This document shows, piece after piece, positions 1 through 34,201 of a stretch of 34,201 bases of DNA. This stretch comes from Thiothrix sp. UBA5583. Lineage in GTDB: Bacteria > Pseudomonadota > Gammaproteobacteria > Thiotrichales > Thiotrichaceae. The stretch is from positions 157,023 through 191,223 of the forward strand of contig DILV01000023.1 of NCBI GenBank assembly GCA_002425225.1, read 5' to 3'. The notes beneath the pieces are model-generated. The model had not been told where the DNA came from. It made no database searches and saw nothing but the letters and a program-made list of their open reading frames with translations. Each line of letters opens with the position of its first letter. Position 1 is the first letter of the stretch. The position numbers were made by a program, and so were the translations under genes.

Positions 1-22
1 GAGGGGGCTAGGGGGTGAGGGG
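1..22 (+). repeat. Left copy of G-rich interspersed element (edge of window)
   Basis: The first 22 bases closely resemble the core of the G-rich repeat found at 401-508, with one extra G that shifts the frame. It therefore puts a related element on the left side of the DUF559 ORF as well as on the right. The element is cut by the window edge, so its full extent is unknown. Confidence 0.5.
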
Positions 23-67
23 AAGCCGCAAGAGCGGCTAACCATCAGCGTAGACCTCCACCAAAGG

Positions 68-532
68 ATGATTGAGTGCGCCCGCGATTTCCGTAAAATC
101 CCCACCCCAAGCGAAGCCCTTTTGTGGCAAGTTCTACGCAACCGCCAAATAGCCGGTTACAAATTCCGCCGCCAACAACCCATTGGAGCTTTTGTCGTGG
201 ACTTCTTCTGTGCCGAACACAATCTAATCGTCGAAGTCGACGGCGCAATCCACGCAACCCAAGAAGCCCACGACCAAGAACGCCAGCACCTGCTCGAATG
301 CTGCGGCTACCAATTCCTGCGCTTCCCCGCCTCCCAAGTAGAACAAAACCTAAACACCATCATCACCACCATCCAAACCCACATCTTATCCCCCTCTCCC
401 CTTGAGGGAGAGGGGCTAGGGGTGAGGGGTAAAGCGCAGCTTGAGGGAGAGGGGCTAGGGGTGAGGGGTAAAGCGCAGCTTGAGGGAGAGGGGCTAGGGG
501 TGAGGGGTACACCGGAGGTGCAACATGCCTGA
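68..532 (+). CDS. DUF559 / endonuclease domain protein with repeat-encoded C-terminus
   Basis: A small PD-(D/E)XK (Vsr-like) nuclease-fold protein of the DUF559 family; cellular role unknown. Residues about 1-110 carry the family hallmarks: ARDFRKIPTPSEALLW near the start, the RRQQPIG segment, and a VDF...IVEVDG acidic core that would supply the metal-binding residues. Residues about 112-148 are not domain but translation of a 39-bp tandem repeat, giving a 13-residue unit (LEGEGLGVRGKAQ) twice and then a shortened third copy. The frame is open upstream to the window edge, so an earlier start is possible; the ATG at 68 fits the usual N-terminus but its AAAGG is too close to be a good ribosome site. 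The last codons overlap the start of dabB by 8 nt (ATGCCTGA), so the two may be translationally coupled by accident of insertion. No restriction-modification partner is visible. Confidence 0.75.
   Translation: MIECARDFRKIPTPSEALLWQVLRNRQIAGYKFRRQQPIGAFVVDFFCAEHNLIVEVDGAIHATQEAHDQERQHLLECCGYQFLRFPASQVEQNLNTIITTIQTHILSPSPLEGEGLGVRGKAQLEGEGLGVRGKAQLEGEGLGVRGTPEVQHA
401..508 (+). repeat. 39-bp tandem repeat, 2.8 copies, in frame with the DUF559 ORF
   Basis: Copies start at 401, 440 and 479. The first two are 39 bp and identical; the third stops after 30 bp. The unit begins CTTGAGGGAGAGGGG and ends AAAGCGCAG. Because 39 is a multiple of three, copy number can change without breaking the ORF. A complementary C-rich arm (CCCCTCTCCC, 391-400) precedes copy 1, so a hairpin with CTTGAGGGAGAGGGG can form. 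The same kind of G-rich element sits at 1-22 and a related one at 21697-21735, which suggests a dispersed REP-like family. Confidence 0.85.
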
Positions 533-2087
533 CTGGTTATTACTCCTAATCCCCGGTTTCCCCTTCTTTGCCGCTGTTTGGATTGTCATCGGCTTCATCT
601 TCGGCTGGAATCGGGGCGAAAAAGGTGAACGTGAAACGGCTTTCGTTGCGGTCACTGCCAATACCCTGAGCCTGCTGATCATGCTGGGAATGGCGATTTA
701 CGATTTTACCCACGGCGCACCGGGGTATGTTGCGTTGTTTCCTTGGCTGCAAAGCGGTACGTATCAGGTTTTCTTCAGCCTGATGCTGGACACCCTGAGC
801 TTAAGTTTCGGGGTGGTAGTGGCAACCATCAACCTGCTGGTGGTGCGCTTTGCAGTCAATTACCTGCACCGTGAAGCCGGTTTCCAGCGGTTTTTCATTG
901 TGATGTCGCTGTTTTCCTGCGCTATGTTGCTGATTGTGTTATCGGGCAGTGCCTTGCTGGGCTTTATCGGTTGGGAAATGGCAGGAATCAGCTCCTACAT
1001 GCTGATTGCTTACGCATGGCAGCGCGAAACCGCGACCGAAGGCGCAACCCGTGCGTTTGTCACCAACCGTTTCGGCGATACCGGCTATTTGTTCGGGATG
1101 TTCATGGCTTTTACGTTGTTCGGCAGTACCGAGTGGAATGTGTTGCTGCAAGATCATGCTAACGAAAGCATTTCCGGCATGGTGTTGGGCATTATGACGC
1201 TGGGTTTCATGTTGGCGGCGCTGGTGAAATCGTCGCAGTTTCCGTTCAGTGCGTGGATCACCCGCGCGCTGGAGGGACCCACACCGTCCAGTGCCGTGTT
1301 TTACGGCGCGGTAATGGTTCATGCGGGCATTTACCTGTTGTTGCGCCTTGAACCCTTGATCGAACAAGTGCCGCTGCTGGGTAATATCTTGCTGCTGATT
1401 GGCAGCCTGACCGTACTGTATGGCTGGCTGGGGGCGCAGGTGCAAACCGACATTAAAAGCTCGCTGATCTTTTCCACCCAACAGCAAACCGGTTTGATGC
1501 TGATTGCTATCGGCTTGGGCTGGTATACGGTTGCCGCGATTCACATGGGGCTGCACGCGATGTGGCGGGCGTATCAGTTCCTGCATTCGCCGTCTTTTCT
1601 GCAACAAACCGGCTGGCAAGCGGCAAAACCTGTCCCAGCGTGGTTACGTAAACAGCATTGGCTGTATACCGCCGCCCTCCAGCGTTTCTGGTTGGTGCCA
1701 CTGGAAAACTGGTTGCTGGTGCGCCCGACCGAAGCACTGGCACGCGAAGCGCAAGCCTTCGATTCCCGCGTGGTCGACCGCATGACCGGCACGCCCTCAC
1801 ACAGCAATATGCTAACCACCTTGGCGGAACTGCAAGCCTTCCAGCAAGGCAAGTTGCGTCTGGAAAGCAGCATTGGCAAAGGCTCAGGCGTGCTCGGCAA
1901 GCTCATGCAGTGGGTCGCCGAACAAATGGAGTGGCTGGAAGACCGGCTACTGTTGAAAAAAGGTGGCGGCGCACTGGGCGAACGCTTGCGTCAATTGGGA
2001 GAAAACCTCGATCTGGTGGAAGAATTGCTCTCCCAACCGCGCTATCTGATGGTATTGATAGCGGCAACCCTTGCCGTTATTTTGTAG
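525..2087 (+). CDS. dabB: DabB/NuoL-like proton-conducting membrane subunit, paralog 1
   Basis: A 520-residue multi-pass inner-membrane protein of the NuoL/MrpA antiporter family, in the type found beside DabA (DUF2309) in energy-coupled CO2 pumps. Key antiporter positions can be picked out: Glu151 in FIGWEMAGISSYML, Lys235 in KSSQFPFSAWITRALEGPTP, Lys311 in TDIKSSLIFST, and Arg348 in LHAMWRAYQFL where NuoL has Lys. After residue about 355 the protein leaves the NuoL pattern: about 150 mostly hydrophilic residues are followed by one final hydrophobic helix (about 507-520). GGAGG at 514-518 precedes the ATG at good spacing. It shares the MPD..LLLLIPG start and most of its length with the second paralog at 5318. 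Role by family knowledge: conducts protons and so drives DabA; inferred here from sequence and adjacency. Confidence 0.88.
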   Translation: MPDWLLLLIPGFPFFAAVWIVIGFIFGWNRGEKGERETAFVAVTANTLSLLIMLGMAIYDFTHGAPGYVALFPWLQSGTYQVFFSLMLDTLSLSFGVVVATINLLVVRFAVNYLHREAGFQRFFIVMSLFSCAMLLIVLSGSALLGFIGWEMAGISSYMLIAYAWQRETATEGATRAFVTNRFGDTGYLFGMFMAFTLFGSTEWNVLLQDHANESISGMVLGIMTLGFMLAALVKSSQFPFSAWITRALEGPTPSSAVFYGAVMVHAGIYLLLRLEPLIEQVPLLGNILLLIGSLTVLYGWLGAQVQTDIKSSLIFSTQQQTGLMLIAIGLGWYTVAAIHMGLHAMWRAYQFLHSPSFLQQTGWQAAKPVPAWLRKQHWLYTAALQRFWLVPLENWLLVRPTEALAREAQAFDSRVVDRMTGTPSHSNMLTTLAELQAFQQGKLRLESSIGKGSGVLGKLMQWVAEQMEWLEDRLLLKKGGGALGERLRQLGENLDLVEELLSQPRYLMVLIAATLAVIL

Positions 2088-2100
2088 GAAAACACCGATA

Positions 2101-5100
2101 ATGACTCACCACAGTCAAGCACAGACCGACCCGTTGACGCAGTTGCGTGAGGCGATTGCGGCGCTGGATGCGGTATTGCCCATCCAAGCACCGTTGCAGG
2201 ATTTTGTGCATTTTAATCCCCTTATGCATTACGAACACCTGCCGTTCGAGCAAGCATTGCGAGCAGCCCATGCCGATAGCGGCTCATTAGGCTATTTGCC
2301 TGCCAGTGAATACCGGCGTTTTTTCCGTGCCGGGCGTATTACCCGTCATGACCTCTTTACTGTCTTGGCGGCTGAGCCGGAACAATGGGCGGAACGCGAA
2401 CTGTATGTCACGGCCCTGAGCAACGATATTAAAGCAATCAGTTTCCAACAAATGCGTTGGCAGGTGGAAGAAAACCACGCGCTGGAACGTTTTCAAAGCG
2501 ATGTAGCCTTTGAACAGCGCGACAAACTGCTGGCAAACAGCGGGCAAACAGAAGCCGAGGCAATTCAGGCATTGTGGGAAACGTGTTTGCAAAAGCTGGA
2601 GCTGGATTACGCCTTGCCGCACCCCGAAACCATGCTCAACTTGCCAGTCAGCGACCTGAACAACGTCTGGGATCACCTCAAGCAGCAAGAGCAATACGGG
2701 CAAACCGTTGCCGATGCGGAAACCTTTATTCACGCCGAAAGCCGTCACTTGCTACACCAGTTACTGGATGATGTCGGTACACGGATTACCCTGCGGGGTT
2801 TGTTGCGCCAACTCGCTGACCTTGATGTACTGGAACACATGCTGCCCTTGCTGGATCGCCATTTTGCCAGTTGGCTGGATCAGGGCATCGCGGCACTGCC
2901 CCCCCAAGCCAACGGTTTTTACGATTACTGGCGCGAAGCCACCTTGCATGACATCACCCTGTCGCTGCACGGGCTGGACAACTGGGCAGACCATATCGAA
3001 TCCTTGCACCCTGACCCCTTGAAAACCATCCATCAGGAATTGATGCGCTTAGGGATAGACAAAGCGCATTGGGCTGGCTACCTACGAGCATTGGCACTGG
3101 AACTGCCCGGTTGGTCGGGAATGTTCAACTGGCGTGCCAAACACCCGCATTACTACGGGTTAAACGCCCCCGTGAGTCTGGAAGATTACCTTGCTGTGCG
3201 CTTGGTGATGGAGCACCTGTACTGCCGCCATTTCACCAGTGAACACTGGCAGATCAATGCCAGCCTGCCCAATATTCGTGGTTACTTCCATCAGCATCAG
3301 GATGAGTTTTTCGTCCGTTATCACACCTACAACAGCAATTTGCCGGAATACCTGCAACACATTGCCCAGCAATTCCTCAATACCGAAGAAGACGTGCAGC
3401 CACACGAATGGCATCAACTGGCACACCAGATTCTTACTTGGAAACTTGCCCCGGAAACCATCCTGCCGATGGGAACGGACATTTACCGCAAGGCATGGCG
3501 GCTGTTCCACTTGGCGCAACACATGGCTCTGGATGCCAACGCGGTGGCACAATTGGAACGGGCGCGAATTGAACAAATGCTGGCAATCCTCGAAGCACTC
3601 GATGACCCGCATACCAGTGGCTATCTGTGGTTACGCGCTTACGAACACCACTACCAAGAAGAAGTGTTCAGCGCACTGTTAAACAAGGAAACTGCACCGG
3701 GATTGTCTGTCCCGCCCGCTGCGCAACTGATTTTCTGCATGGATGACCGCGAAGAAAGCCTGCGCCGTCATCTGGAAGAAATCGCCCCGGATGTGGAAAC
3801 GTTCGGTGCTGCGGGCGTTTTCGGCTTGCCAAACAACTGGCGTGCTCTCGACGCACCACGTCCACTGAAACTGGCACAACCCGTGGTAACAGCCGTTCAC
3901 GAACTCCGCGAAACCCCGACCACCGCCGCACGCCAACGTTTGCCTGCCCATTTGCGACGTTTGCGGGTGCTGAATTGGTTAAAGTACTGGAAAAATCACC
4001 GGGTGCGCCACAGTGTTGTGGGCACTGCCATTAGCCTGCCGCTGCTTGCCCCGTTTGCCGTTTTGGACATGCTAGGGCGCAGTATCATGCCTGCCACCTA
4101 CCAACGCTTACTGAGCAAAGTACAGCAGCGCAGCAGCGTACCGTTGCAAACACGGGTGGCGTATACCGCGACACAAGTGCCGGAATGCCCCAGCGCTGCT
4201 CACAATCAGATCGGCTTCAGTGCGGATGAGAAAGTGGCAAAAGTGGCGAACTTCCTCAAACTGACCGGATTTACCAGTGGCTTTGCCCCTCTAGTGGTGT
4301 TAATGGCGCACCGTTCTCAGCACCTGAATAACCCGCACATCCTCGGTTACGGTTGTGGCGCGTGTAGCGGGCGTTTCGGCGGACCGAATGCACGCGCATT
4401 TGCAGGCATGGCAAATGAACCGGACGTGCGGGTGCAACTGGTGGCGCAACACGCTATCCATATCCCGGCAAGCTGCTGGTTTATCGCCAGCGAACACGAT
4501 ACCAGCAGCGATGACATCGACTGGTTTGATACCGACCTGATTCCGGCAAGCCATCACGCCGTGTTCCAGCGGGTACGTGCTGTGACGGAGCAAGCGGCGC
4601 AGCACTCGGCACTGGAACGTTGCCGTAAGTTTGCCTCTGCCAGCCAGCGGCTTAGCCCACAGCAAGCCAAGCAGCATGTGGCAGGACGTGCCGCTTCCCC
4701 CGATCAGGTGCGGGCAGAACTGGGGCATCAAGGCTGTGCGGTTGCGTTTATCGGGCGGCGCGAACTCAGCAAAGGGATTTTCTGGGATCGGCGTTCCTTC
4801 CTGATTTCCTATGACCCGCACAATGACCCCGATGGCAAATTGCTAGAAGCGCAGTTGCAAGGCAATGGCGTCGTCGGGGTCGGTATCCAGATGGATTATT
4901 ACTTTTCGCGGATGCAAAACGGTTACTTCGGCTCAGGCAGCAAAGCCACCCACAACCTGACCGGCTTGTTTGGGGTGATGGAAGGGGGAGCCAGCGATTT
5001 GCGTACCGGGCTTGCCCAGCAGATGGTGGAGTTGCACGAACCCATGCGCCTGTTAGCCATTGTGGAAGCCGAAGTGGATACCTTGGTGGCAATTTACCAA

Positions 5101-5325
5101 CGTCATGACTATTTGCGTTTATTGCTGGATAACGGTTGGGTGTTGCTAGCAGCGAAACCGCCGGAACGGCAGGAAATTCACCTGTTCCAGCCCGGCAAGG
5201 GGTTTGTGCACTGGCAAGGCGCGGTGCAGCCATTGCCCAAGGTAGCCGCATCGCGTGACTGGTACGCGGATCATGATCGGTATTTGCCACCAGCGGCGAT
5301 TCAGCGGGAGGTGGCTCATGCCTGA
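2101..5325 (+). CDS. dabA: DabA (DUF2309) inorganic-carbon pump catalytic subunit, large form
   Basis: A 1074-residue member of the DUF2309 family, the beta-carbonic-anhydrase-like partner of DabB. DAB complexes are thought to couple cation influx to one-way CO2 hydration, accumulating bicarbonate in the cytoplasm. The four predicted zinc ligands are in the expected spacing: Cys546 and Asp548 in CMDDRE (with Arg550 as the dyad partner), His737 in MAHRSQH, and Cys752 in GYGCGACSGRFGGPNAR, 15 residues after the His as in characterised DabA. It is longer than the roughly 830-residue DabA2 type, and closer to the large (over 1000 residue) class. I chose the ATG at 2101 (AGGA at 2086-2089) rather than a TTG at 2071 that overlaps the previous gene. 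The 3' end overlaps the next dabB by 8 nt. No long hydrophobic helices, so it should be peripheral on the DabB membrane subunits. Confidence 0.93.
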   Translation: MTHHSQAQTDPLTQLREAIAALDAVLPIQAPLQDFVHFNPLMHYEHLPFEQALRAAHADSGSLGYLPASEYRRFFRAGRITRHDLFTVLAAEPEQWAERELYVTALSNDIKAISFQQMRWQVEENHALERFQSDVAFEQRDKLLANSGQTEAEAIQALWETCLQKLELDYALPHPETMLNLPVSDLNNVWDHLKQQEQYGQTVADAETFIHAESRHLLHQLLDDVGTRITLRGLLRQLADLDVLEHMLPLLDRHFASWLDQGIAALPPQANGFYDYWREATLHDITLSLHGLDNWADHIESLHPDPLKTIHQELMRLGIDKAHWAGYLRALALELPGWSGMFNWRAKHPHYYGLNAPVSLEDYLAVRLVMEHLYCRHFTSEHWQINASLPNIRGYFHQHQDEFFVRYHTYNSNLPEYLQHIAQQFLNTEEDVQPHEWHQLAHQILTWKLAPETILPMGTDIYRKAWRLFHLAQHMALDANAVAQLERARIEQMLAILEALDDPHTSGYLWLRAYEHHYQEEVFSALLNKETAPGLSVPPAAQLIFCMDDREESLRRHLEEIAPDVETFGAAGVFGLPNNWRALDAPRPLKLAQPVVTAVHELRETPTTAARQRLPAHLRRLRVLNWLKYWKNHRVRHSVVGTAISLPLLAPFAVLDMLGRSIMPATYQRLLSKVQQRSSVPLQTRVAYTATQVPECPSAAHNQIGFSADEKVAKVANFLKLTGFTSGFAPLVVLMAHRSQHLNNPHILGYGCGACSGRFGGPNARAFAGMANEPDVRVQLVAQHAIHIPASCWFIASEHDTSSDDIDWFDTDLIPASHHAVFQRVRAVTEQAAQHSALERCRKFASASQRLSPQQAKQHVAGRAASPDQVRAELGHQGCAVAFIGRRELSKGIFWDRRSFLISYDPHNDPDGKLLEAQLQGNGVVGVGIQMDYYFSRMQNGYFGSGSKATHNLTGLFGVMEGGASDLRTGLAQQMVELHEPMRLLAIVEAEVDTLVAIYQRHDYLRLLLDNGWVLLAAKPPERQEIHLFQPGKGFVHWQGAVQPLPKVAASRDWYADHDRYLPPAAIQREVAHA

Positions 5326-6871
5326 TGCGTTGTTATTACTGATTCCCGGTTTGCCGTTGCTGGCATTCAGCGTGATCGGCTTATTGACCTTGTTTCGTTG
5401 GAACAAAGGGGATGCCGGTGAACGTTTAAGCGCACGCCTTGCCTTGGGGACGGGGCTTGCCAGTTTGTTGCTGGTGTTGTGGGCGGATGTTACCCATTTT
5501 GCCAGCCCAACGTCACATGTGCCGCTCTTGCCTTGGCTACATAGCGGGGTGTACACCACCAGTATCAGCATGACGGTGGACGGTTTAAGCCTGACATTTG
5601 CCACGCTAATTGCCGTCATCACGCTGTTGGTGACGAGGTTTTCGGTCAATTATTTGCATCGGGAAGCGGGTTTCCAACGCTTTTTCATGGTGTTGATGCT
5701 GTTTGTAGCGGCAATGCAACTGATTGCTTTGTCCGGCAGTGCGATTTTGGCGTTTGTCGGCTGGGAATTGGCAGGGGTGAGTTCCTTCCTGTTGATTGCT
5801 TACAACTGGCAGAGCCGGATTGCCACGGCAAATGCGGTCAGGGCTTTCGTGACTAACCGCATCGGCGATGCCGGATTTTTGCTAGGGATGTTCATGGCGT
5901 TTAGCCTGTTCCACAGTACTGAATGGGATGTGATGCTGGTACCGCAACCGCTGGAATCCGGTTTGCTCATCGGGGTGATGACACTGGGGTTCATGGCAGC
6001 GGCACTGGTGAAATCGGCACAGTTTCCGTTTTCGGGGTGGATTACGCGAGCATTGGAAGGCCCTACGCCATCGAGTACGGTGTTTTACGGTTCGATTATG
6101 GTTCATGCGGGCATTTTCCTGTTGCTGCGCATTCACCCCTTATTGGAACAAGCTCCCCTATTGCAATACCTGTTGTTGCTGTTGGGTGGTTTGACAGTGT
6201 TGTTTGGTTGGCTGGGTGGTTTGGCGCAAACGGACATTAAAACCTCGCTGATGTTTTCGACCTTGGCGCAAACCGGCTTGATGTTGGTCAGCATTGGGCT
6301 GGGTTGGTATACCTTGGCACTGGTGCATCTGGTGTTACATGCCTTGTGGCGGGCTTACCAGTTTTTGCATTCCCCCTCCTTTGCCTTGCATACCCAGTGG
6401 CAGGCTGCCCCGTCAGCACCAGTATGGTTACGCAAACAACGCTGGCTGCATAATGCTGCCTTGCAACGTTTCTGGTTAGACCCGCTGGCGGATTGGTTGT
6501 TGGTGAAACCAACGCTGGCGTTATCACAGGAAACCCAAGTGTTTGACGGGCAGATTCTCGACAAGCTCAGCGGTACACCGGGACATTGCTGCGGCATTTC
6601 GACGCTGGCGGATATGCAAGCCATGCAGCAAGGGCAACAACGTCTGGAAAGTGGTATTGGTACAGGTTCAGGGCTGCTGGGCAAGCTGATGCAGTGGGTG
6701 GCAGAACAACTGGAATGGTTTGAGCAGCGCCTGTTACTGCAACGCGGTGCTGGTCAAGCGCAAGCCTTGCTGGCAGCCTTAAGCCGTTATCAGGACAGGA
6801 TTGAACGTTTGCTCAGCCAGCCGCGCTATTTGGTGCTGTTGGTGGTGGTGACGCTGGTCGTGATTTTTTAG
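5318..6871 (+). CDS. dabB: DabB/NuoL-like proton-conducting membrane subunit, paralog 2
   Basis: A 517-residue paralog of the protein at 525-2087, colinear throughout. The same functional positions are kept: Glu150 (FVGWELAGVSSFLL), Lys232 (KSAQFPFSGWITRALEGPTP), Lys308 (TDIKTSLMFST) and Arg345 (LHALWRAYQFL). It also shares the hydrophilic C-terminal part beginning HSPSF, the GSGLLGKLMQWVAEQ segment and the last membrane helix. ATG 5318 is chosen over upstream in-frame starts because GGGAGGTG (5306-5313) precedes it and because the protein then starts exactly like paralog 1. It overlaps the dabA stop (ATGCCTGA), implying translational coupling. Two copies flanking one dabA suggest either two DabB per complex or alternative partners; this is inference. 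Confidence 0.88.
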   Translation: MPDALLLLIPGLPLLAFSVIGLLTLFRWNKGDAGERLSARLALGTGLASLLLVLWADVTHFASPTSHVPLLPWLHSGVYTTSISMTVDGLSLTFATLIAVITLLVTRFSVNYLHREAGFQRFFMVLMLFVAAMQLIALSGSAILAFVGWELAGVSSFLLIAYNWQSRIATANAVRAFVTNRIGDAGFLLGMFMAFSLFHSTEWDVMLVPQPLESGLLIGVMTLGFMAAALVKSAQFPFSGWITRALEGPTPSSTVFYGSIMVHAGIFLLLRIHPLLEQAPLLQYLLLLLGGLTVLFGWLGGLAQTDIKTSLMFSTLAQTGLMLVSIGLGWYTLALVHLVLHALWRAYQFLHSPSFALHTQWQAAPSAPVWLRKQRWLHNAALQRFWLDPLADWLLVKPTLALSQETQVFDGQILDKLSGTPGHCCGISTLADMQAMQQGQQRLESGIGTGSGLLGKLMQWVAEQLEWFEQRLLLQRGAGQAQALLAALSRYQDRIERLLSQPRYLVLLVVVTLVVIF

Positions 6872-6880
6872 GAGTGGGAC

Positions 6881-8416
6881 ATGACATTTACTGAAATCCC
6901 TAGCCAAACCCCGTTATTGGGGATGCTGCAATTGCTACCGCTCATCACTGGGCTAATCCTAATCAAGGTACGCGGGGAAGCGGCGGTTGCGTTGGGGAGT
7001 ATTGCCGCGCTGGCGCAACTGTTGATGGCGGTGATGCTGTATATCCGCTTTGATACCCAGCAGCCTGCCGGGGTCATGCAGTTTGCCGAGAGCTTTCCCA
7101 TCGTTGGGGCATTCCACTACCACGCCGCCGTCGATGGGATTGGTGTGCTGTTTGTATTGCTAACCAGCTTGATCAGCTTACTCAGCATTGTATTTATTCT
7201 GGTGCGCCGCCTGCATGAAAGCTCGATTCTGGCAGTGATGATGGTGATTCAGGCGATTATTACCAGCCAGTTTGTGACCGTGGATTTGCTGTGGTTCACA
7301 TTTATGTCGCTGCTGGAAGTGCTGTTGATTGCTTATATGACCAAACGCTGGCCGACATTCCACGATATTCAGCCAACACTGGCGCGTTACCTGCAATTCA
7401 TGGCAGTAGGGATTGCCTTGCTGGTGTTTGGCACCTTGGTATTGGGCTGGAATTATGCCGATGCCAATGACGGACGCTGGAGTTTCAGCCTGTATGAATT
7501 GGCGCAACTGGGCTTTGCACCGGGTAGCGTGGTGGCGACGCTGGTATTTTTCGCGCTGTTTTACGGGTTGGGGGTGCGGATTCCGTTATTCCCGCTGCAT
7601 GGCTGGCTACCGAGCTTCATGCACCACGGCAATGTAGCAGTCGCCCCGATTTATTTGCTGGGTTTGAAAGTAGGCATTTACGGTTTGCTGCGCTTTGTAT
7701 TGCCAATCGTGCCCAATGCGGTGTGGGAATGGCATACGATTGCGGTGATTTTTGCCAGCACCGGGGTGTTCTATGCCGCGTTTCTGGCGATGCGTGAGCG
7801 TAATTTGCGGCGTTTACTGGCGTTTGCCGTGGTCAGTCATACCGGGATTTTAACCATTGGCTTGTTTAGCCTGCACCACATGGCGTTTCAGGGGGCAATC
7901 CTACTGGCGTTGAATTTTGGTCTGGCAATTTCAGGGCTAATCCTAATGACTGGGATGGTGTGGCAACGCACCCGCACGACCAATCTTGATAAGCTGGGTG
8001 GCATGTTCGATTACATTCCGGTGGTAGGCTTGGCGTTTTTGGTGGCAGGTTTGGCAGTGGTGGGGATGCCGGGAACACCGGGCTTTGATGCTGTGCATTT
8101 TGTGCTGGAAGGTTCGATCAAGCGTTTCGGGGCATTGGTGACAGTAGCCGCCGCCTTGGGTAACTTGGTGGCGGCTGGGTTTTTATTGCGTTCGTTTCAG
8201 CGGGCGTTTTTGGCACAACCGGGGGGGAATACCAACCGTTGGGATACCAGCCCCACCCATCCGGCGGAAACCCTCATGGCAAGCATTGTGATTACGGTGA
8301 CGGTGGTCGCCGGTTTCTATTCCGCACCCTGGCTGGAGTTGATTGAGCAGCCAGTCAATGGTTTAAGCAGTTTATTTGCGGCAATGAGCGGCGATGCGCC
8401 CGCAGGAGGTCACTGA
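6881..8416 (+). CDS. NuoM-like antiporter subunit A of the dab cluster (divergent active residues)
   Basis: A 511-residue multi-pass membrane protein of the proton-conducting NuoM/MrpD family. Recognisable blocks are GVRIPLFPLHGWLP (about 231-244), GLKVGIYGLLRF (about 261-272) and NLRRLLAFAVVSHTG (about 308-322). Compared with NuoM, the pump Lys of TM7 is Arg233, and the TM12 Glu (PGTGNFVGEF region) lies at His406 in MPGTPGFDAVHF; Lys263 is kept and Glu146 probably corresponds to the TM5 Glu though the local alignment is shifted. The next gene keeps all of these. Ribosome site AGGAG (6870-6874) overlaps the end of dabB paralog 2, so it belongs to the same operon. It may be a structural or altered-coupling subunit rather than a full proton channel; that is inference. 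Confidence 0.85.
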   Translation: MTFTEIPSQTPLLGMLQLLPLITGLILIKVRGEAAVALGSIAALAQLLMAVMLYIRFDTQQPAGVMQFAESFPIVGAFHYHAAVDGIGVLFVLLTSLISLLSIVFILVRRLHESSILAVMMVIQAIITSQFVTVDLLWFTFMSLLEVLLIAYMTKRWPTFHDIQPTLARYLQFMAVGIALLVFGTLVLGWNYADANDGRWSFSLYELAQLGFAPGSVVATLVFFALFYGLGVRIPLFPLHGWLPSFMHHGNVAVAPIYLLGLKVGIYGLLRFVLPIVPNAVWEWHTIAVIFASTGVFYAAFLAMRERNLRRLLAFAVVSHTGILTIGLFSLHHMAFQGAILLALNFGLAISGLILMTGMVWQRTRTTNLDKLGGMFDYIPVVGLAFLVAGLAVVGMPGTPGFDAVHFVLEGSIKRFGALVTVAAALGNLVAAGFLLRSFQRAFLAQPGGNTNRWDTSPTHPAETLMASIVITVTVVAGFYSAPWLELIEQPVNGLSSLFAAMSGDAPAGGH

Positions 8417-9903
8417 TGGCACTATTAACCAGTGTGGAATTTCCCTTGCTGAGCTTGCTGTTATTGCTGTTGCCGTTGGGGGCAGCCTTGACCGCCGTGT
8501 TTCCGGGGCGTGAAGCACGCTGGGCGGCCCTGACAACTGCTGTGCTGGCATTGCTGGTAACGCTGGTGATTGTCGGGCAGTTCGATACCCAACAGGTCGG
8601 TTTCCAATTGGTGGAAAAGACCCCTTGGATGGCGGATGTGGGTATCCATTACCTGCTGGGGGTGGATGGCTTGTCGATCCTGTTCCTGCCGTTTACCGCA
8701 TTGTTGTTCATCGCGGTGATATTGGCGTCGTGGAATGCGATCCGCACCTTGCCGCGTTTGTATTTCGCGCTATTGCTGGTATTGGAATGTACCATCATGG
8801 GCATTTTCACCGCACTGGATACCATCCTATTTTTCCTGTTCTGGGAATTGACGCTGTTACCGCTGTTCTTCCTGATCAGCTTGTGGGGCAATGGTGCCAA
8901 CCGGCGTTATGCAGGGGTGAAATACAGCCTGTTCATGTTGGCGGGTGGCTTGCCGCTGCTGATCGGCTTTGTGGTGCTGGCAATGCATAACCCCAACGGC
9001 ATGAGCTTTTCCTATATCGACTTGCTGCAAGGTAGCCGCGATCACGGGGTGCAGGTGACAGTGTTTTTCCTGTTGCTGCTGGGGTTTGGGGTGAAAATTC
9101 CGCTGTTCCCGCTGCATACTTGGCTGCCATTGGTAGCACAGGAAGGCCCGGCAACCACCGTGGCATTACTGACCGGATTGAAGGTGGGTGCGTATGGTTT
9201 GCTGCGCTTTGCCTTGCCACTCGCACCGGATGCGGCACGCGAATACCAATGGGTGTTGGTGGGCTTGGGGATGATTGGCGTGCTGTATGGCGCAGTCGCG
9301 GCATTGAGCCAAACCAGTTTGCGGCGGATGCTGGCGTTTTCCTCACTCAGTCACGTGGGGTTGGTGGTGCTGGGGATTGCGGCATTCAGTGTGCAGGGGG
9401 TGCAAGGGGCAGTGTTTCAGTTGCTGAATTTCACGGTGGTCGCGGGTGGTTTGTTTCTGATTACCGGCTTTTTGCATCAGCGCACCGGTTCAACCGAAGT
9501 CTTGAGTCTGGGCGGGGTGGCGAAATCCATGCCCTTGCTGGCATCGCTGTTCTTCTTCCTCGGTCTGGCGGGGATCGGAATGCCTGCCACCAGCGGCTTT
9601 CCGGCTGAATTCCTGCTGATTGTCAGCGTATTGGAAACCCATACCGGCGCGGGGCTGGTGGTGCTGTTCGTGGTGATTCTGGGGGCGGCGTATTTCCTCA
9701 ATTTCTTCCGCAAGGCATTTTTAGGGGAAACCCGCCACGATATTATCCGTGATGCGCCGGATTTGAAACCGCGTGAACTGGCAGTATTGCTGGTGCTGGT
9801 TGTGGTGGTGCTGGTGTTCGGGTTCTATCCGCAAGCGATTTTGGATGTGACGGAAACCAGCAGCCAATATTGGGTGAGTTTGATGTTGCCAACAGGCAAC
9901 TAG
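8416..9903 (+). CDS. NuoM-like antiporter subunit B of the dab cluster
   Basis: A 495-residue NuoM-family membrane protein with the complete set of expected proton-path residues: Glu144 (FLFWELTLLPLFFLI), Lys227 (GFGVKIPLFPLHTWLP), Lys256 (GLKVGAYGLLRF) and Glu398 (GMPATSGFPAEFLL), plus TSLRRMLAFSSLSHVG at 300-315. The ATG shares one base with the stop of the preceding gene (TGATG), so translation is coupled. No other complex I genes (nuoA-K, NADH or quinone modules) are near, which argues that this and its neighbours serve the DabA system, not respiration. It ends the + strand block; its stop is only 7 bp from the convergent fimT stop and I see no clear terminator between them. Confidence 0.88.
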   Translation: MALLTSVEFPLLSLLLLLLPLGAALTAVFPGREARWAALTTAVLALLVTLVIVGQFDTQQVGFQLVEKTPWMADVGIHYLLGVDGLSILFLPFTALLFIAVILASWNAIRTLPRLYFALLLVLECTIMGIFTALDTILFFLFWELTLLPLFFLISLWGNGANRRYAGVKYSLFMLAGGLPLLIGFVVLAMHNPNGMSFSYIDLLQGSRDHGVQVTVFFLLLLGFGVKIPLFPLHTWLPLVAQEGPATTVALLTGLKVGAYGLLRFALPLAPDAAREYQWVLVGLGMIGVLYGAVAALSQTSLRRMLAFSSLSHVGLVVLGIAAFSVQGVQGAVFQLLNFTVVAGGLFLITGFLHQRTGSTEVLSLGGVAKSMPLLASLFFFLGLAGIGMPATSGFPAEFLLIVSVLETHTGAGLVVLFVVILGAAYFLNFFRKAFLGETRHDIIRDAPDLKPRELAVLLVLVVVVLVFGFYPQAILDVTETSSQYWVSLMLPTGN

Positions 9904-9910
9904 CCAGGGT

Positions 9911-10498
9911 CTAACACCCGGCGTTCCCCACCTTGCAGGAAGCGACCCTGCCAGTAATCGGCTTTACGTCCACTTTGTAAACAACATCGCTGCCACGGCG
10001 CACTTCCAGCGTACCATTGAAGGAGGCATTGCCATTCGGCAGGTAGCGGATTGCCCTCCCCAACGTGGCATTCGCTGTAGCCGGGCGTACCGTCAGGTTA
10101 TCCACCTTGGAAGGTGCGTCTTCGCTCAGGACAAGCTCAGGAGCTTCCGCAGTACCGTTGCCGTCAAAGTCACAGACATTGCCAGCATCAATGACCGTAT
10201 CTGCATCACAATCGACGAAAATCACCCAGCCATCTTCAAACCCCGTACCTGTAGCAGCCGTGGTGGCAGTTGCACAACTGCCATCTGCTTCACGGGCGCA
10301 CATTGTCACCGGAAAGGCGCGTTTGACCGCTTCCGAGCGGGCGTAATGAACTGCGGAAACCATCTGGTTATTGATGGCATTGAGCCGGTTGTTTTCCATC
10401 ATGCTGCTGAGGGAAGGGGCTGCTACGGTAGCAAGTATGGCAACGATGGCGATCGTCACCATCAACTCGACGAGAGTCATACCTTGTTGTGTTTTCAT
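9911..10498 (-). CDS. fimT: GspH/FimT-family type IV minor pseudopilin
   Basis: A 195-residue prepilin. The N-terminus has the short leader MKTQQG, then MTLVELMVTIAIVAILATVA, the class III signal: cleavage after Gly6 by the prepilin peptidase and Glu at mature position 5, followed by the hydrophobic assembly helix. The rest matches the FimT/GspH layout: SEAVKRAFPVTMC, GWVIFVDCD, and a basic C-terminal end with a Cys pair (VASCKVGNAGC). FimT-type pilins help prime type IV pili and, in some species, bind DNA during uptake; the presence of dprA in this window makes that link attractive but unproven. It lies alone, 158 bp after trkH on the same strand, with no other pilus gene nearby. The symbol is a family-level assignment. 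Confidence 0.85.
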   Translation of the reverse strand: MKTQQGMTLVELMVTIAIVAILATVAAPSLSSMMENNRLNAINNQMVSAVHYARSEAVKRAFPVTMCAREADGSCATATTAATGTGFEDGWVIFVDCDADTVIDAGNVCDFDGNGTAEAPELVLSEDAPSKVDNLTVRPATANATLGRAIRYLPNGNASFNGTLEVRRGSDVVYKVDVKPITGRVASCKVGNAGC

Positions 10499-10656
10499 GA
10501 TGCTTTCCGTTACAGATAGTTATTTTTTGATTCAGGAAAGAGAAGGCGTCCATGCCAAGCACGTACTTCCTTATTGGCAATCAGTATACGTGGCTACTGG
10601 CAGCAGGAGGACGGCTGATAGATAAACGGCCTTTTCAGGCAGACCAACAAACAGGC

Positions 10657-12108
10657 TCAACGCCGCCAAAACGCTGGAGTCAACAGCACCAGTACCGTCA
10701 TCAGTTCCAGTCGCCCCATGATCATGCACAACGCCAACCACCATTTGGCGAAATCGCTCAAATCGGCAAAGTTGGAAGACACATCCCCCAGCCCCAGCCC
10801 CATATTGTTGATGGTAGCCGCAACCGCTGAAAAAGCCGTCACCTGATTCTGCCCATCTGCCATCAGACCCAGCATGAAAATCATGAACAAAGCTGCGTAG
10901 ATGAAAAAGAAGCCCCACACCGCTTTCACAATCTGCTCATCAATCACCTGCCCGTTGACCTTGATTGGCATGTGCGCACGCGGGTGCACCAGCAGGTTGA
11001 TTTCGCGGACAGCCTGCTTGATCAGCAACAAAAACCGGATAGCCTTCATCCCCCCGCCCGTCGAGCCGGAACACCCCCCACTTGTAACCAGTAGCGTAAT
11101 GAAAATGGGCAGAAATGACGGCCACACGGAATGGTCGCCCAGAAACAGGCCGGTGCTGGTCATGACCGAGACCACATGCACGGCAGAATAACGCAAGGCA
11201 TCAGATACATCGGGGTAGGTTCCATAAGCATACAAGCTAACCGCCACCAGCAGGATGGCTCCTAATGTCAGGGCTGTATAAAAACGAAACTCGGAATCCT
11301 CCAGATAGGGTTTCAAGCTGACACCACGCCAGGCAATGAAATGCAGGCCAAAGTTCGCACCTGCCAGAAACATGAAGATCACCGCAATGTAATGGATCGC
11401 AGGGCTGTCAAAAAAAGCCAGGCTGGAATCATGATTGGAAAACCCACCAGTCCCCAGCACTGAGAAACTGTGACCCACAGCATCAAACCAGTCCATGCCT
11501 GCCAGCCGGAACGCAACCGCACACAGGATGGTCAGAATCAGGTAGGTGTACCACAGCAGCTTGGCTGTTTCCGCAATGCGCGGCTCCAGTTTGGCATCCT
11601 TGACCGGGCCCGGGGTCTCTGCCTTGTAAATCTGCATCCCCCCGACCCCCAGCATGGGCAGGATTGCCACAGCCAGCACGATGATCCCCATTCCTCCCAG
11701 CCAGTGCAGCTCGACTCGCCAGAACAGGATGGAACGTGGGAAACCATCCAACCCTATATAAACGGTTGCCCCTGTCGTTGTCAGCCCGGAAGTCGCTTCA
11801 AACACACCATTAGTGAAACTGGACGCAACCGCATCGGAAAAGACGAAGGGTAGCGCCCCCGCCATGCTCAGAACCACCCAGAACAGCGTCACCAGCAGAA
11901 AACCGTCACGGGTACGCAATACGGCATGTACCCGCCGCACCGGCAGCCACAAGACACCACCAATCACTAGCAGAATAGCGCCTGATTTCCAGAAAGGCAT
12001 CAGATCCGGGTCGCCCATCAGCCAGCCCACCATGATGGGCGGCAGCATGGTCAGGCTGAACAGCATCAGCAATAACCCGAGAATTCGCTGGATGACCCTG
12101 AATTGCAT
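10657..12108 (-). CDS. trkH: Trk potassium uptake channel subunit TrkH
   Basis: A 483-residue inner-membrane K+ transporter, the normal length for TrkH. The four selectivity-filter loops are visible: SGLTTTGATV, VLGTGGFSNHDS, VMTSTGLFLGD and INNMGLGLGD, together with the glycine-rich SGGCSGSTGGGMK turn before the last third. It works with the cytoplasmic gating subunit TrkA, whose gene ends 8 bp upstream, so the two are co-transcribed. The short space after the stop contains a weak GCCT-GAAA-AGGC stem-loop around 10630-10641 but no convincing U-tract. Confidence 0.95.
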   Translation of the reverse strand: MQFRVIQRILGLLLMLFSLTMLPPIMVGWLMGDPDLMPFWKSGAILLVIGGVLWLPVRRVHAVLRTRDGFLLVTLFWVVLSMAGALPFVFSDAVASSFTNGVFEATSGLTTTGATVYIGLDGFPRSILFWRVELHWLGGMGIIVLAVAILPMLGVGGMQIYKAETPGPVKDAKLEPRIAETAKLLWYTYLILTILCAVAFRLAGMDWFDAVGHSFSVLGTGGFSNHDSSLAFFDSPAIHYIAVIFMFLAGANFGLHFIAWRGVSLKPYLEDSEFRFYTALTLGAILLVAVSLYAYGTYPDVSDALRYSAVHVVSVMTSTGLFLGDHSVWPSFLPIFITLLVTSGGCSGSTGGGMKAIRFLLLIKQAVREINLLVHPRAHMPIKVNGQVIDEQIVKAVWGFFFIYAALFMIFMLGLMADGQNQVTAFSAVAATINNMGLGLGDVSSNFADLSDFAKWWLALCMIMGRLELMTVLVLLTPAFWRR

Positions 12109-12116
12109 CGCTGGTG

Positions 12117-13490
12117 TCAGAAAAAGTGGATGCCGACCTGAAACAGTTTTTCAACTGCCGGTACATAGCGCTTGTCGGTAACGAAGATAATGATGTGATC
12201 ATCCGCATTGATGATGATGTCATCCATTGCCATCAGAACATCCTCCCCTCGCACCAGCGCACAGATGGTAGTACCCGGTGGCAAGCCCAGCTCATCCAAA
12301 CGCCTGCCAACCACCCGCGAAGTTTTGTAATCACCATGTACAATCACTTCCAAGGCTTCTGCCGAGCCACGCCTCAAAGCGTGCACCGCCACCATGTCCC
12401 CCCTGCGTACATGAGTCAGCAACGCACCGATAGTGACCTGCTGGGGGGATATGGCAATATCAATACTGCTTTCCACCAGATCCACATAACTCGGGCGATT
12501 GATCAGGCACATTACCCGCTTGGCTCCCAGCCGCTTTGCCAGCATGGATGACAAGATGTTGGCCTCATCGTCATTGGTAGTGGCGATAAAAACGTCGGTG
12601 TTTTCGATATTTTCCTCACTCAACAGGGTTTCGTCGGCGGCATCACCCTCCAGCACAATGGTTTTGTCGAGCCGCTCCGCCAGTTTGGCGGCACGCTCAC
12701 CATTCATCTCGATGACCTTGACCTGATAACGGGAATCTTCCAGCAAGCGGGCAAGGCGATTGCCGATATTCCCGCCTCCCGCGAGAATGATGCGTTTGTA
12801 TGGTTTGTCCAGCTTGCGCAACTCGCTGATGATGGCGCGGATGTGCTTGGGGCTGGCAATGAAAAAGATTTCGTCGTCCGCTTCCACCACCGTTTCCAGT
12901 TTGGGGATGATAGGCTTGCCCCTGCGAAAAATCGCGGCAACCCGTGCCTTGATACCTGGTATGTGATCCTTGAGCGCTAGCAGCGGATAACCGACCAACG
13001 GGCTGCCCTGCAAGGCTTTCACTCCGACCATCTGTACCCTGCCATTGGCAAAATTGAGTACCTGCGATGCACCGGGGTGGGAAATCAGGCGAAAAATGTA
13101 TTCTGTCACCAGTTGTTCCGGGCTGATCAGCACGTCGATAGGCACAGCGTCAGCGTTGAACAGCTCCTTGCGGTCGAGGTAATGGGAAGAGCGGATACGG
13201 GCAATCTTGGTAGGCGTGCGATACAAGGTATGTGCCACCTGACAAGCCACCATGTTGATTTCGTCGCTGTTGGTGACAGCGATCAGCATGTCGGCGTCTT
13301 CAATCCCGGCACGCTCCAGCACACGCGGGTAAGATGCCTGCCCTACCTCAACCCGCACATCCAGCTTTTCACGCAAATCCCGCAGGGCAACGGCATTGGT
13401 ATCCACGATGGTGATGTCGTTGGATTCGTTGGCTAATGATTCAGCCACCGAATGCCCAACCTGCCCAGCGCCCAGAATCAGGATTTTCAT
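12117..13490 (-). CDS. trkA: Trk K+ uptake regulatory subunit TrkA
   Basis: A 457-residue peripheral protein with two RCK (KTN) units. The first begins [20 protein letters not shown] with the dinucleotide-binding GAGQVG and the acidic end of beta-2 (IVDTN). The second starts near residue 233 with [17 protein letters not shown]. Each is followed by a TrkA-C type domain (GSPLVGYPL and [19 protein letters not shown] regions). It binds NAD(H)/ATP and controls TrkH opening. It lies 9 bp after ntrX and 8 bp before trkH, a conserved gammaproteobacterial arrangement that may tie K+ uptake to the NtrYX signal, although this is only suggested by position. Confidence 0.95.
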
Positions 13491-13499
13491 GTACTTGCT

Positions 13500-14882
13500 T
13501 TACCGTCCGTATTTTTTGGGGTCGACATCCAGCGAGCGCATTTTGCGGTACAGATGGGTGCGCTCCATCTTGACCTGATCCGCCAATTTGCTGACATTGC
13601 CATCCACCTTCTTGAGCTGGTAAATCAGGTAGTCGTGCTCAAACTGTTCACGCGCCTGGCGCAATGGCAGGTCAAACAGGCTTTCCGGGGTTTGTCCGAT
13701 TTCCTGGGAAAAGACCGGAATGCGGATACCCACCGCTTCTTCGGCCTCCTCCAGTGACACTTCCGTATCCGTACCCAGGATCAGCAAACGCTGCACCAGA
13801 TTGCGCAGTTCACGGATATTGCCGGGCCAGGAATGGTTGCGCAGGAAGTTTTGCGCAGGCAACGCAATATGCCGGTAGGGCAGGCCATCTTGCGCGGTCA
13901 GCACATCGACGTAATGGTTAAGCAATTCCGGCACATCTTCCGCATGATCCCGCAGCGGCGGAATCAGCAACGGTACAACATTCAGCAGGTAATACAGTTC
14001 CTCGTTGAAGTGCCCGCCTGCCACATCATCCTGTAAATCATGGGTGGAAGACACAATCAGGGTTATGTCCAGATCCACCCATTCACTGCCGCCAATGCGC
14101 ATGTAACGGTTTTCCTTGAGGGTGCTCAACAGACGGGTCTGGGTATCATTGTCTAGCTCAAAAATTTCGGCCAGATACAGTACGCCACCGTTGGCTTCAT
14201 CCAGCAAGCCATACTGGATTTTGCCGTTGTCTTCCGTACCAAACAGCAGTTTGCCCAGAGTGGCAGAAGCTGCCATGCTGGCAGACAGCGCCATGCGTAC
14301 CAGTGGACGATCCTTACGCGAACTGCGGGCATGGATGAAACGGGCAAAAGATTCCTTGCCTACTCCCGGCTCGCCATACAGCAACACGCGGGTATTGTGC
14401 TGGGCAATGCGCCGTGCCTGTTCACGCAAGCGTTGCATGGTCTGACTGTTACCGACCGGCTCCGGCGAGCCTGTCATCTGTTTGCGCAAACCCCTGTTTT
14501 CCTGCTCAAGCTGGCTGGATCGCAGCGCATTGCTGATAGTCAGCAACATTTTCGCCATCGACAAGGGCTTTTCGATGAAATCGTATGCGCCAAGTTTGGT
14601 GGCTTCGACTGCCGTCTCGATCGTGCCATGCCCGGACATCATAATCACCGGGCAACACAGGGTTTCGTTTTCACGCCATTCCTTGAGCAGGGAAATACCA
14701 TCCTGCCCCGGCATCCAGATGTCGAGCAGGATCAGATCCGGCTTGCGACTGCGGTGCAATTCCCGCGCCCGTGCCGCATTTTCGGCAGTAACCACCCGGT
14801 AGCCCTCATCTTCGAGAATTTCGCTGACCAGTTGGCGAATATCCGGCTCGTCGTCCACGACCATGATGTATTGTGCTGTCAT
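13500..14882 (-). CDS. ntrX: NtrX-family response regulator with atypical AAA+ domain
   Basis: A 460-residue regulator with three domains. The receiver (1-120) has the acidic pair Asp10-Asp11, phospho-acceptor Asp54 (LILLDIWMPG), Ser83 and Lys105. The AAA+ domain has a Walker A motif GEPGVGKE at 170-177 and the SWPGNIRELRNLVQRL segment. The C-terminal Fis-type HTH is near 420-460 (GNVSKLADQVKMERTHLYRK). Two expected sigma-54 activator features are missing: the GAFTGA loop is replaced by an unrelated stretch (about 214-228, FGTEDNGKIQYGLLD), and Walker B reads VLYLAEI (234-240), with Ala238 where Asp is usual. It may therefore act as a DNA-binding regulator without sigma-54 remodelling; inference. 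The gene has AGGAG ahead of its ATG and follows ntrY by 46 bp. Confidence 0.92.
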   Translation of the reverse strand: MTAQYIMVVDDEPDIRQLVSEILEDEGYRVVTAENAARARELHRSRKPDLILLDIWMPGQDGISLLKEWRENETLCCPVIMMSGHGTIETAVEATKLGAYDFIEKPLSMAKMLLTISNALRSSQLEQENRGLRKQMTGSPEPVGNSQTMQRLREQARRIAQHNTRVLLYGEPGVGKESFARFIHARSSRKDRPLVRMALSASMAASATLGKLLFGTEDNGKIQYGLLDEANGGVLYLAEIFELDNDTQTRLLSTLKENRYMRIGGSEWVDLDITLIVSSTHDLQDDVAGGHFNEELYYLLNVVPLLIPPLRDHAEDVPELLNHYVDVLTAQDGLPYRHIALPAQNFLRNHSWPGNIRELRNLVQRLLILGTDTEVSLEEAEEAVGIRIPVFSQEIGQTPESLFDLPLRQAREQFEHDYLIYQLKKVDGNVSKLADQVKMERTHLYRKMRSLDVDPKKYGR

Positions 14883-14928
14883 TATTCCCTGCTCCTTTGT
14901 GTTGTGCTGTCCTGAGCCTATTTGTCCG

Positions 14929-17097
14929 TCAATCCAGCGGGAAGCGTATGCTAATCATAGCCCCGCCCTCTTCATGATTGCGTGCCCCCAGATGACCGGC
15001 ATGTTCTTCCACGATTTTCTTCACAATCGCCAGACCCAACCCCGTGCCCTTGTGCTTGGTGGTAACGTAAGGCTCGAACAGGCGGGGCAACAATTCCACC
15101 GGAATGCCAGGGCCGTTGTCGTGAATGCATAGCGATGCTTGCCCGATGCTGTCCAACCGCTGGGTACTAAGGATAATCGTGCCAGCTTCCACGCGGTTGT
15201 CTTCCAGGGCTTCCAGTGCATTCTTGATCAGGTTGACCAACAACTGGCGGATGCGGTTGTTATCCAGCCGCAAGTTGGGCAGTTGCTCATCCAGCGCCAG
15301 TTTGATGGCGACCTTGGATTCACTCATACGATACAACTCTGCCACTTCCTGCACCAGCGCATTCAGATCTACCCGTTGCAAGTGTAGTGCAGGCGCACGT
15401 GCATATTCGCTGAAAGCATTCACCATCGTCTTGAGGTTATCAACCTGCTGAATAATGGTGTTGGTCATACGTGTCAGGAAACTGGCTGACTCCTCATCCA
15501 ACAGCTTGCCCAGCTTGCGGTGCAGGCGTTCGGCAGAAAGTTGGATCGGGGTCAGCGGATTCTTGATTTCGTGAGCCAGCCGCCGTGCAACCTCACTCCA
15601 GGCCGCATCGTGCTCCGCCTGGATCAGGTCGGTTACGTCGTCAAATACCAGTACGGAACCCTGTTGCCCGGAAGTCACCGCAGGCAACGGTGCGCCCCGG
15701 CATACCAGCAGCAATCGCCCGCTTTCGGTGGTCAGGGCAATTTCTTCCTGCCATTCTCCCTGTTTGCCCAGTTCCAGCAGGTGAGGTTGCACCACCTCCA
15801 GAAACGGGTGCATGTCAGGCAAGCTGTCGCACAATTCCGGCAGGGTTTGCCCAACATGCACCTGCAAAGGCTGGTGCAGGATGGTGCTGGCAGCAGTGTT
15901 GATACGGCGGATAATACCGTTTTCATCCAAGGTCATGACCCCGGAGGAGAGGTGTTCCAGTACCACATGCAGGTAATCGTGTTCCTGTTGCAACAAACGG
16001 CGTGCCTGTTCGCGTTCCTGTTGCGCATCCGACAGGCGTTTGGTCATGGTATTGAAGGAACGCGCCAGCAGGCTGAAATCATCGCGGTCGGAAACCGGCA
16101 GCTTCTTTTCCAGATCACCTGCTGCCACCGCCAGTGTACCCTCCACCAAGGTGCGAACCGGGCGAGTCAGGCGACGTGAGAAAATGAAAGCTGCCCACAG
16201 GGCAAACAGGACAGTCATCACCATGATGACCAGAATGATCAGACGGAACGCATCCTTGACCACATCCCGCTGAAAACTGAAGGATTTGTACTCATCCCGC
16301 GCCCGACTTACACTGTCGGACAGGCTTTTTTCGCGTTCTGAAATAGGAAAACGGGCAGTCAGGACGCCTTCTTCCCGGTTATACCCACCACCGTAATACA
16401 CACGTATGGCAAGCAGGGAAGACAAGGATTCGTTATTGGGTTCCAGTGTCTGGTAGTGCTCGCGCACCTTGAGTGTCTGAAAAACCTTCTGATTAGGCAT
16501 TCGCGGAATCAGGGTTGACGTTTTTGCGGTAGCCAATGCCACCATGCCTTGATTGCTGTCGAGCAGGAACACTTCATCGGCTCCCAGAAGCAGAAACTGT
16601 TCCAGCAAGGGGGGGATGTCCTGCGGATCAAGATTGCGCATGGCAAATGCCAGCCGATCCAGCTCCACCAGATGCTGGCGATTGCGAGTTTTCAAGGCCA
16701 TTTCGCTGAGTTCCAGCGAATCTCCCAATGCATTGTCAATCGGTACGGAAAACCAGCGGTCAATACGCTCCCCGATCAGGTTGACCGCAAACAGCGACAC
16801 AATCAACGCAGGCAGCAACCCCAGTACCAGAAAACCGCTCATCAGGCGCAAGGTAAAACGCGAGCCTGCCTGACGGGTACGCCACTGGTAAAAAATTTTG
16901 ACCAGATTGAACAGGATGATGCTGCTCAACAGCAGCAGGATGAAAGCACTCAGGTACAGATGCCAACTACCATAGTTCTTGGCCTTTTCCTGGCTGAGGG
17001 TCGCCATGTTGAGCAGGGACAAGGACACCACCAGCAGAGTCACGATCAACACCAGCGGGAGCCATTGCCAGATGTGTTTTCTCAGGGAACTGACCAC
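14929..17097 (-). CDS. ntrY: NtrY-family membrane sensor histidine kinase
   Basis: A 722-residue sensor kinase. Two N-terminal membrane helices (about 10-33 and 45-68) and another (about 83-108) precede a periplasmic region, followed by a membrane helix near 280-305 and a HAMP linker (RRLTRPVRTLVEGTLAVAAG). A PAS-like segment follows (about 375-490), then the HisKA H-box with His509 in RRLAHEIKNPLTP, and a HATPase with N-box (NLIKNALEAL), DNGPGIP and GTGLGLAIVKKI. Its partner is NtrX, encoded just downstream. The start is GTG and overlaps the DUF4390 gene by 16 nt. Family members respond to nitrogen or redox state in other bacteria; the signal here cannot be read from sequence. Confidence 0.93.
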   Translation of the reverse strand: MVSSLRKHIWQWLPLVLIVTLLVVSLSLLNMATLSQEKAKNYGSWHLYLSAFILLLLSSIILFNLVKIFYQWRTRQAGSRFTLRLMSGFLVLGLLPALIVSLFAVNLIGERIDRWFSVPIDNALGDSLELSEMALKTRNRQHLVELDRLAFAMRNLDPQDIPPLLEQFLLLGADEVFLLDSNQGMVALATAKTSTLIPRMPNQKVFQTLKVREHYQTLEPNNESLSSLLAIRVYYGGGYNREEGVLTARFPISEREKSLSDSVSRARDEYKSFSFQRDVVKDAFRLIILVIMVMTVLFALWAAFIFSRRLTRPVRTLVEGTLAVAAGDLEKKLPVSDRDDFSLLARSFNTMTKRLSDAQQEREQARRLLQQEHDYLHVVLEHLSSGVMTLDENGIIRRINTAASTILHQPLQVHVGQTLPELCDSLPDMHPFLEVVQPHLLELGKQGEWQEEIALTTESGRLLLVCRGAPLPAVTSGQQGSVLVFDDVTDLIQAEHDAAWSEVARRLAHEIKNPLTPIQLSAERLHRKLGKLLDEESASFLTRMTNTIIQQVDNLKTMVNAFSEYARAPALHLQRVDLNALVQEVAELYRMSESKVAIKLALDEQLPNLRLDNNRIRQLLVNLIKNALEALEDNRVEAGTIILSTQRLDSIGQASLCIHDNGPGIPVELLPRLFEPYVTTKHKGTGLGLAIVKKIVEEHAGHLGARNHEEGGAMISIRFPLD

Positions 17098-17672
17098 AGC
17101 ATTTCCTCGCTTTCCAGTGAATAGCGGTCGCTGAATAATGATTGTATTTTAAGCGGCAAGTACAGGGTTTTCGGTGTCAAACGCGCAGTCACCGCAATGA
17201 ATGCATCGTTGTTAACCGCATTGTCGGGCAAGGCAGGCAGGGGGTAATCAGCCAATGCGCCCATTTTCAGCAGCGCCCCCGCCAGATTCGGAAAACTCCA
17301 GCTTTCGCGGCTAGCCGAATTCACCAGTTGGTACTGTTTGCTGAGCGGATGGTATTTCAACTCGGTTTTGACTGTATGCCACTGCTTACGGCTATTCAAC
17401 CACCAGGTGTTGTGCCATTCCAACTCAAAACGGATTTCATTTTCCAGCGCCATACCATTGAGCAAGCCATCCCGCAAATATTGATTCAACTGGTAGTCCA
17501 GTTTCAGGCTGGCTTGCAGGACAGAAGCATCTTCACTACGGTGGATGGCAAACTCGCGAAAGCGGATACTGCCATCTTCTGCCAGCACTGTTTGGGGCAA
17601 GCACAGCAACAGCAGCAAGCTGAGCATCAGCCGGTAATACCAGTAGTATCCGTGCAAGCCTGTCGCTGTCAT
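17082..17672 (-). CDS. DUF4390 exported protein
   Basis: A 196-residue protein with an N-terminal signal sequence (hydrophobic LMLSLLLLLCLPQTVLA, probably cut after Ala31) and a mature part rich in beta strands. The conserved DUF4390 features are present: a two-part pattern of FELEWHNTWWLNSR, then the ELKYHPLSKQYQLV segment and a C-terminal SDRYSLESEEMLWSVP. Biochemical function is unknown. It sits between rsmB (4-nt ATGA overlap) and ntrY (16-nt overlap), which is its usual place in gammaproteobacteria and suggests a periplasmic link to the NtrY sensor; that is inference from conservation of order. Confidence 0.88.
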   Translation of the reverse strand: MTATGLHGYYWYYRLMLSLLLLLCLPQTVLAEDGSIRFREFAIHRSEDASVLQASLKLDYQLNQYLRDGLLNGMALENEIRFELEWHNTWWLNSRKQWHTVKTELKYHPLSKQYQLVNSASRESWSFPNLAGALLKMGALADYPLPALPDNAVNNDAFIAVTARLTPKTLYLPLKIQSLFSDRYSLESEEMLWSVP

Positions 17673-18979
17673 GGTTGAGGTTCACCCTGTTTGGTCAGTA
17701 AAGCGTAATAAAAACCATCCATGCCAGCGTCACCCGGCAGAATTTGCCGCCCATAGGCCAATTCACGCCCCCATGTTGCGCTGATGGGGTGGTGTTGCGC
17801 ATCCGCCTGTTCGTGCAGGAACTGTTCGATTTGCCGGATATTTTCATCAGGTAGAATGGAACAGGTTACATATAGCAGTTTTCCACCGGGTTGCAGGGTT
17901 TTCCATAAAGCCCTTAACAAACGTGCCTGCTCCTGCTGCAAGACGGCAATATCCGCATCGCGCCGCAAAACCTTGATGTCAGGATGGCGACGAATCACCC
18001 CAGTTGCCGAACAAGGTGCATCCAGCAGGATACGGTCAAATGGTTTGCCATCCCACCAGTCGGCAAGTTCACCGGCATCGGCAGCCTTGACACTCGCGTG
18101 CAAACGCAGACGGACAAGGTTTTCGTGTACCCGTTGCAGACGTGCCTCACTGCTGTCAATGGCAAGCAGTTGCAAGCCGCTGGTTTGTTCCAGCACATGA
18201 CAGGTCTTGCCACCGGGAGCAGCGCAAGCATCCAGCACCCGCATTTCCGGCTGGCAATCCAGCAGCCCGGCAGCCAGTTGCGCAGCGGCATCCTGTACCG
18301 AAGCCTCCCCTTCCGCAAAGCCCGGTAGTTGTTCGACACCGACGGCATGGTGCAGGTTCAGGGCGCTGTCCACTGCCGGTACGCGATTTGCCGGAAAACC
18401 GGCCTGTTCCAGCCGTTGCCGGTAGGCTTCCGTATCAAGCTGTTGCCGATTGACCCGCAAGGTCATGGCTGCCTGAGTGTTACTGGCTTGCAGGATGTTT
18501 TCCCAGTCGTCTGGCCAGGCATGACGGATACGTTGCAATAACCAGTCGGGGCAAGCGTAACGCGCACTCGCCTGCTGATCAGCCAGGGCTAGCAAGGCAT
18601 CACGTTCGCGCAGAAAACGGCGCAACACACCATTGACCAGCTTATCTGCCCATGCCTTGCGCAGCTTTTTGACTGCCTTGACGGTTTCATTCACCGCAGC
18701 ATGGTCAGGGGTACGCTGGTACAGCAACTGGTAAAGACCGACCCGTAGCAGGCATTCCACATCCTTGTCGGCGGCCTTGAGCGGTTTGCCCAGCAATTGT
18801 TTCAGGATGGCACTGAGACGCTCATGCCAGCGCAACGTACCGAAACAGATGTCTCGCAACAACGCCTGTTCAGTAGCCACGACGGTTTGTGCCAAGGGCT
18901 GTTGCAATACCTCGGTCAGGGAGTCGCCTGCGTAAATGACCTGTTGCAAAAGACGGGCAGCGGTGGCACGGGTACTCAA
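17669..18979 (-). CDS. rsmB: 16S rRNA (cytosine-5)-methyltransferase RsmB
   Basis: A 436-residue enzyme that methylates C967 of 16S rRNA using AdoMet. An N-terminal NusB-like helical domain (about 1-140) precedes the Rossmann methyltransferase domain with motif I VLDACAAPGGKT (248-259), APCS with Cys323 and VTCS with the catalytic Cys373. The frame is open further upstream inside fmt, but the family length (about 430) and a GGGAG sequence fit a TTG start at 18979, where the TTG overlaps the fmt TGA (TTGA). A longer 498-residue reading would add a non-homologous arginine-rich tail and is rejected. It overlaps DUF4390 by 4 nt. Confidence 0.93.
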   Translation of the reverse strand: MSTRATAARLLQQVIYAGDSLTEVLQQPLAQTVVATEQALLRDICFGTLRWHERLSAILKQLLGKPLKAADKDVECLLRVGLYQLLYQRTPDHAAVNETVKAVKKLRKAWADKLVNGVLRRFLRERDALLALADQQASARYACPDWLLQRIRHAWPDDWENILQASNTQAAMTLRVNRQQLDTEAYRQRLEQAGFPANRVPAVDSALNLHHAVGVEQLPGFAEGEASVQDAAAQLAAGLLDCQPEMRVLDACAAPGGKTCHVLEQTSGLQLLAIDSSEARLQRVHENLVRLRLHASVKAADAGELADWWDGKPFDRILLDAPCSATGVIRRHPDIKVLRRDADIAVLQQEQARLLRALWKTLQPGGKLLYVTCSILPDENIRQIEQFLHEQADAQHHPISATWGRELAYGRQILPGDAGMDGFYYALLTKQGEPQP

Positions 18980-19911
18980 AGCTGCACTCCCAGCAGGGAA
19001 CGCCCGTTGAGGAACTCGGCGGCTGACAGACGCTTGCCACCGGGCAGTTGCAGACTGAGGATACGCACCACACCATCGCCGGTAGCAATGTCGATACCCT
19101 GTTTGCTTTCCGCGATGACAGTGCCGGGTGGCAGCAGCTCCTGTTCCGCGCCCCCTGCAAGGCATGACGCAAACAAGCGCAACGGCTGCCCCTGATACAG
19201 GGTATACGCCACTGGATAAGCATCAAACGCGCGGATCATGCGGTCAATTTCCACTGCCGGTTTGAGCCAGTCGATGGCTGCTTCCGCCTTGTTGAGCTTG
19301 TGGGCGTAATTGGCAAGGGAATCATCCTGCGGTTGCGGCTGCAACTGGCCTGCCTCCAGCAAACCGAGGGTATGCAGCAGGGCAGTTGCCCCATCGGCTG
19401 CCAGCCGGTCATGGATGCTTTGCCCGCCATCCTGCGGGGTAATCGGGCACACCAGCTTGTACAGCATGTCCCCGGTATCCAGCCCTGCCGCCATTTGCAT
19501 GATGGTCACACCCGTTGTGGCATCACCCATCTGGATTGCCCGCTGAATCGGCGCAGCCCCACGCCAGCGCGGCAACAGCGAACCGTGGATATTGAGGCAA
19601 CCGTAACGGGGAATATCCAGCACCGCCTGTGGCAAAATCAGCCCGTAAGCTGCCACCACCATCACATCTGCTGCATATGCCCGCAGCTTATCCTGCTCCT
19701 CGGCAGATTTCAGGGAAACAGGCTGTTCGACGGGAATGCCAGCCGCCACCGCCACCTGTTTCACCGGGCCAAACTGCAACTTGCGCCCACGCCCGGCAGG
19801 ACGGTCAGGCTGGCAATACACCGCCACCACTTCATGACCTGATGCCAACAGGGCTTGCAGGGCAGGAACGGCAAATTCCGGCGTACCGGCGTAAACAATG
19901 CGTAGGCTCAT
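18976..19911 (-). CDS. fmt: Methionyl-tRNA formyltransferase
   Basis: A 311-residue enzyme that formylates initiator Met-tRNA with 10-formyl-THF. The catalytic triad is in the standard positions: Asn107 and His109 in [18 protein letters not shown], and Asp145 in GLDTGDML. The C-terminal tRNA-binding domain (about 205-311) starts near [16 protein letters not shown]-like sequence. The ATG at 19911 is preferred to an in-frame start 19 codons upstream because the protein then begins [18 protein letters not shown], like the family. It overlaps def by 4 nt (ATGA), the classical def-fmt pair. Confidence 0.96.
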
Positions 19912-20450
19912 CCAATGACTGCCTGTGCCGGTTTTTTGGCAGGTGCTTTGGCGTTTTCCTTTTCCCACTTTTCCATTTTCTTGCGTACCCGCTGCTGCTT
20001 GAGGGAAGAAAGGTAGTCGACAAACAACTTACCATCCAGATGATCCATTTCGTGCTGGATGCAAATCGCCAGCAAGCCATCTGCGTCTTTTTCGTAAACC
20101 TGCCCATCGCGGTCAAGGGCGCGTACCCGGATGCGTTCGGCACGAGTCACCTTGTCGTAGTAATCGGGTACGGAAAGGCAACCCTCCTCGTGTTCCACCC
20201 TGCCTTCTTGCCAGACAATCTCGGGGTTGATCAGGCACAGGGGTTCGTTACCTTCCTCGGTAATGTCAATCGCGATGATGCGCTGGTGGATATTGACCTG
20301 AGTAGCCGCCAGACCGATGCCTCGGGCGGCGTACATGGTTTCAAACATATCGTCCACCATCTGGCGGATGGTGGCATCTATACTTGTCACCGGAGTGGCT
20401 TTCTTGCGTAAACGCGCGTCTGGATGATGTAAAATGTTCAGTTGTGCCAT
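19908..20450 (-). CDS. def: Peptide deformylase
   Basis: A 180-residue metalloenzyme that removes the formyl group from nascent proteins. All three motifs are present: GIGLAATQ (44-51), EGCLSV (89-94, metal ligand Cys91) and QHEMDH (132-137, ligands His133 and His137, catalytic Glu134). The C-terminal tail is lysine-rich ([20 protein letters not shown]), slightly longer than in E. coli. First gene of the leftward operon def-fmt-rsmB-DUF4390-ntrYX-trkAH; a TATAAT box lies about 50 bp upstream on this strand. Confidence 0.97.
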
Positions 20451-20474
20451 GCGAAATACCGAAAATCTAAAAGT

Positions 20475-20508
20475 TCTGACCGTTTTTCAGGCCATAGTTT
20501 ATTATAAC
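20475..20508. promoter_or_regulatory. Divergent promoter region between def and the LysM lipoprotein gene
   Basis: The 97-bp gap separates two divergent operons, so both must start here. On the minus strand 20501-20506 reads TATAAT, a perfect -10, with only a weak -35. On the plus strand CTGACC (20476-20481) and TATTAT (20500-20505) are 18 bp apart. The two -10 boxes overlap, so the two transcription units may compete. Positions are motif-based only. Confidence 0.4.
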
Positions 20509-20547
20509 TTGTCATGTCCAACACATAATAACGACAAGGATACCATC

Positions 20548-21684
20548 ATGCGGCGTTCTTCCCCTTTTTTCTGGCAATCTGTACTGATCAGCACGGCCTC
20601 TGCACTCGTTCTCAGCGCCTGTGGCGCAAGCACACCCGCCAAGAGCGGCGGCTCTGACCCTTACGACCGTTATTACGGCTCCCCGCAAGGGCAGGATGTA
20701 GCAGGCGATACCATCGGTTACGGCGACATCATCGTCAATCCGGCTGCCCCGCAAACCTATGTGGTGCAGAAAGGCGATACCTTGTGGGGTATTGCCCGCA
20801 AGTTTCTGAATACACCCTGGCACTGGCCTGAAGTCTGGGACAAGAACCAGCGTATTCCCAACCCACACCTGATTTATCCCGGTGATGTGCTGACGCTGGA
20901 TTACGTACAAGGCTCCGGTGCGGGCAACAAGCTGGTTCCACGTATCCGGGTGGATCGTGGCGGGCGTGAAGGCCAGCCGATTTCCAGCCTGATTCCATTC
21001 ATGGCTTGGCCTCGGGTACTGGATGAAGCCACCATCAATAACGCCCCTTACATCATGGCGTCGCGGGATGATCATGCGCTGATCGCCGAAGGCGAAACCA
21101 TTTATGTGCGCAACCTGCGTAATGCGGTGGAAGGTTCACGCTGTGCCGTGTTCCACAAAAACAAGCCGTTGCTGGATACCAATGGCAGTCTGCTGGGTTA
21201 TGAAGTGACCTATGCCGGATACAGCCGGGTGGAACGGCTAGGCGAGCCTGCTACCGCCACCGTGCTGGATGCCCAGCGGGAAATCCGCAAGGGCGACCGC
21301 CTGCTGCAACCGCTGGATGAAACCGAATACCTGAATACCCCGATCCATGCTCCCGCTTCCAGAGTTCGTGGTGATGTAGTCGCCATGTTTGATGCCGAAG
21401 CCGTCGCTGGCAATTACATGATTGCCACCATCAACAAGGGGCTGCGTGACAACATTCAGGTTGGGCATGTACTGGGCATCTATGCCGGTGGCAAAACCGT
21501 AGATGACCCCTACCTGCGTCAGCAAACCGGAAAAATGGGCATTTCGCACCCGGTTTCCACCCAGTTGCCACCGGAAAAAGTCGCCAATCTGGTCATTTAC
21601 AAAGTGACCGACAAGGTAAGTTACGGTCTGATTCTGGATGCCACCCGCGAAGTAAAGAATGGGTATAAAATCGGAAATCCGTAG
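20548..21684 (+). CDS. LysM-domain lipoprotein
   Basis: A 378-residue envelope protein. The N-terminus MRRSSPFFWQ plus a hydrophobic run ends in a lipobox LSAC with Cys25, so it should be lipid-anchored. A LysM domain follows at about 70-118 (TYVVQKGDTLWGIARKFL ... NPHLIYPGDVLTL), binding glycan chains of peptidoglycan. The remaining 250 residues resemble the conserved COG1652 protein often found next to dprA. I use ATG 20548 with AAGGA at 20536-20540; the longer frame reaching to 20434 overlaps def and would hide the signal peptide. Likely first gene of lysM-dprA-smg. Confidence 0.9.
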   Translation: MRRSSPFFWQSVLISTASALVLSACGASTPAKSGGSDPYDRYYGSPQGQDVAGDTIGYGDIIVNPAAPQTYVVQKGDTLWGIARKFLNTPWHWPEVWDKNQRIPNPHLIYPGDVLTLDYVQGSGAGNKLVPRIRVDRGGREGQPISSLIPFMAWPRVLDEATINNAPYIMASRDDHALIAEGETIYVRNLRNAVEGSRCAVFHKNKPLLDTNGSLLGYEVTYAGYSRVERLGEPATATVLDAQREIRKGDRLLQPLDETEYLNTPIHAPASRVRGDVVAMFDAEAVAGNYMIATINKGLRDNIQVGHVLGIYAGGKTVDDPYLRQQTGKMGISHPVSTQLPPEKVANLVIYKVTDKVSYGLILDATREVKNGYKIGNP

Positions 21685-21696
21685 TAGAGTATTTTA

Positions 21697-21735
21697 CCCC
21701 CCATCCTAACCCTCCCCCGCAAGGGGTGAGGGAAA
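21697..21735. repeat. C/G-rich palindromic interspersed element between lysM and dprA
   Basis: A run CCCCCCATCCTAACCCTC followed by CCCGCAAGGGGTGAGGG can fold on itself (CCC...GGG arms around GCAA). Composition and layout resemble the element near the DUF559 ORF. Its right arm GAGGG lies about 11 bp before the dprA ATG, so the element may provide part of the dprA ribosome site. No T-run follows, so it is not a typical terminator. Confidence 0.6.
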
Positions 21736-21743
21736 AGAATTGT

Positions 21744-22904
21744 ATGACTGAAACGATTGCTGATGAAGAATTGCGTGCCCGCCTGCATTTCTGGCGAGCC
21801 AAAGGCATAGGCCCCGGCAGTGTCCGCCGGGTGGTGGAACATTTCGGCAGTGCCGCCGCTGCCCTAACCGTTTCCGACCATGCCTTGCTGGAAGCCGGGC
21901 TGAAAAAGGAAGGCATCGACGCCTGGCGCAACCTGACACCGGATGCCGCAACACCGGACTGGCAATGGCTGCAAGCCTCCCCGCAACACCACATTCTGGT
22001 GCCGGAAGACCCGCACTATCCGGCACTGCTCAAGCGCATCCGCACCGCGCCCCCCGTGCTGTTCGTGCTGGGCGACCCGACCTTGCTCAACGACCCGCAA
22101 ATTGCCATGGTCGGCAGCCGCAATCCCACCCAAGGTGGCAAGGAAAATGCGCGTGCTTTTGCCGCCCATTTCGCCACCAATGGCCTGACCGTCACCAGCG
22201 GCTTGGCAGTCGGGATTGATGCCTACAGCCACGAAGCTGCACTGGAAGGCGGTGGCAACACCATCGCCGTGGTTGCCAACGGCCTTGACATCATTTACCC
22301 CCTGCGCAACCGCAAACTGGCAGAACGCATCGCCGCGCAGGGTTGCATCGTCTCCGAATTCCCGATTGGCACGGTCGCCCACCCACAGCATTTTCCGCGC
22401 CGCAACCGCATCATCAGCGGCATGAGTTTTGGCGTGCTGGTGGTGGAAGCCGCCCTGCAAAGCGGCACACTGGTGACAGCCCGCCATGCGATGGAACAAG
22501 GGCGCGAAGTGTTTGCCATTCCCGGTTCCATCCATAACCCACTAGCACGTGGCTGCCATCACCTGATCCGCCAGGGAGCCAAGCTGGTGGAAACCGCTAC
22601 CGACATCCTCGAAGAAATTGCCCCACAACTGAATGTATGGTTGCAACAGGACAAATCCCCCCAACAGGCAGCCCTGCCACTTGCCAGCAACCTGTCGGAA
22701 ACGGATGAACCACTTGACCCCGAATACGCGCTGGTGCTTGCTGCGCTGGGCTATGAAGCACTACCGATTGACCAGATAATCCTGAATACAGGCTTGACCG
22801 CTGAAGCCGTTTCATCCATCCTGCTTATGCTGGAACTTCAGGGCTTGGTGGCAGCATGTGGTGGTGGGCATTACATGCGACTGGGGCCGGGAAACGGGAA
22901 TTAG
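21744..22904 (+). CDS. dprA: DNA processing protein DprA/Smf
   Basis: A 386-residue cytoplasmic protein that protects incoming single-stranded DNA and loads RecA during natural transformation. A helix-hairpin/SAM-like N-terminal region (about 1-75, GIGPGSVRRVVEHFG) precedes the Rossmann core: MVGSRNPTQGGKENA, TVTSGLAVGIDAYSHEAAL, VANGLDIIYPLRN, FPRRNRIISGMS, VVEAALQSGTLVTARHA, FAIPGSI. The winged-helix DprA C-terminal domain covers about 325-386. ATG 21744 is chosen over an upstream GTG at 21726 that lies in the palindromic repeat. smg begins at the very next base after the stop. With fimT in the same window, competence is possible, but comEA/comEC are not here. Confidence 0.95.
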   Translation: MTETIADEELRARLHFWRAKGIGPGSVRRVVEHFGSAAAALTVSDHALLEAGLKKEGIDAWRNLTPDAATPDWQWLQASPQHHILVPEDPHYPALLKRIRTAPPVLFVLGDPTLLNDPQIAMVGSRNPTQGGKENARAFAAHFATNGLTVTSGLAVGIDAYSHEAALEGGGNTIAVVANGLDIIYPLRNRKLAERIAAQGCIVSEFPIGTVAHPQHFPRRNRIISGMSFGVLVVEAALQSGTLVTARHAMEQGREVFAIPGSIHNPLARGCHHLIRQGAKLVETATDILEEIAPQLNVWLQQDKSPQQAALPLASNLSETDEPLDPEYALVLAALGYEALPIDQIILNTGLTAEAVSSILLMLELQGLVAACGGGHYMRLGPGNGN

Positions 22905-23378
22905 ATGAAAGAAAACACGCTGGATGTCCTCTTCTACCTTTTTGACAACTACCCTGACATGGGCGACAACCTGCCGGAAGACCGTGCCTCCATGCATGGC
23001 TATTTGCAGGAAGCGGGGTTTTTAAATAGCGAAATTACCCGTGCATTTGACTGGCTGGAAAGCCTTGGTGACGAAGCAGCCCGCGTGGAAGTCACCTACC
23101 GCATGTCAGCCACCCGCGTATTTTCCCGTGAGGAACAGCGCTGGCTGGATGCCAATTGTCAGGGCTACCTGATATTTCTGGAACAGGCGGGTGTGGTCAG
23201 CCCCGAAGCCCGCGAACAAATCATCGACCGGGTAATGGAGCTGGAAGACGATGATTTCAGCCTTGACCGCCTCAAGTGGGTAGTGCTGATGGTACTGATT
23301 AACCGCCCTGAAGAAGAAAACAGCTTTTTCTGGGCAGAAGGGCTGGACATGTACGGCGGGGTTCCCGTCTTTCACTAA
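22905..23378 (+). CDS. smg: Smg (DUF494) family protein
   Basis: A 157-residue acidic protein that matches Smg/DUF494 across its length, from MKENTLDVLFYLFDNYPDM through AGFLNSEITRAFDWLESL and FSREEQRWLDANCQGYLIFLEQAGVV to LKWVVLMVLINRPEEEN. Its function is unknown. It follows dprA without a gap (TAGATG), the usual dprA-smg pair in gammaproteobacteria. topA, often next, is replaced here by speE. Confidence 0.93.
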   Translation: MKENTLDVLFYLFDNYPDMGDNLPEDRASMHGYLQEAGFLNSEITRAFDWLESLGDEAARVEVTYRMSATRVFSREEQRWLDANCQGYLIFLEQAGVVSPEAREQIIDRVMELEDDDFSLDRLKWVVLMVLINRPEEENSFFWAEGLDMYGGVPVFH

Positions 23379-23450
23379 ATCGACATTTATCCCTATCCGG
23401 GGCTTGTGGCATGATACCGCCTTTGAATCATCACCGAGCAAGGCACTGCC

Positions 23451-24311
23451 ATGACATCCAACCCAAACTGGTTTACTGAATTGTCTGATTCCGGCACGAT
23501 TTTCGGGCTGGAATTGACCGATGCTGCCAAAATTCACGAAGAGCAAACCCCGTTCCAGAAACTGGCAATCTACGACACCACCACCTTCGGCAAGCTGATG
23601 ACGCTGGATGGCTGCACCATGGTCACAACCCGCGACAATTTTGTTTACCATGAAATGATGGCTCACCCCGTGCTGTTCAGCCACCCCGCCCCCAAACGGG
23701 TTTGCATCATTGGTGGTGGTGACTGCGGAACCCTGCGCGAAGTGCTGAAACACCCGGAAGTCGAGTCAGCCATCCAAATCGACATCGACGAGCGCGTGAC
23801 CCGTGTCAGCGAAATGTTCTTCCCGGAACTGTGCGAATCCAACCACGACCCGCGTGCCACCCTCGCGTTTGAAGATGGCATCGCCTGGATCAGTAACGCC
23901 GCCCCCGGTTCCCTCGACATCCTGATCGTGGATAGCACTGACCCGGTAGGCCCTGGTGCTGTGTTGTACAGTGAGGAATTTTTCCGGGGTTGCTGGCGGG
24001 CACTGGGTGACAATGGCTTGCTGGTGCAACAGTCCGAATCACCACTGGTTCACGCCGAAAAGATCATCAAGCCCATGCATGACACCATGCGCAACGCTGG
24101 TTTCAGCGACATCCAGCTACACCAGTTCCAGCAGGTTTGCTACCCGACTGGCTGGTGGAGCTGCACGATTGCAGCGAAAAGCGGCAAGGTCGGTTTTGCG
24201 CGGGAAGAGGCTGCACAGAAACTGGCTTTCCCGACCCAATACTACAATGCCGCCATTCACCGTGGCAGTGCTGCCTTGCCCCAGTTCCTGCTGAACATAC
24301 TGGCGGCTTGA
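23451..24311 (+). CDS. speE: Spermidine synthase-family aminopropyltransferase
   Basis: A 286-residue enzyme expected to transfer an aminopropyl group from decarboxylated AdoMet to putrescine. The N-terminal beta domain (WFTELSDSGTIFGLEL) and Rossmann domain are complete. Key features are GGGDCGTLREVLKHP at 88-102 (the family usually has GGGDGG, so Cys92 replaces Gly), acidic IDIDERV at 110-116 and catalytic Asp161 in VDSTDPVGPG, plus SESPLVHAE and TGWWSCTIAAK. No speD or ornithine/arginine decarboxylase is near. An intrinsic terminator follows at 24351. Confidence 0.93.
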   Translation: MTSNPNWFTELSDSGTIFGLELTDAAKIHEEQTPFQKLAIYDTTTFGKLMTLDGCTMVTTRDNFVYHEMMAHPVLFSHPAPKRVCIIGGGDCGTLREVLKHPEVESAIQIDIDERVTRVSEMFFPELCESNHDPRATLAFEDGIAWISNAAPGSLDILIVDSTDPVGPGAVLYSEEFFRGCWRALGDNGLLVQQSESPLVHAEKIIKPMHDTMRNAGFSDIQLHQFQQVCYPTGWWSCTIAAKSGKVGFAREEAAQKLAFPTQYYNAAIHRGSAALPQFLLNILAA

Positions 24312-24350
24312 GCAACCGCACACGACCCAACCCTGATTTGACCATTTTTC

Positions 24351-24380
24351 AACCCGGCATTGACCGGGTTTTCTTTTATT
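24351..24380 (+). terminator. Rho-independent terminator after speE
   Basis: AACCCGG, a six-base loop CATTGA, then CCGGGTT gives a 7-bp stem, followed by a T-rich run TTCTTTTATT. Position 40 bp after the speE stop fits the end of the lysM-dprA-smg-speE unit. Confidence 0.9.
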
Positions 24381-24510
24381 CGGACTATGCCGGTCAGACA
24401 GCCGGTGCTAAGATGCTGCTTTACAGGGGCGTACCTGACACAACATGCAGGGTAATATTAAAAAATGAATATCCTGCCCGTAGAATGAATTATCTGCGAA
24501 GCCTAGAACG

Positions 24511-25380
24511 ATGCATGTTTTGCCTATGAATCTGACCAATGATCCGCTTGCCAAAACCTTGCCAGTGGCACTGGCCTTACATCTGTTGATGATTTTCGGC
24601 GTCAGTTTTGTGCCGGAAGGTGATCCGCGTGCCCGTCTTGCCCCGGTACTGGACATCACCCTAGTACAAACCCACACGGACAAAGCCCCAGACAAGGTGG
24701 ATTTCATCGCCCAGGCCAATCAGGAAGCCAGTGGCAGCAGTGAGGAAACCAACCGCCCCACCAGCCCGCTTTCATCCTTGCAACCCAACACCACGGATGG
24801 TGAATCACCCGTGCAGTCGGAAGCCACTTCCCCGGATACCCCGCTGAAACTGCAACCGCAAATCTTGACCACCAAAGGCGAAACCTTCAAGCCGATAGAC
24901 AAATCCCCCGAACAGACGCAAGAAGAGCAAACCGTGGTGGCGGATGAACGTACCGATGCCACCGAGGAAATTGCCCGCTTGCTGGCAGAAATGGATGAGG
25001 ATGAAGCCCGCTATGCCCGCCGCCCACGCATCCACTTCATTGATGCAGTCAGTGCCAAAAGCGCCGTGGAAGCGGAATACATCGACTCATGGGTCAAAAA
25101 GATCGAGCGGATCGGCAACATCAATTTCCCGGATGAGGCGATCCGCCGCAACCTGAGCGGCAAGCTGATCCTGAACGCCACGCTCAACCATGCCGGTCAT
25201 GTTGTGGATGCGCAAATCAGTGTATCATCGGGCTATGAGGTGCTGGACAAGGCTGCACTGCGCATCGTCAAACTGGCAGGGCCTTACCCCGTACTCCCGG
25301 AGGAAATCCGCCGCAAGTGGGATCAGCTCAATATCACTCGCACTTGGATCTTCCACAGCGGAACCCTGAATACCCAATAG
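24511..25380 (+). CDS. tonB: TonB-family energy transducer
   Basis: A 289-residue protein with a single N-terminal membrane helix (about 16-33, LPVALALHLLMIFGVSF) carrying the conserved His, a long hydrophilic periplasmic linker rich in Gln, Thr and Glu in place of the usual Pro-rich one, and a C-terminal TonB domain (about 190-289: GKLILNATLNHAGHVVDAQI, SSGYEVLDKAALRIVKLAGPYP, ITRTWIF). It would pass proton-motive force from ExbB/ExbD to outer-membrane receptors; exbBD are not in the window. The start may be ATG 24511 or ATG 24526. It heads tonB-yqgE-ruvX-pyrR, an order known from pseudomonads and relatives. Confidence 0.88.
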   Translation: MHVLPMNLTNDPLAKTLPVALALHLLMIFGVSFVPEGDPRARLAPVLDITLVQTHTDKAPDKVDFIAQANQEASGSSEETNRPTSPLSSLQPNTTDGESPVQSEATSPDTPLKLQPQILTTKGETFKPIDKSPEQTQEEQTVVADERTDATEEIARLLAEMDEDEARYARRPRIHFIDAVSAKSAVEAEYIDSWVKKIERIGNINFPDEAIRRNLSGKLILNATLNHAGHVVDAQISVSSGYEVLDKAALRIVKLAGPYPVLPEEIRRKWDQLNITRTWIFHSGTLNTQ

Positions 25381-25403
25381 TTTGACGCCAACCGGGAAAA
25401 CCT

Positions 25404-25970
25404 GTGACTGGAAACATCCTCAATCTGCGCAACCATTTGCTGATTGCCATGCCCAGCATGGGCGACCCCAATTTTGACCATACCGTCAGCCTGATTTGCC
25501 AGCATGACGAATACGGTGCGTTTGGTGTCACCATCAACCGCCCACTGGAAATGACCGTGGGTGAGTTGCTGCACCAACTGGAAATCGAAATCCATGACCC
25601 CCACATTGCCGGACAGTCGGCTCTCAGTGGCGGGCCGGTGCAATCCGAACAGGGTTTTGTCCTGCATGATGGGATGCGTAACTGGGACAGCACCCTGCGG
25701 ATTGATGAAAATCTGGCGCTTACCTCTTCCCGCGACATCCTCAACGACATCGCCAATGGTTCCGGCCCGCAACATTTTCTGCTGGTACTCGGCTGCGCTG
25801 GCTGGAGCCCAGGCCAACTGGAGCACGAAATCAAAGCAAATGCCTGGCTAACTTGCCCATCGGTTGCCAACATTCTGTTTGAAATGCCCTACAATCAACG
25901 CTGGAAAGGCGCTGCCCTCACCTTGGGAGTTGATGTCAACCTGCTGGGAGTTGCCGCAGGCCACGCATGA
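25404..25970 (+). CDS. yqgE: YqgE/AlgH family protein
   Basis: A 188-residue cytoplasmic protein of DUF179 (AlgH in pseudomonads, linked there to alginate regulation; molecular role unsettled). Family signatures are HLLIAMPSMGDPNFDHTVSLIC, GAFGVTINRPLEMTVGELL, SGGPVQSEQGFVLHD, LVLGCAGWSPGQLEHEI and the LGVDVNLL end. The start is GTG at 25404; a later Met would remove the conserved N-terminus. It overlaps ruvX by 4 nt (ATGA). Confidence 0.95.
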   Translation: MTGNILNLRNHLLIAMPSMGDPNFDHTVSLICQHDEYGAFGVTINRPLEMTVGELLHQLEIEIHDPHIAGQSALSGGPVQSEQGFVLHDGMRNWDSTLRIDENLALTSSRDILNDIANGSGPQHFLLVLGCAGWSPGQLEHEIKANAWLTCPSVANILFEMPYNQRWKGAALTLGVDVNLLGVAAGHA

Positions 25971-26398
25971 GCAATATGACCGTCTTGGGGTTTGACTACG
26001 GTAAAGCCCGCATTGGTGTTGCTGTTGCCAACACACTGGCAGGCGTTGCCACCCCCCAATCCACCGTCATGGCGCGGGATGGCGTGCCCGACTGGGATGC
26101 CATCACCCGTTGCTTGCAGGAATGGAAACCCGCTCGTCTGGTCGTGGGAATGCCACGCAAACTGGATGGAACCGACAGCGCCATGCAGGAACCGATCGAA
26201 CGTTTCATCCGCCAGTTGCAAGGCCGTTACAACTTGCCGGTGGACATCGTGAGCGAACAATTGTCCTCGCGGGAAGCCGAGCAGCGCCTCAAACTGGCAC
26301 GTCAGGCAGGACGCAAACGCAAAGTCCGCAAGGAAGAAATTGATCAGGTGGCTGCTGCCATCATTCTGGAAAGCTGGATGCAGGAACATTGCCCATGA
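25967..26398 (+). CDS. ruvX: RuvX/YqgF Holliday-junction-resolvase-like nuclease
   Basis: A 143-residue RNase H-fold protein involved in processing the 5' end of pre-16S rRNA. Catalytic motif FDYGKARIGVAV (Asp in DYG) is near the N-terminus, followed by VVGMPRKLDGT, SEQLSSREAEQRL (usually DERLTT; here Ser replaces the first Asp) and DQVAAAIILESWM with the C-terminal Asp. ATG 25967 overlaps the yqgE stop; another ATG 9 bp on is possible. It overlaps pyrR by 4 nt. Confidence 0.94.
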   Translation: MSNMTVLGFDYGKARIGVAVANTLAGVATPQSTVMARDGVPDWDAITRCLQEWKPARLVVGMPRKLDGTDSAMQEPIERFIRQLQGRYNLPVDIVSEQLSSREAEQRLKLARQAGRKRKVRKEEIDQVAAAIILESWMQEHCP

Positions 26399-26901
26399 AC
26401 AACAAAAACTACAATATCAATGAGTTGCTTGACCGACTGGCGCAGCAAATTCGTGACTGGATGCAGGAACGCCACATTGACGATCCGCTGATTGTTGGCA
26501 TCCATACTTCCGGGGTATGGATTGCGGATGAGCTGCAAAAACGCCTGCAACTAGCAGACGAACCGGGCGAACTCAACATGACTTTTTACCGCGACGATTT
26601 CAGCCGGGTTGGCCTGCATCCGCAAAGCAAGCCTTCCCTGCTGCCGGATGTGGATGACCGCCACATTTTGCTAGTAGATGATGTTCTCTACACCGGGCGC
26701 ACCATCCGTGGCGCCATGAACGAATTGTTTGATTTCGGGCGCCCGGCTTCCATCACGGCAGCAGTGCTGGTAGCGCGTGGCGGGCGGGAGTTGCCGATTG
26801 AGGCACAACTGACAGCGTTGCGGGAAGAACCGGGATTTGAATACAGCTATGAAGTCAGCGGGCCTGAACCACTCAGCCTGACACTCATTGCCAAGCAATA
26901 A
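26395..26901 (+). CDS. pyrR: PyrR: uracil phosphoribosyltransferase / pyrimidine regulatory protein
   Basis: A 168-residue type I phosphoribosyltransferase-fold protein. The PRPP loop HILLVDDVLYTGRTIRGAM (about 92-110) is intact, as are LIVGIHTSGVWIADEL and MTFYRDDFSRVGLHP, typical of PyrR. In gammaproteobacteria pyrR commonly sits next to pyrB and pyrC; here the coding block stops with pyrR. I take ATG 26395, overlapping the ruvX stop (ATGA), not the TTG six bases earlier. No attenuator-like RNA was recognised ahead of it. Confidence 0.95.
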   Translation: MNNKNYNINELLDRLAQQIRDWMQERHIDDPLIVGIHTSGVWIADELQKRLQLADEPGELNMTFYRDDFSRVGLHPQSKPSLLPDVDDRHILLVDDVLYTGRTIRGAMNELFDFGRPASITAAVLVARGGRELPIEAQLTALREEPGFEYSYEVSGPEPLSLTLIAKQ

Positions 26902-26914
26902 TCAGTAAATTCAC

Positions 26915-26958
26915 GAGCCGTTACCCAACTCTCAGTCGGCTTGGTGGTCAACGTCTAA
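26915..26958 (+). pseudogene. Relic of the 3' end of a barrel-protein gene (paralog of 33476-34150)
   Basis: Read in frame, these bases give RAVTQLSVGLVVNV and a stop. The intact barrel protein at the other end of the module finishes EAVTQLSVGLVIGF and a stop. At DNA level 24 consecutive bases are identical (26923-26946 and 34115-34138). There is no gene body upstream: only about a dozen bases separate it from the pyrR stop. So it looks like the last codons of a deleted or recombined paralog. Confidence 0.75.
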
Positions 26959-26979
26959 TCCCGCCAATCTCACTCGCAG

Positions 26980-27005
26980 GGTGGGTTGTAAAACCCACCT
27001 TTCTC
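26980..27005 (+). terminator. Rho-independent terminator after pyrR and the relic barrel tail
   Basis: GGTGGGTT, loop GTAA, AACCCACC form an 8-bp perfect stem, followed by TTTCTC. The T-run is short. It isolates the tonB-pyrR operon from the accessory module, and may have been brought in with the relic barrel gene end. Confidence 0.75.
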
Positions 27006-27144
27006 ATGCCAATCCACCCACGCTCAACCGCGCAACGTATCCACCCCACTATCTCCACCCTTTCCTCTCCCGTCACCCCCCCCGTAGCGCACTAGAGGCA
27101 GACAATCTGACTATCTTTTAATCTATTTTATTGATTTTATTGTG

Positions 27145-27173
27145 TTTACATCAAAAAAATAAATGGATACCAT
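27145..27173 (+). promoter_or_regulatory. Candidate promoter of the ELWxxDGT module
   Basis: TTTACA (27145-27150), 17-bp A-rich spacer, TACCAT (27168-27173), inside an AT-rich stretch that follows C-rich DNA. It lies about 37 bp before the first start codon. An inverted repeat ATGG-ATA-CCAT (27163-27173) covers the -10, and the segment ending CATTATC matches the Fur consensus at 12 of 19 bases by hand count; that is weak. The rest of the 26959-27209 gap holds a terminator and a C-rich tract (eight Cs at 27076-27083) and no gene. Confidence 0.4.
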
Positions 27174-27209
27174 TATCGTTATTGATGGGATCTTAGGGAG
27201 TTTGCTGCC

Positions 27210-30200
27210 ATGAAATCCATTTCGCCTTTTCATTCATATCACCCGCTTACGTACTCACCCGCCTACTCTGGCGCAACAGGGCATCACCGCGTAACACAAC
27301 GCGCCACCGCCGCTATCAAGGCACTGCTATCGTGGCTGCTGTTGTTGCTGGTACTGTTCCTGAGCCTGCCCGCACAGGCGGAGTTGTCCAGCATTGACAT
27401 AAGATCGGGCAGTGGCAGCAGTGGACCCAGAGAGTTTACGGTGTACAACAATAAATTGTATTTCGTTGCTGAAGGCGGAGACGGCGGTACGGCGTTGTGG
27501 TTTATTGACGCGACACAGATGCCTCAGCAGGTGGCAAAAATCAAGCGTCTCTACGACCTCACGGTGTACAACAACAAGTTGTATTTCAGTGCCCTCGATT
27601 ACAACGAGAACTACGGTCAAGAGTTGTGGGTTAGTGACGGTACGGCATCGGGAACTAAAATGTTGAAAGACATCCGTGAATACGCGCAGGGCAGTTCTCC
27701 CAGCTCCTTCGCGGTATACAACAACAAGCTGTATTTCAGTGCCAATGACGGCATCAATGGCAGCGAGTTGTGGGTTAGTGACGGCACGGCGGAAGGCACC
27801 AAGCTGGTGAAAGACATCAAGCCTGGTGGAAGTAGCGGCCACGAATCCTCCACGTCCGGCTGGTACTCACGACACATGACCGTGTACAACAACAAGCTGT
27901 ATTTCCAAGCCGATGACGGCACCAACGGCAGCGAGTTGTGGGAAAGTGACGGCACGGCGGAAGGTACCAAATTGGTGAAAGACATCAAGCCTGGTAGTGG
28001 CGGCGGCGAACCATTCGACCTGACCGTGTACAATAACAAGCTGTATTTCCAAGCCGACGATGGCACCAACGGTTTTGAGTTGTGGGAAAGTAACGGCACG
28101 GCAGACGGCACTAAGCTGGTGAAGGACATCCAGCCGGGTCTTGGCGAAGGCAGCCGACCTCATCCCTTCACGGTGTATAACAACAAGCTGTATTTCCAAG
28201 CCGATGACGGCATCCACGGCGAGGAGTTGTGGGAAAGTGACGGCACGGCAGATGGCACTAAGTTATTGAAAGACATCAATGAAGGCATTTCCGATGGTCG
28301 TGTCGAGAATCTCACAGTGTACAACAACAAGCTGTACTTCACTGCTGATGCTGGTTATGGCATCGGTCTCGAGTTATGGGTTAGTGACGGTACGGCAAGT
28401 GGCACTATGTTAGTGAAAGACATCTGGCCAGGTCGGGACATCGGCAGTGACAACAGCAGTTATCCCTTCTACTTCGCGGTGTACAACAACAAGCTGTATT
28501 TCAGTGCCGAGGGTCCTTACATCGGTAGGGAATTGTGGGCATTTAGCCCGCTGCAAGTCACCGCCCAAACGCCCGCCAATGGGGCAACCGGGGTTGCTGC
28601 TACCACTAGCAGCCTGCGCCTGACTTTCGGCGAGGCTGTCACCGCCAAGACTGGTAGCATCATTGTCTACAAAGCCAGCGACAACAGCCAAGTGGACACC
28701 ATCGACGTTGCCACCAGTGGCGTGACCGTCAACGGGCAAACCGCCACCATCAGTTTGCTTGCCAATGTGTTGTCACCCAACACAGGGTATTACGTCACGG
28801 TGGCAGCAGGGGCATTCAACGGGGCAACGAGTGGGGTGTTTTCCGGCTTGAGCGGCTCTAATGCGTGGACATTTACTACAGGCAAAGGCAACCAAACCGT
28901 TACCTTTGATGCCGCCACCCCCACCAACAAAACGCTGGGTGATGCCGCGTTCAGCGTCACCATCACTGCTAGCAGCGGCTTGACCCCGACGTTGGGCAGC
29001 AGCACGACGGACGTATGTACCGTCTCCGGCAACACCGTTACCCTAGTGGCGGTAGGTACTTGCACCCTAACCGCCAGCCAAGAAGGGAATGACAGCTACA
29101 ACGCCGCCGCGCAAGTGACCAAAGACATCACGGTCAGCCTCGCCAAGCTCAACCAAACCGTCGCCTTTGATGCCAACACCCCCACCAGCAAAACGCTGGG
29201 TGATGCCGCGTTCAGCGTCACCATCACCGCCAGCAGCAGCTTGACCCCGACCTTAGGCAGTAGCACGACGAACGTATGTACCGTATCAGGCAGTAGTGTC
29301 ACTCTGTTGGCAGCAGGCACTTGCACCCTAACCGCCAGCCAAGCGGGGAATGACCGCTACAACGCTGCCGCGCAAGTGACTAAAGACATCACAGTCGCTA
29401 AAGGCAACCAAACCGTCGCCTTTGATGTCAACACCCCCACCAACAAAACACTGGGTGATGCCGCGTTCAGCGTCACCACCACCGCCAGTAGCGGCTTGAC
29501 CCCAACCTTGGGTAGCAGTACCACGAATGTGTGTACTGTCTCCGGTAGCACCGTGACCCTGTTGGCAGCAGGCACTTGCACCCTAACCGCCAGCCACGCG
29601 GGGAATGCCAACTACAACGCCGCCGCGCAAGTGACCAAAGACATTACAGTCGCCAAAGGCAACCAAATTGTTGCTTTTGATGCCAACACCCCCACCAACA
29701 AAACGCTGGGTGATGCTGCGTTTACTGTCACTACCACAGGTGGTGCATCTGACAATGCTGTCACCTTGGGCAGCAGTACCACGGGCGTATGTACCGTCTT
29801 TGGCAGCACCGTGACCTTGTTGACAGCAGGCACTTGCACCCTGATTGCCAACCAAGAGGGGAATGCCAACTACAACGCTGCTGCGCAAGCGACCAAAGAC
29901 ATTACGGTTGCTAAGGGCAACCAAACCGTCACCTTTGATGCAGCCACTCCCACCAGCAAAACACTGGGTGATGCTGCGTTCAGCGTTACCATCACTGCCA
30001 GCAGTGGCTTGACCCCGACCTTAGGCAGTAGCACGGCGAGCGTATGTACCGTTTCCGGCAACACCGTTACCCTAGTGGCGTTAGGCACTTGCACCCTGAC
30101 CGCTAACCAAGCGGGGAATACCGACTACCATGCCGCCGCGCAAGCGACCAAAGACATCACGGTCAAGACTAACCAAACCGTTGCCTTTGATGCTGCTACC

Positions 30201-30902
30201 CCCACCAGCAAAACACTGGGTGATGCTCCCTTCAGTGTCACCACCACCGCAAGCAGCGGCTTGACCCCGACCTTGGGCAGCAGCACCACAAACGTATGTA
30301 GCGTCTCCAGCAACACTGTTACCCTGCTGGCAGCAGGCACTTGTACCCTCACTGCTAATCAAGCTGGGAATGCCAACTACAACGCTGCCGCGCAAGCGAC
30401 CAAGGATATTACGGTCACAGCCCAAAGCACCGCAGGTGATACGACCGTCACCATCAGCAAAGGGAATATCCAAAACTTGCGTGAGGAAAGCACCAGCGGC
30501 TACACCATCGGCAAACCCTCTGACATGGCGTTTAACTCCGGCGCATACAGCTATCGCATCGTGGGTCTAAGTACCACCACACCGGAGACAGTCACAACCA
30601 GCCTAACCTTTGACAGCCCCATCCCCACAGGCGCAAAACTCTACAAAGTCAGCAACACAGGCTACACCGAAATCACCGGGGCAATTCTCAGTGGCAACAC
30701 CGCCACCTTCAGTATCACCGACAACGGTAGCCTCGACACTAATCCTGCATTGGGCACTATTGACGACCCAGTAGCCTTGGGTGTACCCGCCAGTAGTGGT
30801 GGCACAGCCAGCAGCGGCGGTGGCGGCAGTTTCGACTGGCTGGAACTGCTGTTCGCCTTCTCAATCATGGGCGCAACCCTACGCCGTCGCATCAACGTGT
30901 AA
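27210..30902 (+). CDS. ELWxxDGT-repeat surface protein with six Ig-like repeats and GlyGly-CTERM-like tail (paralog 1)
   Basis: A 1230-residue secreted or cell-surface protein. Residues 1-57 form an unusually long signal peptide (hydrophobic WLLLLLVLFLSL, cut after AQA). About 75-445 hold eight YNNKLYF units, each usually followed by ELWxSDGTAxGTKLVKDI; the first is degenerate and the last ends ELWAFSPLQ. Eight units suggest an eight-bladed propeller. About 447-558 is a Big_5 Ig-like domain (TPANGATGVAATTSSLRLTF ... WTFTTG). About 559-1070 are six approximately 85-residue Ig-like repeats (GNQTVTFDAATPTNKTLGDA), each with two Cys (VCTV and GTCTL). About 1075-1195 resembles the choice-of-anchor-U domain. 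The end is Gly-rich, then hydrophobic WLELLFAFSIMGATL and RRRINV, a GlyGly-CTERM-like sorting signal (rhombosortase substrate by family knowledge). AGGGAG at 27195-27200 precedes the ATG. Ligand unknown. Confidence 0.88.
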   Translation: MKSISPFHSYHPLTYSPAYSGATGHHRVTQRATAAIKALLSWLLLLLVLFLSLPAQAELSSIDIRSGSGSSGPREFTVYNNKLYFVAEGGDGGTALWFIDATQMPQQVAKIKRLYDLTVYNNKLYFSALDYNENYGQELWVSDGTASGTKMLKDIREYAQGSSPSSFAVYNNKLYFSANDGINGSELWVSDGTAEGTKLVKDIKPGGSSGHESSTSGWYSRHMTVYNNKLYFQADDGTNGSELWESDGTAEGTKLVKDIKPGSGGGEPFDLTVYNNKLYFQADDGTNGFELWESNGTADGTKLVKDIQPGLGEGSRPHPFTVYNNKLYFQADDGIHGEELWESDGTADGTKLLKDINEGISDGRVENLTVYNNKLYFTADAGYGIGLELWVSDGTASGTMLVKDIWPGRDIGSDNSSYPFYFAVYNNKLYFSAEGPYIGRELWAFSPLQVTAQTPANGATGVAATTSSLRLTFGEAVTAKTGSIIVYKASDNSQVDTIDVATSGVTVNGQTATISLLANVLSPNTGYYVTVAAGAFNGATSGVFSGLSGSNAWTFTTGKGNQTVTFDAATPTNKTLGDAAFSVTITASSGLTPTLGSSTTDVCTVSGNTVTLVAVGTCTLTASQEGNDSYNAAAQVTKDITVSLAKLNQTVAFDANTPTSKTLGDAAFSVTITASSSLTPTLGSSTTNVCTVSGSSVTLLAAGTCTLTASQAGNDRYNAAAQVTKDITVAKGNQTVAFDVNTPTNKTLGDAAFSVTTTASSGLTPTLGSSTTNVCTVSGSTVTLLAAGTCTLTASHAGNANYNAAAQVTKDITVAKGNQIVAFDANTPTNKTLGDAAFTVTTTGGASDNAVTLGSSTTGVCTVFGSTVTLLTAGTCTLIANQEGNANYNAAAQATKDITVAKGNQTVTFDAATPTSKTLGDAAFSVTITASSGLTPTLGSSTASVCTVSGNTVTLVALGTCTLTANQAGNTDYHAAAQATKDITVKTNQTVAFDAATPTSKTLGDAPFSVTTTASSGLTPTLGSSTTNVCSVSSNTVTLLAAGTCTLTANQAGNANYNAAAQATKDITVTAQSTAGDTTVTISKGNIQNLREESTSGYTIGKPSDMAFNSGAYSYRIVGLSTTTPETVTTSLTFDSPIPTGAKLYKVSNTGYTEITGAILSGNTATFSITDNGSLDTNPALGTIDDPVALGVPASSGGTASSGGGGSFDWLELLFAFSIMGATLRRRINV
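27441..28540 (+). repeat. Eight ELWxxDGT/YNNKLYF propeller repeats (paralog 1)
   Basis: GTGTACAACAACAAGCTGTA or a near copy recurs eight times at spacings of roughly 100-170 bp, each followed by a block encoding ELWxSDGT. The DNA is more alike than protein conservation alone demands, pointing to recent duplication or gene conversion. Confidence 0.85.
28884..30418 (+). repeat. Six tandem Ig-like repeats of 252-261 bp (paralog 1)
   Basis: Units start at 28884, 29145, 29400, 29655, 29913 and 30165, all in frame. Each runs from GGCAACCAAACC-like sequence through CTGGGTGATGC to GACATCACGGTC. Unit 4 is most divergent in its middle (TTTGGASDNAVTLGSS). The second gene carries one unit of the same kind at 32693-32943. 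Confidence 0.88.
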
Positions 30903-30949
30903 AGCACTGCATATAGCCAGCACACTAATAACTTGAGGATTTTGCTGCC

Positions 30950-33463
30950 ATGAAACCCATCCTACCTTGCAAAATCGTTTGCCAGCCTATTCGCTTACCC
31001 TGCGGTAACAGGTGTCCCCGCGCAACACAACTCGCTACCGCCGCCGTCAAGGCGTCGCTGTCGTGGATGTTGTTGCCGCTGGTGCTGTTCCTATGCTTGC
31101 CCGCACAGGCGGGGCTATCCCCCATTGATGCGACGCCGGGTAGTGGCGGCATCTCTCCCAAGAAACTCACGGTGTACAACAACAAGTTGTATTTCAGTGC
31201 CTATGGTGGTAGCAATAATGGCGTCCAGTTGTGGGAAAGTGACGGCACGGTAGGTGGCACCAAGTTGGTGACAGACATCGTGGCATCTGGTAACGATTAC
31301 ACTCCTGTTGATCTTACAGTGTACAACAACAAGTTGTACTTCAGTGCCGACAATAGAAACGGCTTGGAGTTATGGGAAAGCGACGGTACAGCAGGCGGTA
31401 CCAAGCTGCTGAAAGACATCAACAATGGCGATAGCGGCAGCTCTCCCGCTGACTTCACGGTATACAACAACAAGCTGTATTTCAGCGCCTATGAGCACAA
31501 CACGCGCACTGAGTTGTGGGAAAGTGACGGCACGACAGGCAGCACTAAGCTACTGAAAGACATCAATGTTTCTTCTAATGATCTCAGCGGCAGCTCTCCC
31601 GGTGGTTTCACGGTGTACAACAACAAGCTGTATTTTCGTGCCGACGACGGCATCAACGGTTCTGAGTTGTGGGAAAGTAACGGCACGGCAGAGGGCACTA
31701 AGCTGGTGAAAGACATCCAAACAGGCAGGGGTTCCGGCTATCCCATTGACTTCGCGGTGTACAACAACAAGCTATATTTCAGTGCTAATGATGGTATCAA
31801 CGGTTTTGAGTTGTGGGAAAGTGACGGCACGGCAGAAGGCACCAAGCTGGTGAAAGACATCTGGACAGACAATAGGACAGTCGATAGTCCCGATTTAAAC
31901 TACGAAATCCTAAATATAGCTCCGACCACCCCCAATAATAGCTATCCCACTAATCTCACGGTGTACAACAGCAAGCTGTATTTTCAAGCCAAGGACGGCA
32001 CTAACGGTTCTGAGTTGTGGGAAAGTGACGGCACGGCAGAAGGCACCAAGCTGGTGAAAGACATCAGGTCAGGCAGTGTCGGCAGTGATCCTGCTTACCT
32101 TACGGTATACAACAACAAGCTGTATTTCAGTGCTAATAACGGCGACAATGGCAACGAGTTGTGGGAAAGTGACGGCACGGCAGAAGGCACCAAGCTGGTG
32201 AAAGACATCAGGTCAGGCAGTGGCAACAGTGATCCCGCTGACTTCACGGTGTATAACGACAAGCTGTATTTCGGTGCTAATGATGGTATCAACGGCTACG
32301 AGTTATGGGCATTGAGTCCGCTGCAAGTCACTGACCGGAGTCCTGCCCATGGTGCGACCGGGGTTGCCGCTAATATCAGCAGCCTGAGCTTGACTTTCAA
32401 CGAAACTATTACCGCTGGGGCTGGTAATATCGTTGTCCGCAAAGCTGGTGTCACCGGGATTAACCGCACCATTGCCCAAGGAATCAACAACAACGACCAA
32501 GTGGACAGCATCGACGTCACCACCAGTGGTGTGACCATCAACGGGCAGACCGCCACCATCAGTTTGCTTGCCAATGTGTTGTCACCCAACACAGGGTATT
32601 ACGTCACGGTGCCAGCAGGGGCTTTCACCGGGGCAGAAAGCGGGGCGTTTTCAGGCTTGACTGACTCTAATGCGTGGACATTTACCACAGGCAAAAGCAA
32701 CCAAACTGTTGCCTTTGATGCCGCCACCCCCACCAGCAAAACGCTGGGCGATACAACGTTCAACGTCACCACCACCGCCAGTAGCGACTTGACCCCGACC
32801 TTGGGCAGCAGCACCACGAATGTGTGTACTGTCTCCGGTAGCACCGTGACCCTGTTGGCAGCAGGTACTTGCACCCTAACCGCCAACCAAGAGGGTGATG
32901 ATAGCTATAACGCTGCCGCGCAAGTGACTAAAGACATTACCGTCAACGCCACCACCCAAGACAGCGCGGGGAGTACAAGTCTCACCATCAGCCGGGGACA
33001 CTTACTGGAGTTGGAGGAGGTCAGTGTTGGCTCCTATACCACGGGCAAGCCCAGTGGTATGGAATTTGCCCTTGGCTCATACAGCTACCGTGTCGTCGGC
33101 TTAAATACCACCATCCCGGAAACCATTACCATCACCTTAACTTTCGCTAGCCCCATTCCCACGGGTGCAAAGCTCTACAAAGTCAGCAACACAGGCTACA
33201 CCGAAATCACAGGAGTAGGAGTAACGTTGATCGGCAACACCGCCACCTTTGATATTACCGACGGCGGTAGTTTGGATGCGGACGGCGTACACAACGGCAC
33301 GATTGTTGACCCCGTAGCCCTCGGCGCACCTGCTGGTGGCGGCACAGGTGGCGGCACAGCCAGCAGCGGCGGTGGCGGTAGCTTCGGCTGGCTGGAACTG
33401 CTGTTCGCCTTCTCAATCATGGGCGCAACCCTGCGCCGTCGCATCAACGTGTTTGGCAACTAA
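30950..33463 (+). CDS. ELWxxDGT-repeat surface protein with one Ig-like repeat and GlyGly-CTERM-like tail (paralog 2)
   Basis: An 837-residue paralog of the preceding protein. Long signal peptide 1-54 (SWMLLPLVLFLCLPAQA); eight YNNKLYF/ELWESDGT units at about 75-453; Big_5 domain about 455-581; a single Cys-containing Ig-like repeat about 582-666; choice-of-anchor-U-like domain about 672-795 (ITDGGSLDADGVHNGTIVDP); then a Gly-rich stretch and the same hydrophobic-plus-arginine tail as paralog 1. Between units 5 and 6 the linker is longer (IWTDNRTVDSPDLNYEILN and on). It starts 47 bp after paralog 1, with GAGGA ahead, and shares the leader TTTGCTGCCATGAAA with it. The region just before the Big_5 ends is expanded by about 15 residues (TGINRTIAQGINNND). 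Likely co-transcribed; function beyond surface display or secretion is unknown. Confidence 0.88.
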   Translation: MKPILPCKIVCQPIRLPCGNRCPRATQLATAAVKASLSWMLLPLVLFLCLPAQAGLSPIDATPGSGGISPKKLTVYNNKLYFSAYGGSNNGVQLWESDGTVGGTKLVTDIVASGNDYTPVDLTVYNNKLYFSADNRNGLELWESDGTAGGTKLLKDINNGDSGSSPADFTVYNNKLYFSAYEHNTRTELWESDGTTGSTKLLKDINVSSNDLSGSSPGGFTVYNNKLYFRADDGINGSELWESNGTAEGTKLVKDIQTGRGSGYPIDFAVYNNKLYFSANDGINGFELWESDGTAEGTKLVKDIWTDNRTVDSPDLNYEILNIAPTTPNNSYPTNLTVYNSKLYFQAKDGTNGSELWESDGTAEGTKLVKDIRSGSVGSDPAYLTVYNNKLYFSANNGDNGNELWESDGTAEGTKLVKDIRSGSGNSDPADFTVYNDKLYFGANDGINGYELWALSPLQVTDRSPAHGATGVAANISSLSLTFNETITAGAGNIVVRKAGVTGINRTIAQGINNNDQVDSIDVTTSGVTINGQTATISLLANVLSPNTGYYVTVPAGAFTGAESGAFSGLTDSNAWTFTTGKSNQTVAFDAATPTSKTLGDTTFNVTTTASSDLTPTLGSSTTNVCTVSGSTVTLLAAGTCTLTANQEGDDSYNAAAQVTKDITVNATTQDSAGSTSLTISRGHLLELEEVSVGSYTTGKPSGMEFALGSYSYRVVGLNTTIPETITITLTFASPIPTGAKLYKVSNTGYTEITGVGVTLIGNTATFDITDGGSLDADGVHNGTIVDPVALGAPAGGGTGGGTASSGGGGSFGWLELLFAFSIMGATLRRRINVFGN
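31172..32310 (+). repeat. Eight ELWxxDGT/YNNKLYF propeller repeats (paralog 2)
   Basis: Again exactly eight copies of the GTGTACAACAACAAG-type block, with two small changes (YNSKLYF in unit 6, YNDKLYF in unit 8). The blocks for GTAEGTKLVKDI in units 4-7 are nearly identical DNA to each other and to those in the first gene. Confidence 0.85.
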
Positions 33464-33475
33464 GGGGAAACAACC

Positions 33476-34150
33476 ATGCAACACCAACGAAAAAAACCTA
33501 GCACCCACGTTTGCGCCCTTATCGGCGCAACCCTGCTGTTAGCCGTACCAGCAGCCATCTACGCTGACGGTGCAAACAGTACCGCCCCCAACCACCGCGC
33601 TGTTTTATTCAGCCTTGGGCAAACCCAACAAGCTGCTGGTGACAGCGTGGCGGAACTCACCGCCAAGGGCTACACCGCGATCAATTACCAAGCCGACAAA
33701 ACCGCCACCAGCGGCAGCATCGGCTACCGCCACCCGTTAGCCAATCACTGGAGTGTGGACACACAATACCTTAACCAAGGCGAAGCCAAACCCAACCTCA
33801 CCGCCACCTTACCCGCAGGCAAAAGCAACGCCCAAGCCGCGCAAGACATGGCGGAATCACTCCCCAAACGAGGGCAAGGCATCAGTGTGGCGGCATTGCA
33901 CCACCACGCCCATAACGGCAACTGGACAAGCCACCTCGGTGGTGGCGCGTTTATGTGGCACAGCGAACGCAAAATCACCGTCAACGGCACAAGCCACACC
34001 AGCAACCGCGATGGCATCAGCCCACTCGTCCAAGCCGGGTTAGGCTACCGTATCACCCCCCGGACAAGCCTCGAAGGAACGCTGCAACACACCTTCATGC
34101 CCGATGAAGCTGTCACCCAACTCTCAGTCGGCTTGGTGATTGGTTTCTAA
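33476..34150 (+). CDS. Small outer-membrane beta-barrel protein
   Basis: A 224-residue protein with a signal peptide (hydrophobic ALIGATLLLAVPAAIYA, cut after Ala30). The mature part has alternating hydrophobic-polar strands such as SIGYRHPLANHWSVDTQYL, GISVAALHHHA, SPLVQAGLGYRITPRTSLEGT and ends in TQLSVGLVIGF: the C-terminal Phe and preceding pattern fit insertion by BAM. It resembles eight-stranded OmpA/OmpW-like barrels in size, but I cannot assign a family by eye. AGGGGA lies just before its ATG, 12 bp after paralog 2, so it is the third gene of the module. It may help present or export the two CTERM proteins, or be an independent porin-like protein. The remaining 51 bp of the window hold no recognised feature. 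Confidence 0.8.
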   Translation: MQHQRKKPSTHVCALIGATLLLAVPAAIYADGANSTAPNHRAVLFSLGQTQQAAGDSVAELTAKGYTAINYQADKTATSGSIGYRHPLANHWSVDTQYLNQGEAKPNLTATLPAGKSNAQAAQDMAESLPKRGQGISVAALHHHAHNGNWTSHLGGGAFMWHSERKITVNGTSHTSNRDGISPLVQAGLGYRITPRTSLEGTLQHTFMPDEAVTQLSVGLVIGF

Positions 34151-34201
34151 GCACTGCTAATCCCGGTAAACATCACGACGTAGGGTGTGACCGGAAGTGA
34201 T

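Follow-up and report, generated by a model that had tools for sequence, protein, structure and literature searches.

Organization of the Thiothrix cluster

The start of a 34,201-nt stretch of DNA from Thiothrix sp. UBA5583 (the window, meaning the whole stretch analysed) carries a dabA gene, two dabB genes and two genes for NuoM-like proteins, raising the question of whether they encode a carbon pump larger than a DabA-DabB pair, and which of the parts belong together. The coordinates, junctions and Pfam domains of these genes (Table 1) bore out the five genes of an earlier note on this DNA, which had described them as joined by overlaps or by gaps under 15 bp; the successive junctions between positions 525 and 9903 are 13, -8, 9 and -1 nt.

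Table 1. Genes of the Thiothrix dab cluster in genome order. Positions are those of the window, or of segment L003 (C16:140000-158000) where indicated; the L003 genes lie just upstream of the window on the same contig.
Gene	Position	Strand	Length (aa)	Description
M0	L003:8006-9481			third NuoM-like gene
dabA (A1)	L003:9484-12726			PF10070, 806 bits
dabB (Bn)	525..2087	+	520	NuoL-like membrane partner of DabA; PF00361 + PF00662
dabA (A2)	2101..5325 (ATG at 2101)	+	1074	beta-carbonic-anhydrase-like cytoplasmic subunit; PF10070, 681 bits
dabB (Bc)	5318..6871	+	517	PF00361 + PF00662; 8-nt overlap with A2
M1	6881..8416	+	511	divergent NuoM-like; PF00361; TIGR01972, 269 bits (cut-off 264)
M2	8416..9903	+	495	NuoM-like; PF00361; TIGR01972, 461 bits

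The window start cuts inside the cluster. Its upstream completion consists of A1 and M0, and the PF10070 match spans profile positions 2-747 of 747 in A1 and A2 alike. A1 is Bn's own DabA, the two being separated by a NACHT/HEAT-repeat gene and a DUF559 gene. The full order in the genome is M0(nuoM)-dabA-[NACHT and DUF559 genes]-dabB-dabA-dabB-M1-M2(nuoM), and the complete cluster comprises two DabA, two DabB and three NuoM-like genes. The count of one DabA, two DabBs and two NuoMs was thus a window-edge effect, and dabB-dabA-dabB-NuoM-NuoM, which the earlier note had taken as a unit, was discarded in favor of the recurring unit M0-dabA-dabB-M1-M2. Its central suggestion, a DAB-type pump in which each DabA has as many as four antiporter-type subunits, was supported, but the parts are one DabB and three NuoMs, the second DabB going with the second DabA.

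The cluster sits downstream of Rubisco and alpha-carboxysome genes, with the Rubisco, CsoS2 and CsoSCA genes approximately 15-21 kb upstream of the window. The remark that carbon-fixation genes are absent therefore holds for the window, but not for the DNA just outside it.

Prevalence of the five-part unit

The unit M0-dabA-dabB-M1-M2, encoding one DabA, one DabB and three NuoM-like proteins, was contiguous with tight junctions in 34 of the 53 fetched loci having linked NuoM genes. These 34 loci are spread over 18 genome families, a recurrence that is not chance, and each of six genomes with broken clusters (G019, G103, G233, G452, G456, and G596) nevertheless contained the complete set of five parts. 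The situation named beforehand as speaking against a larger pump, with the NuoM genes always elsewhere in homologous clusters, is contradicted by these loci. The five-part set was also found in numerous other bacteria, including a fair number of carbon fixers; the scan of named genomes yielded only six close relatives.

The same arrangement could be read as a two-part DabA-DabB pump lying beside a separate, co-expressed proton or cation antiporter formed by M0, M1, and M2, which would counter the cytoplasmic acidification caused by CO2 hydration, bringing back pH or membrane potential. We consider this unlikely. Such neighbors do occur, as at L065, where DabA adjoins an Mrp-type antiporter cluster (SulP-DabA-Mrp-type), and at L128 (G282) we found DabA and DabB of the linked residue type and no NuoM partner. 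Together with L118 (G105), which has linked-type residues and just one divergent NuoM-like neighbor, L128 implies that NuoMs are not an absolute requirement for the linked residue type. The gene architecture argues against a separate antiporter: in L088 and L089, which belong to two genomes of the same genus, a single reading frame encodes both DabB and M1, and the genes are interleaved, with M0 before dabA and M1-M2 after dabB, or with DabB placed between M2 and M1 (G452 and G456). In the window, junctions of at most 13 nt leave no room for the small subunits of an Mrp antiporter.

Channel residues of DabB and the NuoM-like proteins

In Bn, the NuoL residues E144, R175, D178, and K229 are kept, while Tyr and Arg occupy the H254 and K342 positions; Bc, which is 62% identical to Bn, has the same pattern. 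The complex-I Glu144 was kept in 44/44 linked DabBs, compared with 0/62 other DabBs, and in 16/16 linked DabBs of a later set; the account of DAB2 gives Ile at this position of its DabB (PMC13144422). Retention of this ion-pair residue in linked DabBs, and its loss from stand-alone ones, again argues against a separate antiporter. The Tyr/Arg pair is shared by the linked DabBs, and the DAB2 equivalents of the replaced residues, H260 and K347, matter there.

M0 kept all six NuoM positions tested, in 30/30 proteins and then in 16/16 of the later set. M2 kept E144, K234, K265, and E407 in 32 of 35 proteins (the others being one cut sequence, one fragment, and one divergent sequence) and in 17/17 of the later set, and all four are kept in the window M2. 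M1 has lost E144 and E407 and carries Arg for K234 in 34/34 and then 17/17 proteins, the window M1 being alike; the H348 column holds Phe or Leu in both M2 and M1. M0 and M2 could thus work as antiporters in their own right. The missing channel charges of M1, which would be odd for an antiporter, suggest that it is probably a non-conducting subunit, which leaves no more than two of the three NuoMs as apparent candidates for conduction. More cations may be coupled per CO2, as the earlier note suggested, or perhaps another ion used.

In the tree, M0 was sister to complex-I-type NuoM (0.98), which would suit a reading of the NuoM-like genes as spare or alternative complex I subunits lying by chance beside dabAB. 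We regard this as highly improbable, given the recurrence of the order in 18 genome families, the degeneration of M1 at fixed positions, and the location of complex-I-type NuoL, NuoM, and NuoN genes on a separate contig (C4) of the Thiothrix genome. The C4 genes also led us to reject the idea that the window NuoMs are the organism's only complex-I-type copies. Among the cluster genes in the window, ORF and Pfam analyses revealed no other nuo subunits, as a respiratory complex I would have.

Active site and phylogeny of DabA

The earlier note had described a DUF2309 protein with intact ligands Cys546, Asp548, His737, and Cys752. All four are present in A2, are invariant across six aligned Thiothrix copies, and align with C351, D353, H524, and C539 of DAB2. 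The zinc ligands and Asp-Arg dyad (C351, H524, C539, D353, and R355) were intact in 65/65 linked DabAs with letters there, as were H524 and C539 in 66/66. Where DAB2 has Leu658 and Ser356, linked DabAs, including A2, carry His and Glu, respectively. The finger residue Glu444 is essential in DAB2; in a register-free count of this region, an acid was present in 26/65 linked DabAs versus 68/68 others, with the alignment register uncertain, and under the same uncertainty A2 has Asp by one alignment and A1 has none.

The NuoM-linked DabAs form a clade in the tree, with L128 and L118 branching outside the rest. A2 is an old paralog of A1, and its group has two non-Thiothrix members; a recent tandem copy as the origin of the two dabA-dabB pairs was accordingly rejected. 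The linked group is separated from the others by 16 of 643 DabA columns and 24 of 423 DabB columns; since these trace one clade split, the residues named here are a few of several. AlphaFold2 models had a mean pLDDT of 34.4 for A2 and 41.7 for M1 (alignments of six and seven rows, respectively).

The altered neighbors of the zinc site also bear on whether an enlarged complex might have another substrate or reaction, such as bicarbonate or cation transport or pH control, instead of CO2 hydration. MpsAB has been called a bicarbonate transporter in the literature, and the fixation marker sought was absent in 5/26 same-class and 4/15 other-class holders tested. The intact zinc ligands and dyad, and the carboxysome genes beside the Thiothrix cluster, make this reading quite improbable. 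Rubisco was not more common in linked-type holders (11/16) than in other DabA holders (36/52). In a 249-genome phylum draw, the ATP-citrate lyase domain was present in 23/34 other-class genomes whose DabA is long or split (gene order having been read in only 15 of the 34) and in 0/10 with a short DabA, and also in 13 genomes without DabA; this link, like the residue patterns, follows shared ancestry, and that confounding stays in the counts.

Comparison with known systems

DAB2 (DabA2-DabB2) of Halothiobacillus neapolitanus (PDB 9rd0; PMC13144422), as described, shares with the linked clusters the zinc ligands, the Asp-Arg dyad, and an adjacent NuoL-like DabB, and gradient-driven CO2 hydration is likely in the Thiothrix-type cluster too. 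By contrast, the linked clusters add three NuoM-like subunits, dabA precedes dabB, the finger Glu is not clearly kept, and DabB has Glu144 where DabB2 has Ile151. The features of a two-part pump of DAB2 type (no further antiporter subunit, Leu658 and Ser356 in DabA, and a replaced Glu144 in DabB) are thus not those of the linked clusters.

Cyanobacterial NDH-1 CO2-uptake complexes contain Cup proteins, in whose place the Thiothrix cluster has DabA. They offer a parallel in the way of working, being described as coupling vectorial CO2 hydration to a complex-I-type membrane arm (PMC10880623). Unlike them, the Thiothrix cluster lacks an electron-input module, and its two DabBs score far below the NdhF3 cut-off (TIGR01960, 157.6 and 145.8 bits; cut-off 588.7).

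The premise of a one-DabA, one-DabB requirement in characterized DAB pumps was too narrow, as DAB1 of H. neapolitanus is called a three-subunit complex and lies beside carboxysome genes (PMC13144422, PMC4633670). Like the Thiothrix cluster, the DAB1 genes are within an extended alpha-carboxysome locus with CbbO; these accounts, however, present its third protein as a small hypothetical one and not as a NuoM, and there is no second or third extra membrane subunit. NuoM next to the dabA family was already known in 2017, when NuoM (COG1008) and SulP (COG0659) were described in ybcC/nuoL operons as 'clade C' (PMC5700660). There, too, NuoM genes adjoin dabA homologs upstream of nuoL homologs, but the description of the clade does not give a count of three NuoMs, a constant gene order, signature residues, a fusion, or a part in CO2 handling. 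L065 also matches this description. We found no description of the five-part set M0-dabA-dabB-M1-M2 in the literature.

Proposed function and significance

We propose that the cluster probably encodes an enlarged, ion-gradient-driven, CO2-hydrating pump of DAB/DAC type with a complex-I-like membrane arm. DabA, seated on the NuoL-like DabB, would convert CO2 to bicarbonate, powered by an inward flow of ions, most likely protons, through the membrane. M0, M1, and M2 would lengthen the membrane part into a complex-I-like arm without a quinone or NADH module, with M0 and M2 probably conducting ions and M1 probably serving as a scaffold or coupling piece beside DabB. The bicarbonate would pass to the carboxysome in Thiothrix, and probably to the reductive TCA cycle in related holders without Rubisco. 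Both Thiothrix DabA-DabB pairs may share one NuoM set as interchangeable heads. We infer CO2 hydration from family identity, and physical assembly from the DabB-M1 fusion, the residues, and the retention of the parts; ion coupling, ion number, and subunit stoichiometry are likewise drawn from the sequences.

More tentatively, the five proteins might form an NADH-free complex-I-like machine in which DabA sits on a four-module arm (DabB, M1, M2, and M0) with two or three working channels per CO2 hydration, with two DabA-DabB heads sharing one arm in Thiothrix. Such a machine could concentrate bicarbonate more steeply than a two-part DAB, or do so with less membrane energy. It would then represent an independently evolved equivalent of the NDH-1 CO2 pumps of cyanobacteria, used by Calvin-cycle and reductive-TCA autotrophs alike.

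One-way CO2 hydration driven by a membrane gradient in DAB pumps is only now becoming clear through the DAB2 structure. The linked clade offers a natural contrast: its zinc enzyme is the same but has altered residues around the active site, its DabB retains the ion-pair residues of complex I, and three antiporter-type subunits are added, of which one seems to be inactive. This opens to direct test how many ions are used for each CO2 and how antiporter modules can be coupled to a reaction that does not transfer electrons. Should the larger pump prove able to run on less membrane energy, it would be relevant to carbon uptake by sulfur-oxidizing and reductive-TCA autotrophs and to the engineering of carbon-concentrating systems.

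Organization of the gene cluster and its upstream region

The coordinates of the five window genes earlier proposed to form a DAB-type carbon pump (Bn-A2-Bc-M1-M2) were borne out, with junctions of 13, −8, 9, and −1 nt, as were, by alignment, the zinc and acid residues named for its DabA. Pfam assigned A2 to PF10070 (DabA) and the remaining four genes to PF00361, with PF00662 additionally in both DabBs. The nearest NCBIfam model for both DabBs was NuoL, over approximately the first 360 residues and under its cut-off, and both NuoM-like proteins exceeded the TIGR01972 cut-off of 264, at 269 and 461 bits. A GspH/type IV pilin-like gene, convergent to the cluster end, forms the 3′ border.

When the window genome was searched with PF10070, a second DabA (A1) appeared just upstream of the window, preceded by a further NuoM-like gene (M0) and by Rubisco and carboxysome genes. 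The VWA protein encoded upstream of the LCIB-like gene was taken for CbbO, and the LCIB-like gene, a weak match to LCIB-type carbonic anhydrases, sits between this CbbO-like gene and M0. PMC10880623 includes Pfam08332 among families with carbonic anhydrases. Between A1 and Bn, where the window genome has the NACHT/HEAT-repeat and DUF559 genes, a related insert was present in two loci (L019/L030, 45% match to about half) and DUF559 alone in L017/L033; A1 and Bn were adjacent in other relatives. Three EGEGLGVRG stretches, nearly identical to one another, make up the end of the DUF559 protein; ahead of its gene, beside a run of N, there is a similar repeat. Complex-I-type NuoL, NuoM, and NuoN are encoded on a different contig.

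Features of the window (contig positions 157023-191223), of the upstream locus L003 (positions 140000-158000 of the same contig), and of other loci discussed
Feature	Position	Strand	Remark
Genes 1-2, Rubisco large and small subunits
Gene 3, CsoS2
Gene 4, carboxysome shell carbonic anhydrase
Gene 5, CaMKII_AD/SnoaL-like protein	L003:3838-4305	plus	PF08332, 49.6 bits; among carboxysome genes
Gene 6, VWA protein
Gene 7, LCIB-like, 404 aa	L003:6675-7889	minus	PF18599, 23.3 bits (cut-off 25): weak, sub-threshold
Gene 8, M0 (NuoM-like)	L003:8006-9481
Gene 9, A1 (DabA)	L003:9484-12726
Gene 10, NACHT/HEAT-repeat protein, 1339 aa	L003:12719-16738	plus	between A1 and Bn
N run	L003:16805-17023
Gene 11, DUF559 protein	window 68-532	plus	after gene 10
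EGEGLGVRG stretches	window about 440-520
Bn (DabB)	window 525-2087
A2 (DabA)	window 2101-5325
Bc (DabB)	window 5318-6871
M1 (NuoM-like)	window 6881-8416
M2 (NuoM-like)	window 8416-9903
GspH/type IV pilin-like gene	window 9911-10498	minus
Solitary A2-type DabA	L125 (G019) 7426-10695
Solitary A2-type DabA	L039 (G028) 1072-4362
DabA with Mrp-type cluster	L065 (G060) 44-11951	minus

Distribution of the five-gene unit

We searched for M1 at E ≤ 1e-40 and found matches in 16/16 genomes of the genus, 9/20 of the rest of the family, and 0/21 of other families of the class. The cluster was present in Thiothrix caldifontis, T. fructosivorans, T. lacustris, and Candidatus T. singaporensis; among 15 genus relatives read, nine carried two dabA-dabB pairs and six carried one. 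A class-wide draw yielded DabA in 68 of 274 genomes, and gene order was read at 80 of the places listed, which did not include 13 smaller fragments or the two places belonging to the window genome itself. DabA of a type bearing His658 occurred at 15 of the 80. M1-M2 was contiguous with dabA-dabB in nine of these, with M0 too in seven; the remaining pair, L113 and L130, reach a contig end at that point, with no M0 seen. DabB and M1 were fused in L088 and L089, a contig end cuts L112 after M0-DabA, and by gene order the unit (M0-dabA-dabB-M1-M2) was absent from L118, L125, and L128. The unit was found in 0/65 loci without a His658 DabA; of these, L065 has an Mrp-type cluster next to it, L104 shows a NuoM match that is weak and partial, and L103 carries complex-I-type genes on the opposite strand.

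In a larger class draw, M1 was detected in 17/369 genomes (E ≤ 1e-70), and in a phylum-wide draw DabA in 53/249. The five genes were contiguous in 16 of 20 added loci, a non-random set comprising 15 of 34 other-class genomes whose DabA is long or split, four further genomes of the phylum and larger class draws, and one short-DabA control. Across 53 fetched loci with linked NuoM, two of them entries of the window genome, the exact order M0-A-B-M1-M2 was present in 34, a doubled A-B in nine, and an extra DabA in one, the last nine being incomplete, split, or truncated where the contig or locus ends. Junctions, with gene starts estimated from alignments, were ≤ 50 nt for A-B in 53/60, B-M1 in 48/49, M1-M2 in 49/51, and M0-A in 41/46.

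Follow-up of eight genomes whose cluster is broken or departs from this order recovered all five parts in six: DabA plus a one-frame DabB-M1, M0 and M2 being located separately (G103, G233); M0-M2-DabB-M1 with DabA on a separate contig (G452, and G456, whose M0 is cut by a contig end); M0-DabA, DabB, and M1-M2 in three places (G596); and M0-DabB-M1-M2 with an A2-type DabA on a separate contig (G019). Not all five parts were found in G282 (L128), with DabA-DabB and a complex-I-like protein as sole NuoM match, or in G105 (L118), with DabA-DabB and one divergent NuoM-like neighbor. Both genomes are < 90% complete, and their DabAs branch outside the other linked-type DabAs.

Residues and phylogeny of the linked subunits

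In a midpoint-rooted FastTree of 132 DabA sequences, one short and one cut sequence excluded, the 65 DabAs with His658 formed a single clade (support 0.83 with L118/L128, 1.0 without). Within it, A2 is an old, long-branched paralog joined by two other-genus sequences, and thus the window genome's two dabA-dabB pairs are not a recent copy. Solitary A2-type DabAs outside Thiothrix, in L125 and L039, group with the window A2, one lying apart from an M-type cluster and one divergent to such a cluster.

Residues were numbered after DAB2, the two-part pump of Halothiobacillus neapolitanus, and NuoL, following PMC13144422, in which Leu658 replaces the transition-state Gln of beta-carbonic anhydrases and Ser356 belongs to the proposed DAB2 proton relay. 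C351, D353, R355, H524, and C539 were conserved in every linked DabA with letters there. In the first set, His658 was present in 43/43 DabAs with NuoM in the locus and in five without, and Leu in 55/55 of the plain DabB-DabA type; in a later set, His658 was present in 18/18 linked-type DabAs and Leu in the control. Position 356 was Glu in 65/65 linked DabAs versus Ser in 68/68 others, and an acid within the finger (Glu444 region, register uncertain) was present in 26/65 versus 68/68. Linked DabBs carried Glu144 (44/44, versus 0/62 others), with H254 replaced by Tyr and K342 by Arg (both 44/44), a pattern also found in L088, L089, and L128 and in 16/16 of the later set. In a control comparison, 16/643 DabA and 24/423 DabB columns separated the groups, so the named residues are a few of several.

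For the NuoM-like proteins we used residue numbers and a motif mapping that we take to be those of NuoM. M0 conserved all six positions (30/30, then 16/16) and was sister to complex-I-type NuoM (support 0.98). M1 and M2 were sisters (0.96), the divergent L118 protein excepted. M2 conserved E144/K234/K265/E407 in 32/35, then 17/17, the three exceptions being one cut sequence, one fragment, and the L118 protein; its H348 column was mostly Phe. M1 lacked Glu at 144 and 407 and had Arg at 234 (34/34, 17/17, and both fusions).

Proposed function and link to carbon fixation

No published account of a three-NuoM DAB was found, weak evidence given the few subscription papers within the search. Complexes of one to three subunits were reportedly described in 2021. 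NuoM beside ybcC/nuoL operons was noted in 2017 (PMC5700660). At L065, a SulP permease and DabA are followed by MnhE, MbhD/E-like, MnhB, and three PF00361 proteins. An Mrp-type antiporter cluster thus accompanies this DabA in place of an ordinary DabB, an arrangement consistent with the 'clade C' description in PMC5700660.

The best reading so far is an enlarged, ion-gradient-driven pump with a complex-I-like membrane arm. By family identity, DabA would hydrate CO2, driven by a gradient through DabB. M0, M1, and M2 would most likely lengthen the arm, with M1 probably next to DabB, as the DabB-M1 fusion suggests, and M0 and M2 most likely as its conducting modules. The conserved Glu144 network of DabB, where Ile151 substitutes in DabB2, would most likely be the coupling face. 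The added subunits may also raise the number of ions moved per CO2. Two pairs but one NuoM set in the window genome suggest interchangeable DabA-DabB heads.

Carbon-marker comparisons are all confounded by ancestry. The Rubisco large subunit (PF00016) was present in 21/26 same-class versus 0/15 other-class holders tested, and the ATP-citrate lyase domain PF16114 in 11/15 other-class versus 0/10 same-class holders. PF16114 occurred in 36/249 phylum-draw genomes and in 23/34 other-class genomes with long or split DabA. In the class draw, Rubisco was present in 11 of the 16 linked-type genomes listed, 36/52 other-DabA genomes, and 95/206 without DabA; the similar shares in the two DabA groups speak against a special Rubisco tie. 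Short of proof, the marker pattern fits an autotrophic carbon-supply role that is not tied to one pathway.
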